From an uncultured Bacteroidota bacterium (GTDB taxonomy: Bacteria > Bacteroidota > Bacteroidia > 2-12-FULL-35-15): a stretch of DNA of 64,000 nt. Under the pieces are notes generated by a model that had not been told where the DNA came from, searched no databases, and saw nothing but the letters and a program-made list of their open reading frames with translations. The stretch is taken from positions 1 to 64,000 of the forward strand of contig CAINDA010000024.1 of NCBI GenBank assembly GCA_903847205.1, read 5' to 3'. Both the position numbers and the translations under genes were made by a program. Positions 1 to 64,000 of the stretch are shown piece after piece (position 1 is the stretch's first letter; each line of letters opens with the position of its first letter).

Positions 1-273
1 CTAACTTTTGATGAATGAAAGCATTTTTTTAATGAATGCTCCCTAACTTTTGATGAATGAAAGCATTTTTTTAATGAATGCTTCCTAACTTTTGATGAAT
101 GGAAGCATTTTTTTAATGAATGCTTCCTAACTTTTGATGAATGGAAACATTTTTTTAATGAATGCTTCGTAACTTTTGATGAATGGAAGCATTTTTTTAA
201 TGAATGCTTCCTAACTTTTGATGAATGGAAGCATTTTTTAATCAAAAGAACCATGTTTTTAATGAATGGTTCC
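1..273. repeat. 42-bp tandem hairpin array upstream of the SprB-like adhesin
   Basis: Six head-to-tail units begin at 1, 43, 85, 127, 169 and 211, each 42 bp and nearly identical; the array probably continues left of the window. Units 3, 5 and 6 contain the stem GAAGCAT / ATGCTTC around an 11-nt T-rich loop (e.g. 102-108 with 120-126). A diverged seventh hairpin at 248-272 has GAACCAT / ATGGTTC with the same stem and loop lengths, so one base pair changed on both sides together. Units 1, 2 and 4 have shorter or mismatched stems. No spacer-like unique sequence lies between units, so this is not CRISPR. The function is unknown; a structured-RNA, terminator-like or nucleoid role is possible. Confidence 0.9.
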
Positions 274-343
274 AGCTATTAAAAAAGTAATTCCATTCAG
301 GTACGCTGTTGTTATTTTCTTTTATTTATATATTGCACCATAA

Positions 344-3300
344 ATGATTATAAATTTAAACGTGAAATATTTACGCTCAAAGTTAATTTTTCAAATCATT
401 ATCTGTCTGCCTTTAATTATTTCTGCGCAGACTAAGAGCTCTTCAATTGCATCGAAATCAATAAATTCTTTAACTGGCGGCAGACAGCTTCTTGTGAAAC
501 CCTTTGAAAATAGAGTTTTTATTAAAGAGCTGGGGCAATTCGCCAGAAATGCAAGAGAATTAAAAACACCCTTGACAGAGCCTGTGCTTTATGGTGTCGA
601 AAATTCAGAATTTAGTGCCTATTTCACTGCGCATGGCATTATCTTTCAATTTCCTGAACGAAAAAATATTGAAGAAAAGGACAGAGAAAAAATAAATGGA
701 GAACCGGAAGAAAAAACTGTTGAGACCACATGGCATAGCTCGCAAATGTTATGGCTTAATACAAATGCAGCCACAGAAGTAATACCGGAAGAGAAGGTTT
801 CGGAATATTACAACTACGGAGGTTTTGCAAACGACAGCACCATCAATTTTGTTCCTGCATATAAAAAATTAAAATACATAAACCTGTATCCCGGTGTGGA
901 TGCGGAATTTGAATTGTCTGAAAAAGGAGGAATAAAATATAAGTTTATAGTAAAGCCAAATGTTGTTATTCCTGCTATTTCATTTCAATGGAAAGGCGTA
1001 AATAATATTGGTACAGATGAAAAGGGAGATCTTCACATCAGGAGCAAATTTAATCCCGTAAGTATAAATCCCGAATGGCAGCTTGTGGATCACCAGCCGA
1101 ATGCTTTTACTTCTGATTCGCATACAAATATACCTGTAAAATACAGTGTTACTGACAGCACCGTGCTGTTTCATTTTTCATCAGAAAAAATTTCATCTCC
1201 AGAAGGCATTGTTATAGATCCATGGATCACAAATCCAGTTTTCCCCGGCTTAAACCGCGCTTACGATATACAGGAAGATTCAATAGGCAATGTTTTTGTG
1301 CATGGAAATTATTCTCAGTCTTCTTCCAGTAATTCCTATCATGTGCAGAAATACAGTTCCAGCGGGACATTGATTTGGACGTATATTACTTACTCGATAT
1401 TTTTAGGTGATATCGCGGTTGATAATCCCGGCAATGTTTATATAATTGGAGGTTACTGTGCAGGGAAGCGTCAAAAACTTAACTCTGCCGGTGTGCAGCA
1501 ATGGGTGTTTGCAGGCTTGTGTGAAGAATGGCGTCTGGCATTTAATTATTCAAAAACTACTCTTGCAGTATGCGGTTATTTTGTAAATCCGGGGGGCAAT
1601 AATCTTGCAAAACTGGATATGGCTACCGGAGCCATAAGCAGCCAGATTGCATACAATGAAGAAACAAGATCTATCTCTACTGACTGCAACGGAGATATGT
1701 ATTCACTTCATCTGCCATCGAGCAACCTGCGTAAAACAAATGCAGATTTTACTCCGGGAGGGGTTGCAGCAAGCGGACTTTCATTAATTTATTCGGGAAC
1801 AGGATATGCTTATAACCCAGACTACAATTCCGCCGTTTTCCAAGGTTTTAACGGCAATGTCATAACGGGTCCTTCTGTGTATATATACGACGGCACTAAA
1901 TTGAGAAGATTTAACAAAGCAACCCTCACCGCCGTTAACGATGTTATTGTGCCAAATGGTGTAAACTATCAATGCAGCGGGCTTGCGGCTGATGCCTGCG
2001 GTAATATTTATGCAGGAACCACAAGCGGTATAGTAGTTTATGACTCAGCGCTGAACTATATTTCTACAATACCAACCACCGGGGCTGTTTATGATTTGCT
2101 TAGCGGAGGGGCAGGTGATCTGCTAGCCTGCGGAGAAGGGTTTTTGGGGAGATTCAGTATTAATTGTGCGCCTCCGCCTCCATTAACTTTAACAACCACA
2201 TCAACTAATGCTGCCTGTCGAGGCGGAACTTCAAGTGTTGTAGCAACAGGAGGTTTTGCCCCATACAGCTATCACTGGGAACCGGGAGGACAGACCACTG
2301 CATCAATGGCGCATTTAGCGCCTGGAACTTACACATGCAGTATTACTGATCCATTTTGCCATTCATCTATTGACAGTATTACTGTTGCGCCAACGCTGTC
2401 CCTGCATATTATTAGCGATACAAATATTGTTACCAATGCTGACTTACTGCTTTTTAATCCAACCTGCAAGGGTTTTAACAATGGCTCTGCTGCTGTAACT
2501 GCAACAGGAGGGAAACCTCCTTATACTTATTCTTGGAATACCATACCTGTTCAAACAGGCGATACCGCAATCAGCCTGACTGCGGGAACTTATATTGTTA
2601 CTGTTTTAGATGCGGATACATGTGCGGTGAGCGCCCATATAACCCTCATAGAACCTCCATTATTAACTGCTGTTCCCACCCAGACACCTATCAGCTGTTT
2701 CGCGGACACAGATGGAAGCGCAACGGTGACAGCAGGAGGGGGAACAGTTCCATACACCTATTCATGGAATACAAGCCCTGCGCAGACAACTGCAGCAGCC
2801 CTAAACTTAGGAGATGGCTCATATACCTGCACAGTAACTGATTCCAATTCCTGCATTGCCAGCGCCTCTGTTACTCTCGTTCAGCCACTTTTGGTTTTTA
2901 TTGACCATATTCCGGCAGACACCATCTGCGCCGGGCAGAGCAGTACTCTTACAGCCCTCGCCCATGGAGGAAATCCGGGAGGATATACCTACACATGGAA
3001 TCCATTGCATAACGGCTCAGTCAATATTGTTGCACCTCCGAATACTGCAACCTACAGTGTTACAGCTATGGATAGCAAATCATGTTCATCTTATGCACAG
3101 ACAGTTACTGTAGAAGTAGATCCTCTTCCTACGGCTGTTATCAGCGGGTCAGCATCGGTATGTAAAAACTCTTCTCCGCCTCAAGTTACCTTCACGGGAG
3201 GAGGCAGCACACCGCCCTATACATTTACCTACAGCCTTAACGGCGGGGCATCACAGACAGTAACCAGCACAGGAAATAGTGTAAGTATCTCAGCGCCGAC

Positions 3301-5470
3301 AGTAACCCCGGGTACCTTTACTTATACACTTATCAGCGTAAAAGACGCCGGGTCAAGAACCTGCTCGCAGCTGCAAAGCGGTACTGCAATAGTTGCTGTT
3401 CACCCTCTTCCTGTTTCTTTATTCGGCGATACCCGTGTCTGCCAGGGCATCTCCACACAGTTCTCTGACAGTTCCACAACTGCTGCAGGTAACATAAATG
3501 CCTGGAGCTGGAATTACGGCGATGCGAGTCCTTTAGGTACTGTTCAAAATCCTTCCCGCTTATATGCTGCTGGCGGTATGTATAATGTTACATTGATAGT
3601 AACAAATAATTTCGGCTGTGCGGATACAATTACAAAACCTGTGAGGGTGTATTACAATCCTGTGGCGGATTTTAGCCATGTTGATGTCTGCTTCGGCGAC
3701 AGCCTGCCATTTATTAATACCAGCACTGTTACTCTTCCTGATTCACTTTCGAGCTACTTGTGGGCTTTCGGAGATTTAGGCCCAACGGGCAGTACAGCCA
3801 GTCCTGCCCATTTCTACAGCCAGGCGGGTATTTACAATGTAACTCTTTTAAGCAGAACAGCAAAAGGCTGTTCCAATGCAATGACTCATGCAGTGAAAGC
3901 CTATGATGCACCACAGTCCGCCTTCAGCAAAAATAATATCTGCTTGTTTGATTCAGCTGTATTCAGCAATACAACTATTCCGCCGCTTATGGGAAGCACA
4001 GCAAGCTGGACATGGAATTACGGAGATAACTCAGGACTTAATACAACTGTTTGGAGCCCTGTTCATCATTACCTTTTAGCGGGACACTACCAGGTGACCC
4101 TGATTTCGCGCTCTTCAAATCTTGGTTGTGCCGATACCCTTAAAGACAGCATTACTGTGTATCCTATGCCGATTGCAGGTTACAGCTTCAGTAATGTGTG
4201 TTTAAATCAGCAGATGATTTTCAACGACAGCTCCCGTGTATCAAGCGGAAGCATTGCTGCGCACTCTTGGAATTTCGGCGATGGCAGCTCTCCAAACGGT
4301 AACCCGAATCCGAGCCACCTGTATGCCAATCCGGGCACACGCCCTGTAACATTAATAGTAACGAGCAATTATGGTTGTAAGGATACAATAGTGAAAAACA
4401 CAGTAGTTCATCCCCTTCCGCATGCCCGCATTTATGCATTGGACGTGTGTAACGGAACAACAGTCCAGTTTGCCGATTCTTCTAATATTGCGTCAAGTGA
4501 TACTATTCACCGCTGGCGCTGGAACTATGCTGACAACAGCGCTTTGAGCAGCACCCAAAACACATCTCACTTGTATGGTTCATCCGGTGTTTATGCTGTT
4601 CAGCTATTTATAACATCTTACTTTGGCTGTGTAGATTCTGTTATCAGAACAATAACTGTTAACCCAAATCCAATTGTTGGTTTTACGAGCTCCGACAGTA
4701 TAGGCTGTGAACGGCTCTGCATCACTTTTCATAATACTTCCACTGTTACACCCGGAACAAATACAGCATGGGTGTGGAATTATGGAGATTTAAGCTCTTC
4801 CGGAAGCGGGCAGAACCCTTATCACTGCTACAGTAATGATTCTGTTTTTGCGCCTAACATCTTAGATGTAACATTAACGGTTACTTCCGACAGCGGATGC
4901 GTAAGCACAAAAACAATAAATCATTACATCACTGTATATCCCGCACCGAGTGCTGGTTTTACAGCATTTCCCGGAAGTACAAGCATTATTAACCCGGTAA
5001 TTACAATAACAGATCAATCCATCGGAACCAATTTCTGGCATTGGAACTTCGGTGATCAGGATACAACTTCAATACAGCATCCTTTGCCCCACACCTATGC
5101 AGATACAGGTACTTACCGGATAACGCTGATTGCATCCACTCTGTATAATTGTATTGATACAACCTATCAAACAATTTTCATTGAACCGGATTTTATATTT
5201 TATATTCCAAATTCTTTTACGCCCAATGACGACGGCATAAACGACATTTTTATGGGGAAAGGTATATTTATAAAAGAATATGAAATGATGATATTCGACC
5301 GATGGGGAAATTTAATATTTTATTCTGATGATGCCCTCAAAGGCTGGGATGGCACTGCGAATCACGGGACAGAAACTGCCCAGCAGGATATTTATGTTTA
5401 TAAGATTAGTATCACCGATTTTAACAAGAGAAAACACAGCTACAAAGGGAAAGTAACATTGGTCAGGTAA
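344..5470 (+). CDS. SprB-repeat and PKD-domain surface adhesin with T9SS type B sorting domain
   Basis: A 1708-residue exported protein. Residues 1-29 form a signal peptide ending in SAQ. The next roughly 270 residues resemble the N-terminal domain seen on Bacteroidota SBBP/beta-propeller proteins, followed by beta-propeller-like strands (about 290-600). From about 614 there are SprB-type repeats (GG..PY.Y.W....AGTY...V.D), then from about 1027 a run of PKD domains marked by WNYGD or WNFGD and HLY motifs. The last 90 residues (from about 1617, IPNSFTPNDDGIND, then a FDRWGN motif) are the gliding-motility-associated type B sorting domain used for T9SS export and cell-surface attachment. By family this is an adhesin or surface-filament protein like SprB. 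The ATG at 344 is chosen because the signal peptide follows directly. Its ligand is unknown. Confidence 0.85.
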   Translation: MIINLNVKYLRSKLIFQIIICLPLIISAQTKSSSIASKSINSLTGGRQLLVKPFENRVFIKELGQFARNARELKTPLTEPVLYGVENSEFSAYFTAHGIIFQFPERKNIEEKDREKINGEPEEKTVETTWHSSQMLWLNTNAATEVIPEEKVSEYYNYGGFANDSTINFVPAYKKLKYINLYPGVDAEFELSEKGGIKYKFIVKPNVVIPAISFQWKGVNNIGTDEKGDLHIRSKFNPVSINPEWQLVDHQPNAFTSDSHTNIPVKYSVTDSTVLFHFSSEKISSPEGIVIDPWITNPVFPGLNRAYDIQEDSIGNVFVHGNYSQSSSSNSYHVQKYSSSGTLIWTYITYSIFLGDIAVDNPGNVYIIGGYCAGKRQKLNSAGVQQWVFAGLCEEWRLAFNYSKTTLAVCGYFVNPGGNNLAKLDMATGAISSQIAYNEETRSISTDCNGDMYSLHLPSSNLRKTNADFTPGGVAASGLSLIYSGTGYAYNPDYNSAVFQGFNGNVITGPSVYIYDGTKLRRFNKATLTAVNDVIVPNGVNYQCSGLAADACGNIYAGTTSGIVVYDSALNYISTIPTTGAVYDLLSGGAGDLLACGEGFLGRFSINCAPPPPLTLTTTSTNAACRGGTSSVVATGGFAPYSYHWEPGGQTTASMAHLAPGTYTCSITDPFCHSSIDSITVAPTLSLHIISDTNIVTNADLLLFNPTCKGFNNGSAAVTATGGKPPYTYSWNTIPVQTGDTAISLTAGTYIVTVLDADTCAVSAHITLIEPPLLTAVPTQTPISCFADTDGSATVTAGGGTVPYTYSWNTSPAQTTAAALNLGDGSYTCTVTDSNSCIASASVTLVQPLLVFIDHIPADTICAGQSSTLTALAHGGNPGGYTYTWNPLHNGSVNIVAPPNTATYSVTAMDSKSCSSYAQTVTVEVDPLPTAVISGSASVCKNSSPPQVTFTGGGSTPPYTFTYSLNGGASQTVTSTGNSVSISAPTVTPGTFTYTLISVKDAGSRTCSQLQSGTAIVAVHPLPVSLFGDTRVCQGISTQFSDSSTTAAGNINAWSWNYGDASPLGTVQNPSRLYAAGGMYNVTLIVTNNFGCADTITKPVRVYYNPVADFSHVDVCFGDSLPFINTSTVTLPDSLSSYLWAFGDLGPTGSTASPAHFYSQAGIYNVTLLSRTAKGCSNAMTHAVKAYDAPQSAFSKNNICLFDSAVFSNTTIPPLMGSTASWTWNYGDNSGLNTTVWSPVHHYLLAGHYQVTLISRSSNLGCADTLKDSITVYPMPIAGYSFSNVCLNQQMIFNDSSRVSSGSIAAHSWNFGDGSSPNGNPNPSHLYANPGTRPVTLIVTSNYGCKDTIVKNTVVHPLPHARIYALDVCNGTTVQFADSSNIASSDTIHRWRWNYADNSALSSTQNTSHLYGSSGVYAVQLFITSYFGCVDSVIRTITVNPNPIVGFTSSDSIGCERLCITFHNTSTVTPGTNTAWVWNYGDLSSSGSGQNPYHCYSNDSVFAPNILDVTLTVTSDSGCVSTKTINHYITVYPAPSAGFTAFPGSTSIINPVITITDQSIGTNFWHWNFGDQDTTSIQHPLPHTYADTGTYRITLIASTLYNCIDTTYQTIFIEPDFIFYIPNSFTPNDDGINDIFMGKGIFIKEYEMMIFDRWGNLIFYSDDALKGWDGTANHGTETAQQDIYVYKISITDFNKRKHSYKGKVTLVR

Positions 5471-5673
5471 AGAACAGATATAAGCTGATGAGGACTTTCT
5501 GCGAATGGATTTTTAGTAATTAAAACTTCTTTACGTTTTAATTTTTCCGGCAGATTAAATACTTTACAGGATTTAATTTGAAATCTTCTAAAAATTTTCT
5601 TTTCAAACGATTATTTATCTCGGGAATCTGCTCTGCTTTTAATTCACCTTATAAATTGAAAAAAAATAATTTT

Positions 5674-5681
5674 TATCTTTG
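5674..5681 (+). promoter_or_regulatory. Bacteroidota -7 box TATCTTTG
   Basis: A perfect TAnnTTTG match ends only four bases before the ATG at 5686. If it is used, the transcript would start at or beside the start codon, giving a leaderless or near-leaderless mRNA. Confidence 0.5.
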
Positions 5682-5685
5682 CGCT

Positions 5686-6723
5686 ATGAAAAATATATTT
5701 TGTGTAATTGCTTTAACGTTGCTTGTTTATTCAAGCTGCTCCGCCCAGTTGGCATTGCCTCAGAAACCCGTGGCAGAAGAACCTCAGGGGCTTGTAAAAT
5801 GGCTGACTTTTAAAGAAGCTCAGGAGTTATATAAAAAACAGCCGAAACCTTTTATTATTGATGTTTATACCGACTGGTGCGGCTGGTGCAAGCACATGAT
5901 GAAAACAACCTATTCCGATCCCGGCATTGCAACGTATATTAATACCTATTTTTATCCCGTAAAATTTGATGCAGAAACTAAAGATTCTATTATTTATAAC
6001 GGGACTACTTATTATAATCTGGGAAAAGAAAAGAAATCAACCCATCAATTAGCTGTTAAATTATTAGGCAGTCAGCTGATGTATCCCACAACAATATTTA
6101 CTGCAAATAATTTTCAATTTAATCTTCTTTCGCAGGGTTACCTTGATGTAAAAAAAATTGAACCTCTTTTAATATTTACTGTCGAAAATGTTTTTCTATC
6201 AACGTCTTTCGACGATTTTAAAGTTGGTTTCGAAAAAAAATTTTACGACACAACAAAAACTGTCCCTCTGGTAAAGTGGCTTACAATGAACCAGGCATTG
6301 GAACTACAGGCTGAAAAACCAAAAAAAATTGCAGTGTCAATAGGTACTTCATTTTGTAATTCCTGTAAGGTGATGAACGCAGCAAATTTTTTGGATTCAG
6401 CTTCAGCAAAATATGTGAACGATCATTTTTACCTCGTAGATTTCAGCGCAGAATCAAAAGAGCAGGTCAATTACAAAGGGACTATCTATGAGAACATAGG
6501 AGCAAATAATTTCCCGTTTCATTCTTTGGTTCCAGTGCTGACGCGTAATAATTTTGTACTTCCGTCTTTCGTGATTTTAAATGAAGAATTAAATATAGTT
6601 GACTGTATCCCCAATTATATTTCAGATAAGAGCATGTCTTTAATCATCCCGTTTTTCGGTGATAATTATTATAAAAAAATGAAATGGGAAGATTACGTTA
6701 AATTGAAAAACGAAAAAAAATAA
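5686..6723 (+). CDS. Exported protein with two tandem thioredoxin-like domains
   Basis: 345 residues from the ATG at 5686. An upstream in-frame ATG at 5578 would place 36 unlikely residues before the signal peptide (MKNIFCVIALTLLVYSSCSAQ region). The serine-serine-cysteine at the end of the signal could also make it a lipoprotein. Domain 1 has a WCGWCK redox motif and a DVYTDWCGWC strand typical of thioredoxin-like thiol-disulfide proteins; domain 2 repeats the layout (VKWLTMNQALEL then FCNSCK) with a CNSC pair. The two halves share 'VKWLTF/M..A.EL', so the gene probably arose by internal duplication. The likely role is periplasmic disulfide exchange; the partner is unknown. It converges with uvrC, 38 bp away. 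Confidence 0.75.
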   Translation: MKNIFCVIALTLLVYSSCSAQLALPQKPVAEEPQGLVKWLTFKEAQELYKKQPKPFIIDVYTDWCGWCKHMMKTTYSDPGIATYINTYFYPVKFDAETKDSIIYNGTTYYNLGKEKKSTHQLAVKLLGSQLMYPTTIFTANNFQFNLLSQGYLDVKKIEPLLIFTVENVFLSTSFDDFKVGFEKKFYDTTKTVPLVKWLTMNQALELQAEKPKKIAVSIGTSFCNSCKVMNAANFLDSASAKYVNDHFYLVDFSAESKEQVNYKGTIYENIGANNFPFHSLVPVLTRNNFVLPSFVILNEELNIVDCIPNYISDKSMSLIIPFFGDNYYKKMKWEDYVKLKNEKK

Positions 6724-6761
6724 GGCGGAATTTATTGATGCCTTGACTCCGGCATCTGCTT

Positions 6762-8573
6762 TTAGTTTTCTTTGAATTGATTGTAATATGCAATGAGTGC
6801 CTTAGCTTTCGATTCCCCTATTATTTCTGCTACTTCGAACTCCTGTGCTTCTTTTATTTTTTTTACCGATTTAAAATGTGACAATAGTTTCTGCGCAGTT
6901 GCGGTACTTATTCCTTTTATTTCAGTAAGCTCTGTTTTTAAAGTTCCCTTATCTCTTTTATTACGGTGGTGTGTGATTCCAAAGCGATGTGCCTCATCAC
7001 GTATCTGCTGGATTGTTTTTAATGTTTCACTTCGTTTATCTAAATACATTGGAATAGAATCGTTCGGGAAATAAATTTCTTCGAGTTTTTTTGCGATGCC
7101 AATAATGCCGATTTTTCCTCTAAGACCCAATTTTTCAAGGCTTTCAAGTGCAGCGCTTAACTGACCTTTCCCTCCGTCGATAACTATTAACTGCGGTAAG
7201 GGCTGATTCTCTTCCAATACACGCTTGTAACGCCTGAAAATAATTTCTTCCATGGAAGCAAAATCGTCAGGGCCTTCAACTGTTTTTATGTTGAAATGGC
7301 GGTAATCTTTTTTACTTGGTTTAGCATCTTTAAAAACTGTCATGGCAGCAACAGGATATGCGCCCTGAAAGTTCGAATTGTCAAAACATTCGATATGGCG
7401 GGGTTCTTCAGTTAAATGGAGATCTTTTTTCATCTGCTCCAATATCCGTTTTGTATGACGCTCTGGATCAACAAGGCTTTCTTGTTTTATTTTTTCTCTT
7501 TTGTAGTATTCCACATTCCGCTCAGAAAGTTCAAGCAGATGTTTTTTATCACCGCGCTGCGGAATTGTAAATTCAATATTTGGAAATTCGGTTTCTATAG
7601 CAAATGGAACAATAACCTCAATTGAATTACTGTTGAAACGTTCGCGGAGCTCAGCAATGGCAAGTGTAAGCATTTCTTCATCGCTTTCATCCAGCTTCTT
7701 TTTGAGTTCAATAGTATGTCCCTGAATAATGGCGCCGTTTACTACTTTTAAAAAATTTACATATCCTGTTTTTTCATCTGAAACAATTGAGAACACATCT
7801 ACATTATTTATTGCAGGACTTACAACTGTCGATTTGGTTTGGAATTTTTCTAATAAATCAATTTTTTCTTTTATTATCTGTGCACTTTCGAATTCCATTT
7901 TTTCAATATACTGGTGCAGCAAGGCTTTTAAATGGCGTGCAACAGTATTGCTGTTTCCTTTAACTATTTCTTTTATTTCAGAAATGGTCTGGTCGTAAGC
8001 AGCAGCTGTTTCTTTACCCACGCAGGGAGCTTTGCAATTGCCGATATGATATTCAAGGCAGACTTTAAATTTATCAGCATTGATATTTTCCTGCGATAAT
8101 TTTAAATTGCAGTTGCGTAGTTTATACAGTTGTTTGATTAAATCCAATACCATGTTCATTACTTTTACAGAAGCATACGGACCGAAGTACTGTGACCCGT
8201 CTTTAATGATATTCCGTGTGGTGAAAACGCGTGGGAACGGTTCATTTTTAATACATATCCATGGATATGTTTTATCATCTTTCAATAAAATATTATAGCG
8301 GGGCTGATATTTTTTTATAAGGTTGTTTTCTAAAAGAAGTGCATCAATTTCTGTATCAACAATAATGTATTTGATATCAGTAATTTTTTTAACAAGGATC
8401 TGAGTTTTGCCGTTTTCGTGTTCTTCTTTATTAAAATAGGAAGACACCCGCTTTTTTAAATTTTTCGCCTTACCAACATAAATAATTTTTCCTTCAGCGT
8501 CATAATACTGATATACGCCCGGATTGTCAGGTAATGTGCGGATAATATTATGTATGTGGTCCGATTTTTCCAA
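6762..8573 (-). CDS. uvrC: Excinuclease ABC subunit C
   Basis: 603 residues, normal length for UvrC, the nuclease that cuts on both sides of UvrA/UvrB-marked DNA lesions in nucleotide excision repair. The N-terminal GIY-YIG nuclease (GVY at 19-21, YVGKAKNLKKR from 32) makes the 3' cut. A cysteine group follows (CNLKL..., VCLEYHIGNCKAPC), matching the four-Cys iron-sulfur site of UvrC. Then come a UVR domain (EKMEFESAQIIKEKIDLLEK), the RNase H-like 5' nuclease (IECFDNSNFQG, IVIDGGKGQL) and a C-terminal helix-hairpin-helix (LTEIKGISTATAQKLLSHF). A near-consensus -7 box, TGTCTTTG, lies about 30 bp upstream on the minus strand (8605-8612). It stands alone, with no partner genes adjacent. Confidence 0.97.
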   Translation of the reverse strand: MEKSDHIHNIIRTLPDNPGVYQYYDAEGKIIYVGKAKNLKKRVSSYFNKEEHENGKTQILVKKITDIKYIIVDTEIDALLLENNLIKKYQPRYNILLKDDKTYPWICIKNEPFPRVFTTRNIIKDGSQYFGPYASVKVMNMVLDLIKQLYKLRNCNLKLSQENINADKFKVCLEYHIGNCKAPCVGKETAAAYDQTISEIKEIVKGNSNTVARHLKALLHQYIEKMEFESAQIIKEKIDLLEKFQTKSTVVSPAINNVDVFSIVSDEKTGYVNFLKVVNGAIIQGHTIELKKKLDESDEEMLTLAIAELRERFNSNSIEVIVPFAIETEFPNIEFTIPQRGDKKHLLELSERNVEYYKREKIKQESLVDPERHTKRILEQMKKDLHLTEEPRHIECFDNSNFQGAYPVAAMTVFKDAKPSKKDYRHFNIKTVEGPDDFASMEEIIFRRYKRVLEENQPLPQLIVIDGGKGQLSAALESLEKLGLRGKIGIIGIAKKLEEIYFPNDSIPMYLDKRSETLKTIQQIRDEAHRFGITHHRNKRDKGTLKTELTEIKGISTATAQKLLSHFKSVKKIKEAQEFEVAEIIGESKAKALIAYYNQFKEN

Positions 8574-8898
8574 TGGGAAATTTTATTTGAATTTTGATTT
8601 TTATCAAAGACAGGACTTTGAGGACCTGAAAAATTTACACAATTAAAAAATTCTTGAACGATATGCTCCTTCGATTAATTAAAATTTTAAAAAGGAATAG
8701 TATCTGTTTTCGAATTTACAATAATGCAAAAATGAAGGTACTGCCAAAACCTTTAAAAAGCAATTAATTTGACTGAACAAAGTTGTCAGGCAGGCTGAGA
8801 AAAATAATTTTTAATCAGGATTTTTAGATTTACTTTTGATAAATACATAAGAAATGGAATTATACTTTTATTCAAAAATATTGTTTAATAAATATTAA
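8574..8898. other. Divergent promoter region between uvrC and the PAS kinase
   Basis: 325 bp of AT-rich sequence with a probable promoter on each strand (8605-8612 minus, 8831-8838 plus). No small gene or structured RNA was recognised. Confidence 0.5.
8831..8838 (+). promoter_or_regulatory. -7 box TACTTTTG of the PAS kinase gene
   Basis: A perfect TAnnTTTG match, 60 bp before the ATG at 8899. Confidence 0.5.
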
Positions 8899-11800
8899 AT
8901 GAAATTAAATAACCAATTTAAGCTGGTTTTTATCATTGGATTAACATGTATTGTTATTTTAGGTTCAGTTATATACGTCGAGCGAAAAACAATTGTGACA
9001 ATCAATGAAAATGAACCGTTTGCTGCCTTAGCGGAGCAGCTGAAAAACAACTCCGTAGCTGCACATCTGTGGTTTGAAGAAGCTATGGAACTGGATGCAA
9101 AAATAATTCCTCAAAAGGATGTTTATAAATATTTAGATTCCTCTGTGCAGATCCTTAAATCCGTTCTAGATGGCGGAGAAACAAAATTGGGCTCTTTTAA
9201 AAAAACTTCCAACCCCGAAACCATTGAAATCATTAATCAATTATTATTGAATATTTCGGAATTAAAAATGTCAGCACAGCGGCTGATGAAATACCACATA
9301 CAAAGGTCTGATTCTAAAAACGAGACTGATGAAGACAGCGAGCTTTTAATGAATAAAAGCAAGCAGGGAGGGGAAGCCCGGGCGCTGGCCCTGGCATTTA
9401 ATGCTTCCTATAAAAAAGTGCAAAATAACTGTGACAAATTTTCCCTTCATATAAAATCGAAATTTGTGCAGGACAATGCAATGCTTTACCGTCTTTTTTG
9501 GACTTCCATTATTCTCATAATTATTGTTTTTTCGGCCTTTAGTTTTCTGATGTACCGCATATTTAAAAGCGAGCGTTTGGCCAAAGATGTTTTAGTGCTG
9601 AGTGAAAACCGCTTCCGCACCATGTTTGCCTGCATGGACGATTTGATTTTTGAACTGGATATTAATGGAACATATTTAATGATTGCGCCAACCAACCCGT
9701 CACTTCTATATAAACCTTCGAGCCATCTGTTAGGAAAAAAGTTAAATGAAGTAATGCCCGAAAAAGATGCGGCATCCTTTCTTTCGAAAATAATCCTTGC
9801 TTTAAAAGAAAAAAAAATTATCCACATTGAGTACAGCCTTCCTATTGATAATAAAGTATTTTCATTTGAAGCGGCCGTTTCTCCTTTAACAGAAAACTCT
9901 GTTCTTTGGATTGCTCGTGATATCACCTCTCGCAGACTGGCTGAAGAAGAAATTATTAAAAGCCAGATAAGTTTTGAAGATGCTCAAAAAATGGCAAAAG
10001 TAGGAAGCTGGGAATTGAATCCCAATACTTTTGAATTAAAGTGGTCAAAAGAATTGTACCGGATTTATGAATTAGAAAACCAGCCTGCAGAAACCCTTTA
10101 CGAGACCTGCGAGAGTAAATTTCACCCCGATGATATTAGAAGAACAAAAGAAATAATTAACAATGCAGTTGAAAAGGGTGAACAATTCACTTACGAACAT
10201 AGGGTTTTATGCGGGGAGGGAATTATAAAAGAAGTTTCGTGTATTGGTGAGGCAGTGAAAAACGCAGAAGGTAAATTAGTTAGTATGAAGGGAACCCTGC
10301 AGGACATTACTGAGCGAAAAAAGATGGAAAATCTTTTGAAAAAATCAGAACAAAATACGCTGCTCTTAAGACACGCGGCACAGGTTCCAGGAGCGATATA
10401 TCAATTTCAATTTTCTCCTGAGGCTGGGTTTTCTATCCCGTTTGTAAGCGACGGTATTTTCGATCTTTACGAAATCACAGCGGATGAGCTAATGAAGAAT
10501 TCTGAAAAGGTCTTCAGCAACATACATCCCGATGATCTTGAAAGAATGATGTCTTCAATTAAAGCGTCAATGGATACCTTGCAGGACTGGACTTTCGACT
10601 TTAGAGTGAAGCTGCCAGCCAAAGGAATAAAATGGCTGAGAGGAAACGCAAAACCTGAAAAGTTAAAAGACGGCTGTTTTCTTTGGCACGGCTATTTTGC
10701 TGATATAAGCGAGAGCAAAAAGATGGAAACAAAACTGATCGAAAATCAGGAACTTTTTTCCAGTATTCTACAAACACTGCCGGTAGCTGTTTTTTGTAAA
10801 GACATTAAAAACGATTTCAAGTTTTCGTTATGGAACAAAAAAGCGGAGGATATTTTCGGGCTTAAGGCAGAAGATTGCATTGGGAAAACTGACTATGATA
10901 TTGTTTCAAATGACTTAGCAGACGGGTTTAGAAAAAATGATATTGAAGCAGGTAAAATGGCGGGAATTCTTGATATCCCTGAAGAGACTGTTGAAACTTT
11001 AGGAATCCGGGTAACAGTTCATACACAAAAAACGATTGTACATGATTCTAACGGGGAACCTCAATTTCTGCTTGGTGTTTCAGAAGATATTACCGATCGT
11101 AAAAAAGCAGAAGAGGCGCTGCAGACCAGTAAGGACAAGTTAGAGGCTGTTTTTAACGGTTCAAATGATGCTATTATGCTCTTAACCAAAAAAGGATTTT
11201 TTGATTGTAACGTCAAAACATTAAAGATGTTTGGAATGTCTGACAGAAAAGAATTTATTGAGAGTCACCCTGCACGGATATCTCCGGCGCATCAGTTAGA
11301 TGGGCAGGATTCTTTTATCAAAGCAAATGAAATGATTGACATTGCGTATGACAAGCAGTTTAACCAATTCGAATGGATCCACCGCAGGAAAAACGGAGAA
11401 GATTTTCCTGCTGAGGTTTCGCTTTCTGCTTTTGATTATGGAGGCGAAAGGGTTTTGCAGGCTACCGTTCATGATATTACCGAACGAAAAAAAGCAGAAA
11501 ATAAAATAAAGAGGTCGCTGAAAGAAAAAGAAGTGCTTATAAAAGAAGTTCATCACCGGGTGAAAAATAATCTTCAGATAATATTGAGTATTATTAATCT
11601 GCAATACGCAAATATTTCAGATAAAAAAACACTTAATCTTCTAAGGGATGTTCAAAGCAGAATTAAAGCCATGTCGTTTGTACATGAGCTTCTTTATCAA
11701 ACAAATGATTTTTCCAGCCTTAATTTTTCTGAATACATCAGTAAAATTGCAACCAGCCTGGTTTACTCCTATACCCCCAATCGTAATATTAAATTAAATT

Positions 11801-12150
11801 TAAATGAAGGTTCTATTTTTCTCGATTTAGATCATGCAATTCCTTGCGGATTAATAATTAATGAACTTCTTACAAATTCATTGAAATATGCATTTCCGAA
11901 TCATGAAAAAGGTGAAGTAACCATTTCTTTAGAGCAGACTGAAACTTTTGTTAAATTGAATGTTTCAGATTCCGGAAAAGGATTTCCGGATAATATTGAT
12001 TATAGAAATACCGAATCATTGGGACTGCAGCTGGTTATGACCCTTGTTCAGCAGCTTGGCGGAAATATCACACTTGATAATTCGAGAGGTGCAAAATATA
12101 CTATTACATTTGAAAATAAGAAGCCGATTCATGGGATTTTTAAGGATTAA
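8899..12150 (+). CDS. Membrane-bound multi-PAS sensor histidine kinase (HisKA_2 type)
   Basis: 1083 residues. Membrane helix 1 spans about 9-27, followed by a periplasmic region of about 170 residues and helix 2 at about 200-220. Five PAS/PAC units follow (starting near 235, 355, 490, 620 and 750; several end in DIT.R or DISE). The phosphoacceptor region EVHHRVKNNLQIILSIINLQ has His at 885/886, which marks the HisKA_2 family rather than classical HisKA. The ATPase domain has NELLTNSLKYAFP (N box) and DSGKGFP (G1 box). It should autophosphorylate and pass phosphate to a response regulator, but none is adjacent. The nearest lone receivers are at 55.7 and 56.4 kb; pairing with them is only a guess. 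The signal is unknown; PAS units often bind small ligands or haem. Confidence 0.9.
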   Translation: MKLNNQFKLVFIIGLTCIVILGSVIYVERKTIVTINENEPFAALAEQLKNNSVAAHLWFEEAMELDAKIIPQKDVYKYLDSSVQILKSVLDGGETKLGSFKKTSNPETIEIINQLLLNISELKMSAQRLMKYHIQRSDSKNETDEDSELLMNKSKQGGEARALALAFNASYKKVQNNCDKFSLHIKSKFVQDNAMLYRLFWTSIILIIIVFSAFSFLMYRIFKSERLAKDVLVLSENRFRTMFACMDDLIFELDINGTYLMIAPTNPSLLYKPSSHLLGKKLNEVMPEKDAASFLSKIILALKEKKIIHIEYSLPIDNKVFSFEAAVSPLTENSVLWIARDITSRRLAEEEIIKSQISFEDAQKMAKVGSWELNPNTFELKWSKELYRIYELENQPAETLYETCESKFHPDDIRRTKEIINNAVEKGEQFTYEHRVLCGEGIIKEVSCIGEAVKNAEGKLVSMKGTLQDITERKKMENLLKKSEQNTLLLRHAAQVPGAIYQFQFSPEAGFSIPFVSDGIFDLYEITADELMKNSEKVFSNIHPDDLERMMSSIKASMDTLQDWTFDFRVKLPAKGIKWLRGNAKPEKLKDGCFLWHGYFADISESKKMETKLIENQELFSSILQTLPVAVFCKDIKNDFKFSLWNKKAEDIFGLKAEDCIGKTDYDIVSNDLADGFRKNDIEAGKMAGILDIPEETVETLGIRVTVHTQKTIVHDSNGEPQFLLGVSEDITDRKKAEEALQTSKDKLEAVFNGSNDAIMLLTKKGFFDCNVKTLKMFGMSDRKEFIESHPARISPAHQLDGQDSFIKANEMIDIAYDKQFNQFEWIHRRKNGEDFPAEVSLSAFDYGGERVLQATVHDITERKKAENKIKRSLKEKEVLIKEVHHRVKNNLQIILSIINLQYANISDKKTLNLLRDVQSRIKAMSFVHELLYQTNDFSSLNFSEYISKIATSLVYSYTPNRNIKLNLNEGSIFLDLDHAIPCGLIINELLTNSLKYAFPNHEKGEVTISLEQTETFVKLNVSDSGKGFPDNIDYRNTESLGLQLVMTLVQQLGGNITLDNSRGAKYTITFENKKPIHGIFKD

Positions 12151-12230
12151 AAAATATTCCATAATATCAGAGCGCCCCTTTTTTTTGAAATAAATGAGTT
12201 TTTTTAAGGAAGTTTTTTATTTTACGAATT

Positions 12231-13412
12231 CTAAAAACATTCCCCCACGGTAAAATAAAGTCCTTTATTCTGGCTGTCGGCATAGCCATAATCAATGCGG
12301 ATATTTAACTTCTCTTTCGGCAGAATTGAAACACGCACTCCAGCACCGAAGCTTTGTTTAATAGGGGTTTCAGATAATTCCTTCAGTTTTTTGTAAACAT
12401 TTCCGATTCCTCCGAATACACAGGCGCTAAAACGCCTGTAAATTGGTTTTCTAAATTCTCCGATCAAGGTTGTCATATTATTATCTCTATACCTTCCTTG
12501 ATAATATCCCCTTAAATTCGAAGCCCCGCCAAGCATTGCTAACCCCCTTAAAGGTACCTGTCCGCTGGTAGTGAAATTATATAACTGGCCTGCGATTACA
12601 GAATTTTTAAAAATTTTTTTAAAATAACGGACATCAAAAATGGTATTTAAATAATTGCATGTTGATCCCAGAAAAGAATTAAAGCCTGTAAAAGAACTTT
12701 GCACCAGGATCCCTTTTGTAGGCCAGGAGCTTGAGTTACGGGTGTCATAAGCGATACTGCCTCCCAAACCGGAAGCCACATATCCTGGTTTCCCAAAAGC
12801 AATCGTGCTGTCGTAAATTCCCTTCGGCATATAATTTACATGATATACATTCTGATATTCATATAACACACCGGCAAAAACATCTTTTGCAATTTTTTTT
12901 TTAAAGTGCGGAAAAATATAAAATTGTGCAAATGAATAGTCCTCTTCTTGTTTTTCAGAAGCGTTAGGCCCCAGGCCCCAGTATTCATCGGGATAGTAAC
13001 TATGAGAAATCTGTAAATAAAAAATGTAGTTCTCTTTCGGGAAAAATATTTTTGCATCCAGGCCCTGCACATTTTGCTCCCTTTGAGTAAACATCAAAAT
13101 GCCCTGAATAGTGGAGGTGCGAGTAATACTGTCGTTTCGGTCGGCTCTTTTAAAAGAAATTGAACCAGACAAACCCGTTGCCCAGCGCGTTTCTGGGCTC
13201 CTGAAGATAACCGGGATTAATAGGCTGTGTGTTTTTTTTATGGTCTCTTGTTTTAATTGAGCCATTAAAAAGTCGTTTGAAAATAAAATTGTAAGCAGAA
13301 TCAGTGTGGAAAAAAAAGATGCTTGTTTGATTGAAAAATTCAAAGGAGGGAGTATCTTTTTCTGTATCGTCAATTTAAAAGAGTTATATAGTTCTAAGCG
13401 TAAATGTTTCAA
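12231..13412 (-). CDS. Omp85-like outer-membrane beta-barrel (surface antigen D15 type)
   Basis: 393 residues. A hydrophobic signal segment (about 32-52, ending LMAQ) lies after an unusually long polar N-terminus, so the annotated start may be too far upstream, although no better ATG exists. The rest is barrel-like strand sequence: VSSGLGGSIAYDTRNSS, then a NSVIAGQLYNFTTSGQVPLRGLAMLGG segment with the LRGY motif typical of the last strands of Omp85 proteins, and a terminal Phe (GECF) as in outer-membrane proteins. No POTRA domains are present, so it is a barrel-only member rather than BamA. It starts 52 bp after the cupredoxin lipoprotein gene and may be co-transcribed with it. The substrate is unknown. 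Confidence 0.7.
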   Translation of the reverse strand: MKHLRLELYNSFKLTIQKKILPPLNFSIKQASFFSTLILLTILFSNDFLMAQLKQETIKKTHSLLIPVIFRSPETRWATGLSGSISFKRADRNDSITRTSTIQGILMFTQREQNVQGLDAKIFFPKENYIFYLQISHSYYPDEYWGLGPNASEKQEEDYSFAQFYIFPHFKKKIAKDVFAGVLYEYQNVYHVNYMPKGIYDSTIAFGKPGYVASGLGGSIAYDTRNSSSWPTKGILVQSSFTGFNSFLGSTCNYLNTIFDVRYFKKIFKNSVIAGQLYNFTTSGQVPLRGLAMLGGASNLRGYYQGRYRDNNMTTLIGEFRKPIYRRFSACVFGGIGNVYKKLKELSETPIKQSFGAGVRVSILPKEKLNIRIDYGYADSQNKGLYFTVGECF

Positions 13413-13464
13413 AGTTTTTCGAATCTGCTCTTTAACTTTTTGCTGTAAGAATTTTTAATTTTAA

Positions 13465-13803
13465 TTACTGCACCAATATTGAGCCTTGCTCAGACTGATT
13501 GGAGGAGTGATAAACGCAGTAAATATAAAATATTCCTTTGGTAGTAAATGTATAAGAATAGGTATTTCCGCTTTTAACAGTACCGCTGTCAAATAGGTGA
13601 GTAGTTTCAGTTGCTGAATGATTTGCATTATCCTTATTCGTAAACGTTACAGTTGTACCTACCGGTATTGTTAGTTGTCCGGGAACGTAAGCCTGATACT
13701 CCAGCCAGATTTCATTTTTTCCCGGCGTGCCGATGTCCTGTTTTTTGCAGCTCGTTAAAGCAATACACAATAAAAAAATAGGGAAAGCAGTTTTTAGTGT
13801 CAT
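13465..13803 (-). CDS. Cupredoxin-like lipoprotein
   Basis: 112 residues with a lipoprotein signal (ending CIALTSCKK). One cupredoxin domain is visible: VGTTVTFTNKDNANHSAT provides the first His ligand, and FYIYCVYHSSNQSEQG provides Cys and the second His, the plastocyanin C-x2-H spacing. The usual axial Met is absent; Gln or Ser lies nearby, so copper, if bound, may have an altered axial ligand as in stellacyanins (inference). Such proteins carry electrons or hold copper in the envelope. It lies directly upstream of the Omp85-like gene on the same strand. Confidence 0.75.
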   Translation of the reverse strand: MTLKTAFPIFLLCIALTSCKKQDIGTPGKNEIWLEYQAYVPGQLTIPVGTTVTFTNKDNANHSATETTHLFDSGTVKSGNTYSYTFTTKGIFYIYCVYHSSNQSEQGSILVQ

Positions 13804-13966
13804 TCTCGTTCAATAATATTTTAACAAAACAAAGATATTAAAAAAAATGCTGCTTCCATAATGGAATAATATGGGAAGACAGCGGGCTGCAGTTTGTGCC
13901 ATGCCATCGGATTTTACAATTGCCCTTTGATTAAATACTCTGCTGTTTGTAAAAAGTTTTTTTGTT

Positions 13967-15628
13967 TTATTTGTGATTGTGAATGTTTTCCAAGCCGCTG
14001 CAGTCGATGCATTCAAGTCCTTCTTTGGTCATTACCCATTTTCGGTTTACCATATCGCTGTCTAAAGCATCGTTTACATTATCAACATCAAAAATTATTT
14101 TTTCCATACGCCTGGTTAAAAAAAGTGTTTTGTTTACCGGCACTTTTAAAATTAATTTAACGTCCTGCGCCCTCAGTTTATCAGCATTCCCAATGTCGAA
14201 ATAACTATTGAAAAGTATTGTTGAATCAGACTGGGTAATGTTGTAGCTGATGTTTTTAGCACGCGCAGCCGCTTCTTTTTTATCGTATCCCTGAGCAGAT
14301 TTTACAACAACTAATTCAAAACTTCCGGTTTCACTTTGTACAATATTTAAATTCGGATATCCGAGCCGAAATTTATTTTCATCTTTTGAAAGCATTGTCC
14401 AGTCGCCGAAACGTATTTTGCGATGATGTGCGTAGGTCAGGTCTAAACAATCTTCTACGGCTGGTTTTAAATCAAGATAAAGTGTAGTCCCTGCCTGGGG
14501 CGCTATTTCAATTGTCTGTTTGGTTACTGCTTCTTCCGAAAAGTCGCTTCCTGTCTCAACTCCAACATAAATAAGAAGTGTCAGACCGCCTAACCATAAA
14601 ATGTTTGCAGCATATTTTACAATTTTGTTTTTCTGCCTGATCCCGAATAAATACTTGATCCCTCCGTAAATCATTAATGAAACAGGAATACCGATAAAAA
14701 GAATTAATCCGATAACTGCAAATTCAATTGGCAGATCAGAAGGTAAAACAGCTGCGGCAAATTCATACAGCGAAAAATGAATAGGACTGCCCTGTGATCC
14801 AAAAACAGAAATAGTACCCCGTCCGAAGAGAGTTGCTAAAAGCCCAGCGGCCAGCGCAATGCCTATAAAAACTAAAAAAAATGCTGTAACTTTTCCAACT
14901 GCTTTAATGATATTCTGAAGTATGTCACCCAAAAAGTTACCTGCGTTTTGAATAGTAGATTTAAGACGTTCTTTATTTTCCGGCGACTTTACTTCATTTC
15001 CAAAATCTTTCATCCGCTTTTTTAAATCATCAAATTCTTCATTTACTACTTTTCCTATGTTGTTGATGTCAACCTTTTCCCCGTGCATTTCTAATTTTTC
15101 GGCGGTGGTTTTTGCTTTAGGAATAATTATGCATAGGATAATATAAAGAAACAGCCCGGTGCCGAATAGAAAGAAGCTAAGGGCAAAAGCTAAACGAAAC
15201 CATACGGGGTCTATATCAAAATACTTTGCGGCACCGGAGCAGAGACCTCCTAGTATTTTATCATCCGGATCACGGAACACACGTCTTCTTTTATTATCGC
15301 CGTATGAATTCCTATTCCCCCCGATTGGCCCGCTGCCGTTTTCGCTATTGTCAGCACCTGCACCTTCACCTGCAAAATCCTCCGGCTTACCCATAACAGC
15401 AATCACACTTTCTACGTCGGCCATCAGCACTGCTTGTTTGGCATTACTTACTTTTCCTTGCAGCATCTCAGCAATGCGTGCTTCAATGTCATTCATTATT
15501 TCATCGCAGCCTTCAGAATTTTTAAAGTAGCCTTTTATCGTGGAGAGATATTTATTGAGGTTATCATAAGCATCTTCCTCTATATGAAAAATAATGCCGT
15601 TAAGATTCATTGTGATGGTGCGGTTCAT
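13967..15628 (-). CDS. PspC-domain membrane protein
   Basis: 553 residues. Residues 1-90 (MNRTITMNLNG...) form the small N-terminal domain usual for Bacteroidota PspC proteins. The PspC domain follows (RRVFRDPDDKILGGLCSGAA then an FDIDP motif and a hydrophobic helix, about 112-170). Next come a charged helical linker, at least three further membrane helices (about 235-350), and a C-terminal domain rich in beta strands (from about 375). PspC proteins belong to envelope-stress responses in other bacteria; here the role is inferred only. A PadR repressor gene lies upstream on the same strand, the standard PadR-PspC pairing, so expression is probably controlled by that regulator. Confidence 0.88.
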   Translation of the reverse strand: MNRTITMNLNGIIFHIEEDAYDNLNKYLSTIKGYFKNSEGCDEIMNDIEARIAEMLQGKVSNAKQAVLMADVESVIAVMGKPEDFAGEGAGADNSENGSGPIGGNRNSYGDNKRRRVFRDPDDKILGGLCSGAAKYFDIDPVWFRLAFALSFFLFGTGLFLYIILCIIIPKAKTTAEKLEMHGEKVDINNIGKVVNEEFDDLKKRMKDFGNEVKSPENKERLKSTIQNAGNFLGDILQNIIKAVGKVTAFFLVFIGIALAAGLLATLFGRGTISVFGSQGSPIHFSLYEFAAAVLPSDLPIEFAVIGLILFIGIPVSLMIYGGIKYLFGIRQKNKIVKYAANILWLGGLTLLIYVGVETGSDFSEEAVTKQTIEIAPQAGTTLYLDLKPAVEDCLDLTYAHHRKIRFGDWTMLSKDENKFRLGYPNLNIVQSETGSFELVVVKSAQGYDKKEAAARAKNISYNITQSDSTILFNSYFDIGNADKLRAQDVKLILKVPVNKTLFLTRRMEKIIFDVDNVNDALDSDMVNRKWVMTKEGLECIDCSGLENIHNHK

Positions 15629-15803
15629 ATTTTTAATTTTTAAAATTGTTTGAAATAACTTTGTTGTTAGTTGTTAGTTGTTAGTTGTTTGTTGTTTTGA
15701 CAATCAGCGCATTCTTTTTTTTGATGAATTGCTTGACTCTGGTTGCTGATTATCAATAGCCTCTTGCTTATTGCCAATTGTAAAATTGCCTATTGCTTAA
15801 TTG
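15629..15803. repeat. Short TTAGTTGT direct repeats and AT-rich spacer
   Basis: Between the PadR and PspC genes, 15661-15696 holds four imperfect copies of a TTGTTAG heptamer. Further on, at 15755-15800, there are loosely repeated 'attgcc/attgctta' words. No gene is seen. It resembles the small dispersed intergenic repeats elsewhere in this window. Confidence 0.6.
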
Positions 15804-16136
15804 CTATTTATTTTTTTGAATTGTTTTATTCACTGCATCTGCAAGCTCATTCCATGTGATTTCCAATTCTTTTAAAAATTGTTTGCCTAAAGCTGTCAGT
15901 TTATAATATTTGCGCGGCGGGCCCGATGCAGATTCTTCCCATCGGTAACTTAATAAGCCGTCATTTTTTAATCGCATCAGCAAAGGATAAAGGGTTCCTT
16001 CCACTACAATGAGTTTTGCTTCTTTCATTTTCCCAATTATTTCAGAGGGGTAATGGTCGCCGCTTGAAAGCACCGATAGAATGCAAAACTCAAGAACACC
16101 TTTTTTCATCTGCGCTTTTGTGTTTTCAATATTCAT
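15804..16136 (-). CDS. PadR-family transcriptional regulator
   Basis: 110 residues, the length of the short PadR subfamily. It has a winged helix-turn-helix (LEFCILSVLSSGDHYPSEII, then VVEGTLYPLLMRLKNDGLL, and SGPPRKYYKLTALGKQFL as the wing). It has no C-terminal effector domain beyond a short helix, so ligand sensing, if any, is at the dimer interface. It is the first gene of an apparent operon with the PspC protein. An inverted repeat overlapping its promoter (16256-16278) is a likely operator, suggesting autorepression. Confidence 0.92.
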   Translation of the reverse strand: MNIENTKAQMKKGVLEFCILSVLSSGDHYPSEIIGKMKEAKLIVVEGTLYPLLMRLKNDGLLSYRWEESASGPPRKYYKLTALGKQFLKELEITWNELADAVNKTIQKNK

Positions 16137-16237
16137 CTTTTAAATTTTTTTTAATGCCTCCAGGCCTGATTTTTTTATTGAAGAATTTTCCGTTGGTTCA
16201 ATTCTGCAGCTCTGAAGTCAATTAGTAATTGATAAGG

Positions 16238-16245
16238 CAAAGGTA
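16238..16245 (-). promoter_or_regulatory. -7 box TACCTTTG of the padR-pspC operon
   Basis: The minus strand reads TACCTTTG, a perfect TAnnTTTG match, about 100 bp upstream of the PadR start codon. It lies next to the inverted repeat at 16256-16278. Confidence 0.6.
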
Positions 16246-16255
16246 TATAAAAAAC

Positions 16256-16278
16256 AGTACCTTGTATGGCATAGTACT
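16256..16278. promoter_or_regulatory. Candidate PadR operator (AGTAC-N13-GTACT)
   Basis: A 23-bp imperfect palindrome AGTAC...GTACT sits where the -33 element of the padR promoter should be, 10 bp upstream of its -7 box. The dyad length suits a PadR dimer. Binding is inferred from position and symmetry only. Confidence 0.5.
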
Positions 16279-16509
16279 AAATAAATTTTAAAACATTGAT
16301 TGTCAGTAATAAAAAACGTCGAATTATATCCGGAAAAAATATTTTTTTATTTTCTTTTGGAAAAAATCTAGCTTCAATATGATCAATAAAATAAAAAAGA
16401 AAATGCAATTTATAGGAATGGGATTTCAAAAAGGCTTCAAGCATTGACGAAGATTGGTTTTGTAAATAAATATGTTTAATTTGCAGTACATTAATACATT
16501 TATTTACTA
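16279..16509. other. Rest of the divergent padR / subtilase spacer
   Basis: Part of a 373-bp spacer (16137-16509). Apart from the padR promoter and operator it is AT-rich sequence that should contain the promoter of the subtilase gene. No gene or structured element was recognised. Confidence 0.4.
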
Positions 16510-19398
16510 ATGCTCAAACAAAAAAAACTTTTAACTCTGATTGCAGGTATCTCAATGAGCCTAACCTTTCTGCATGCGCAGAAGAGCGCTTTAGGTTATA
16601 ATATGCATTGTCCAAACTTTAAAATGCCTTGGGGACTTAAGTCTGGAGATTTTATTGAAAAAACAGTTATCGTAAAAGTGAAGCCTCAATTTCATTCCAT
16701 CTGCTCATCCAACAAAATTGATAATGTTCTTTTTAATAAACTATTTACCAGCATAGGAGGACAGGCCTTGTCGAAAAAATTTCCTTTTGTAAAAGCTCCC
16801 GAAAGGCTTGTAAATGAGAGAGGAGAGCGTCTGACTGATTTAACATTGATTTATGAATTTAGTTACACAGGCGATGTTTCGCTTGAAAAAGCCATCAGTA
16901 AATTTGAAGCTTTGCAATTATTTGAGTATGCCGAACCGCATTATCTTCAGCATCTCTGCTATACACCCAATGATCCGGGGCTGGCTAATCAGTATGCAAT
17001 CACTAATATTCAGGCAGAAGCAGCATGGGGAGTTAATTCAACTACTGCCCGCGGTGATACAAATGTAGTAATAGGCATAACTGATACAGGAACTGAGCCC
17101 ACACACGATGATTTAAAAAATAATATCAAACACAATTATGCAGATATTATAGATGGTATTGATAATGATGGCGACGGTTACATAGATAATTTCTCGGGGT
17201 GGGATTTAGGTGAAAATGATAATGACCCTACCTACAACGCAAATCAGCATGGTGTGCATGTTTCAGGCATTGCCGCAGCATCACCGGATAATGGTATAGG
17301 TACTGTTGGTGTTGGTTTTAACTGCAAATTTTTATCTGTTAAAATAACAGATGCCGGCGGTATCCTTACAAAATCTTATGAAGGAATAGCATACGCTGCC
17401 GACCACGGATGTGCTGTTATCAATTGTTCCTGGGGCGGTACAGCCGGAGGGCAGCTGGGGCAGGATGTAGTTAATTACGCAACAATAAATAAAAATGCTC
17501 TTGTTGTCGCGGCAGCCGGTAATGACGGTATTGATGAATTGTTTTATCCTGCATCTTACACCTATGTTCTTAGTGTTGCAAACACAAAAAGTGATGACAG
17601 GCGGTCTTCTTCATCCAATTATAATTATTCGGTTGATGTCTGCGCTCCCGGCGAAAGTATTTACTCAACATTCCCTGTTAACTCATATTCCTACCAGACG
17701 GGGACTTCCATGGCATCGCCATGCGCAGCAGGTGCAGCTGCTATTATTAAATCTTTTTTCCCGTCTTATACTGCCCTTCAGCTTGGGGAACGCTTGAAAA
17801 CTACCTGCGACAATATATATTCATTAATGAGTCCGATTTACGCAGATAAGCTTGGCGGCGGAAGAATCAATTTATTTAAAGCTTTAACGCAGCCTGCTTC
17901 GCCCTCTGTTTTGATGACTCAGCGCAGTATCACTGACAATAATGATAATACTTTTGTGATTGGTGATACACTGCGCATGACAGGCCTTTACACGAATTAC
18001 CTTGGCCCGGCTTCAAATTTAACGGCTGTTATTTCAACAACTTCCACCTATGTGAGTATTCTCCATGGCAGTGCTGCTTTGGGTGCAGTAAATACATTGG
18101 CATCTGTGAATAATAATCCGGATCCATTTACTGTAAAGATACTTCCGTCAGCTCCTGCAAATCAATCTGTATTATTTAAGATTACTTATACTGATCCTGC
18201 TGCGTCTTACACGGCATCAGAGTTTTTTAATGTTATTGTAAATGTCGATTATATTAACATCACTATTAATGATGTTGCCACGAGCATAAGCAGCACGGGG
18301 CGGATCGGTTACAGCCAGGATGCACAGGCAGGAGGTTTAGGATTTAATTATATGAACGGAGGAACTCTTTTATATGAAGCGGGATTAATGGCAGGAGTGG
18401 ATGGAACAAGGGTTTCGGATGCTGTAAGAGGCACAGCAGCGACTCCTGATGCAGATTTCCAATCTATATCTGCTGTAAAAAATATAGTGCCGGCAGTATA
18501 TTCTGAATTTGATTTAGAAGGAAAATTTAAAGATAATGCGGCTTCACTGCCGCTGCCAATAACCATTCATCACAAAGCGTTTGCATGGAGCACTGCTGGT
18601 AACAGAAAATATATAATTGTTCAATATATAATATCAAATACAGGAACAGTAAGCCTTTCCAATTTCTACGCGGGTATTTTTGCCGATTGGGATATTGATG
18701 CAGCAACTTTCGCTTCGGACCGTGCATCTTATGATGCTGTTAATAAAATGGGCTATGCCTATTATTCGGGGGCAAACGGAAAGTATGCGGGAGTTAAATT
18801 ACTGTCGAACAGTGCGCCGGTTGTGCATTATGCAATTGATAATATTACAGGAGGCGGCGGAGGTGTAGATTTGAATTCGGGCGGTTTCGATGGAAATGAA
18901 AAATATTTGACTCTTTCAACTAACCGCCAGGATGCCGGAACAGCGGGGCCCGGCAATGATGTGATTGATGTGGTGAGCACTGGTCCGTATTCCATTGCTG
19001 TCGGGGATTCCATTGTAGCTGCATTTGCAATAATTGCCGGGGACAGCTTATCAGATTTACAGACAAGTGCAGTAAACGCACAGATAAAGTATGATGGGCT
19101 GCCAGTAACGGTGAACGTTTCCGATATTTCTGCCGACAAGACTTCTCAAATGGCTGTTTATCCTAACCCTGCGAATAATGTTTCTATAATAGACATAACT
19201 ATCGCGGAAGCAGGACAGGTTGAATTAAAACTATTTAATTTATTGGGCGAAGAAATAAAAATTATCGCATCCGGAAATATGCCTGCTGGTGGGCACCGTT
19301 TTGTAAATGATGTTTCGGCACTTGACAGTGGATTCTACTATTATCAGATGACTGCCAGCGGAACAAAATGCGTACAAAAATTAATGATAAATAAATGA
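16510..19398 (+). CDS. Secreted subtilisin-like serine protease (S8) with T9SS type A sorting domain
   Basis: 962 residues with a signal peptide (SMSLTFLHAQ). A propeptide-like region reaches about residue 150. The catalytic triad is visible: Asp192 (ITDTGTEP), His247 (HGVHVSG) and Ser400 (GTSMASP), with the oxyanion Asn in VAAAGNDG. A calcium-type acidic stretch (IDGIDNDGDGYID) lies between Asp and His. After about 460 comes a beta-rich region of unknown role. The last 80 residues (MAVYPNPANN ... LKLFNLLGEE ... SGFYYYQ) are the T9SS type A sorting domain. It is predicted to be exported by T9SS and to digest extracellular protein. Confidence 0.93.
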   Translation: MLKQKKLLTLIAGISMSLTFLHAQKSALGYNMHCPNFKMPWGLKSGDFIEKTVIVKVKPQFHSICSSNKIDNVLFNKLFTSIGGQALSKKFPFVKAPERLVNERGERLTDLTLIYEFSYTGDVSLEKAISKFEALQLFEYAEPHYLQHLCYTPNDPGLANQYAITNIQAEAAWGVNSTTARGDTNVVIGITDTGTEPTHDDLKNNIKHNYADIIDGIDNDGDGYIDNFSGWDLGENDNDPTYNANQHGVHVSGIAAASPDNGIGTVGVGFNCKFLSVKITDAGGILTKSYEGIAYAADHGCAVINCSWGGTAGGQLGQDVVNYATINKNALVVAAAGNDGIDELFYPASYTYVLSVANTKSDDRRSSSSNYNYSVDVCAPGESIYSTFPVNSYSYQTGTSMASPCAAGAAAIIKSFFPSYTALQLGERLKTTCDNIYSLMSPIYADKLGGGRINLFKALTQPASPSVLMTQRSITDNNDNTFVIGDTLRMTGLYTNYLGPASNLTAVISTTSTYVSILHGSAALGAVNTLASVNNNPDPFTVKILPSAPANQSVLFKITYTDPAASYTASEFFNVIVNVDYINITINDVATSISSTGRIGYSQDAQAGGLGFNYMNGGTLLYEAGLMAGVDGTRVSDAVRGTAATPDADFQSISAVKNIVPAVYSEFDLEGKFKDNAASLPLPITIHHKAFAWSTAGNRKYIIVQYIISNTGTVSLSNFYAGIFADWDIDAATFASDRASYDAVNKMGYAYYSGANGKYAGVKLLSNSAPVVHYAIDNITGGGGGVDLNSGGFDGNEKYLTLSTNRQDAGTAGPGNDVIDVVSTGPYSIAVGDSIVAAFAIIAGDSLSDLQTSAVNAQIKYDGLPVTVNVSDISADKTSQMAVYPNPANNVSIIDITIAEAGQVELKLFNLLGEEIKIIASGNMPAGGHRFVNDVSALDSGFYYYQMTASGTKCVQKLMINK

Positions 19399-19399
19399 C

Positions 19400-19490
19400 A
19401 AAAGTATTATGTATTAAGTACAAAGTATTAAGGTGATAAAAAGTCTTGGTATTTTTTATAATTACATAATACTTTATACATAATACTTTT
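19400..19490. repeat. Intergenic inverted and direct 14-mer repeats
   Basis: AAAAGTATTATGTA at 19400-19413 is the exact reverse complement of 19477-19490, and 19463-19476 repeats the right arm with one change. It lies between the subtilase stop and the promoter of the next gene, so it could act as a weak terminator. It looks like a small dispersed palindromic element. Confidence 0.75.
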
Positions 19491-19492
19491 AT

Positions 19493-19500
19493 TACATTTG
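19493..19500 (+). promoter_or_regulatory. -7 box TACATTTG of the DUF5606 gene
   Basis: A perfect TAnnTTTG match followed by GCA, 17 bp before the ATG at 19518. Confidence 0.6.
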
Positions 19501-19517
19501 CACAAATAAAAATTTAT

Positions 19518-20072
19518 ATGGATTTAAGCGGAATTATTTCAATAGCAGGAATGAGCGGACTTTATAAAGTGGTGGCTCAAACAAAAAACGGATTAATTGT
19601 TGAATCGTTATCCGATAAAAAACGTGTGCCGGTTTATGCTACTCATAAAGTAAGCACACTGGAAGATGTTAGAATTTATTCAACAGGTGATGATGTGCCT
19701 TTGAAAGAGGTTTTGCAGAAAATTTATGACAAAGAAAAAGGTGCGCCTTCAATTGATCATAAGCTGCCGGATGCTGAATTAAAAAAACATTTTAAAGCAG
19801 CATTTGCTGAATACGATGAAGATAGAGTATATGTATCTGATATAAAAAAAGTATTTAACTGGTATAATACACTTCAGAAAGAAGGTTTGCTGGAGAAAAA
19901 AGAAGTGAAGGCTGAAGAAGAAAAACCGTCTGAAGAAAAGCCGAAATTGAAAAAAGCAGCTGATGCAAAAGCAGGCAGCAAAACAAAACTGAAAGATACA
20001 AGCGCTAAGCCTGTAAAAACAGCAAGTTCAAAAGTAAAAGCGCAGGGAGTTAGAAAAACCGGTGTTGCTTAA
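19518..20072 (+). CDS. DUF5606 domain protein
   Basis: 184 residues. Residues 1-135 match the conserved Bacteroidota DUF5606 family, recognised by the opening MDLSGIISIAGMSGLYK and the segment PDAELKKHFKAAFAEYDEDRVY. The remaining 50 residues are a low-complexity Lys/Glu/Ala-rich tail, variable in this family. There is no signal peptide, so it is cytoplasmic. The N-terminal half resembles a small beta-barrel that might bind nucleic acid, but no function is established. It is transcribed alone and converges on the outer-membrane protein gene, separated by a strong terminator. Confidence 0.85.
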   Translation: MDLSGIISIAGMSGLYKVVAQTKNGLIVESLSDKKRVPVYATHKVSTLEDVRIYSTGDDVPLKEVLQKIYDKEKGAPSIDHKLPDAELKKHFKAAFAEYDEDRVYVSDIKKVFNWYNTLQKEGLLEKKEVKAEEEKPSEEKPKLKKAADAKAGSKTKLKDTSAKPVKTASSKVKAQGVRKTGVA

Positions 20073-20142
20073 TTGGTGATCGTTTCAGATATTTCAGCTG
20101 AAATGTTTTCTGCTAAGTTTTAAGTAAAATAATATAACAGAA

Positions 20143-20172
20143 AAATCCCCTTTCAGCAATGAAAGGGGATTT
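20143..20172. terminator. Bidirectional intrinsic terminator
   Basis: A 13-bp stem (AAATCCCCTTTCA / TGAAAGGGGATTT) with a GCAA tetraloop, flanked by an A-run and a T-run, between the convergent genes ending at 20072 and 20201. Confidence 0.92.
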
Positions 20173-20200
20173 TTTTGTTTTGTTAAAAGTGCCGGCATCC

Positions 20201-20896
20201 TTAGGATTCATCAGGTTTTTTAGTTTCTCTTCTACTTTCGCGGTCAAAAATATAACGGAGCGAAAATGAAAATACAACATTGTCGCCTTTATTAAAAGTG
20301 TACCAGATGAAACGGTCCACTTGCAAAGGATGAACAACCACAGGGATAATAGAACTTGAATATCGAAGATTAAAAGAAAGATTATTCACAATTGTAAAAC
20401 CTATACCTAAATTCAGCGCCAGCTCATTATTCTTAAAATTACCTGCCGTAGATATAATTCCGTTGTTGTTAATATAAGTTCTCACTAACCTTCCGAAAGA
20501 AGGCCCGGCTTCAATATAAAACCGGTCAACAGGTTTTTTATTCATATTAAATTTAACATTGTGCCTGAACATTAATGGCACTTCGATATAATCTAAACTT
20601 AATTTATAAAAATTGTAATTGTTCAAAGAATCCCCTGGCTGCAAGCTGCCTTTTTGAACATATAAAATTTCAAATTGTATTGAATTCTTCTCTGATAACT
20701 TTGTATTTAAAAGGCCGCCTAGAGTAAAACCTGCTTTATGAAAATCATTATCAAGCGGGTCAACGCCGACCTGATCAGTGGCAACGAACCCAGCAATCAC
20801 GCCAGGTTTGAAACGCTGCGAGTATGTATTGCCTGCAGTTAAAAGCAGTATAAACAGCAATTGCCGCGCGAATGTTTTTGTAATAAAAAAATTCAT
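20201..20896 (-). CDS. PorT-like outer-membrane beta-barrel protein
   Basis: 231 residues with a signal peptide (ending NTYSQ) followed by alternating strands typical of the small Bacteroidota barrel family (OMP_b-brl_2). Features are GVIAGFVATDQVG, FTLGGLLNTKLSEKNSIQFE, LDYIEVPLMFRHN and FYIEAGPSFGRL. 'YIEVPL' is a signature of this barrel family, which includes PorT. A specific function cannot be assigned. The protein continues about 15 residues past the last strand with a charged tail. Confidence 0.75.
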   Translation of the reverse strand: MNFFITKTFARQLLFILLLTAGNTYSQRFKPGVIAGFVATDQVGVDPLDNDFHKAGFTLGGLLNTKLSEKNSIQFEILYVQKGSLQPGDSLNNYNFYKLSLDYIEVPLMFRHNVKFNMNKKPVDRFYIEAGPSFGRLVRTYINNNGIISTAGNFKNNELALNLGIGFTIVNNLSFNLRYSSSIIPVVVHPLQVDRFIWYTFNKGDNVVFSFSLRYIFDRESRRETKKPDES

Positions 20897-20931
20897 CTTC
20901 AGATTAATTTAACAAACAGTATTTACACTTA

Positions 20932-21029
20932 AAAAAAATCTCGCAAAGACGCAGAGACGCAAAGAAAAAAACAAAAAATAATTATTTCTCGACTTCGCGC
21001 CTTTGCGTCTTTGCGCGGAATTTTTTTTT
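20932..21029. repeat. CGCAAAGACGC inverted repeat, possible terminator
   Basis: CGCAAAGACGCA at 20942-20953 pairs exactly with TGCGTCTTTGCG at 21004-21015, with more partial pairing inside. An A-run (20931-20938) and a T-run (21021-21029) flank it. On the minus strand it follows the porin gene and could terminate it. 'GACGCAAAG' words are a common dispersed intergenic repeat in many bacteria. Confidence 0.75.
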
Positions 21030-21051
21030 AAACCTGTTACAATACACAGCT

Positions 21052-22404
21052 TTAAAATTTAACATGCCCTCTGAATGCCCATACATTCACCGGCCCTCTG
21101 TCCCTATTATAGGCAGGATTCATCACATATTGGTAATCTGCACTCAGCCAAAATGTGTCAGCTAATTTAATACTGTAATATATTTCACCGATTTTCTCCC
21201 CGCCATAATGAGTAAGTTTTCCATCGCCCAGCATAAATCCGTAGCCGCCATAATTTAAAAAATCGGCATGGTCGCTTGATATCCCATTTATTAATCCGGC
21301 AATCCCAATTACATCATCAGGGCGTTTCCATTTACTGCCTTTTATGCTGATGCCGATACTTGCGCTTTGGTCAATTTCTGTAAAAGCCCACGTAGAAGAT
21401 TTACCGTCATTCCAGCTTGCTCGGGCAAACATACCAATATCATCTGTTAACTCCTGATCTGCATTTAAAGCAAAGCCGTATTTCTGTCCGCCGTAAACAG
21501 ATGGTGAATTTACGTTTAAAGTGGTATCGATGCCTGAAGTATAAAGCGCAATGGTGTTTTGATAGCTGACGGAATGAGATAAATTACGAAATGCTAAAAA
21601 ACGCACTGCGCCTTTGTGTTTTTTTATTCCTATTCTTTTTTCAAACTCAACCGTTTCACCGCGTGCCTGGCCAATGTTTTCATCCATTTGAGGACCATTG
21701 GCTTTTTTAGGAACCATGGTTTCAGAAACACGCACAGCCCATCCAGGTTTTATCAGCTCAACAATAAAACCATTTGTGTAACCTCTTGTATTAGCCGGAT
21801 AATCCCATGCACCGTTGTTCATTAATCCCCAATTCAAAAATTGTGTACGGGGATCATGGCTGTACGAATTATTATCAAATACATCGGCAATTGAAAAGTG
21901 GCCTGCCGTTATAGTAATGCGTGATGAAGGAATTTTTTCTCCCCCAATCTGATTAGCATCGGACTCTGCTGTTTCCATATCGCTTTGACCTAAGGCAATG
22001 TGCTGGCGTAAAAATAAACGTGCTGAATAAAGTGCCGGCGAGGCATCTGCAACACGGAAACATTCGCCATTTGTAAAACCGGCAATGCCAAGGGTCCTGC
22101 CAATGCCGCTTCCGCCAGCTATTTCGGGATTAAAATAAACAGAAGCTCCTTTCCATAGTTTTCTTCCCAAATAAAAAGTGGAAGTAACAGAAAAAGCGCT
22201 TTCTTTTTCACTACTCAAGCTATTGGGCCCTGCATACGGTGCGTGAAAAGATGGATGTCCCTGCATAACGCCGGTAAACTGAAAATGATAACTCCATTTC
22301 TCCTCTTTGTTTTTTTTGATTGTATCATTTGCCTGCTGTGCGAAAAACAAGCCAGGGTTCAGTATGAAAATTGCATTAAACAAATTCAGTTTCTTCAATT
22401 TCAT
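21052..22404 (-). CDS. Carbohydrate-selective porin, OprB family
   Basis: 450 residues, usual for OprB-type porins, with a signal peptide (LFNAIFILNPGLFFAQ). The sequence follows family landmarks: WSYHFQFTGVMQGHPSFHAPY, SRITITAGHFSIADVFDNN, FLNWGLMNNGAWDYPANTRG, then paired barrel strands, ending in HVKF with a terminal Phe. OprB-type proteins form outer-membrane channels for sugars. It is divergent from the metal-efflux operon, so a joint role is not implied. Confidence 0.88.
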   Translation of the reverse strand: MKLKKLNLFNAIFILNPGLFFAQQANDTIKKNKEEKWSYHFQFTGVMQGHPSFHAPYAGPNSLSSEKESAFSVTSTFYLGRKLWKGASVYFNPEIAGGSGIGRTLGIAGFTNGECFRVADASPALYSARLFLRQHIALGQSDMETAESDANQIGGEKIPSSRITITAGHFSIADVFDNNSYSHDPRTQFLNWGLMNNGAWDYPANTRGYTNGFIVELIKPGWAVRVSETMVPKKANGPQMDENIGQARGETVEFEKRIGIKKHKGAVRFLAFRNLSHSVSYQNTIALYTSGIDTTLNVNSPSVYGGQKYGFALNADQELTDDIGMFARASWNDGKSSTWAFTEIDQSASIGISIKGSKWKRPDDVIGIAGLINGISSDHADFLNYGGYGFMLGDGKLTHYGGEKIGEIYYSIKLADTFWLSADYQYVMNPAYNRDRGPVNVWAFRGHVKF

Positions 22405-22742
22405 TTTATAGATTAAAATATTGTTAGTGCAAAGCTAAAATAAACCTCAAAGGAATATTTTTGCAAAAATAGGAATTACTTAATCAATTTTAATTTTAAA
22501 ATCTTTAATGTAAAAGAGATTGTTTACTGTTGATCAAAGAAATGCCGCTTGTTAACACAGCTGATAAAACTTTGTTTTCTTTTAATAAGTTTGAGTAGTT
22601 TGTAAATTAGTATGTTTCCAGGAAATAATTTTTGAAAAACAAAATGATGTTTAACATTTTTTAAGAATTATTTCTAAAATAAAACCTGTTTTTTGGTTAA
22701 TATTGCAGTTCTTTTATAGGGATATTCTATACTTTGTAATAA
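22405..22742. other. Divergent spacer between the porin and the metal-efflux operon
   Basis: 338 bp, AT-rich. A TATACTTTG run immediately before the ATG at 22743 resembles a -7 box with altered spacing. No regulator gene, riboswitch or recognisable metal-responsive operator was found. Confidence 0.4.
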
Positions 22743-23126
22743 ATGAATTTTATCAGAACTAATATAGTTGGAAAAATAGTCTGTTTTTTGTTCGCACTGC
22801 ATATTTTGAATATCAGTGTGGATTCGCCTGATCCTTCACCAGAGTGGGTTCCGGAAGATTTGTCAGTTAACGACATGGAAAGCATTTCAGAAATTATCTG
22901 CGAACAAATTTTTCATATTGATAATGCTTTTCCTGAGCAAGATGATCAGGATAACTCTGACCACGGTGCTCCTGCAGCATTTCATTTCACACCTTTAGCA
23001 GCGGCCTTCCAGCCTTTATTGAGTGTAATACCAGTTCCAAGTTGTTTTTCAATCCACATAAAAACAAATGAAAGTTTTTACAATCAGCCTACTCTGGAAA
23101 TTCTCTCTCCTCCGCCTAATGCATGA
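22743..23126 (+). CDS. Small exported protein leading a czc-type operon
   Basis: 127 residues with an N-terminal hydrophobic signal or anchor (VGKIVCFLFALHILNISVDS). An acidic middle follows (VPEDLSVNDMESISEIICEQ, then DNAFPEQDDQDNSDHG), and the end is proline-rich (EILSPPPNA). I recall similar short proteins placed before RND metal-efflux genes in other Bacteroidota, with the same 'EDLS.ND.ESI.E' and 'NA.PE.D' blocks, but no function is established. The acidic His/Asp stretch could bind metal (inference). It is the first gene of the operon, 86 bp before the TolC-like gene. Confidence 0.7.
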   Translation: MNFIRTNIVGKIVCFLFALHILNISVDSPDPSPEWVPEDLSVNDMESISEIICEQIFHIDNAFPEQDDQDNSDHGAPAAFHFTPLAAAFQPLLSVIPVPSCFSIHIKTNESFYNQPTLEILSPPPNA

Positions 23127-23212
23127 ACATTTTTTTTCTGTTTAAAAAACACAAGGATTCAATAAATTGAATGTTTATCAATTGATTATTAAAATAATCA
23201 GAAAATAATTTT

Positions 23213-24466
23213 ATGTTTATAGGTAAGTTAAAGCAAGCAGTATTCTTAATAATTTTTTCTTTTTCATCAGCGAATATTTTTGCACAGGATACTGTTCGTT
23301 TGAACATTGAGGCTGCTGAAAAAATTTTCCTGCAGAAAAATTCAGCTCTTCTTGCTCAGAAATATAATATAGATGCGCAGCGTGCTCTAATAATTCAAGC
23401 CAGACTTTATCCGAATCCCAATATTTCATACGTTCGCGGACTTAATAAACCAGATTCGTTAAAAGCAGAACAGGCAGTGCAGATTCAACAGGTTATCCTT
23501 CTGGCCGGAAAAAGAAAGAAACAAATTGCCATGGCGGAGACCAATACCCTGCTTGCTGAAGACAATTATCTTGATTTGCTTCGCACACTGAAATATACTT
23601 TAAGGAGCGATTTCTTTTCAATTTATTATTGGCAGCAAACCTCAAGGGTTTATGACGAAGAGATAAATGCTCTCAAAAAAATCCTAACAGCTTTTGAAAA
23701 AGAGATGGAGAAAGGATATATTGCAAAAACAGAAGTAATGCGTGTGAAAGCACAGCTATACTCGCTTCAAAGTGAATACAACGATCTCAGAAATCAAATT
23801 AATGATGCTGAAAGTGAAGTTCGCACTGTGATAGATTCATTGGGTATTTATATTGTTCCTATTATAGACACCGTGAAAATTGCTAATGTTGACCCTCTCA
23901 AATATCCGCTCTCCACTTTGCTCGACTCGGCAGCAAAAAATCGTAGTGATCTGATGACTGCCCGCCATAATCTTGCTTTGAGCAATCAAAATTATAAATA
24001 TCAGAAAGCTTTAGCAGTGCCTGATGTTACTCTTTCTGGGAGCTACGATACTTATGGAAGTGCATGGCCCTTTATAAAAATAGCTGGTGTGAGTATGGAC
24101 ATTCCTGTGTTTAACCGGAATCAGGGAAATATTAAATCGTCCAAATTTCAAATCAAGTCGGATGAAGCAGCGCTTCAAAGCGTGCAGATTCAGTATGAAG
24201 AAAATGTTTATAGGTCGCTTGAAAAAGCCATTACCCAGCATAATTTATACAAATCGCTTGATAAGAATTTTCCCAAAGAGATGGATATACTTTCAAAAGC
24301 AGTTTTAGATAATTATACAAAAAGAAATATAGGACTTTTGGATTTCCTGAATTTTTATGATTCTTACAAACAAAACATTGTTCAATTGAACAACATACTT
24401 GGCAATCTGGCAAATTCCTATGAAAATATAGATTTTATGACTGGCACCGATTTCTTTTATAAATAA
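23213..24466 (+). CDS. TolC-family outer-membrane efflux protein (CzcC-like)
   Basis: 417 residues with a signal peptide (FSFSSANIFAQ). It carries the two long helical repeats of outer-membrane efflux proteins: LNIEAAEKIFLQKNSALLAQKYNI opens repeat 1, and LSTLLDSAAKNRSDLMTARHNLALSNQNY opens repeat 2. In the complex it forms the outer-membrane exit duct for the adaptor and RND pump encoded next. Confidence 0.92.
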   Translation: MFIGKLKQAVFLIIFSFSSANIFAQDTVRLNIEAAEKIFLQKNSALLAQKYNIDAQRALIIQARLYPNPNISYVRGLNKPDSLKAEQAVQIQQVILLAGKRKKQIAMAETNTLLAEDNYLDLLRTLKYTLRSDFFSIYYWQQTSRVYDEEINALKKILTAFEKEMEKGYIAKTEVMRVKAQLYSLQSEYNDLRNQINDAESEVRTVIDSLGIYIVPIIDTVKIANVDPLKYPLSTLLDSAAKNRSDLMTARHNLALSNQNYKYQKALAVPDVTLSGSYDTYGSAWPFIKIAGVSMDIPVFNRNQGNIKSSKFQIKSDEAALQSVQIQYEENVYRSLEKAITQHNLYKSLDKNFPKEMDILSKAVLDNYTKRNIGLLDFLNFYDSYKQNIVQLNNILGNLANSYENIDFMTGTDFFYK

Positions 24467-24487
24467 AATAAACAATAAAATATAACC

Positions 24488-25603
24488 ATGCGAATGCAAA
24501 AAATAAATAGAATAAAAAGCATATTAAGCTGCATTTTTTTAATTGTGGGGGCGTTGCATTTTCAATCTTGTAAACCAAGCGAGAATAAAGCTGATGAAGC
24601 ACGGGTGCAATATGTTATACCGGATTCACTATTGAAAACTATACATATTGATTCTGTAAAACAAGGGCTGTTAATAAATTCAACTACACTTACCGGACAG
24701 GTTGATTTTAACCAGGATAATGTTGTAAATATTTTTCCATTGATCAGCGGTAAAATCCAGGATATAAAAGTGGTGCTGGGCGATTACGTGAAAGAGGGAG
24801 ACGTATTGGGGGTAATAAAAAGCAGTGAAATGGCTCAGTACAGCAGTGACCTGTTAAATGCTCAAACCAATTTACTGCTGGCGGAAAAATCGCTGGAAAA
24901 AACAAAAGATATGTATAAGTCAGGCCTTGCTTCAAAAACGGACTCACTAAGTGCAGTTATTTCGGTACAGCAGGCAAAAGCCGGATTAGACCGCGCTCAA
25001 AGGGTCTTACAAATAAATGGAGGAAACACTCAGGGTGAATATGCTCTAAAAGCGCCCATCAGCGGTTTTATTGTTCAAAAATTAGTTACGAATGATCAGA
25101 TTATACGATCTGATAACAGTAATGCGCTATTTACTATATCTGATCTTAAAAATGTTTGGATAATGGCTAATGTTTATGAATCGAATGTTGAGAATATTCA
25201 TTTAGGGGATGATATTGATATAAGTACACTTTCGTATCCCGGCAGGATTTTTAAAGGGAAAGTTGATAAAATAATGCAGGTACTCGATCCGGCAAGCAAA
25301 GCAATGAAAGTGCGTATTTCAATAAACAATGAGGATTACGCTTTAAAACCTCAGATGTTTGCAAGTGTTACTGTTACAAATACTCAGAATAAGCAAGCAA
25401 TTTATATTCCGTCAAGCGGATTAATATTCGATCACAGCCAATATTATGTGCTTGTTTATAATGGAAACGGGAAAGCACAGATTACCCCGATACAAAAATT
25501 AAATACATTAGGAAGTAAAACGTATTTGACCGCAGGAGTGAATGTCGGGGATAGAATTATAACATCTGATGCCCTTCAGATATACAGCGAATTAAATAAT
25601 TAA
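24488..25603 (+). CDS. RND efflux periplasmic adaptor lipoprotein (CzcB/CusB-like)
   Basis: 371 residues with a lipoprotein signal (LHFQSCKPS). It contains barrel-sandwich/lipoyl halves (FPLISGKIQDIKVVLGDYVKEGD and YALKAPISGFIVQKLV) around an alpha hairpin (LNAQTNLLLAEKSLEKTKDM), then a beta-barrel domain (VWIMANVYESNVENIHLGDDI) and a membrane-proximal domain. It bridges the inner-membrane pump and the outer-membrane channel. It follows the TolC-like gene by 21 bp and precedes the pump by 24 bp. The ATG at 24488 is used; one two codons later is possible. Confidence 0.92.
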   Translation: MRMQKINRIKSILSCIFLIVGALHFQSCKPSENKADEARVQYVIPDSLLKTIHIDSVKQGLLINSTTLTGQVDFNQDNVVNIFPLISGKIQDIKVVLGDYVKEGDVLGVIKSSEMAQYSSDLLNAQTNLLLAEKSLEKTKDMYKSGLASKTDSLSAVISVQQAKAGLDRAQRVLQINGGNTQGEYALKAPISGFIVQKLVTNDQIIRSDNSNALFTISDLKNVWIMANVYESNVENIHLGDDIDISTLSYPGRIFKGKVDKIMQVLDPASKAMKVRISINNEDYALKPQMFASVTVTNTQNKQAIYIPSSGLIFDHSQYYVLVYNGNGKAQITPIQKLNTLGSKTYLTAGVNVGDRIITSDALQIYSELNN

Positions 25604-25627
25604 AAACTCCGATTAATTAAAAAATAA

Positions 25628-28600
25628 ATGATCAAGTTTCTTAGAAATATTATAGGGTTTTCGCTGAAAAATAAATATTTTATTTTATTCTCAGCGGCAA
25701 TTCTTATCATAGCCGGTATTATTACCTTCATTCAAATGCCTATTGAGGCTTTCCCAGATGTTACAAATACCGAAATAGATATTATTACCCAATGGACGGG
25801 CCGAAGCGCAGAAGAGGTAGAAAAATTCGTAACGATTCCTATTGAAATTGCAATGAATCCGGTGCAGGGTAAAACAAGCCTGCGTTCCACCAGCATCTTT
25901 GGTTTATCGTATGTGAAAATAATTTTTGATGATAATGTTCTTGACAAAGATGCACGCCAGCAGGTAATGAATCTGCTGCCTAATGCAACACTTCCAGGTA
26001 ACGCACAGCCTGCTGTACAGCCTCCTGTAGGTCCTACCGGCGAAGTTTACCGTTATTCACTCAAAAGCTCTTTCAGAGACGTAAGGGAATTAAAAACCAT
26101 GCAGGACTGGGTGATAGACCGGCAGCTTAAAAGTGTGCCTGGAGTTGGCGATGTAAATAGCTTTGGAGGTAAAACTAAAACATTTGAAATAAAAGTAGAT
26201 CCTGGAAAACTGACAAATCTCGGACTGACAGCATTAGATGTATTTACGGCTGTTCAAAAAACAAATATCAATGTCGGCGGTGATATGATTATTCAAAACA
26301 ATCAAGCCTTTGTTGTAAGAGGTATAGGATTATTGAATGATATTGAAGAAATAAAAAACATTGTTATTGAAAATAACAATGGAGTACCGCTGCTTGTAAA
26401 AGATATTGCAGCTGTTGAAGTTTCAAATATGCCTCGTTTAGGCTGGGTTGCCAAAAGCGCTAGAGTAAAAGGTTCAAATGGAAAAGATTCTATTACGGAT
26501 GAAAAAGATGTTGTAGAAGCCATCATTGTAATGAGGAAAGGAGAAAATCCTTCTGAAGTTGTTAAAGGAATTGAAGAAAAAGTAGCATATCTAAACCAAT
26601 ACATTCTTCCGGCTGACACAAAAATAATCCCCTATTACGACCGCTCAGACCTGATTGAATACGCCACTCACACTGTTATGCACAACCTTGTAGAGGGGAT
26701 ATTATTAGTAACCTTACTCGTTTCCCTCTTTATGTTTAACTGGCGCACAACACTAACTGTTTCCATTATTATACCTATGGCACTTTTGTTTGCATTCATT
26801 TGTCTTCATTTAATGCACATGAGCGCGAACCTGCTTTCTTTAGGTGCAATAGATTTCGGGATAATAATCGACGGAGCGGTGGTGATGGTGGAGGGGATTT
26901 TTGTTGTGATGGATGAAAAGGCGCGAGAAATGGGAATGGAACGTTTTAATAAGCTTGCTAAAATGAAGATGATAAAGATGAAAGGGGCTGAGCTCGGGAA
27001 ATCAATTTTCTTTGCCAAGCTCATTATCATTGCAGCATTACTTCCCATTTTCGCCTTTCAAAAAGTAGAAGGTAAAATGTTTACTCCTCTTGCTTACACT
27101 CTGGGGTTTGCATTGCTTGGTGCTTTGATAACAACCTTAACGCTGGTGCCTGTTCTCATCAGTATGCTCCTCCGGAAAAATGTCCGCGAAAAACATAACC
27201 CGATTGTAGAATTTTTAACAAACTTTATGACTGCGGGTTTTGAAAAAGCACATAAAAATAAAAAAACTGTCCTAATATCTTCTTTAGTCATTATGATTCT
27301 TGGAATTGGTTCTTTCAGATTTTTGGGGGGCGAATTTTTACCCGAACTCAATGAAGGCTCTATCTGGCTGCGTGTGCAGGCTCCATATAGTATTGCCTTA
27401 GAAAAGTCGGTAACAATTTCTACAAAAATCAGAAGTCTTTTGATGACTTTTCCGCAGGTAAAATATGCAGTATCTCAAACCGGAAGACCTGATAACGGCA
27501 CCGATGTTGCAGGTTTTTACAACAATGAGTTTTCAGTGATTCTATATCCTCAGGAAAATTGGAAACCTAAAATTTCAAAAGAAGAACTGATTGATCAGAT
27601 GAATAAAAAATTGTCTGTAATCCCAGGTGTAAACCTTAATTTTTCACAGCCGATTATGGATAATGTTGAAGAAGCGGTATCTGGAGTTAAAGGTTCTATC
27701 TGTGTAAAAATATATGGTGATTCACTGAATTATATGGAGAAAAATATAACTCAGGTGTATAACATATTAAAAACGGTAAAGGGCATTGAAGATTTAGGAG
27801 TTATTTACAATATCGGCCAGCCCGAATTTGATATTAATCTTGATCAGCGTAAAATGGCAATGTATGGTGTAGCAGCTGCCGATGCTGATGCAGTAATAAG
27901 TATGGCAATTGGAGGATTGAGCCCTGGAGGCCAGCCTGCAACGAGTTTGTATGAAGGCATTAAAGTTTTCGATGTTCGCGTGAGACTTCCGGAAGAATTC
28001 AGAAAAACGCCGGCGCAGATTGGAGAATTATTAGTTCCTACCCAGAGCGGAAGCCGGGTGCCTATTAAAGAAATTGCACAAATTTCACAAAAGACAGGCC
28101 CTTGCTTAATTTTTAGAGATGACAATAAACGTTATTCTGCTCTCAAGTTTTCTGTTAGAGATAGAGACATGGGAAGCGCCATTGAAGAAGCCCAGCAAAA
28201 AGTCGATGCAGCAATTTCATTGAAAAGAGGCTATAAAATGGCCTGGCAGGGTGATTTTGAGAACCAGCAAAGAGCAACCAAGAGGCTGACTCAGGTTGTG
28301 CCGATAAGTTTATTATTAATATTCCTTTTGCTGTTCAGCATGTTCGGCAATTTTAAAGATGCCGGATTAATATTTTTAAATGTACCTTTTGCAATTGTAG
28401 GAGGTATTATAGCTTTGCATATAACCGGTACTAATTTCAGTATTTCGGCTGGTATCGGGTTTATAGCCCTTTTTGGTATCTGTATTTTATTCGGAGTGCT
28501 GCTCATTGAGGAAATGAAGCATAATATGATGCTCGCCAGTATGGAAAAACATTCTCTATTCGATGCGGTTAAGAGGGGAGTGAGGTCAAAAATACGGCCA

Positions 28601-28801
28601 GTAATGATGACAGCTTTAATGGCCGCAATAGGTTTATTACCTGCTGCAGTTTCGCATGGTATCGGGTCTGAAAGTTCAAGACCATTAGCAAGAGTTGTAA
28701 TCGGCGGTATTTTGTGTGCAATGATTTTTTCTCTTTGGGTTTTTCCTCTCGTATTTGAATGGGCTTATAGAAATAAAAACCAGCCGGAGACAGAGGATTA
28801 A
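25628..28801 (+). CDS. CzcA-like heavy-metal RND efflux pump
   Basis: 1057 residues, full length for HME-RND transporters, with 12 predicted helices and two large periplasmic loops. Helix 4 carries DFGIIIDGAVVMVEG, giving Asp409, Asp415 and Glu422. This D-x5-D-x6-E pattern is the proton-relay signature of CzcA-type (divalent cation) pumps and differs from the CusA copper/silver type. Other family blocks are QMPIEAFPDVTNTEIDI, SAEEVEKFVTIPIE and LGGEFLPELNEGSIW. It is predicted to drive Zn, Co, Cd or Ni out of the cell with the two preceding gene products; the exact metal is not decidable from sequence. Confidence 0.93.
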   Translation: MIKFLRNIIGFSLKNKYFILFSAAILIIAGIITFIQMPIEAFPDVTNTEIDIITQWTGRSAEEVEKFVTIPIEIAMNPVQGKTSLRSTSIFGLSYVKIIFDDNVLDKDARQQVMNLLPNATLPGNAQPAVQPPVGPTGEVYRYSLKSSFRDVRELKTMQDWVIDRQLKSVPGVGDVNSFGGKTKTFEIKVDPGKLTNLGLTALDVFTAVQKTNINVGGDMIIQNNQAFVVRGIGLLNDIEEIKNIVIENNNGVPLLVKDIAAVEVSNMPRLGWVAKSARVKGSNGKDSITDEKDVVEAIIVMRKGENPSEVVKGIEEKVAYLNQYILPADTKIIPYYDRSDLIEYATHTVMHNLVEGILLVTLLVSLFMFNWRTTLTVSIIIPMALLFAFICLHLMHMSANLLSLGAIDFGIIIDGAVVMVEGIFVVMDEKAREMGMERFNKLAKMKMIKMKGAELGKSIFFAKLIIIAALLPIFAFQKVEGKMFTPLAYTLGFALLGALITTLTLVPVLISMLLRKNVREKHNPIVEFLTNFMTAGFEKAHKNKKTVLISSLVIMILGIGSFRFLGGEFLPELNEGSIWLRVQAPYSIALEKSVTISTKIRSLLMTFPQVKYAVSQTGRPDNGTDVAGFYNNEFSVILYPQENWKPKISKEELIDQMNKKLSVIPGVNLNFSQPIMDNVEEAVSGVKGSICVKIYGDSLNYMEKNITQVYNILKTVKGIEDLGVIYNIGQPEFDINLDQRKMAMYGVAAADADAVISMAIGGLSPGGQPATSLYEGIKVFDVRVRLPEEFRKTPAQIGELLVPTQSGSRVPIKEIAQISQKTGPCLIFRDDNKRYSALKFSVRDRDMGSAIEEAQQKVDAAISLKRGYKMAWQGDFENQQRATKRLTQVVPISLLLIFLLLFSMFGNFKDAGLIFLNVPFAIVGGIIALHITGTNFSISAGIGFIALFGICILFGVLLIEEMKHNMMLASMEKHSLFDAVKRGVRSKIRPVMMTALMAAIGLLPAAVSHGIGSESSRPLARVVIGGILCAMIFSLWVFPLVFEWAYRNKNQPETED

Positions 28802-28924
28802 TTACCGAAGTTTTTCAGGGGGACAATTATTAATCTTAAAGCATATATTTTATTTTTGGGCAGATTCTTATCCCATCCTCCCCTCCAATTATAGTTTAGC
28901 GATATTTTCAGTTGAGACATAGTG

Positions 28925-29134
28925 TCCGTAAACCAGTACCGATGCATTCCCGAAATGCGGATAGGGTCCGTACACTAGTACGGATGCGTTCCCGAAATGC
29001 AGATAGGGTCCGTACAGTAGTACGGATGAATTCCCGAAATGCGGATAGGTTCCGTACACTAGTACCGATGCGTTCCGGAAACGGGAATAGGGTTCGTACA
29101 CTAGTATGGGTGCATTCATGATTTAGGAATAGGG
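28925..29134. repeat. 42-bp tandem array of double hairpins
   Basis: Five units begin at 28925, 28967, 29009, 29051 and 29093, exactly 42 bp apart, with point differences. Most units contain two short stems: CCGTAC-ACTA-GTACGG (28968-28983 in unit 2) and GCATT-CCCGA-AATGC-type pairs. Several substitutions keep pairing by wobble or compensation. Both strands stay open in one frame (14-residue repeats, because 42 is a multiple of 3), which I judge incidental. Sequence and period place it beside, but not homologous to, the 1-273 array. Confidence 0.9.
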
Positions 29135-29317
29135 ACCATAATAATTTGTAAAGACAATATCCGCATTATATTAAAAGAGATAATGCAGTCTTAACTCTAT
29201 TTTGAAATTGATTAATTTGTTAGCGAATTCAATTGTTTTAATGCCCAATCGAAAGCTTTAATGCGAAATTGCAGGATGAATTTAACGTTGATTCCAATAG
29301 TGAACAAACCATAAAAA

Positions 29318-29353
29318 AAACCGCCCTTCTCAAATATTTGAGAAGGGCGGTTT
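29318..29353. terminator. Strong bidirectional terminator
   Basis: A perfect 18-bp inverted repeat (AAACCGCCCTTCTCAAAT and its complement) preceded by an A-run and followed by T-rich sequence. It lies 20 bp downstream of the DUF4412 gene on the minus strand. Confidence 0.95.
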
Positions 29354-29372
29354 CCTTTTAATAAACTAAATA

Positions 29373-30020
29373 TTATTTTTCAAACTTGTTATATCCTTTA
29401 GGAATTTCAAAGGTGTTTGCAGGTATTGATTTTTTTGTGATTTTAGTAACTTCCAGGCGTCCTGTTTCTTTGCCGTTAGTATCAGTCTGCACTGAAAGCA
29501 TTGGGAACATGTTTTTTGTGTCTGGAATCTGCAGGAAATAAACTGAAGCTTTGTCCTTACGGTTTAACTGGTGCAGAAGCTTTTCAAAGAAAGTAAATTT
29601 ACCTTCAGCCAGCCAATAAGTGATTATAGTATTTTCAGTATTGTTAGTCACAATATATTCCTGACATTTATAACCTTGAAGATTTTTTACGTTTTGCCCC
29701 TTTTTAGATGAACAAGTTCCTTTAATAATAGGGTCCGCAGGTGTAGGCTGCTCCATATACAATTTACGTTCGTGGTTTAACGACTTCATTGTTTTTGCAG
29801 ATAAATCCACTAAAAAGGAGCCTTCTACATTATGAGATCTGCTGCCGATTTCATCCACTCTTACATTATTGTCTTTCACATAATAAATATAGCTTGTGGT
29901 ATCTGTATGCGATGCTTTTTTGAATTCGATTACACCTTCGAATGATTGCGATACAGCAGTATAAGAGAATGCTGCCATCAACGCAATTGCCGGTACAATT
30001 TTAAAAATGGATTTTTTCAT
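29373..30020 (-). CDS. Exported DUF4412 protein
   Basis: 215 residues with a signal peptide (ending YTAVSQ). The mature part opens with SFEGVIEFKK and contains YYVKDNNVRVDE and SFLVDLSAKTMKSLNHERKLY, the pattern of the DUF4412 family, which folds like LolA-type lipoprotein carriers (family knowledge; the role is not proven). It is probably periplasmic. It is a single gene with its own promoter and terminator. Confidence 0.85.
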   Translation of the reverse strand: MKKSIFKIVPAIALMAAFSYTAVSQSFEGVIEFKKASHTDTTSYIYYVKDNNVRVDEIGSRSHNVEGSFLVDLSAKTMKSLNHERKLYMEQPTPADPIIKGTCSSKKGQNVKNLQGYKCQEYIVTNNTENTIITYWLAEGKFTFFEKLLHQLNRKDKASVYFLQIPDTKNMFPMLSVQTDTNGKETGRLEVTKITKKSIPANTFEIPKGYNKFEK

Positions 30021-30478
30021 TTTTTAGGTTTTAATATTAAGTTTTTATTATTTTCTGTGTAAAAAACAATCTTACTGTAAGTGCGCAAAAATAGTAAAAT
30101 TTTTATTGTTACAGTGCTATTTCAAAAGTTGTACCAAAATTTTATTAACAGGATAAAGTTTGAAAATATTTTTAATTACTGATTTATTTCAAGAAGCATT
30201 TATATTCATTTATCGAATAAGGGCGCCTTATCTATAAGGTATTATTCCGTTTTAACAATTTTAATAAATATATAATGTCAAAAAAAGCGATACGAAGATA
30301 CATAAAAAAAATCAGGAATAATTCTACGAATCCAAACCATAAAGACGTTTAATTTCAAAAATAAAATCCAGATAGGCTTGTTTCTGCTGAAATAAAGGAT
30401 ATTTGCCAAAGAAATTGAAGAATTTATTTTATATTAACCAAGACCTGTAAAAAGAGAATTACAAAAGGAAAAAATAAT
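30021..30478. other. Spacer between DUF4412 gene and yraN
   Basis: 458 bp, AT-rich, containing the minus-strand promoter at 30086-30093. On the minus strand 30343-30435 is open without a start codon and reads NKFFNFFGKYPLFQQKQAY and onward to KRLYGLDS. This could be the tail of a decayed gene, but it is short. A 25-codon basic ORF (ATG at 30274) on the plus strand overlaps it. Neither is called as a gene. Confidence 0.4.
30086..30093 (-). promoter_or_regulatory. -7 box TATTTTTG of the DUF4412 gene
   Basis: The minus strand reads TATTTTTG followed by CGC, about 65 bp upstream of the ATG at 30020. Confidence 0.5.
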
Positions 30479-30841
30479 ATGGCAGAACATAATGTTACCG
30501 GGGCTAAAGGCGAAGAGTTAGCTGCAGAATTTTTAAAAAAGAAAGGCTATATAATCCTCGAAACAAATTGGAGATTTAAAAATCTGGAGGCAGATATTAT
30601 AGCCTCTTTTTCTAGTACCCTTGTAATTGCTGAGGTGAAAACCCGAAAAAGCAATTATTTCGGCGAACCTGAAACATTCGTTAATAAACAAAAACAAAAA
30701 AATTTAATTAATACTGCTAATGAATATGTGCTGCGTAATAATCTTGATTTGGAAGTCCGTTTTGATATTATTTCAATCATTTTAGGGAATGACCAAACGA
30801 AAATTAATCATATTGAAGGGGCATTTTATGCAACTGTTTAA
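30479..30841 (+). CDS. yraN: YraN family protein (UPF0102)
   Basis: 120 residues, normal for the family. It has the Holliday-junction-resolvase-like fold signature: GAKGEELAAEFLKKKGY, then LEADIIA and VIAEVKTRKS, which carry the acidic and Lys residues of the PD-(D/E)XK site (E..D...EVK). It is cytoplasmic and its cellular role is unsettled. It stands alone between two plus-strand promoter regions. Confidence 0.9.
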   Translation: MAEHNVTGAKGEELAAEFLKKKGYIILETNWRFKNLEADIIASFSSTLVIAEVKTRKSNYFGEPETFVNKQKQKNLINTANEYVLRNNLDLEVRFDIISIILGNDQTKINHIEGAFYATV

Positions 30842-30978
30842 TTTTTCGCACAAAAAATGATTTGTTTCTTGGATTTTATTGTTTTTAAAAATTAAATCTA
30901 AAGTCTTTGAAAGGCTCTGTCAGATGAAGTTTTAGAAGGCGATTGTAATAGCGGACAAGCATTGTATTTACTTTTTAG

Positions 30979-32046
<1,068 letters not shown>

Positions 32047-32109
32047 AATTAAATTCTTTAGAAGTTTTAAATTCAAATTTAAAAACGTTTCCTTTTTTAA
32101 GATTGAAAA

Positions 32110-32151
32110 CAGCAATAAAAAACCGCCTGTGAAGCGGTTTTTTTTATTGCT
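32110..32151. terminator. Bidirectional terminator downstream of gapA
   Basis: A long stem made of CAGCAATAAAAAACCGC and its near complement, closing a 6-7 nt loop, with A- and T-runs inside the arms. It lies between convergent genes. Confidence 0.88.
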
Positions 32152-32167
32152 GAATTTTAAAATTGAT

Positions 32168-33118
32168 TTAGTAAGGTTTAATAATCTGTTTCGCAACGCC
32201 CTGCCCATTGATCCAATTAGCTTTGTATCCGTAAGGACATCCGGTTGCGGCATTTCCGTTTGCATCAACTCCGTATGTAACAGTAAGTACATGCGCTAAT
32301 CCATTAAGAATTCTTACTCCGCTTAAGGGTCTGTATAAGCAGGTTCCTCCGTAAATATTAAAAACAACAGGAGTTGGTATGCTGATCTCAAAGGTTTCTC
32401 CTATTCTGTTGGTTCCCCACATAGCGGTGTTAGAATAACCGCTGACTGCTGTATCGCCTGCTATTGAAGCTGATATTATGCTGTTGGATATAGAAAAAGT
32501 TCTTGTTCTTGCAGCACCCCAGGTACGGTTGGTGCCGTCGTCGAAAGTTAATACCATATTTGCCCTTACTTTGTGAACGATTGAATTTGGGTTAGTAAGT
32601 AAATCAGCAACTACTCCTCCGCTTACATTAGTAATACTGTGGGTTCCGTTAAGAGTGAGTGATTTATTCTCGATAAGATTGGTAACCTTATAGTTATTAA
32701 AAGTAAGTGTTATTTTAGCGCCCTGCACCCTCCATCTTGTTACTGTGCTTCCGTTGTATGGAAGCTGAATGCTGATAGATCCGGAACGGGATTTTGTATT
32801 GTCGCAGTTATTGCCGTTATAATTCAATACAATTAAGCCTGTTGCCTTTTGAGAGCTGTCAATGGTAATATTGCAAAACGGAAATGATTCCACGCCTCTT
32901 GTTGTTGAGATCCCCTGCAAAGCAGTGTTCGCGTCATCCATACATTGGTTTGTTTCATTTTCTATTTTCGATTGATCTCCTGCAGTAACCGATTGCTGTG
33001 TGGCATCATCAATTGGTGAAACCTGGGTAGGCCCATTGCTTTTTTTACAGCCGGTAATAAATGCACCTAAAAGCACTATAGCTGTGATGCTTCCGAAAAT
33101 TGTTTTTTTATTTTTCAT
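32168..33118 (-). CDS. Lipoprotein of unknown function
   Basis: 316 residues with a lipoprotein signal (VLLGAFITGCKKS). The mature part is predicted mostly beta and rich in Asn, Thr and Ser, with five cysteines (QCMDD, FCNIT, NNCDN, GTCLY, GCPYG) that may form disulfides. No known domain was recognised. It resembles other surface or periplasmic lipoproteins of Bacteroidota only in general composition. It is monocistronic. Confidence 0.75.
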   Translation of the reverse strand: MKNKKTIFGSITAIVLLGAFITGCKKSNGPTQVSPIDDATQQSVTAGDQSKIENETNQCMDDANTALQGISTTRGVESFPFCNITIDSSQKATGLIVLNYNGNNCDNTKSRSGSISIQLPYNGSTVTRWRVQGAKITLTFNNYKVTNLIENKSLTLNGTHSITNVSGGVVADLLTNPNSIVHKVRANMVLTFDDGTNRTWGAARTRTFSISNSIISASIAGDTAVSGYSNTAMWGTNRIGETFEISIPTPVVFNIYGGTCLYRPLSGVRILNGLAHVLTVTYGVDANGNAATGCPYGYKANWINGQGVAKQIIKPY

Positions 33119-33322
33119 GTTTTTTTTAGTTAATGCCTTTTATTAAAATGAATTTTGCCGTGTGACTATGATGTTTTGAAAAGGTTTAATAAGGTTAGCA
33201 ATTTTTTTTATTTTCTATAAAAATGAATTCAGCTGAAAGTTTATTATAAATAACAAGTCTAAAATATAAATTTTATTTTGATTTTCAATTGTAAGATAAC
33301 GGACAAAATTTTTTTTTGTTGT

Positions 33323-34072
33323 TTATTTATAATATTTTAATTCCAGGTTTTTTCCGTCAAAAACGGCAAAGCTCTTATAATTCACCCATTCGCCCAAGTT
33401 TATGTAACGGCTGCTGTTATTCAGTTTGATGTCGAGCGGCAAATGGCGGTGGCCGAAAATAAAGTAATCAAAATGTTCTTTTATTAAAATCTCTTTAGAA
33501 TAAACAACCAGCCATTCATTTTCTTCACCATTAAATTTTTCATCCAAAGGGCCGTTTGATAATCGGCTTTTGTTCGACCAGAAATTTGCCATACTCATTG
33601 CAAAGTTAGGATGCAGCCTTGCGAAAAGCCATTGACAGACAGGGTTAGCAAAAACTTTTTTAATGAATTTGTATCCATGATCTCCCGGGCCCAGGCCGTC
33701 GCCGTGTCCCAGATAAAATTTTTTTCCGTTATACTCTCTTGTTATCGGGTTTCGAAAAATATTTACTCCTAATTCTTTTGGAAAATAGTCAAACATCCAC
33801 ATATCGTGATTGCCTGTAAAAAATGTTACAGGTATTCCTGAATCAGTTATCTCAGCCAGCTTTCCCAATAAACGCGAAAACCCTTTTGGGACAGTGTGTT
33901 TATATTCAAACCAAAAATCAAAAACATCGCCCATCAGATAAATTTCCTGAGCATCCTGTTTTATCTCGTCAAGCCATTTAACAATAAGCTTTTCGCGGAC
34001 CAGACTTTTTTCGAAGTCAGGAACGCCGAGGTGAAAATCAGATGCGAAATATATTTTTTTGCCGGCGTTCAA
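33323..34072 (-). CDS. lpxH: UDP-2,3-diacylglucosamine diphosphatase (LpxH-type)
   Basis: 249 residues. It has all metallophosphoesterase motifs in order: ASDFHLG, LMGDVFDFWFE, FTGNHDMW, LGHGDG and FGHRHLP. The DFWFEY variant is typical of LpxH, which removes UMP from UDP-2,3-diacylglucosamine in lipid A synthesis at the inner membrane. It follows the M1 peptidase gene on the same strand, 32 bp after its stop, so it is likely in the same transcript. Confidence 0.9.
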   Translation of the reverse strand: MNAGKKIYFASDFHLGVPDFEKSLVREKLIVKWLDEIKQDAQEIYLMGDVFDFWFEYKHTVPKGFSRLLGKLAEITDSGIPVTFFTGNHDMWMFDYFPKELGVNIFRNPITREYNGKKFYLGHGDGLGPGDHGYKFIKKVFANPVCQWLFARLHPNFAMSMANFWSNKSRLSNGPLDEKFNGEENEWLVVYSKEILIKEHFDYFIFGHRHLPLDIKLNNSSRYINLGEWVNYKSFAVFDGKNLELKYYK

Positions 34073-34104
34073 TTTTTATTTACAAATAAATGAATAAATT
34101 TTTT

Positions 34105-37100
34105 CTAAATACTTTTCACTAAATCAAATGGGTTCATTAGATTCAAATTTAATGTAAACCTGATTGTTTCCGCATATTTTAAATTATTGGCACTCTTGTA
34201 ATCCTGGAAATCTTTTGAAATTACTAATGGGAAATAAATTTCAAAAATATTTTTAGCAAAGCTTAATGAAATTCCGGCATCATACAATAATTTCTGGCTG
34301 CCTGCACCTTCATTGGCAGCTGTTCCTAAATCAGCATATAAATTTACGGGCAGTTTTAAATTGCCCAATGATGATTTCAAATTTACAGCAGTTATCCATT
34401 TTGATGTCTGCCCGAGCGTAGAATAAAATTTAAAACCGCCGTCGGTTTCAGTAAATTGATTTCCAAGAATACCGTTTGTTTCGCTTCTTCCCAAATAAAT
34501 ATTATCATAGAGATAATCCTGTGTTCCGTTTTGTCCGCTCATGCGGAAGCGGAAAGCATTTTCGTCATTCTGCCTGTTTTGGTTTAAGGCAGGTACGTTT
34601 CCACTAGTCGTATTCGATACAATAAATGTTCCGGCAAAAAAACGTATATCAATACCTTTATTTTTCTTTTGAAATTTATAAGTATAGTCAGCAGTCAGTG
34701 ATGTTTTAATCATTTCATCAATGGAGGTGCCGGAAGCATTATCCCTTTGTCCGCCCTCCTGAAAATTAAGGCGCATGCTGAAAGGCTTTAATGCATCACT
34801 TTTTTTGAATTGATAAGTTACGTCGTTAAAGCGGTACATAGTTTTTGTACGCAGGTACAGCATGTCGTTACCGCTGATAACGCCAGTGTATGAATCTTTA
34901 AGGATAGTAATATTTCTATAACGCAGGGTGTTTTTTATTTTACTCCTTGGATATGATTTTTTGAATTCGATATTTAACTCCGGTGCAATTTTATTAAAAT
35001 TTAAATCAGGCTGTTCGTTGGAATAGGCATAGCGCGCGCCTGTTATGCCGAGTGAAATATTTTGAAAAGCAGTTTCATTCGGAAAAATTGTATAAGTTAA
35101 TCTGCCATAACCCGCCAAATCCTTTGTGCCGAAGCTGTATAAAGGCATCAGCTGAAATTCGAATTTTTTCTGCGGCAGCAGGTTGTTATAGAATGCAGCC
35201 CCCAGCATCCATTTATTATAGTTATTCCAGCCTGCAGCAGGTGAATAAAAAAGCTGCGCTTTATCTGGATTGTCAAGACTTCCTAAAAACTGAAGTTTTA
35301 AAGGGGCCATTTTGTTAAAGAGGCCTTTGCTTCTGATGGTATTATTATTCCTGTTTATCTCAGGCATGTTTTCAATAAAATCAATTTTAAAATAATCAGC
35401 ATCGCACGCTGGAAAGTTTAATGTCTGTTTATCTTCAAAACCTTCGTAAATCATTGTGTTTACAACCTGTTTATCTTTAATTGCCTGAATAAAAACCGGC
35501 CCGTTGATGTCACCCCTGTTTTTTACTTCGAGTTCCCAGGAGCCGTCTTCTAACTTGTCGCAGAACGTCAGGCTGTAATCCAACTTTTTTGAGGAGTTAA
35601 TCAGATCGTCAAAAAACCAGCTTAACTTTTTTCCAGTGGCCTGTTCCATAACTTTTCGGAAATCGCCCGGCATAGGGTGTTTATAATGCCATTCGTCAAA
35701 ATAACGCTGCATAGCTTTATCCATTTCTTTTTCACCGAGGTATGCTCTTAGGTAATCAAAAACTATTGCAGTTTTAGAATAAATAACTCCGCCGTAATTT
35801 AATTCGGTGCATTCATAGGCAGGTGTTTCAATCGGCTGATCTTCATTTTTAGCGGCGGGGAGTTTATATGATAACTCGTACTGCGCTTTTTGTTTATAGC
35901 GCTCTAAGTCAAACATCCTGCCTATACGGTTATCCGCCATTCTGCCTACTAATTTTTTATTCGGATATTTTGTTTCAACATACCGCAGTTCATTGTAAGA
36001 ATTAATGCCTTCATCCATCCATGGATGAACACGTTCATTAGATCCGAGCATGCCGTAAAACCAATTGTGTCCTACTTCATGAGTAATTACAACATCCAGC
36101 ATAAAATCATTTACAGCATTGCCGATTACAGTAATGTTGGGATATTCCATACCGCCGCCGGCGCTGATAGTGCCGTCAACCGCAGTACAGTTATTGTAAG
36201 GATAATCGCCGTTCCAAAGCGAATAAAAATATACGGCATCATTCATATCTTTAATGCTGTTTTTCCACAAATCGCCCTGGGCATTGGTAAACATAGTCCA
36301 TGTTGTAACTTTATGCTTGCTGTGCGGAGTTTCCATTTCGCCTTTTAAAACATGATAACGTTTGTCGCAGAACCATGCAAAATCATGCACGTTGCTTTGT
36401 TTGAAACGAAGTGTTTTTGTTTCGGCATCAGAAGCAGGGAAAGCCTGATCTTTAGAATCAAAAGATGAGATCGCTTCTGTTTCTTTTACTTTTTGATTAA
36501 GCCATTCAATTTCTTTTTCACCGTCAACCATATCGCCGGTGGCGCCAAGCACATAATTTTGGGGCAGTGTAATACTTACATCAAAGCTGCCGAACTCCGA
36601 ATAAAATTCACCTTGATTTAAATAGGGCATGTAGTTCCATCCATTGCGGTCGTAAACAGCGGGTTTGGGATACCATTGTGTAATTTGATACGACTGCCCG
36701 ATGTGGCCGAGGCGGGAAAATCTACCTGAAGGAATTTTAACATGGAAAGGAGTAGTGATAGTAATTTTTTCTCCGCTTTTTAAGGGCTTGTTGAGATACA
36801 ATTTGCAGATATCAATACTGTCTGTTAATAATTCCCATTTGGCAGGCAGTCCGTTTATTTTAAAATCTATTTGATCAAAATAGCCCCGTTCATCATCTTT
36901 TGAATAATAAAATTTGGTGTCGTTGTTTGATAAAAATTGTTTTGCAAGAGGGGTTGTATTGTCTTTATAAGCATTCGCCCATAAGTGCATGTATATAAAG
37001 GAAAGCTGACTGGGTGAATTGTTAGTATATTCGATGCGTTCATCAGCTGAGATTTCGTTTTTTACATCGTCCAATTTTACATTAATAGTGTAATTTACTT

Positions 37101-37179
37101 CCTGTTGAAAGTACGCCTGAGCAGCGCCAAGGTTCGGAAATAAAACAATTGCGCAAAAGATGGAATATAATTTCTTCAT
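34105..37179 (-). CDS. M1 metallopeptidase with C-terminal barrel-like domain
   Basis: 1024 residues with a signal peptide (FPNLGAAQ). Residues 20 to about 610 form an M1 (gluzincin) aminopeptidase: GGGMEYPNIT (GAMEN equivalent), then THEVGHNWFYG and WMDEGIN give the zinc ligands His, His and Glu plus the catalytic Glu. The C-terminal roughly 390 residues alternate polar and hydrophobic strands (YGRLTYTIFPNETAFQNISL, LKPFSMRLNFQEGG, YADLGTAANEGAGSQKLLYDA), like an outer-membrane beta-barrel. It may be a peptidase anchored through its own barrel (inference). Confidence 0.88.
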   Translation of the reverse strand: MKKLYSIFCAIVLFPNLGAAQAYFQQEVNYTINVKLDDVKNEISADERIEYTNNSPSQLSFIYMHLWANAYKDNTTPLAKQFLSNNDTKFYYSKDDERGYFDQIDFKINGLPAKWELLTDSIDICKLYLNKPLKSGEKITITTPFHVKIPSGRFSRLGHIGQSYQITQWYPKPAVYDRNGWNYMPYLNQGEFYSEFGSFDVSITLPQNYVLGATGDMVDGEKEIEWLNQKVKETEAISSFDSKDQAFPASDAETKTLRFKQSNVHDFAWFCDKRYHVLKGEMETPHSKHKVTTWTMFTNAQGDLWKNSIKDMNDAVYFYSLWNGDYPYNNCTAVDGTISAGGGMEYPNITVIGNAVNDFMLDVVITHEVGHNWFYGMLGSNERVHPWMDEGINSYNELRYVETKYPNKKLVGRMADNRIGRMFDLERYKQKAQYELSYKLPAAKNEDQPIETPAYECTELNYGGVIYSKTAIVFDYLRAYLGEKEMDKAMQRYFDEWHYKHPMPGDFRKVMEQATGKKLSWFFDDLINSSKKLDYSLTFCDKLEDGSWELEVKNRGDINGPVFIQAIKDKQVVNTMIYEGFEDKQTLNFPACDADYFKIDFIENMPEINRNNNTIRSKGLFNKMAPLKLQFLGSLDNPDKAQLFYSPAAGWNNYNKWMLGAAFYNNLLPQKKFEFQLMPLYSFGTKDLAGYGRLTYTIFPNETAFQNISLGITGARYAYSNEQPDLNFNKIAPELNIEFKKSYPRSKIKNTLRYRNITILKDSYTGVISGNDMLYLRTKTMYRFNDVTYQFKKSDALKPFSMRLNFQEGGQRDNASGTSIDEMIKTSLTADYTYKFQKKNKGIDIRFFAGTFIVSNTTSGNVPALNQNRQNDENAFRFRMSGQNGTQDYLYDNIYLGRSETNGILGNQFTETDGGFKFYSTLGQTSKWITAVNLKSSLGNLKLPVNLYADLGTAANEGAGSQKLLYDAGISLSFAKNIFEIYFPLVISKDFQDYKSANNLKYAETIRFTLNLNLMNPFDLVKSI

Positions 37180-37275
37180 GTATTGCTTATATTTAGCATG
37201 AGATATAGGGTTATGAGATTTGAAGTAAATTGTTTTTTATCTCGTTGCTCAATCTCAAATCTCAAACTATTATTT
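37180..37275. repeat. Short intergenic inverted repeat
   Basis: TGAGATTTGA at 37214-37223 is the exact reverse complement of 37255-37264, and extra copies of the TCTCAAA word follow. It is a small palindromic unit between same-strand genes, similar in style to 19400-19490 and 20932-21029. Confidence 0.6.
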
Positions 37276-38418
37276 TTATTTAAAAACTTCCTCCAGTTTT
37301 TTTTCTAAATCTTGTCCTCTCAGGTTTTTTGCAATAATATTTCCTTTTTTATCAATAAGCACATTGTAGGGAATTCCTTTAAAATTATAAAGCGACACAA
37401 CAGGCGACTGCCAAGCATTAAAATCGCATACATGATTTGTCCATGCTAAATTATCTTTTTGAACTGCCTGTTTCCATTTGCCTGCATCTTTATCCAATGA
37501 AACACTGAATACATCAAATCCTTTTGATTTATATTTGCCGTAAGCAGCAACCACATTAGGGTTTTCTGCTCTGCAGGGGCTGCACCAGGAAGCCCAGAAA
37601 TCAAGAAGCACTATTTTCCCTTTTAACGACGAAAGCGACAAAGGCTTGCCATCAGCTGTATTCATTGTTATTTCGGGAGCGGGCGCTCCGATTATTAATC
37701 TTTTCTTAGACAATACATCCTCGTGAAAAGCCTTTATATATGGTGAGTTAGGGTATTTTGAAAATAAATTTTCATCTGCTTTAACATAGGAATTCCAGAA
37801 ATCTTCAGAAGGCAGCTGCTGCACAGCAGCAATAGAAGCAAATGAAACAGGGTGTTTGTCGATAAAACCCTCAAGGAATTTATTCTGCTGGGCAACCAAT
37901 ATATTGTATTTCGATTCTAAAACTGCGCTCATAGAATCAACACGGGTTGGTTCCATACCATGCATCTTAGAATAAGATTCAAAAGCCTTTTGCAGTGAAT
38001 CCCGTTTTAAATAATTTTTACCTGATTCACGGTTGATTTCCACAAATAATTTTGAATCAGGAGAACCTTCAACGTTGTATGTGTTGCCCAGGTCATCGGC
38101 ATCTCCGGTCAACGTGACTTTTTGATCTTTATCAAAAATTAAAGTTGCAAAATTTTTGTCTGTTAATTTTAAGCGGTAAAAACCTATTTCTTTAATTGAA
38201 GGAGTCATTGTGAATTCACCTTTTTCATTCAGTTTAGCAGTGTCAACACTCTTTAAACCGGAAGGGGCCATCAATTCTAAATAAACATCTTCGCCATGAG
38301 CCTTGGCCAGTTTCCCTTTTAATTCAAAACCGCCTGAAGACTGAGGGTTGGTATTTGAGCAGGCTGCTAACATTATAAATGGCAGTGCAATTGAAATGTG
38401 TTTGAGTTTAAATTTCAT
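37276..38418 (-). CDS. Thiol-disulfide oxidoreductase lipoprotein (DUF4369 + TlpA-like thioredoxin)
   Basis: 380 residues with a lipoprotein signal (PFIMLAACSNT). Residues 30-130 are the beta-rich DUF4369 domain (FELKGKLAKAHGEDVYLEL, KVTLTGDADDLG). A helical linker follows, then a TlpA/ResA-like thioredoxin domain: GKIVLLDFWASWCSPCRAENP (redox CSPC), later GIPYNVLIDKKGNIIAK with the cis-Pro. It acts in the periplasm in reducing or isomerising disulfides. It lies between gatB and the M1 peptidase on the same strand, with gaps near 100 bp. Confidence 0.92.
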   Translation of the reverse strand: MKFKLKHISIALPFIMLAACSNTNPQSSGGFELKGKLAKAHGEDVYLELMAPSGLKSVDTAKLNEKGEFTMTPSIKEIGFYRLKLTDKNFATLIFDKDQKVTLTGDADDLGNTYNVEGSPDSKLFVEINRESGKNYLKRDSLQKAFESYSKMHGMEPTRVDSMSAVLESKYNILVAQQNKFLEGFIDKHPVSFASIAAVQQLPSEDFWNSYVKADENLFSKYPNSPYIKAFHEDVLSKKRLIIGAPAPEITMNTADGKPLSLSSLKGKIVLLDFWASWCSPCRAENPNVVAAYGKYKSKGFDVFSVSLDKDAGKWKQAVQKDNLAWTNHVCDFNAWQSPVVSLYNFKGIPYNVLIDKKGNIIAKNLRGQDLEKKLEEVFK

Positions 38419-38546
38419 AAGTTTATTTTTTTATCTTTTAATTAATCTTTCTGCAAAGGGCATGGGGATTAGGTGTTATTTAAATTATATGTTATTATTG
38501 TTAATCATTTTTTTTACGTGAGCCTTCCTCCCTTGAGGAATGGAGA

Positions 38547-39995
38547 TTAAGAGGAGAGGTATTCTTTAACCAGCTCTGTAGCGGCTTTGGGGTCGGCTTT
38601 TCCTTTTGACAATTTCATTACTTCCCCCATAAATAAACCTAATAAAGTCACTTTCCCGTTTTTATATTCTATAACTTTTTCAGGATATTTTGCGATGGCC
38701 TGTTTTACAAATTCTGTTATTGCACCGCTGTCGCTTTCCTGTATCCAGTTGTTTTCTTCGGCAATCTGCATCGGTGATTTATCAGGCACTTCAATCATTT
38801 TTGGAAATATTTTTTGAATTGCAATAGTGTGGCTTACCTTCCCGCTGTCAATAAAATCAACTAATTCGGCAATTCGTTCAGCCGAAATTCTAAAGTCGGA
38901 AATATGAAGAGCATTATCATTCAGAAATGATTTTATCTGCACTGTGAGCCAGTTGGCTGCGGATTTTATGCTTTTTGTTTTAGCGATTATATCTTCAAAG
39001 TACAATGCAATTTCCTTCGAATCGGTTAATACACCTGCATCATAGGCCGACAAGCCCAATGCCTGGTATTTCTTAAATAATTCATTTGGAAGCGGCGGAA
39101 GTGAGCTTTTTATTTTTGAAATATACTCTTGTGTCACAACCACAGGCTGTAAATCAGGCTCTGGGAAATAGCGGTAATCATTTGCCATTTCTTTGCTCCG
39201 TAATACAAATGTTGCTCCTGTAACCGCATTAAAACTGCGTGTGTCCTGCGAAATTTCTTCCCCATTTTCAATCGCTTCAATCTGGCGTTTCGCCTCAAAC
39301 TCAATTGCGCGCTGTACATTGCGGATAGAGTTCATGTTTTTTACTTCAGTTCGTCTTCCAAATGTTTTGCTGCCTTTCAATCTCACAGAAACGTTGGCAT
39401 CACAGCGCAGGCTGCCTTCTTCCATGTTGCCGTCGCAGATTTCGAGGTAACGTACAAGCTTGCGCACTTCAGTTAAATATTTATACGCTTCCTCTCCGCT
39501 TCGCATTTCAGGTTCACTCACAATCTCCACTAAGGCTACACCAGCACGGTTTAAATCAATCAATGTATCAAAGGGGTCAATATCATGTATGCTTTTTCCC
39601 GCATCTTCTTCCATGTGAATGCGGGTGATATTTATGTTTTTTTCTGACCCGTCATCCTCCTTAATAGTAATGTAACCGCCGGTGCAGATAGGCGTTTTGT
39701 CCTGTGTTATCTGGTAGCCTTTCGGCAGATCTGCATAAAAATAATTTTTTCGTGCATACTCGTTAAACTCACGGATGGTGCATTTACAGGCCAGACCCAG
39801 ACGAACGGCAAACTCAATTACTTTTTTATTTGTTTTTGGCAGTGTGCCCGGATGTCCTAATGAAATTGGACTTATACTGGTATTTGGAAGTCCGCCGAAA
39901 GTGGCAGCATCGCAGGAATAGGCTTTACTGCTGGTTGATAGCTGTGCGTGAACTTCTAAACCAATTACAGTTTCGTATTTATCGTAAATGCTCAT
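38547..39995 (-). CDS. gatB: Asp-tRNA(Asn)/Glu-tRNA(Gln) amidotransferase subunit B
   Basis: 482 residues, full length. It opens with YETVIGLEVHAQL. GatB-characteristic blocks follow: ISLGHPGTLPKTNKKVIEFAVRLGLA, RKNYFYADLPKGYQITQ, LIDLNRAGVALVEIVSEPEMRS and ANDYRYFPEPDLQPV. The tail is the GatB/Yqey tRNA-contacting domain. With GatA and GatC (not in this window) it converts mischarged Glu-tRNA(Gln) and Asp-tRNA(Asn) to Gln- and Asn-tRNA. Confidence 0.97.
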   Translation of the reverse strand: MSIYDKYETVIGLEVHAQLSTSSKAYSCDAATFGGLPNTSISPISLGHPGTLPKTNKKVIEFAVRLGLACKCTIREFNEYARKNYFYADLPKGYQITQDKTPICTGGYITIKEDDGSEKNINITRIHMEEDAGKSIHDIDPFDTLIDLNRAGVALVEIVSEPEMRSGEEAYKYLTEVRKLVRYLEICDGNMEEGSLRCDANVSVRLKGSKTFGRRTEVKNMNSIRNVQRAIEFEAKRQIEAIENGEEISQDTRSFNAVTGATFVLRSKEMANDYRYFPEPDLQPVVVTQEYISKIKSSLPPLPNELFKKYQALGLSAYDAGVLTDSKEIALYFEDIIAKTKSIKSAANWLTVQIKSFLNDNALHISDFRISAERIAELVDFIDSGKVSHTIAIQKIFPKMIEVPDKSPMQIAEENNWIQESDSGAITEFVKQAIAKYPEKVIEYKNGKVTLLGLFMGEVMKLSKGKADPKAATELVKEYLSS

Positions 39996-40283
39996 TTTTT
40001 AAGGATCGGCTTTTTTAAGGATGCTAAAGATACAAATTTTTGTATGAGGATATACGCTGAAGAATTTGAAGTTTTTTGTTTAAAAAAAGCGTACTGCACC
40101 GGTCCTGCTTTGCGGCCCGCTTTTGGCCATTTTCTTTTCTATTAAAAAGGCTTTGTCGATTTTTTTCTTACTTTTACTCTGCAAAAAAAATGGCAGAAAT
40201 GAGAATGAAATAACTTAAATAAAGCTGATTGATTTTCTGGCGGGAGTACAGATAAAGAATTAATCATGTAACAATTTTGTAAA

Positions 40284-40532
40284 ATGAATGATTTAAAAAT
40301 AAAAGTGGAAGCAGCCTTAGAGCAGATCCGCCCGTATTTACTGGCCGATGGAGGCAATGTAGCTCTTGTTGAAATTACTGATGATAAAATTGTTAAGGTG
40401 GAATTACTCAATGCATGTAAATCATGTTCAATGAGTATGATGACATTGAAAGCCGGTATAGAAGAAACAATTATGCGTGAAGTACCCGAAATAAAAGGCG
40501 TTGAAGCTGTTAATTTTGCAACTGCCCTTTAA
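40284..40532 (+). CDS. NifU-like C-terminal domain iron-sulfur scaffold
   Basis: 82 residues, a stand-alone NifU C-terminal domain. The fold signature is VEAALEQIRPYLLADGGNVALVEI, and the cluster-binding pair lies in LNACKSCSMSMMTLKAGIEE (C-x2-C). Such proteins hold and transfer [4Fe-4S] clusters. The next gene starts 39 bp later on the same strand and may be co-transcribed, although no functional link is apparent. Confidence 0.93.
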   Translation: MNDLKIKVEAALEQIRPYLLADGGNVALVEITDDKIVKVELLNACKSCSMSMMTLKAGIEETIMREVPEIKGVEAVNFATAL

Positions 40533-40571
40533 TTTTCTACGTCCCCCCAAAAATTAAATAATAAAAAATAG

Positions 40572-41930
40572 ATGGAAAATGTAAGATTATTGTATGCAGT
40601 GCTTTTTCTTTCCTGCATTGGATTGTTTCATTCCTGCACTCCTAAGCTTGATGTCCCAAAGCCGGACGGCGGTACGGCGGATTTTTCTAAAACTATCGCC
40701 ATCGGCGGAAATTATATGGCAGGCTACCAGGACGGGGCTTTGTATCTAAAAGGACAAAAACTTTGTCTGCCTGCATTGCTAGCAGAACAATTCAAATTAG
40801 CCGGCGGAGGTGCATTTGGCCAGGCGTTGATGCCCGATAATGAGGGCTTAGGAATGAATGACAAAGTCTGGGTTGGAAAATATGTAAGCAGGTTTCATTT
40901 GAATTATAAAACAGACTGCCAGGGAGTTTCATCTCTGATGCCGATAAACAGTGCTGTTTCTTTAGGTGCTGCAACTCCTTATTTAACGGGGATGGCAGGT
41001 AACAGCGTCCAGAATTTTGCAGTACCCTTCGCGGTTACCGCCAATTATTTTACACCTTCTTTTGATGTTTTTTCTATTGGCAACAGCAACCCTTACTATA
41101 ACCGTTTTGCAAGCCAGCCGGGTGTATCAACAATTTTTGCTGATGCAAAAGCGCAAAATGCAAAATTTATCACTGCATGGCTGGGTATGGAAGATATTTA
41201 TAATTATGCCTCCAGCGGCGGAAAGGGGCCGGCAATTCAATCGTCCGCAAGTTTCAGTGCACGCTTAGATACATTGCTTGGCGGGCTGACAGCAAACGGC
41301 GCAAAAGGTGTTATTGCTACAATACCTGATTTTAGGTCATTCCCGTATTATACTTTAGTTGCTTGGGACAATGCTGTAATGACTAAGGTGCAGGCCGATT
41401 CATTGAATGATATTTATATTCCTGCGGGGCTTACTCAGATTCATTTTGCTCCGGGTCGTAATGGTTTTGTTATCAATGATGCTGCTGCGTTCGGCGGTGT
41501 CCGCCAGATGCATAAGGGGGAGTATATTACTTTGTCTGTACCGATTGATTCAATGAAATGCAATAAATACGGGTTATTAATTAATACCATTAATAACTGT
41601 TATGCGCTTGACAGCTCAGAAGTTTTTATGATTGATCAGGCGGTAAATACTTATAACGCTGTGATAACACAAAAAGCGGCCCAGTATAATTTTGCATTGG
41701 CTGATATGCATTCTTATTTCAATTCTGTTAAAACCGGCATCAAATGGAACGGTGCTGATTTTAACGCAGAATTTGTTACAGGAGGCTTTTTTAGTTTAGA
41801 CGGATACACACCCAATCAAAAAGGGTACGCATTAATAGCAAATGAATTTATTAAAGCGATTAACCTGAAATTTAATGCTGCTGTTCCTCCCGTTAACTGC
41901 GTTGAATGCGATGGTGTTTTGTTTCCATAA
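40572..41930 (+). CDS. SGNH/GDSL-family lipoprotein with degenerate active site
   Basis: 452 residues with a lipoprotein-like signal (LFLSCIGLFHSC). It matches the Bacteroidota lipoprotein branch of SGNH hydrolases along its length, but all three catalytic blocks are altered. Block I reads GGNYMAGYQDGALY, where the family has GNSLTAG, so Ser is Tyr48. Block III reads WLGMEDIYNYASSGG where the family has GNND, so Asn is Glu207. Block V reads SLDGYTPNQKGYALIANEF where the family has DG-x-H-P, so His is Thr413. The fold is therefore probably kept while esterase activity is probably lost. It may bind a lipid or glycan (inference). Confidence 0.82.
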   Translation: MENVRLLYAVLFLSCIGLFHSCTPKLDVPKPDGGTADFSKTIAIGGNYMAGYQDGALYLKGQKLCLPALLAEQFKLAGGGAFGQALMPDNEGLGMNDKVWVGKYVSRFHLNYKTDCQGVSSLMPINSAVSLGAATPYLTGMAGNSVQNFAVPFAVTANYFTPSFDVFSIGNSNPYYNRFASQPGVSTIFADAKAQNAKFITAWLGMEDIYNYASSGGKGPAIQSSASFSARLDTLLGGLTANGAKGVIATIPDFRSFPYYTLVAWDNAVMTKVQADSLNDIYIPAGLTQIHFAPGRNGFVINDAAAFGGVRQMHKGEYITLSVPIDSMKCNKYGLLINTINNCYALDSSEVFMIDQAVNTYNAVITQKAAQYNFALADMHSYFNSVKTGIKWNGADFNAEFVTGGFFSLDGYTPNQKGYALIANEFIKAINLKFNAAVPPVNCVECDGVLFP

Positions 41931-42018
41931 ATGCCGGTTGCGACAATAAAAATTTAACAATTACATTCAGGCAAAAAAATATTCAAGAGTATTTTGTTTT
42001 TTTATAAATAATAAATGT

Positions 42019-42026
42019 TAGATTTG
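42019..42026 (+). promoter_or_regulatory. -7 box TAGATTTG of tRNA-Phe
   Basis: A perfect TAnnTTTG match followed by CGC, 24 bp before the mature tRNA 5' end. A TTTG at 41994-41997 is at plausible -33 spacing. Confidence 0.65.
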
Positions 42027-42049
42027 CGCTCCAATAAAATCAATGAGCT

Positions 42050-42122
42050 GGTACCCTAGCTCAGTTGGTAGAGCAAAGGACTGAAAATCCTTGTGTCACT
42101 GGTTCGATTCCAGTGGGTACCA
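42050..42122 (+). tRNA. tRNA-Phe (GAA)
   Basis: 73 nt. The acceptor stem is GGTACCC/GGGTACC. The D arm is GCTC AGTTGGTA GAGC. The anticodon stem-loop is AAGGA CTGAAAA TCCTT with anticodon GAA at 42083-42085, a variable loop GTGTC follows, and the T arm is ACTGG TTCGATT CCAGT. CCA is not encoded. Confidence 0.97.
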
Positions 42123-42134
42123 CAGTTCAAAATC

Positions 42135-42165
42135 AAGCCTTTACAGAAATGTAATGGCTTTTTTT
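42135..42165 (+). terminator. Terminator of tRNA-Phe
   Basis: An AAGCC-t-TTACA / TGTAA-t-GGCTT stem with a GAAA tetraloop, followed by a T-run, 12 bp past the tRNA. Confidence 0.88.
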
Positions 42166-42243
42166 ATTTACAAGTGGCTTTAATATTTCAATTTGCATTC
42201 CTCAAAGTGCATAAATGTAATTCACATAAATAGCTTCAATTTT

Positions 42244-42438
42244 TTAACAAACCCCATTACAAATATCTGCATTGCCATATTCATCGCATTTTAAATTATC
42301 AATTTGATAAAAATTATTTTGTTCTGCGGCAATTGAATCAGAAATTTTTACATTATGCTTTTCAGCTCCGGCAATAATATTATCTATCGCGGTATTCAAT
42401 TTTGTTTTTAATGTGTTATAAAAAGAAGGATGATTCAT
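42244..42438 (-). CDS. Small hypothetical protein
   Basis: 64 residues and not recognised. It is mostly helical in appearance (NTLKTKLNTAIDNIIAGAEKH) and ends in a Cys-containing tail (LKCDEYGNADICNGVC) with three cysteines. It has no signal peptide. A perfect -7 box (42482-42489, minus strand) lies 44 bp upstream of the ATG, and the residue composition is protein-like, which supports a real gene. Confidence 0.55.
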   Translation of the reverse strand: MNHPSFYNTLKTKLNTAIDNIIAGAEKHNVKISDSIAAEQNNFYQIDNLKCDEYGNADICNGVC

Positions 42439-42481
42439 ATTGATTATATAAGTAATGAAAATATGTTTTCTATCTATAGTG

Positions 42482-42489
42482 CAAAACTA
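42482..42489 (-). promoter_or_regulatory. -7 box TAGTTTTG of the 64-residue protein gene
   Basis: The minus strand reads TAGTTTTG followed by CAC, a perfect TAnnTTTG match. Confidence 0.5.
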
Positions 42490-42618
42490 CCGGAAGCAGG
42501 CGAAAAAAGTATTACACAATTTATGCGTTGTGTTATAAGATTCACATATCGTGTGATCAATTTTGCAGGTTCGTAAGACAAAACTTAAAAAAGTAAAATT
42601 TTGCGAGTTTGAAATATT

Positions 42619-42626
42619 TACTTTTG
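42619..42626 (+). promoter_or_regulatory. -7 box TACTTTTG of the 86-residue protein gene
   Basis: A perfect TAnnTTTG match, 16 bp before the ATG at 42643. Confidence 0.55.
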
Positions 42627-42642
42627 GAAAAAATAAAAAACT

Positions 42643-42903
42643 ATGAAAAATAAACGTGTTGTTTTAATTGTCATATTAATATTGGTTGGCGCAGGATATC
42701 TCTTCTATCAATTTAAACATACAAACGACAGAGCATCGCACATACATTCAGTATTAGAGAAACATCACCTGCAATATCAAGATTTGAATTCACTTTCCCC
42801 GGCCTTAGATAAATTTAGCTCGGAAGAAATAGAAAGATTTAATGATAAGGTTGATATGATAATAGATTCAATTGACAAAACTCCGATTCCTGCAAAGCCA
42901 TAA
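42643..42903 (+). CDS. Small membrane-anchored hypothetical protein
   Basis: 86 residues. One N-terminal membrane helix (VVLIVILILVGAGYLFYQF) is followed by about 60 charged residues predicted helical (LDKFSSEEIERFNDKVDMII). The helix lacks a cleavage site, so it probably stays anchored with the tail in the periplasm. No family was recognised. It has its own promoter. Confidence 0.65.
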   Translation: MKNKRVVLIVILILVGAGYLFYQFKHTNDRASHIHSVLEKHHLQYQDLNSLSPALDKFSSEEIERFNDKVDMIIDSIDKTPIPAKP

Positions 42904-43254
42904 ATATTTTATTCTGTTTAATTCCTGTTCAATAATCAATTAATTTTCTCAATTATAAAATTGTTACATTATTGTTAACAAAAAAACTTCCATACTATGG
43001 CAGTCTTAATGTTATGAAAAATTTACTGCCTTAATACTCCGCTGAAATAGGCAGATGCAATGCCTTTAGCAATAAAAGCCTGTGCCCCGATAAACTTTAA
43101 AATAATAATTTAGAGAATTATTGTTTTTTAAAATCAGCGAAAACGCAGAATAATAGATTTAGCTGCTGCGAAATTATTGTCGAACTTTGCACCCGCAAAT
43201 TTCCGCTCGTAAAAACTATTCAAATAAATAATTTATAATTTAATTACTGCTCCC
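42904..43254. other. Leader region of the giant repeat gene
   Basis: 351 bp without a gene. GAACTTTG at 43182-43189, followed by CACC, resembles a -7 box with the first base changed and would give a leader of about 60 nt. A weak AT-only hairpin lies near 43100-43130. Nothing else was recognised. Confidence 0.4.
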
Positions 43255-46200
43255 ATGAAATTTATAAAACTACTTTCTCTTTCATTATTTTTTCTTTTTG
43301 TTTTTCAATCGGCAAAGTCTCAAACAGTCACTGTTGTTACTCCAAACGGCGGCGAGGTGCTTTATGCCTGCCAGAGTTATAACATTACCTGGAGCCAGAC
43401 GGGAAGTCCGTCAAATTATTGGAACATTGATTATTCTTCAAACGGCGGTACTACCTGGACTTCTGTTGCCAGCAATCTTTTGGTGTCAACAGGCACTTTT
43501 GCCTGGACAGTTCCAAACTTACAGTCGAGCACAGTGATCATGCGTATCATGGATGCCGTAAATAATGCAGTAACCGACCAAAGCAATTCCAATTTTACAA
43601 TTAATATTCCAATAACGGTAACTGTTCCAAACGGCAGTGAAAGCTGGCTTGCAGGAACAAGTCAGAATATTACCTGGAACGCTGTGGGGACTTCTGGAGT
43701 TTTTGATATTTATTATTCAATCAACGGAGGAAGTTCATGGAATACGATAGCATATAATTATACAACAGGCGCCGGCACCTACGCCTGGACTATTCCTAAT
43801 AACCCTTCGGCATTCTGTCTTGTAAGAGTTCAGGATCATACCACCGGATGTATGATTGATAACAGTAATAATAATTTTACCATTGTTGCGGCAACTCCAA
43901 TTCTTATAACGCCGAATGTTGCGGCAACAATGTATATGAACTGTGTTTACACCATTACCTGGAATACCAGCACATTTTATTCTCCGGTGAAATTAGAATA
44001 TTCCACAAACAGCGGCTCCACCTGGGTTACCATTGTTTCTTCAACTTCAAACTCCGGTGCATACAGCTGGACTGTTCCAAGTACTGCTTCCAGCAGCTGT
44101 CTCGTAAGAGCAAGCAATACAGCCGATCTTACTTCGCTTGATGTAAGCAATGCAGTTTTCACAATTGCTCCTTCAGTTACTATTGTGTCGCCAAACGGAA
44201 CCGAAACATTAACAGGCTGCAGCAATTACACCATCACCTGGAACAAAACTAATTGTCTAGGCAACTGGAATATTGCTTATTCGGCTGATAATGGTTCCAC
44301 CTGGAATTATATTGTTTACAACCTTACTAACACCGGCACCAACAGCCAGACATATGTATGGTATGTTCCTAACAATATTTCTACAACGCAGGCGCTTATT
44401 CGTGTTGAATCATATAATAGTCCGGGAACATATTTCGATGCGAGCAATTCAGTTTTTAATATTAATCCAAATAATAATATTGCAGTTACCGCGCCTAACG
44501 GAAGCGAAACATGGGTAGGATGCTCATCTTATACCATCAGCTGGACAAAATTAAGCTCTCCATGCAACACTTATTTCAATTTATATTACTCCTTAAATAA
44601 TGGAACATCTTATAATTTAATTACATCGGTAAATGATAATGGACTTACCTCACAGTCCTATTCATGGAGCATTCCGAATACATTAACCAGCACGCAGTGC
44701 CTCGTTAAAGTAGTATCAGGTAACTGGCCCACAGTTTTTGATGTAAGCAATGCGATGTTTACAATTACTCCGAGCGCGGATGTAACAGTTGTAAGTCCAA
44801 ATGGGGGAGAGGTTTGGCAGGGACTTACGTCTCATACGATTACCTGGAGCAATTTAAGCGGTGCTTCCGGATTATATAATGTGGAATATTCTACCAACAG
44901 CGGTTCTAACTGGACTACCCTTGCAACAAACATTTCCGGAAATTCTTATAACTGGGTATCTGTGCCAAACACGCCCAGTACAACATGTCTGGTAAGAGTA
45001 ACTGATTATATTAACCCTTGCAAATATGATGTGAGCAATGCTGTTTTCACAATTTCTCCTGCAACACCAATAATGACAGCCCCTAATGGAGGGCAGACTT
45101 TTAATGTTGGCTGTACAGCAATCATAACCTGGAATCCTGCGACTTATTATTCTACCATTGATTTATTCTATTCTTCTAACGGCGGAATCAGTTACACAGC
45201 AATCGCTTCTTCATTAACTAATAACGGCTATTACACCTGGACTGTTCCTAATGCAGCATCAGCAAACTGCTTAATAAAAGTTGCTAATTCGGCTGACAAT
45301 GCTGTGTTTGATATCAGTGATGCTCCTTTTACTATCAGTGTTCCATTAACAGTTACTGCTGCAAACGGCGGTGAAACCTGGATTGGCTGCAGCACCTACA
45401 ATATTACCTGGACTAAATCTACCTGCTTAGGCAACTGGAATATTTATTATTCGATAAACAACGGTACAGCCTGGACTTTAATAGCAAACTATGTAACCAA
45501 CACAGGGTCGGCTTCTCAAAGTTATGCGTGGCAGGTGCCTAACGGAATCACTACAACGCAGGCATTGATTAAAGTTGAATCCTACAATAACCCTTCAACT
45601 TATTCTGATGTGAGTGATGCTGTTTTCAATATTAACCCAAGTAATGATATTACTGTAACTGCGCCAAATGGAGGGCAGACATTAACTGCATTAACAACGT
45701 ACGCTGTTACATGGACCAACCTGCCTTCAGCTTCGGGGCAATACACGCTTCAGTATTCAACTAACAACGGGACTTCTTACAGTACCATCGTAAGTAATAT
45801 TACCGGCAATACTTATTCCTGGACTGTACCAAATACATCCAGCTCGCAATGTTTAATTAAAGTAATCGACTATGTTAATCCCTGCAAGTTCGATGTGAGC
45901 GATGCGGTGTTTACAATCAATCCGGCAGGACCGGTACTCTTGTCGCCTAATGGAGGGGAAACAGTATATATCGGTTGTACAGCAAGTATAACATGGGCTG
46001 CCGCCACTTTCATTTCTACCGTTAAGCTGGAGTATTCAACCAACAATGGCTCTACATGGACACTCATCACTTCCGGCACATCAAATACTGGAAGTTATTC
46101 CTGGACAGTCCCAAATACGGTTTCAGCGAATTGTATAATTAAAGCAAGCAACACTTCCAATCTTACTTTATTCGATGTGAGCGATGCTGTATTTGCAATC

Positions 46201-49200
46201 GCCCCTGCAATAACCGTTACAGCCCCTAACGGCGGTGAAACCCTTACAGGCTGCAGCAATTATATTATCAGCTGGAACAAATCAACATGTTTAGGAAATT
46301 GGAATTTAGAATATTCAAAAGACAACGGCGTTTCCTGGAACACTATAGCTTCTAACATTACCAATACCGGCGCTAATACACAAACATATACCTGGTATGT
46401 ACCTAACAGCATCACAACCACACTCGGCCTTATCCGTGTATCATCCTATTTAAGTCCGGGAACTTATTACGATGTGAGTAATGCTGTATTTAATATCAAC
46501 CCTAATAATAACATCACAGTGGTTACAGCTAATGGTGGTGAAGTGTGGGCTGGATGCTCTTCATACAATATTACCTGGTCAAAATTAACTTCGCCGTGTA
46601 ACACTTCTTTCGATTTATATTACTCTTTGAACAATGGAAGTACCTACACTTATTTTGCAAGTGCTGCCGATAACGGGCTTACTTCTCAATCTTATTCATG
46701 GAGTATTCCTAATACATTGAGCAGCAATCAGTGTCTTATTAAAGTTGCTTCCGGAAACTTCCCGACAGTTTTCGATGTGAGCGATGCAGTATTTACCATT
46801 AACCCGAGTGTTGATATTACCGTGGCAAGCCCCAATGGCGGCGAGGTATGGCAGGGATTATCTTCTCACACAATTACCTGGACCAATCTGCAGGGTGCAT
46901 CCGGATTATATAACATTGAGTATTCAATAAACAATGGGACTTCCTGGACTACATTAGCAACTAATTATTCCGGCAACTCATATAACTGGTCAATAGTGCC
47001 GAATACGCCGAGCACAACGTGCCTAGTGAGAATTACTGATTATTTAACTCCCTGTAAATTCGATGTAAGTAATGCAGTGTTTACCATTTCTCCTGCAACT
47101 CCTATTTTGACTGCGCCCAATGGAGGTCAGACATTTAATGTCGGCTGTAGTACCAGTATTACCTGGAATAGTTCAACATACTATTCTACAGTTACACTTT
47201 ACTATTCTTCTAACGGCGGAACAACATGGACGCTGATCACAACAACTTCAAATAATGGCTCATATACATGGACTGTTCCAAATGCCGCTTCCGGAAATTG
47301 CATGATAAAGGCTGCTAATTCTGCAGATTTAACAGTTTATGATATCAGCGATGCGCCTTTTACAATAAATGTTCCTCTCACTGTAACCTCTGCAAACGGC
47401 GGTGAATCATGGGTTGGCTGCAGCTCTTATAACATTACCTGGACAAAAACTACCTGCATCGGCAACTGGAATATTTATTATTCAATTGACAATGGTGCTA
47501 ATTGGGTTGGAATAGCAACAAATGTTACAAACACAGGTGTCGCTTCACAGTCTTATTCATGGTCTGTTCCAAACACTATTACAACAACGCAGGCACTCAT
47601 CAAAGTTGAATCTTATACTTCTCCATCAACTTATTTTGATGTGAGTGATGCCGTATTCACAATCAATCCAAGCCATGATGTAACGGTGATTACACCAAAC
47701 GGCGGTGAAACCATAGCATCATTAATAAATTATAATATTACATGGAGCAATCTTCCTGCCGCTTCAGGACAATACAGCTTGTATTATTCAACAAATAACG
47801 GCGGATCGTGGAACAGTATTGTTTCTAACGTTACCGGCAACTCTTACATCTGGAGTGTGCCGAATCTTTCAAGTACACAGTGTTTGATTAAAGTGATGGA
47901 TTATGTAAATACATGTAAATACGATGTAAGTAATGCTGTATTTACTATTACTCCGCCTACACCGATTCTATTGACTCCTAACGGCGGTGAAACATTATAT
48001 ATCGGCTGTAATTTCAATATAACCTGGAACACTACTACTTTTATTTCTTCTGTAAACCTTGATTACTCCACTAACGGCGGGATTACCTGGCTGCCGATTG
48101 TGTCTGGTACAGCCAACGACGGGGTTTATGCATGGACAATACCAAACACACAATCGCAGAATTGCCGTGTGAGAGCAAGCAATTCGATTGACGTTTCGAT
48201 ATTTGATATCAGCGATGCTTCATTTATTATTTCGCCCTCTGTGCAGGTACTTACTCCCAACGGCGGCGAAACATTAACTGGATGCAGTAATTATAATATC
48301 ACCTGGAACAAAACAACCTGTATCGGGAACTGGAACATCGAATACTCTTTAAACAATGGTGTTTCGTGGACAACTATAGTCAGCAACCTGTCGAACAGCG
48401 GGCCTAATTTTCAGACTTATATTTGGTATGTTCCAAACAACTTAACCACTACACAGGGCCTTATCCGCGTTTCATCCTATTCAAGTCCAAGTACCTATTG
48501 GGATCAAAGCAACGCTGTATTCAGCATTAACCCGAATAACAATATTGTTTTGAGTACGCCCAACGGCGGCGAAGTCTGGACAGGCTGTCAAACCTATAAT
48601 ATTACGTGGTCGAAATTATCATCGCCGTGTAATACCAGTTATGATTTATACTACTCACTGAATAATGGAGGTACTTATACTTATTTTGCAAACGCGGCAG
48701 ATAATGGTTTGGCTTCTCAAACCTATGCATGGACAGTGCCCAATACTATTTCCAGTACACAGGCATTAATCAAAGTAGTTTCTGCTTCATGGCCGACTAT
48801 TTTTGATGTGAGTAACGCTGTATTCACTATCAATAAAAATATTGATATTACAGTTACTTCGCCTGATGGCGGCGAAGTGTGGCAGGGACTTTCAACTCAT
48901 ACCATTACCTGGAACAATTCAATTTACGCATCAGGTTTGTACACTATTTATTATTCTACAAACGGAGGTTCTTCATGGAATACAATTGTAACTAACCTTC
49001 CGGGGAATTCTTACAACTGGAGTGTTCCCAATACACCAAGCACCACCTGCTTAATTAAAGTCGAAGACTACCTCGCTGTATGCAGATATGATAACAGCAA
49101 TGCGAACTTTACAATTTCTCCGGCAACACCGATACTTCTCACGCCCAATGGTGCTGAGGTGTTGAACTCAGGTCAGACTTATAATATCACCTGGACTGCG

Positions 49201-52200
49201 GCAACATATTTTTCTTCAGTGAACCTTTATTATTCATCAGACAATGGCATAACCTGGAATGCAATTACCACGAATATAAGCAACAACGGTTCTTACAGCT
49301 GGACAGTTCCAAATGTGAATTCCACAACTTGCCTCGTGAAGGCAGCAAACAATGCTGATGTAACTGTTTTTGATGTCAGCGATGCAGTATTCACAATTAA
49401 GCCTGCCGTGAAAATTGTTACTCCTAACGGAGGAGAAAGTGTTGGAGGCTGTACTGTAACATCAATCACGTGGGAGCGGTCTCCAACCTGGAGCACTTAT
49501 AAAATTGAATACTCCACCAATAACGGAACATCCTGGACAACAATCACCTCGAGTTATGCAGCAAGTTCAAATCCGGCAACATATATCTGGACACTTCCAA
49601 ACCTTGCATCCACTCAGACTTTAGTGAGAGTTACGCCGACGCTTGCAACATCTTATTATGACGTAAGCGATAATGTATTTACAATCACCCATCCAGTAAC
49701 TATTATCCAGCCTAACTTCGGCGGCACAATGGTTGTGGGAACCACTTACAATATCACATGGAACTCAGATGGTATTTCAAACTTATATGATATTTATTAT
49801 TCAACAAACGGCGGTGCAAATTATACAAACATAGTGACCGCCTATAACACAAGCACAAACGTTTATGCATGGACTGTACCAAATACACCTTCAACTAATT
49901 GTAAAATCTGGGTGAAGGATAATACAGCTTCATGTAAGCAGGATACCAGTGATGTTGTGTTTACAATAAGTTTAACTGCAGCACCGATTACACTTCTTAC
50001 TCCAAACGGCGGTGACAGCCTGAGCGGATGTTTCCCTTATAATATTACATGGGTTGAATCTCCTACTATCGGAACATACGATCTGCTGTATTCAACTAAC
50101 AGCGGTTCAACCTGGAATAATATTGTAACAGGTTATGCAACATCAAGCCACAGCTATAGCTGGAATATCCCGAATACAATAAATTCAGGCACCTGCCTTG
50201 TGCGAGTGAGGTCAAATTCAAATCCAACTATCTTTGATCAGAGTGATGCTTTATTGGATATTCATTATGGAAATTTAACTGCACTGCCTTCAGATACCAC
50301 AGTATGTTCAGGACAGCCGGTTCAGCTGAATGCAAGGAATGGTCATAATTATACCTGGACGCCTTCTACTGGTTTAAGCTGCACAACATGTGCTAATCCA
50401 ATTGCAACGCCTTTAGCAAGCACCACTTATACAGTTACTTCAAATAATGCAGGATGTATTTTAACGGATACGGCCCGTATCAGTGTGTTTACAGCTTCTG
50501 TTGCAATTACAGCTTCGCCTGCTTCTTCAATTTGTGCAGGTACAACTGTTACATTTACAGCAGCTCCGATAAACGGCGGAACAACTCCCGCCTATCAATG
50601 GTATTTGAATGGCAGTCCTGTGGGCAGTAACAGCCCAACTTACAGCAATTCAAGTTTAACTAACGGCAGTCAGGTATATGTTGTTCTTACGTCGAATGCT
50701 CCCTGTCTGATAACAAACACGGCTACTTCAAGCACAATTACAATGAACGTGATTTCTATACCGGCAGTTCCGGGAACCATTTCTGGAACAGCAACGGTAT
50801 GTTCCGGATCAACCAATACATACAGCATTGGAGCTGTGAGCGGTGCAACTGGCTATGTATGGTCATTGCCCGGCGGCTGGACAGGAACCTCTACAACTAC
50901 CAGTATTACTGCAACAGCCGGTGTTACGGCCGGAAATATTTCCGTTACTGCAGGAAATACCTGCGGGCCAAGTTCTCCTCAAACCCTTGCTGTTGCTGTG
51001 AATGTGATTCCTGCAACACCCGGACCGATTTCCGGACTTGCGGTAATTTGCAGCGGTACAAGCAACACATACAGCATCACAGCTGTGAGCGGTGCATCAT
51101 CATATACGTGGGTGCTGCCTAACGGCTGGACAGGCACTTCAACAACAAACAGCATAACAGCAGCAGCCTCTGCAGCCGGCGGTAATATTACAGTTACAGC
51201 CAATAATGGCTGCGGCAATAGTTCAGTGCAGACATTAGCTATTACTGTTAATACACCGCCTGCAACACCAGGAACGATTTCAGGAACAACGCCGATTTGT
51301 GCAGGCTCTACCAACACTTACAGCATCACAGCTGTAAGCGGTGCAGTATCCTATACATGGGCTCTTCCAGGCGGCTGGACAGGGACTTCAACAACGGCAA
51401 GTATCAGTGCAGCTGCAAATACTGCCAGCGGTAACGTTACAGTAACTGCAGACAACGGATGCGGCAGCAGCGCGGTAAAAACATTGGCTGTTGTTGTCAA
51501 TTCAATTCCCGCAGTACCAGGAACAATAAGCGGTTCTGTAGCGGCCTGCCAGGGTACTTCAAATACTTATAGTGTAATAGCTGTGAGTGGTGCAGCGTCA
51601 TATACGTGGATTTTGCCAAGCGGCTGGACAGGGACTTCAGCAACAAATAGTATTACTGCCATTGCAGGCAGTACAGGCGGAAGTATTACTGTTACTGCTG
51701 ATAATGGCTGCGGTAACAGCAGTTTGCAGACTCTTGCTGTAACCGTTAATCCTTTACCTGTAATAACTGCGGGTACTGCAGCAACAATTTGCGCAGGACA
51801 AATGACTCCTTTAACTTCTGACGGCGGCAATACTTACAGCTGGCTTCCTGCAACAGGATTAAGCGATCCAACAATATCCAATCCGAATGCAAGCCCGGTA
51901 ACACCGACTACCTATACCGTTACAGGAACTTCTTTATTATTGTGTTCTTCAACAGCCACAGTAACAATAACTGTAACTCCCGGCCCCACCATTACACATT
52001 CTGCTAACACTGCAATTTGTAATGGAAGCAGTACACAATTAACAGCAGGAGGTGCCACAACCTACAGCTGGCTGCCAGTAACGGATTTGAGCAACGCTTC
52101 AATATCTAACCCAATGGCGCATCCAACAGCAACCACAACCTATACTGTTACAGGAACAACAGGGCTGTGTTCAGGTACAGCAACAATTACAGTTACTGTG

Positions 52201-55200
52201 AATCAAATTCCAGCTGTTACAGCGGGCACAGCAGCAACTATTTGTTCGGGAACTGCAACTCCTTTAACTGCGGGCGGTGCAGTAAGTTACAGCTGGCTGC
52301 CAACTACTGGATTAAGCAATCCTTTGATAGCAAACCCTTCTGCATCTCCCGTATCTTCGACCTCCTACACGGTTACCGGAACTACTTCAAATTGTTCTGC
52401 CACGGCAACTGTTGCTGTTGCAGTAACTACGTTAACTGTAAGCGCTGGCGGTGATGTTTCAATCTGTTCAGGAGGGAATACTACACTCTCTGCTTCCGGC
52501 GGAACGGCCTATTCCTGGCTTCCTGCAACGGGGCTGAGTGCTGCAAATATTTCAAATCCTATAGCCAGCCCAACTGGAACTACTACTTATACAGTAACAG
52601 TAACTTCGGGATCTTGTTCTGCAACCGATGATGTTATAGTAACCGTTAATTCAGTAAGCTCGGCAAGCGCAGGTCCTGATGTTTCTATCCCATGCGGGGG
52701 AAGCGCAACACTTGCTGCAAGCGGCGGAACAGCTTATTCATGGCTCCCTGTTACAGGATTAAGTAATCCAAATATTGCAAACCCAATAGCAACTCCGCCA
52801 TATACTATTACTTATACTGTAACTGTATCTAACGGTACTTGTTCAGCCACCGATCAGGTAACAGTAACTGCAGGCAGCTTTACTGCAAATGCAGGTAATG
52901 ATGTATCCATCTGCACGGGCGGTACAACTACTTTAACCGGCTCATCAAGCACTCCGCCATGGGTGAATTTGGCAACCAGTTATTCGTTCGCAGAGAATAC
53001 AGGATCATTTACATATATTACCGGAGGAACTGTTGTTCTCAACGGAGCAAGCACTTCTATGGATGATGTTATTTCGGGTCCGTTCACAATGCCTTCATTC
53101 ATGTTCAATAATATTGCTTATACTTCTGTTTATATTTCTACTAATGGATTTATAACATTTGGTTCTCAACCAACAACTACCAATTATGATCCGATTGGTT
53201 CTTTAGAAACATACGCCGGTGCTGTTGCAGGGTTTGGTACAGATTTAAATAAAGCTACGGCAGGAACACCAGAGATCAGGTACCAGACTGTGGGAACTGA
53301 ATTTGTTGTTCAGTACAAAGATATGGGCAGGTATAATTCATCCGGAACATCGGACAGGCTAGGCTTTCAGATCCGTTTAAATACATCAGGAAATACAGTA
53401 AAAGTGGTGTATGATGCACCGGCATTGATCGGCGCAGCAACCTTTGATCCTGAAGTTGGATTGAGAGGCTCTGATAATACATTTGCAACCAATGTTCATA
53501 ACAGAGAAATACTTTCTACTACAGGACCATGGGTGAACTCCTTACAGGGTACGGCGATTACAAGTTTATGTTTTCTTGACAGCTCTGTGCCGACAACAAA
53601 ACCAAATGCAGGAACCACATTCACATGGAGCCCTGCAACAAGCGGGACTGCAGCTTATTCATGGTCGCCGTCAGCCGGTTTAAGTTCAACAACAATAGCA
53701 AATCCAATAGCAAATCCTACTGTAACTACAACATATACATTAACTGCGACAAGCGGTAACTGCAGCGCTATTGATATGGTTACTGTTACCGTAGGCGGCA
53801 GCAGTGTAAATGCAGGAACTGATGCTTCAATATGCTCAGGGGGAAATACAACTTTGAATGCAACCGGGGCAGCGACCTACTCATGGCTTCCTATAACAGG
53901 ATTGAGCGCTGCTAATATTGCTAATCCAATTGCATCGCCGACTGCGACCACTTCATACACTGTGACAGGAACATCTGGGTCATGCACATCAACTGACATT
54001 GTGATGATTACAGTGACTACAATGCCGACTGCAAATGCTGGCAGCGATATTTCGATTTGTACTGGAAACACCACAACGTTGAATGCATCCGGCGGAACAG
54101 CCTATTCATGGCTGCCTGTAACAGGTTTGAGTTCTGCTGCAATTGCAAACCCTGTCGCAAACCCTGCTGCAACAACAACCTACACTGTGACTGTATCGAA
54201 TGGAAATTGTTCAGCAACTGATATGGTAACTGTAACAGTTACTTCGCCTCCAATACCCAATGCCGGTGCAGATGTGTCAATCTGTGCAGGTTCTAATACT
54301 TTATTGACTGCATCAGGCGGAACAAGTTATTCCTGGCTGCCTGTAACAGGATTGAGCTCTCCTTCTATTGCCAGTCCTGCTGCTTCTCCTGCAGCCACCA
54401 CAACATATACGGTATCTGTTTCGAATGGAGTGTGTTCATTAACAGATATGGTTATTATAACAGTAAATACTGTGCCTGCAAATGCAGGAATTGATGCAGC
54501 AATTTGTAATGGAAGCAGCACCACATTAGCTGCCACCGGCGGTACAACCTACTCATGGCTTCCGATAACCGGATTGAGCTCTGCTTCTATTGCCAATCCC
54601 GTTGCTTCTCCGACAAGCACAACAACATATACTGTGACTGTTTCTGACGGCACCTGTTCAGCTACTGACATGGTAAACATTGTAGTTGCGAGTTCGGCTC
54701 CCGTGGCACCCGCCTCAATAAGCGGTGCTGTCTCGGTTTGCGCGGGTTCAAGCCAGACATATTCTGTTGCTGTTGATCCAAACATAACTTCTTATGCATG
54801 GACAATGCCTTCGGGATGGCCCGGTACTTCTGTCACTAACAGTATAACATCAGCTTCTGTTACGAACAGCGGTGTAGTGTCCGTTATAGCTTCAAATGCC
54901 TGCGGATCGGCTTCAGCGGTTACATTGGCAGTTACAGTGAATCCTCTTCCGACAGTTACTATGACCTCCCTCGGAACAGTTTGTAAGACGGATCCTGCAT
55001 TTACAATTACAGCAGGAAGCCCGTCAGGAGGGAATTATTCTGGTACTGGCGTAAGCGGCACTAGTATTTTCACACCTTTAACTGCGGGTGTTGGCACGTT
55101 TACCATCACTTATCTTTATACGGATGTAAACGGCTGTTCTAAAAGTGCGAACAATACAGTGATAGTGCATCTGTGTACGGGCATCAGCTCTTTAACAAAC

Positions 55201-55455
55201 AACGACGGCATACCTGTGATTGTTTATCCGAATCCGTTCAGCACTTCCACAACGGTTCATATCAATGAAAATATAATCCTGAATGGCGCTTCAATTATGG
55301 TGTTCGACCTGGTCGGCAAGAATGTTCTGAACATTACAAACCTGCATTCAAGTGATGTTTTGATTGAAAGAAAAGATCTGGATGCAGGAGTTTACTTCTA
55401 TCAGTTCATGAATGATAATCATATTGTAAGTACAGGTAAATTGATAATAAATTAA
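43255..55455 (+). CDS. Giant repetitive secreted protein with T9SS type A sorting domain
   Basis: 4066 residues with a signal peptide (FFLFVFQSAKSQ). Residues 25 to about 2340 are 24 modules of roughly 97 residues, each with PNGGE, ITW and SWTVPN landmarks, like the Kre9/KNH Ser-Thr-rich family; modules 4-21 follow a 7-module super-repeat. Then come Ig-like modules: one at about 2341, a C-rich one at about 2406, four PKD-like ones (GTISG..VC.G..NTYS...W.LP.GWTGTS, 2503-2833), and about ten YSWLP.TGLS modules (2834-3815). A separate roughly 215-residue domain is nested at about 3235-3450. Another PKD-like module lies near 3816, and a type A sorting domain from about 3976 (VIVYPNPFSTS ... DAGVYFYQF). 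It is predicted to be a surface-exposed adhesin or filament exported by T9SS. No enzyme motif is seen. Confidence 0.88.
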   Translation: MKFIKLLSLSLFFLFVFQSAKSQTVTVVTPNGGEVLYACQSYNITWSQTGSPSNYWNIDYSSNGGTTWTSVASNLLVSTGTFAWTVPNLQSSTVIMRIMDAVNNAVTDQSNSNFTINIPITVTVPNGSESWLAGTSQNITWNAVGTSGVFDIYYSINGGSSWNTIAYNYTTGAGTYAWTIPNNPSAFCLVRVQDHTTGCMIDNSNNNFTIVAATPILITPNVAATMYMNCVYTITWNTSTFYSPVKLEYSTNSGSTWVTIVSSTSNSGAYSWTVPSTASSSCLVRASNTADLTSLDVSNAVFTIAPSVTIVSPNGTETLTGCSNYTITWNKTNCLGNWNIAYSADNGSTWNYIVYNLTNTGTNSQTYVWYVPNNISTTQALIRVESYNSPGTYFDASNSVFNINPNNNIAVTAPNGSETWVGCSSYTISWTKLSSPCNTYFNLYYSLNNGTSYNLITSVNDNGLTSQSYSWSIPNTLTSTQCLVKVVSGNWPTVFDVSNAMFTITPSADVTVVSPNGGEVWQGLTSHTITWSNLSGASGLYNVEYSTNSGSNWTTLATNISGNSYNWVSVPNTPSTTCLVRVTDYINPCKYDVSNAVFTISPATPIMTAPNGGQTFNVGCTAIITWNPATYYSTIDLFYSSNGGISYTAIASSLTNNGYYTWTVPNAASANCLIKVANSADNAVFDISDAPFTISVPLTVTAANGGETWIGCSTYNITWTKSTCLGNWNIYYSINNGTAWTLIANYVTNTGSASQSYAWQVPNGITTTQALIKVESYNNPSTYSDVSDAVFNINPSNDITVTAPNGGQTLTALTTYAVTWTNLPSASGQYTLQYSTNNGTSYSTIVSNITGNTYSWTVPNTSSSQCLIKVIDYVNPCKFDVSDAVFTINPAGPVLLSPNGGETVYIGCTASITWAAATFISTVKLEYSTNNGSTWTLITSGTSNTGSYSWTVPNTVSANCIIKASNTSNLTLFDVSDAVFAIAPAITVTAPNGGETLTGCSNYIISWNKSTCLGNWNLEYSKDNGVSWNTIASNITNTGANTQTYTWYVPNSITTTLGLIRVSSYLSPGTYYDVSNAVFNINPNNNITVVTANGGEVWAGCSSYNITWSKLTSPCNTSFDLYYSLNNGSTYTYFASAADNGLTSQSYSWSIPNTLSSNQCLIKVASGNFPTVFDVSDAVFTINPSVDITVASPNGGEVWQGLSSHTITWTNLQGASGLYNIEYSINNGTSWTTLATNYSGNSYNWSIVPNTPSTTCLVRITDYLTPCKFDVSNAVFTISPATPILTAPNGGQTFNVGCSTSITWNSSTYYSTVTLYYSSNGGTTWTLITTTSNNGSYTWTVPNAASGNCMIKAANSADLTVYDISDAPFTINVPLTVTSANGGESWVGCSSYNITWTKTTCIGNWNIYYSIDNGANWVGIATNVTNTGVASQSYSWSVPNTITTTQALIKVESYTSPSTYFDVSDAVFTINPSHDVTVITPNGGETIASLINYNITWSNLPAASGQYSLYYSTNNGGSWNSIVSNVTGNSYIWSVPNLSSTQCLIKVMDYVNTCKYDVSNAVFTITPPTPILLTPNGGETLYIGCNFNITWNTTTFISSVNLDYSTNGGITWLPIVSGTANDGVYAWTIPNTQSQNCRVRASNSIDVSIFDISDASFIISPSVQVLTPNGGETLTGCSNYNITWNKTTCIGNWNIEYSLNNGVSWTTIVSNLSNSGPNFQTYIWYVPNNLTTTQGLIRVSSYSSPSTYWDQSNAVFSINPNNNIVLSTPNGGEVWTGCQTYNITWSKLSSPCNTSYDLYYSLNNGGTYTYFANAADNGLASQTYAWTVPNTISSTQALIKVVSASWPTIFDVSNAVFTINKNIDITVTSPDGGEVWQGLSTHTITWNNSIYASGLYTIYYSTNGGSSWNTIVTNLPGNSYNWSVPNTPSTTCLIKVEDYLAVCRYDNSNANFTISPATPILLTPNGAEVLNSGQTYNITWTAATYFSSVNLYYSSDNGITWNAITTNISNNGSYSWTVPNVNSTTCLVKAANNADVTVFDVSDAVFTIKPAVKIVTPNGGESVGGCTVTSITWERSPTWSTYKIEYSTNNGTSWTTITSSYAASSNPATYIWTLPNLASTQTLVRVTPTLATSYYDVSDNVFTITHPVTIIQPNFGGTMVVGTTYNITWNSDGISNLYDIYYSTNGGANYTNIVTAYNTSTNVYAWTVPNTPSTNCKIWVKDNTASCKQDTSDVVFTISLTAAPITLLTPNGGDSLSGCFPYNITWVESPTIGTYDLLYSTNSGSTWNNIVTGYATSSHSYSWNIPNTINSGTCLVRVRSNSNPTIFDQSDALLDIHYGNLTALPSDTTVCSGQPVQLNARNGHNYTWTPSTGLSCTTCANPIATPLASTTYTVTSNNAGCILTDTARISVFTASVAITASPASSICAGTTVTFTAAPINGGTTPAYQWYLNGSPVGSNSPTYSNSSLTNGSQVYVVLTSNAPCLITNTATSSTITMNVISIPAVPGTISGTATVCSGSTNTYSIGAVSGATGYVWSLPGGWTGTSTTTSITATAGVTAGNISVTAGNTCGPSSPQTLAVAVNVIPATPGPISGLAVICSGTSNTYSITAVSGASSYTWVLPNGWTGTSTTNSITAAASAAGGNITVTANNGCGNSSVQTLAITVNTPPATPGTISGTTPICAGSTNTYSITAVSGAVSYTWALPGGWTGTSTTASISAAANTASGNVTVTADNGCGSSAVKTLAVVVNSIPAVPGTISGSVAACQGTSNTYSVIAVSGAASYTWILPSGWTGTSATNSITAIAGSTGGSITVTADNGCGNSSLQTLAVTVNPLPVITAGTAATICAGQMTPLTSDGGNTYSWLPATGLSDPTISNPNASPVTPTTYTVTGTSLLLCSSTATVTITVTPGPTITHSANTAICNGSSTQLTAGGATTYSWLPVTDLSNASISNPMAHPTATTTYTVTGTTGLCSGTATITVTVNQIPAVTAGTAATICSGTATPLTAGGAVSYSWLPTTGLSNPLIANPSASPVSSTSYTVTGTTSNCSATATVAVAVTTLTVSAGGDVSICSGGNTTLSASGGTAYSWLPATGLSAANISNPIASPTGTTTYTVTVTSGSCSATDDVIVTVNSVSSASAGPDVSIPCGGSATLAASGGTAYSWLPVTGLSNPNIANPIATPPYTITYTVTVSNGTCSATDQVTVTAGSFTANAGNDVSICTGGTTTLTGSSSTPPWVNLATSYSFAENTGSFTYITGGTVVLNGASTSMDDVISGPFTMPSFMFNNIAYTSVYISTNGFITFGSQPTTTNYDPIGSLETYAGAVAGFGTDLNKATAGTPEIRYQTVGTEFVVQYKDMGRYNSSGTSDRLGFQIRLNTSGNTVKVVYDAPALIGAATFDPEVGLRGSDNTFATNVHNREILSTTGPWVNSLQGTAITSLCFLDSSVPTTKPNAGTTFTWSPATSGTAAYSWSPSAGLSSTTIANPIANPTVTTTYTLTATSGNCSAIDMVTVTVGGSSVNAGTDASICSGGNTTLNATGAATYSWLPITGLSAANIANPIASPTATTSYTVTGTSGSCTSTDIVMITVTTMPTANAGSDISICTGNTTTLNASGGTAYSWLPVTGLSSAAIANPVANPAATTTYTVTVSNGNCSATDMVTVTVTSPPIPNAGADVSICAGSNTLLTASGGTSYSWLPVTGLSSPSIASPAASPAATTTYTVSVSNGVCSLTDMVIITVNTVPANAGIDAAICNGSSTTLAATGGTTYSWLPITGLSSASIANPVASPTSTTTYTVTVSDGTCSATDMVNIVVASSAPVAPASISGAVSVCAGSSQTYSVAVDPNITSYAWTMPSGWPGTSVTNSITSASVTNSGVVSVIASNACGSASAVTLAVTVNPLPTVTMTSLGTVCKTDPAFTITAGSPSGGNYSGTGVSGTSIFTPLTAGVGTFTITYLYTDVNGCSKSANNTVIVHLCTGISSLTNNDGIPVIVYPNPFSTSTTVHINENIILNGASIMVFDLVGKNVLNITNLHSSDVLIERKDLDAGVYFYQFMNDNHIVSTGKLIIN
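44176..49395 (+). repeat. 7-module higher-order repeat inside the giant gene
   Basis: The module order A-B-C-D-E-F-G is repeated: copy 1 at about 44176-46209, copy 2 at about 46210-48240, and a partial copy 3 (A-D) from about 48241 to 49395. Diagnostic words recur at matching places: LTGCSNY (A), SPCNT (B), WQGL and GASGLY (C), FNVGC (D), GNWNIYYS (E), ASGQY (F) and YIGC (G). The period is about 2.03 kb. Confidence 0.85.
52957..53604 (+). other. Domain nested inside an Ig-like module of the giant protein
   Basis: Within the CDS, the module starting ICTGGTTTLTG is interrupted by about 215 residues (ATSYSFAENTGSFTYITGG ... SLCFLDSSVP) before resuming with FTWSP and YSWSPSAGLS. The inserted segment carries VYISTNGFITFGSQ and EFVVQYKDMGRY, a beta-sandwich-like domain also seen at N-termini of other Bacteroidota secreted proteins. 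Its function is unknown. Confidence 0.7.
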
Positions 55456-55484
55456 ACTAATCATCAATATAAAAATCGGCATAA

Positions 55485-55519
55485 AAAAAAGTCTTTTAGA
55501 ATTCTGAAAGGCTTTTTTT
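55485..55519 (+). terminator. Terminator of the giant gene
   Basis: An AAGTCTTTTA / TGAAAGGCTT stem with GAATTC loop, A-run before and T-run after, 30 bp past the stop codon. Confidence 0.8.
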
Positions 55520-55740
55520 ATGAGGAGGCGGCCAAATGATATGCTATTTTTTTTATTGCACTTTCTTATTTGCCGCCTGTTATTTCAATTATTTTAATTT
55601 AAAAATTTTCGGAAAATATAAATTATACTTTGTCAAGAATGCCATGCTAAACGGGGCAATAGAGAGTGAAGGAATTGTGTTAAAATTTCAGCTTAGCATG
55701 GGTTTTAATTCTTTCTTAGTTCTCCTGATATACGAGGTTT

Positions 55741-56100
55741 TTAAAAGCACTTTTCAATGGCCTTCATCAATTCAAAATCATCAAAAGGTTTTGTCAAATA
55801 ATCAACAGCCCCCATTTCCATTCCTTTTTTAAAGTCGCTGCGCTTGGCTTTTGCAGTCAAAAAAATGAAAGGAATGGCAGCCGTTTCCGGGTCTTTTGAA
55901 AGGATCTGTAATACTCCGTGCCCATCGAGTATTGGCATCATGATGTCACAGATGATAATATCCGGGGTTTCTATTTGGGCAAGTTCTACACCTTCTTTCC
56001 CATTATCACCGGTAATAACGTTGTATCCAGCCAGCTGGAGAATTTCAGCCGTGTTTTCGCGAACGTCTTTATTATCTTCTATCAAAAGAATTTTTTTCGT
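55741..56100 (-). CDS. Single-domain response regulator with ACG in place of its ATG
   Basis: A CheY-like receiver of about 119 residues without an output domain. IEDN holds the acidic pocket, IIICDIMMP the phosphoacceptor Asp, FLTAK the Thr and LTKPFDD the Lys. Aligning the N-terminus with the neighbour paralogue and with usual receivers puts the start at 56100, where the codon is ACG (ACGAAAAAAATTCTTTTG, i.e. xKKILL). An in-frame TAA lies two codons upstream, so no ATG is available. Starting at the TTG at 56085 would cut into the first beta strand. Either ACG or another rare start is used, or the gene is silenced. It is divergent from its paralogue. Confidence 0.7.
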   Translation of the reverse strand, partial: TKKILLIEDNKDVRENTAEILQLAGYNVITGDNGKEGVELAQIETPDIIICDIMMPILDGHGVLQILSKDPETAAIPFIFLTAKAKRSDFKKGMEMGAVDYLTKPFDDFELMKAIEKCF

Positions 56101-56431
56101 ATTTTAATGGGATGATGATTCAAAAACCTTCTCGTTTATTTTCTTCAACCAAAGTTTAGAAGTCGTTCCGTATGTTTGGGATTATCCAAACAAATCTAAT
56201 GAATAAATTTAAGTTTAAAACAGGTCAGCTTCAATTGCAGATTTTCCAATCAGTTAATAAAAACACTATTCCTCAAAAATAGAAATATGATTTTTGTCAT
56301 TTTCTGGAAATTATACTCTTCCTACCTTAGTAACGGCTCTTGCTATTGGTTTCCAGCAATTGATTAAAACGATGAACGGGGATAAATATGTAAGAGAGAT
56401 AAATCAAAATATTTTTATAATTAGAGGCAAG
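56101..56431. other. Divergent spacer between the two receiver genes
   Basis: 331 bp, AT-rich, with promoters expected on both strands but no perfect TAnnTTTG box at the right distance. A longer in-frame ORF reaches upstream of 56432 to 56294 but does not look like protein-coding sequence for a receiver. Confidence 0.4.
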
Positions 56432-56788
56432 ATGATTTTATTGATCGAAGATAATTTTGATGTAAGAGAAAATACTACGGAAATTCTCCAGCTGGCAGGA
56501 TACAAGGTTGTTACTGCGTGTAATGGGAAAGAGGGTGTGAAATTGGCTGAAATTCAAATACCGGAACTAATTATATGCGACATCATGATGCCTGAGCTTG
56601 ATGGTTACGGCGTTCTCGGGGTTCTTAAAAAAAATACTGCCACAGCCGGAATTCCTTTTATCTTTCTTTCAGCAAAAGAAGACTGTGGCTCCAAGAAAAG
56701 TGTTGATGCTGATGCCTATATTACTAAGCCCTTTGATGACGGCAATCTCCTTGAAACAGTAAAAAAATGTTTAAGGAAAAATTTCTAA
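56432..56788 (+). CDS. Single-domain response regulator
   Basis: 118 residues from the ATG at 56432 (MILLIEDNFDVREN). It is a complete receiver: acidic pair ED, phosphoacceptor in LIICDIMMPELDGYG, FLSAK and ITKPFDD. It is close to the divergent receiver at 55741-56100 over its whole length (VREN..EILQLAGY.V.T..NGKEGV.LA), so the pair arose by duplication. No output domain and no cognate kinase are adjacent. It may act by protein contact or as a phosphate sink. Confidence 0.88.
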   Translation: MILLIEDNFDVRENTTEILQLAGYKVVTACNGKEGVKLAEIQIPELIICDIMMPELDGYGVLGVLKKNTATAGIPFIFLSAKEDCGSKKSVDADAYITKPFDDGNLLETVKKCLRKNF

Positions 56789-56827
56789 AATGCAAGTTCT
56801 GCATCTAATCCTGATTTAATTAAGCTG

Positions 56828-58057
56828 ATGAACAAACTGTGGTTAAACACATCTTTCATATATTTATTTGTAACAGCTTTATTGGGAGCCGTTTTACAAT
56901 TAATGAATTTTGAGTCGATTGGGATTAACTACAACTATCTTTTATATGCGCACTCACTCATCGTTTTTCTTGGCTGGCTTTATAATATATAATTGCCGTC
57001 CTTATAAATGTATTCCTAAGTTTAGAAAAATAAAAAAAGAGAATCATAAAAAAAATATTCTGGCTTAGACAGTCTGCCTGCATAGGAATGCTTGTAATCT
57101 CTCCCATGCAGTGTTATGGTTTGTTTTTAATATTTTTTTCTGCTTCCCATACTCTTTTCTTTTTGGTTTACTTACCAATTTTTAAAGGATGCACGCTCAA
57201 ATACGGAGAATGCATGCAGACATTATTTATCATTCAGATTTATTAAGGCGGCACTTTTTTTTATGGTGCTGTCAACTATCGGCCCTTTCAGCCTTGGGCC
57301 GATTATAGCAATTACTTGTGCCGGAAGTAATTTATATTTTAACGCAATTTATTTTTATCTGCATTTTCAATATAGCGGGTAGTTCAGCTTTGCTGCTATA
57401 GGATTATTTTTCCGGCATCTTGAGAAAAACAATATTGTTTTTTCTGTAAAGAAAGCTGAACTTTTTTATCAGCTGATGTTTGTATCCAGCATCCCTTCGT
57501 ACCTGCATTCAGTATTATGGACAAAACCGGATTTATGGATTTATATTATTGCGGGGATAGCTACTTTTATGCAAATTACGGCATTGCCATTATTCTTATA
57601 ATTAATAAGCGAAATAAAAGAGAGTTTAAAAAAACTTTACAGCGGCTGGACTTATTTCTTAATTTTTTTTGCAGCCTGGTTTTTTGCTGCGAAAATAATT
57701 ATGCAGCAAGCCGAAGCATTTTTTTATTTAGCAGATTTAATATATCAAATTCGTAATTTCATCATTGGCCTGCACTTAGTATTTTTGGGATTTATTACAT
57801 TTTTTATTTTGGCATTTTTAATTATACAAAAAGAATTATTAATCAAAAGAAAAAGCAAAGCCACACTTTTTTTAATTGCTTCGGGTTTCATACCAAGTGA
57901 AATTAGCATCTTCTTGCAAGGGATATCTTCTTGGATAAAATTAGAAATGGTACCCTATTATTCGTAGCTCTTGATTCATGTCAGTTTGGTTATTGCCGTA
58001 GGAGCGGCTATAGTGATCATTAACTGCTTTTATTCAAAACGGGCTCGTTCTGTTTAG
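56828..58057 (+). pseudogene. Decayed polytopic membrane protein gene
   Basis: Conceptual translation gives one continuous hydrophobic protein of about 400 residues broken by at least six lesions. It opens MNKLWLNTSFIYLFVTALLG and runs to a TAA at 56990. It continues in another frame (AVLINVFLSLEK, stop at 57031, then FWLRQSACIGML), then returns to the first frame near 57160 (FWFTYQFLKDAR). Nonsense codons follow at 57380 (SG*FSF, probably Trp), 57599 and 57965. It ends at TAG 58055-58057. The YAHSLIVFLGWLYN segment resembles the 'HSHVAFLGW' helix of a Bacteroidota membrane family that I tentatively relate to haem-copper oxidase subunit I/NnrS-like proteins. Confidence 0.82.
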
Positions 58058-58211
58058 TTGACGGTAATCATGTTTTTTACCAGCACACCCTTTTACCTTT
58101 GTGGCAATTGTTTTTGAAGCAGTCTAAAAATAATATATTTCTGACGGCGATTAAAAATTCGAAAAATGAAGCCTGCCCAAAACAGTAAACTCCGATTAAA
58201 ATAATTTAAAA

Positions 58212-58640
58212 ATGGAAATGGATAAAAAAATTCAGTCTTTTATGGAAAGCCAGAAAAATTTAACCTTCTGCACAGTTTCGGATAATGTCCCTTATTGTGC
58301 CAGTTGTTTTTATGCCTATATGAGTGAAAATAATTTTATCGTTTTTAAATCAGACAAAAAAACAAAACATATTGTCAATGCTTTGGTTAATGATAACGTT
58401 GCAGGCACTATTACTCCCGATATTGATAAAACTGGAACAATAAAGGGGATTCAGTTTACGGGAAAATTTAATTCACCAGAAGGCGATTTTCTGGAGCAGG
58501 CAAAAAAAATATATTACGGAAAGTTTCCATTTGGACGTGTTGTTCCAGGAGATTTGTGGATAATAGAACTCTTATCAATAAAGATGACTGATAATACACT
58601 TGGGTTTGGAAAAAAGCTTGCCTGGGAAAAAATAAATTAA
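58212..58640 (+). CDS. Pyridoxamine 5'-phosphate oxidase-like flavin-binding protein (YhbP type)
   Basis: 142 residues, a single split-barrel domain. The pattern KNLTFCTVSDNVPYCASCFYAY, IVFKSDKKTKHIVNALVNDN, VAGTITPDI and TIKGIQFTGKF matches the YhbP/UPF0306 branch of the PNPOx-like superfamily. These bind FMN or related cofactors, but their substrates are mostly unknown. It is unlikely to be a true PdxH because the substrate residues and length differ. It stands between the decayed membrane protein gene and the FNR-like regulator, suggesting a redox context. Confidence 0.82.
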   Translation: MEMDKKIQSFMESQKNLTFCTVSDNVPYCASCFYAYMSENNFIVFKSDKKTKHIVNALVNDNVAGTITPDIDKTGTIKGIQFTGKFNSPEGDFLEQAKKIYYGKFPFGRVVPGDLWIIELLSIKMTDNTLGFGKKLAWEKIN

Positions 58641-58954
58641 TTTAAAAATGTGTGCAAGGAATTTTCAAATTAATAACAATGGGAAATCTAAAGATGTATC
58701 CTGGTTCGTGAAATAAAAATGGCTGGACCGAAATAACAAATGCGGTATTTTATTTATTTTTTTTTGAAACGCGTCTAATTACTCCTTCCTCTTACAATAG
58801 ATTGCTGAAGAAGCAATATTCCGAAAAGGATGAAATCATCCGAAATCCACAATCTACCATTAAATAAATTGCTTTTTTAACCATAAATAGACATTAGCCA
58901 TTTTTTGAACCTAGGGATTGGTCTAAAACCGTTGATCCGAATTCGTTTTTTATA

Positions 58955-58987
58955 AATATTTTCAACTGCATAGCAGTTGAAAATATT
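58955..58987. repeat. 33-bp perfect palindrome
   Basis: AATATTTTCAACTGC, loop ATA, then the exact complement: a 15-bp stem. No T-run follows, so it is not a standard terminator. It could be an operator or a leader hairpin. Confidence 0.85.
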
Positions 58988-59130
58988 ACAACTATCAAAA
59001 TCAAATAAATCTATTGTTGATAAGGTTACGGGGTGATATTTGTAACTCAACTGCCAATTTACGGTTTAACTCACAAAACATGACGGGAGAATACATTCTG
59101 TCCTCGTAATCATTGGAATCTTTTGATTCC

Positions 59131-59144
59131 ATGATTTAAATCAT
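59131..59144. promoter_or_regulatory. FNR-like box ATGAT-TTAA-ATCAT
   Basis: A perfect 14-bp palindrome with TGAT-N4-ATCA, the core of the FNR consensus TTGAT-N4-ATCAA, 52 bp upstream of the FNR-like start codon. Autoregulation is inferred. Confidence 0.55.
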
Positions 59145-59170
59145 ATTTAATTATGACGAATAGCGGCAAT

Positions 59171-59185
59171 TTTGTGTATCACAAA
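59171..59185. promoter_or_regulatory. TTTGTG-TAT-CACAAA dyad
   Basis: A perfect 6-3-6 inverted repeat ending 10 bp before the ATG at 59196. Its half-sites resemble CRP-type TGTG/CACA but the spacing is shorter. It could be a second operator or overlap the ribosome-binding zone. Confidence 0.45.
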
Positions 59186-59195
59186 CATTCTATTA

Positions 59196-59918
59196 ATGTT
59201 AATTCCTGCAAATAAACCAAAAGAAGTTACTCCCTGCGATAAATGCGGCTCGGCGCATGGTTCTATTTTTTGTGCTTTAAGCAAAATAGAATTGGCCGCT
59301 CTTTCAGAAAGTAAATCTCATATTTTCTACAAAAAGGGTCAGATGATTTTCTATGAGCGCAATCATCCGCAAGGTTTACACTGCATACATTCCGGTAAAG
59401 TGAAAATTCATAAGCTTGGCCCTGACGGTAAAGATCAGATTCTTCGTCTTGCAAAAGCAGGAAACGTAATCGGTTACAGAGCTCTATTGAGCGATGATCA
59501 TTACCGTGCTTCAGCGACTGCAATGGAAGATTCCGTAATATGTTTTTTTCCTAAAGCTGTTTACCAGACTCAAATTATTACGAATCCGTCACTTTCCATG
59601 CAAATCATTAAACTGCTTTCTACCGATTTAAAATCAGCTGAACAAAAGGCAATGAATATGGTGCAAAAACAAGTGCGTGAACGTATTGCTGAAACTATTC
59701 TGATGTTAAAAGAATTCTTTGGACTTGAAGCTGATAATGCAACAATCAATACTGTCCTGACCCGTGAAAGTATTGGAAATCTTTCTGGAACAACAACGGA
59801 AACAGCAATCAGAACGTTATCCGATTTTTATAAAGGCAAGACCATAGATTTAATTGGGAAGAAAATAAAAATTCTGAACAACAAAGAGCTTATAAAAATT
59901 GCTAATCTCAGCGATTAA
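59196..59918 (+). CDS. CRP/FNR-family regulator with FNR-like cysteine set
   Basis: 240 residues from the ATG at 59196; an upstream TTG start at 59172 is less likely. Cys14, Cys17 and Cys26 near the N-terminus (PCDKCGSAHGSIFC), plus Cys116 in MEDSVICFFPK at the place of E. coli FNR Cys122, suggest a [4Fe-4S] oxygen sensor. A cyclic-nucleotide-fold domain (FYKKGQMIFYE, LHCIHSGKVKIHK) is followed by a dimer helix and a C-terminal HTH (LTRESIGNLSGTTTETAIRTL). Glu202 and Arg206 match FNR Glu209 and Arg213, while the FNR Ser212 position is Ile. It probably controls redox genes, perhaps its own, through the nearby palindromes. Confidence 0.88.
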   Translation: MLIPANKPKEVTPCDKCGSAHGSIFCALSKIELAALSESKSHIFYKKGQMIFYERNHPQGLHCIHSGKVKIHKLGPDGKDQILRLAKAGNVIGYRALLSDDHYRASATAMEDSVICFFPKAVYQTQIITNPSLSMQIIKLLSTDLKSAEQKAMNMVQKQVRERIAETILMLKEFFGLEADNATINTVLTRESIGNLSGTTTETAIRTLSDFYKGKTIDLIGKKIKILNNKELIKIANLSD

Positions 59919-59959
59919 TTTACTTCCTGTTAATTGATTTAAGTCTTGCTCATAAAATT

Positions 59960-59994
59960 TGCAAGCTCAGCAAATACTGGCTTGCATTTCTTTT
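59960..59994 (+). terminator. Terminator of the FNR-like gene, overlapping the hemerythrin gene end
   Basis: A TGCAAGC-t-CAG / CTG-GCTTGCA stem with CAAATA loop followed by TTTCTTTT. It lies partly inside the last codons of the convergent hemerythrin-like gene. Confidence 0.75.
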
Positions 59995-60500
59995 AATTGA
60001 TTTACCAGCTTCGTTTTATTAGCGTCTCCTAATTCACGATCACAGTCTTCAAACCTGAAGAATATTTTTTCAAGCTCATCAGTATCAAAAAGAGTTTCGG
60101 CTATTTGAAACACTTCATCATTTTCAACAGCAATATGGTCTAGTAGTGCTTCTGAGTAGTTATTGAGTTCCAGCTGCGCCTGAACATAATCCTTACTATT
60201 CAGAAAAATTTCAATGCTTTTTATCATGCTCCGGAAATCAGTGTGGTGTTCAAACATTTCTTGAATCACACCCTCTTCGAGCAGTTCATTTTTTTTGCTC
60301 ATCTCAGGAAATAAAATTTGTTCTTCCTTGTAATGATGGTACTGATCAGCATATTCTCTGAAAAATCCAATTAACTCACGAATGAGTATTTCATAAGCAG
60401 CCTCATTATTTTCAATCAGCCTTCCGGCATCTTTTGCAATTGCAATTGCAGACAGGATAATGTCGTGTTCGTCAAATAATACTTTTACCGGACTTTTCAT
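59967..60500 (-). CDS. Hemerythrin HHE-domain protein
   Basis: 177 residues, a four-helix bundle with the iron-ligand pattern of HHE hemerythrins. His12 lies in LFDEHD, YHHYKEEQILFPEM gives His and Glu, MFEHHTDF gives His, and LLDHIAVENDEVF gives His and Asp/Glu. Such proteins bind O2 or act in iron-sulfur repair and nitrosative or oxidative stress response. It has no DNA-binding or other domain. It converges with the FNR-like gene and lies upstream of nothing obvious. It sits beside oxygen-sensitive ferredoxin oxidoreductases, suggesting protection (inference). Confidence 0.9.
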   Translation of the reverse strand: MKSPVKVLFDEHDIILSAIAIAKDAGRLIENNEAAYEILIRELIGFFREYADQYHHYKEEQILFPEMSKKNELLEEGVIQEMFEHHTDFRSMIKSIEIFLNSKDYVQAQLELNNYSEALLDHIAVENDEVFQIAETLFDTDELEKIFFRFEDCDRELGDANKTKLVNQLKEMQASIC

Positions 60501-60614
60501 TTTTAATCTACCAATTTAATAATTTGTCAATTTGAAATTGCGCTGAGGCATTTAGGTAAATTAAGTGATAACTATTAAATCACATTTTCAAATAAGCATC
60601 TTATCACATTTTTA

Positions 60615-61655
60615 TTAAGCAATCTGCCAGGTTTTATCTCCGGATAAAATTTTGTTCAATGAGGTTTTTCCTTTTTTTGCATTTACATCATTTATCTGGC
60701 GCGTCATTTCTTCATCATATACAGGACGCTCATCAGCATAGATCACACCGAATGGACGAGGGAAATGTTCGCCTTCAAATAGCGTATCAAAAAAGCGGGA
60801 AATTAAATTGGCTTTTGTTTTATCTTTCTCGTCATGGATCCATAAATCATTTAAAGAAATATTGTTTTCTTTTATGTTTACGATTTTAGGTATTAATCCT
60901 TCCAATATAATTCCTTTCTCATCATTCTGTCCGAAAATAAGCGGTTTACCGTGTTCTAGAAATAGGGCCTCTTCTTTTTTTGTTTCTTTATCGGAAAAAG
61001 CAAAAAATGCTTCATCATTAAATACCGGACAGTTTTGATACACTTCTACAAATGAAGTTCCTTTAAACTCATGAGCTCTTTTTAAAATTGCCTGCATGTG
61101 CTTTGGGTCGCGGTCAAGCGTGCGTGAAACAAATGAAGCCTTTGCTCCTAAAGCTAATTCAGAAGGATTAAACGGTTCTTCAACAGAGCCGTAAGGAGTT
61201 GATTTTGTTATTTTCCCTTTTTCCGAAGTAGGGGAGTATTGGCCTTTAGTTAAACTGTAAATCTGATTATTGAAGACTAAATAATTCAGATTGAAATTTT
61301 TTCGCATCAGGTGAATAAAGTGATTGCCGCCAATTGATAGGGCATCACCGTCGCCGGAAATTATCCAGACGCTTAAATCGGGATTTGCAGCTTTCACACC
61401 TGAGGCGATAGCTGCTGCACGCCCGTGAATACTATGCATTCCGTAGGTATCCATATAATAGGTGAACCTGGAGGAACATCCTATACCGGAAATAAAGACA
61501 AAATTTTCTCTTGGAATTCCCAAATTCGGGAAAACGGTCTGCACCTGTTTTAATATTGAATAATCCCCGCAGCCCGGACACCATTTTACCTCTTGACTTG
61601 AGGAAAAATCTTTTGATGTCAATTTATTGTCCTGTTCTATAGTTGCTTCAGCCAT
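60615..61655 (-). CDS. korB: 2-oxoacid:ferredoxin oxidoreductase, beta subunit
   Basis: 346 residues. It binds thiamine pyrophosphate (SGDGDALSIGGNHFIHLMRKN, then NNQIYSLTKGQYSPTS) and holds a [4Fe-4S] cluster through Cys26 and Cys29 (WCPGCGDY), Cys60 (GIGCSSR) and a later Cys (YQNCPVF). The pairing with a gamma-alpha fused partner is typical of 2-oxoglutarate:ferredoxin oxidoreductase (KorAB), which links 2-oxoglutarate and succinyl-CoA to ferredoxin; pyruvate cannot be excluded as substrate. The start is 7 bp after korA. Confidence 0.92.
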   Translation of the reverse strand: MAEATIEQDNKLTSKDFSSSQEVKWCPGCGDYSILKQVQTVFPNLGIPRENFVFISGIGCSSRFTYYMDTYGMHSIHGRAAAIASGVKAANPDLSVWIISGDGDALSIGGNHFIHLMRKNFNLNYLVFNNQIYSLTKGQYSPTSEKGKITKSTPYGSVEEPFNPSELALGAKASFVSRTLDRDPKHMQAILKRAHEFKGTSFVEVYQNCPVFNDEAFFAFSDKETKKEEALFLEHGKPLIFGQNDEKGIILEGLIPKIVNIKENNISLNDLWIHDEKDKTKANLISRFFDTLFEGEHFPRPFGVIYADERPVYDEEMTRQINDVNAKKGKTSLNKILSGDKTWQIA

Positions 61656-61662
61656 CTGTTTA

Positions 61663-63552
61663 TTATTTTAATAATTCAACAATTTTTGCTTTTAATTCTG
61701 TAGTCGTAAAGGGCTGTCCCTGCACTTTAGATAAGCCCAAAGCAGGTACTAAATATTTTGCCCTGATCAGCTGCAGCAATTGCCCGCTGTTCATTTCAGG
61801 GATTAAAATTTTATCATAACCTTTAAAAATTTCAGCTAAATTTTTCGGGAAAGGATTAATATATCTTAATTGAACATGTGCTACATCGTGTCCTTCAGCA
61901 ATTGCTTCACGAACAGCTGTTTTAATAGAACCATGTGTAGAACCCCATCCCAAAACAAGAAGTTTTGCTTTTTCTTTACCCGAATCTACAATTACTAATG
62001 GTATACTATCGGCAATTTTTTCAATTTTTGCCGCACGGATTCCAACCATTTTTTCATGATTTAATGCGTCATAAGAAACATTTCCTGTTTCATCCTGCTT
62101 TTCCAAGCCGCCGATCCGATGCTCTAAATCCTTTGTTCCAGGCTTAATCCATGGGCGGACAAGTTTTTCATTACGTTTATATGGCAGTAGTTTTCCTTCT
62201 TCGCCGTTTGGTTTGTCGAGAAATGAAACAGTAATGGGGCGTAATTTATCTTCGGTCGGGAACAACCATGGTTCAGACCCGTTTGCGATGTAACCGTCGC
62301 TTAATAAAATTACAGGAGTCATGTGTTCAACTGCAATTCTGCATGCTTCATATACCATTTCAAAGCAATCGGAAGGCGATGTTGCCGCTAAGATAGGCAG
62401 CGGTGCTTCTCCATGCCTGCTAAACATTGCCATTAATAAATCGGCCTGTTCTGTTTTTGTAGGAAGTCCGGTTGAAGGCCCGCCACGCTGTACATTTATT
62501 ACAACTAAGGGAATTTCAAGCATTGTTGCTAAACCTAAAGCTTCTGTTTTTAGAGCCATTCCAGGACCCGATGTTGTTGTAACAGCTAAATTACCAGCAT
62601 AAGAAGCGCCGATGGCGGAACATATTGCCGCAATTTCATCCTCGGCCTGAAATGTTTTTACTCCGTTTGCTTTGTATTTCGAAAGCTCGTGTAATATGTC
62701 AGTGGCGGGAGTTATAGGATAAGAGCCTAAAAAAAGAGGCAGGCCGGATTTTTCTGCAGCAGCAATTAAACCAATCGCAGCAGCGTGATTTCCGGTAATA
62801 TTTCTATAAATACCTTTTGGCAATTTTGCCGGGTTAACTCTGTAGCGTGTGTTGAAAATTTCTGTGTTGTCACCGTAATCCCAGCCCGCATTTAATGTTT
62901 TAATATTTGCTTCAGCAATTTCAGGTTTCTTAGAAAATTTTTCTTCAATAAATTTTACGGTTGAATTCATTGATTTGTCAAACATCCAAAACAGCAGCCC
63001 GAGAACAAACATGTTTTTTGAGCGTTCTATTTCTTTTGTCCCTAATCCTGATGCGGACAAACAGTCTTTTGTGTGTTTAGTGATATCAACTTTGTGAACT
63101 GTATAATCCTCCAAAGAGCCGTCTTCTAAAGGATTCACTCCGGCAGGGTACTGTGCCAACCCTAAATTCTTTTTATCGAATCCGGCAATATTTGCAACTA
63201 TAACCCCGCCTTTTTTTAACCTTGGCAGATCAACTTTTAAAGCAGCAGCATTCATAGCTACCAGTACATCATATTCATCACCAGGAGTAAAAATTTCTTT
63301 ACTTCCGAAATGCACCTGAAAGCCTGAAACCCCGGCAATAGTGCCTATCGGTGCTCTTATCTCTGACGGGTAATCAGGGAATGTACTTAGGTCATTACCG
63401 AGCAGTGCGGCAGTTTCAGTAAATTGCATTCCTGTTAACTGCATTCCGTCTCCCGAATCTCCTGAAAAACGTACTACAATACTTTCTGCTTCTTTTGTTA
63501 TAGTTGAATTATCTACTATCATGTTTGCAGCCTTTTCCATTGTATAGTTCAT
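61663..63552 (-). CDS. korA: 2-oxoacid:ferredoxin oxidoreductase, fused gamma-alpha subunit
   Basis: 629 residues from the ATG at 63552; an ATG at 63603 would add 17 residues that homologues lack. The N-terminal gamma domain (IVVRFSGDSGDGMQLTGMQF) is followed by the alpha domains (GNHAAAIGLIAAAEKSGLPL, then TTTSGPGMALKTEALGLAT with ELPLVVI-like strands), the usual Bacteroidota KorA layout. With KorB it oxidatively decarboxylates a 2-oxoacid, giving acyl-CoA and reduced ferredoxin, or the reverse. Operon order is ferredoxin, korA, korB. Confidence 0.92.
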   Translation of the reverse strand: MNYTMEKAANMIVDNSTITKEAESIVVRFSGDSGDGMQLTGMQFTETAALLGNDLSTFPDYPSEIRAPIGTIAGVSGFQVHFGSKEIFTPGDEYDVLVAMNAAALKVDLPRLKKGGVIVANIAGFDKKNLGLAQYPAGVNPLEDGSLEDYTVHKVDITKHTKDCLSASGLGTKEIERSKNMFVLGLLFWMFDKSMNSTVKFIEEKFSKKPEIAEANIKTLNAGWDYGDNTEIFNTRYRVNPAKLPKGIYRNITGNHAAAIGLIAAAEKSGLPLFLGSYPITPATDILHELSKYKANGVKTFQAEDEIAAICSAIGASYAGNLAVTTTSGPGMALKTEALGLATMLEIPLVVINVQRGGPSTGLPTKTEQADLLMAMFSRHGEAPLPILAATSPSDCFEMVYEACRIAVEHMTPVILLSDGYIANGSEPWLFPTEDKLRPITVSFLDKPNGEEGKLLPYKRNEKLVRPWIKPGTKDLEHRIGGLEKQDETGNVSYDALNHEKMVGIRAAKIEKIADSIPLVIVDSGKEKAKLLVLGWGSTHGSIKTAVREAIAEGHDVAHVQLRYINPFPKNLAEIFKGYDKILIPEMNSGQLLQLIRAKYLVPALGLSKVQGQPFTTTELKAKIVELLK

Positions 63553-63633
63553 ATTAATTGGTAATCTGATAATTTGCTGATTCAAAAATTTAAACCAGTG
63601 CATTTTCGAATCAGCATTTTTTCAAATTAATTT

Positions 63634-63981
63634 TTATGGGTGTAAAGTGTTTTTCTTTTCTAATAATTCCTCTTTGGATTCCGTATGATCAGGATCAGCA
63701 ATACAGCAGTCAACAGGGCAGACAGATGCACATTGCGGTTCATCATGGAAGCCGGTACACTCGGTGCACTTGTCAGCCACAATATAATAGAAATCATCGG
63801 AAACCGCAGCATGAGAGTCATCAGCATTGGCGGAAATCCCGCTCTTTGAGGTAAAACTACCAGTTATTTCTGTTTTGTCAGAGAATCTCCATTCTCCTCC
63901 ATTTTCATAAATTGCACCATTAGGACATTCTGGTTCACATGCTCCGCAGTTGATACAATCGTCGGTGATTTTAATAGCCAT
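63634..63981 (-). CDS. 2[4Fe-4S] ferredoxin
   Basis: 115 residues, the dicluster type with a long middle insert. Cluster 1 is CINCGACEPECPNGAI (C-x2-C-x2-C-x3-C). Cluster 2 is CTECTGFHDEPQCASVCP (C-x2-C-x8-C-x3-C), the variant known from Allochromatium-type ferredoxins with low potential. About 35 residues separate the two. It is probably the electron partner of the KorAB proteins encoded 80 bp downstream. The start codon is 19 bp from the window end, so the upstream promoter is not visible. Confidence 0.93.
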   Translation of the reverse strand: MAIKITDDCINCGACEPECPNGAIYENGGEWRFSDKTEITGSFTSKSGISANADDSHAAVSDDFYYIVADKCTECTGFHDEPQCASVCPVDCCIADPDHTESKEELLEKKNTLHP

Positions 63982-64000
63982 AAATTTATATTTTTTAAAT

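Follow-up and report, generated by a model that had tools for sequence, protein, structure and literature searches.

A probable maintained SGNH pseudoenzyme lipoprotein of Bacteroidota and its candidate link to a FadL-type channel

SGNH/GDSL hydrolases, such as the Photobacterium J15 GDSL esterase (5xtu), Axe2 and the Vibrio thermolabile hemolysin (8h09), take the name SGNH from four active-site residues, Ser, Gly, Asn and His. In the SGNH lipase of S. rimosus, alanine at the Ser, Asn or His abolishes activity, and replacement of the Gly by Ala is tolerated (PMC10779480). SGNH subfamilies vary at these sites; SASA enzymes replace the block III Asn, and some SGNH enzymes do without the block V Asp (PMC9487903). 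GDSL pseudoenzymes are already known singly. Arabidopsis At1g54030, for example, was kept after the loss of its lipase activity and has a new cell function (PMC4757993). Unlike the protein described here, At1g54030 belongs to the eukaryotic secretory pathway, has no FadL or lipoprotein context and has a separate origin.

Partnerships between FadL-type proteins and lipoproteins have a precedent in Bacteroidota. In the BAM complex of Flavobacterium johnsoniae, the FadL-fold protein BamG holds the lipoprotein BamH (PMC12611786), although BamH has a reported carbohydrate-binding fold rather than an SGNH fold and works in protein assembly. In the same species, the FadL homologue Fjoh_4941 adjoins the lipoprotein Fjoh_4940; both rise on TamL depletion, and a functional link was suggested by the authors (PMC12045153). 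We liken this pair to the FadL-SGNH pairs described below by its neighborhood and not by SGNH family membership. The closest intact relatives of our protein (about 30-40% full-length identity) are SGNH lipoproteins of Chryseobacterium, Kaistella, Pedobacter and Chitinophagaceae, which share its lipoprotein signal and whose genes are paired with OmpP1/FadL. These relatives differ in that S, G, N and H are all present, the C-terminal CxxC described below is absent, and an adjoining BD-FAE hydrolase is mostly lacking.

The lipoprotein and its active site

We analyzed a 64-kb stretch of DNA, referred to as the window (G000:C24:1-64000), and focused on an ORF that occurs once in its 5.49 Mb Bacteroidota genome (Table 1). 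The encoded protein scored 34.1 bits against the Pfam family Lipase_GDSL (PF00657; cut-off 23.6), and no NCBIfam model was found for it or for four relatives. When modeled using AlphaFold2 (52 sequences; mean pLDDT 89.5, pTM 0.88), the protein is predicted to have the SGNH fold. The model matched 5xtu (Z 18.0, rmsd 3.8 over 243 residues), 4q9a (Z 17.9) and 8h09 (Z 17.8), and a model of the intact relative L172 matched largely the same set of solved GDSL structures. Pfam score and structural Z values together place the protein in the SGNH/GDSL superfamily by fold and ancestry. A profile search of solved structures returned only three weak GDSL matches (E 0.016 to 0.079). The single phmmer match among solved proteins, a weak stretch of a GH5 mannanase (E 0.009), was taken as chance.

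Table 1. Features of the pseudo-SGNH gene and of the DNA 3' of it (window coordinates)
Feature	Position	Strand	Basis
Pseudo-SGNH lipoprotein gene, 452 aa	40572..41930	+	ATG start, unbroken frame, Pfam match, model
Signal peptide of the lipoprotein, with Cys22 (codon 40635-40637) as the lipidated residue	40572..40637	+	Cys22 invariant in family alignments
Asn47 in the block I column of the catalytic Ser (GGNY instead of GNSL)	40710..40712	+	Alignment with intact relatives
Phe153 in the block II column of the oxyanion Gly (AVPF instead of GVPG)	41028..41030	+	Alignment
Glu207 in the block III column of the oxyanion Asn (GMED instead of GNND)	41190..41192	+	Alignment
Asp410, triad Asp	41799..41801	+	Retained in every member examined
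Thr413, catalytic His column, block V	41808..41810	+	Alignment
C-terminal CxxC (Cys443, Cys446)	41898..41909	+	42/43 dead-clade members, 0/35 intact relatives
tRNA gene	42050-42122	+	Rfam RF00005, 72.3 bits
Secreted, highly repetitive protein, 4066 aa	43255-55455	+	Type-IX-style C-terminal tail

The mature protein begins at Cys22 with CTPKLDVPKP. Acidic lipoprotein export signals (LES) have been defined for surface lipoproteins of Bacteroidota (PMC5080379). Mature positions +2 to +6 (CTPKLD) showed no match to QKDDE, SDDDD or SDDFE, the signals defined in other Bacteroidota lineages, and given this N-terminus the lipoprotein may face the periplasm. A tRNA gene lies just 3' of the pseudo-SGNH gene; tRNA genes can mark rearrangement points. 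Farther 3' is a gene for a large, repetitive secreted protein.

To define the active-site columns, we aligned 160 relatives. Of these, 101 members were used for a tree, and the 35 with a complete S, G, N and H set gave the reference motifs GNSLT, GVPG, GxND and DGxH. The window protein shares with SGNH/GDSL hydrolases the fold (Z 17-18), the block order, the triad Asp, the Gly-rich block I and the surrounding family residues. It differs at all four naming positions, where Asn, Phe, Glu and Thr stand in place of S, G, N and H. Block V thus reads Asp-x-x-Thr rather than Asp-x-x-His. We looked for a shifted Ser in residues 40-60 and a shifted His in residues 395-430 of the window protein and found none. 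The remaining His residues (20, 109, 291, 314 and 380) are far from block V in sequence. Catalytic residues shifted to places near block I or V were therefore rejected as an explanation.

An earlier note on this DNA, made from the sequence alone, had described an intact plus-strand gene for a lipoprotein of the SGNH hydrolase family that had lost its catalytic Ser, Asn and His, and had named a catalytic Ser and His at nearby positions, or relaxed selection, as findings that would speak against it. The gene, its coordinates and strand, the family and the lipoprotein signal all stand, as does the change of Asn to Glu207. The note's Ser to Tyr48 was off by one; Tyr48 stands in the column of the GDSL Leu, and the Ser column in the alignment with the 35 intact relatives is Asn47. 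The core loss that it proposed holds, but a fourth position, the block II Gly, is replaced as well.

Because three residues that are essential in the S. rimosus lipase are gone, ordinary SGNH hydrolysis is very unlikely. Judged from these residues, the window protein very probably has no SGNH ester-hydrolyzing activity.

History of the losses and selection

We compared the window protein with 28 same-genus orthologues (n = 29 in total, 64-74% identity). Position 207 is Glu in all 29 sequences, and it is Glu or Asp throughout the larger group of degenerate proteins, which we call the dead clade. With Glu207 invariant in 29/29 orthologues, the replacements go beyond chance or sequencing error. 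Position 153 is Phe or Tyr in the genus, and position 47 is Asn in 20 sequences and Asp in 9. Position 413 is His in 26 of the 29. The exceptions are the window species (Thr), L002 (Asn) and L006 (Gln), whose codons all differ (ACA, AAC and CAG). Across the dead clade, 37 of 44 members keep His413, which was replaced on several occasions (by T, N, Q, C or Y), and position 47 can be N, D, S, T or G.

The tree of 101 rows was built without the catalytic columns and is a quick tree without bootstraps. On it, the dead proteins group together (43 rows including the window protein, SH-aLRT 94; 44 rows, SH-aLRT 98) and span at least 12 family codes. The degenerate label requires six changes across the 101 rows; by site, S requires 11 changes, G 8, N 7 and H 11. 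The same-genus residue counts and the tree point to a replacement of Ser, Gly and Asn that is ancient and common to the dead clade, and to a loss of His that is recent, sporadic and separate. The earlier note had taken the three losses to be a single event, which is not borne out. Its Thr413 is the correct residue, but this change is not a family trait.

Five members of the dead clade (L066, L069, L070, L071 and L073) have Ser47 and His413, with Glu or Asp at 207, and this part of the clade might keep residual or altered chemistry. A second degenerate SGNH group (L042, L127, L129 and L131), from large genomes of mostly 7-9 Mb, lies beside FadL with no adjacent alpha/beta hydrolase. Its degeneration is apparently an independent loss.

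To assess selection, we estimated dN/dS in close same-genus orthologue pairs (dS 0.43-1.7). Values of 0.038-0.103 were obtained, similar to those of Chryseobacterium and Kaistella pairs of intact relatives (0.04-0.10, with one pair at 0.21). The check for purifying selection that the earlier note had called for thus gave no sign of relaxation, and these close-pair values led us to reject a pseudogene or relaxed selection. In pairs that include the window protein, silent sites are saturated (pS 0.71-0.84) and only pN/pS could be used; its values of 0.21-0.28 are ordinary for the genus (median 0.25).

Several columns are conserved in the dead clade and different in the intact relatives, among them Gly46, Trp100, Met206, Glu207, Tyr260, Phe406 and Gln416. 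The C-terminal CxxC (Table 1), possibly a disulfide or a metal site, likewise separates the two. The family signature can be written as GG[N/D]Y ... GMED ... DGYHPNQKG ... NCxxC. Position 47 drifts while position 207 stays locked to an acid; constraint in the dead clade has been redirected and not simply relaxed.

Catalytic residues present in homologues are thus lost from a protein whose close same-genus relatives are under purifying selection. The earlier note's proposal of a maintained pseudoenzyme is supported by the losses shared across the clade, the dN/dS values, the newly fixed residues and the S. rimosus mutants (PMC10779480). Collectively, these comparisons provide good support for an ancient, selectively maintained pseudoenzyme.

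Genomic context

In the intact relatives, the SGNH gene lies directly 3' of an OmpP1/FadL gene (PF03349). We surveyed 296 genomes of the class and detected the SGNH family in 104, FadL in 95 and both in 91. Dead members from other families adjoin both FadL and a secreted alpha/beta hydrolase (L157, L160, L165, L166, L185 and further loci). L164 has a dead SGNH gene with this cluster too, but it is cut by the contig end. The hydrolases contain a BD-FAE domain (PF20434) and a Por_Secre_tail domain (PF18962; type IX secretion). In the hydrolase of the window genome, the catalytic Ser (GASAG), Asp (DGTVP) and His (THVP) are all present.

The window protein belongs with the FadL-linked SGNH lipoproteins by full-length homology and by its lipoprotein signal. 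Its own gene does not adjoin OmpP1/FadL. In the window genome, FadL (C44:251386-252615), the hydrolase (C8:5966-7003) and the SGNH gene (C24) are unlinked; in the genus, FadL and the hydrolase are usually adjacent (e.g., G007:C45, G026:C33 and G016:C37), and the SGNH gene is elsewhere. Because the gene is unlinked from FadL and the hydrolase in the genus, the FadL link rests on co-inheritance and on the arrangement in other families. Among 48 near-complete relatives, counted with cut-offs chosen by eye and with relatedness not removed, 27 have both the orthologue and FadL, 2 have just the orthologue, none has just FadL and 19 have neither. The corresponding counts for the orthologue and the hydrolase are 27, 2, 3 and 16.

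The association of the dead SGNH with the hydrolase gave a Fisher p of 7.6e-6 with ancestry ignored. A tree-aware test of independent pairs, which had only 3-9 contrasts, gave no support for the link, and we dropped the statistical claim that hydrolase gain drove SGNH loss. That the dead SGNH and the hydrolase occur together is put forward only as a pattern at the level of the clade, and several degenerate SGNH lineages adjoin FadL without the hydrolase. In G304 and G253, the gene order is FadL, intact SGNH, hydrolase. In G295, an SGNH gene between FadL and the hydrolase has only the Asn replaced, by Glu. These three arrangements are possible intermediates.

Other arrangements were also observed. 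Two genomes of the same genus (G008 and G030; loci L038, L039 and L041) have no SGNH orthologue of the window type, no such FadL and no such hydrolase; they contain a FadL of another type together with an SGNH that is degenerate in a different way (G,G,V,N), and G030 has an intact SGNH as well. In genomes of family code f33 (L126 in G269 and L234 in G067), two or more SGNH copies surround one FadL; the copies in G067 include one with GVND and one with GNND. Single-linkage neighbor clustering also grouped a 215-aa same-genus protein with the hydrolases. We discarded this protein because its similarity is confined to the C-terminal sorting region.

Proposed role and alternatives

We suggest that an intact SGNH esterase and its FadL partner would act together, the esterase hydrolyzing a hydrophobic or acylated compound and the channel importing a product. 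A second, intact alpha/beta hydrolase of the BD-FAE type, secreted by the type IX system, may have taken over cleavage. Because this intact hydrolase is co-inherited in the dead clade, the pseudo-SGNH protein may have been freed from catalysis to serve as a binding or lid subunit of the OmpP1/FadL-type channel, with a hydrophobic or acylated compound as the putative ligand of the system. From these patterns, we infer that the window protein has lost its activity and physically contacts FadL, what kind of ligand it has, and that the BD-FAE hydrolase took over catalysis.

A function of the SGNH lipoprotein that is tied to the FadL channel seems fairly probable to us, and the transfer of hydrolysis to the alpha/beta hydrolase is tentative. 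As a whole, we lean slightly toward the explanation that a maintained pseudoenzyme acts as a non-catalytic FadL partner while the BD-FAE hydrolase cleaves. A role as a ligand-binding lipoprotein, which the earlier note had raised, is plausible, and the likely role is narrowed by the FadL and alpha/beta hydrolase surroundings, which lay outside what that note could see. The widespread dead-SGNH family could have arisen in FadL-linked esterase operons after the alpha/beta hydrolase joined, and have become a substrate-binding or lid subunit with a role like that of SusD on SusC for hydrophobic or acylated substrates; we regard this extension as doubtful. The surface-lid model is weakened because the N-terminus has no known surface-export signal.

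This N-terminus and the separation of the gene from FadL in the window's genus would also suit an outer-membrane lipoprotein that is kept for a structural or assembly function and has nothing to do with transport through FadL. BamH on the FadL-fold BamG offers a scaffold-type precedent in Bacteroidota (PMC12611786). We consider such a function unlikely in view of the shared inheritance with FadL among near-complete relatives (27 together vs 2 apart) and the clustering with FadL in other families.

Conserved acidic pocket residues can be catalytic. Glu/Asp207 is near invariant, Asp410 is invariant and His413 is kept in 37/44 members, and these residues together with Asn/Asp47 could make up a catalytic or metal site of a new kind in most clade members, with the window species derived and possibly inactive. 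However, position 47 wanders and His413 has been lost several times, which would be odd for catalytic groups, and we judge altered chemistry to be quite improbable. That the gene is decaying in the window species is highly improbable: the recent His loss here, and the loss of His in three species of the genus to three different residues, would fit decay, but the frame is intact, the close-pair dN/dS is 0.04-0.10 and the pN/pS of the window protein is ordinary. A working SGNH esterase with unusual residues at the same sites, for which the variation among SGNH subfamilies (PMC9487903) could be cited, is scarcely credible when none of the four naming residues remains and neither a Ser nor a His is found close by.

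The reading we prefer is a maintained pseudoenzyme that works with a FadL channel. In the open-licence literature, we found no description of the dead-SGNH family or of a FadL-SGNH pair, and none of a large bacterial GDSL pseudoenzyme clade that is strongly selected, lipid-anchored and co-inherited with a channel and a hydrolase; in that literature, such a clade would be new. A Lipase_GDSL assignment would name proteins of this kind lipases or hydrolases, and the window protein cannot be an ordinary enzyme of that sort. If the FadL link holds, hydrophobic compounds would be taken up in Bacteroidota by a system of two parts. An esterase would then have become a non-catalytic partner more than once, with apparent intermediates still alive, and both the change from enzyme to receptor and the imports of FadL channels in Bacteroidota would become testable.
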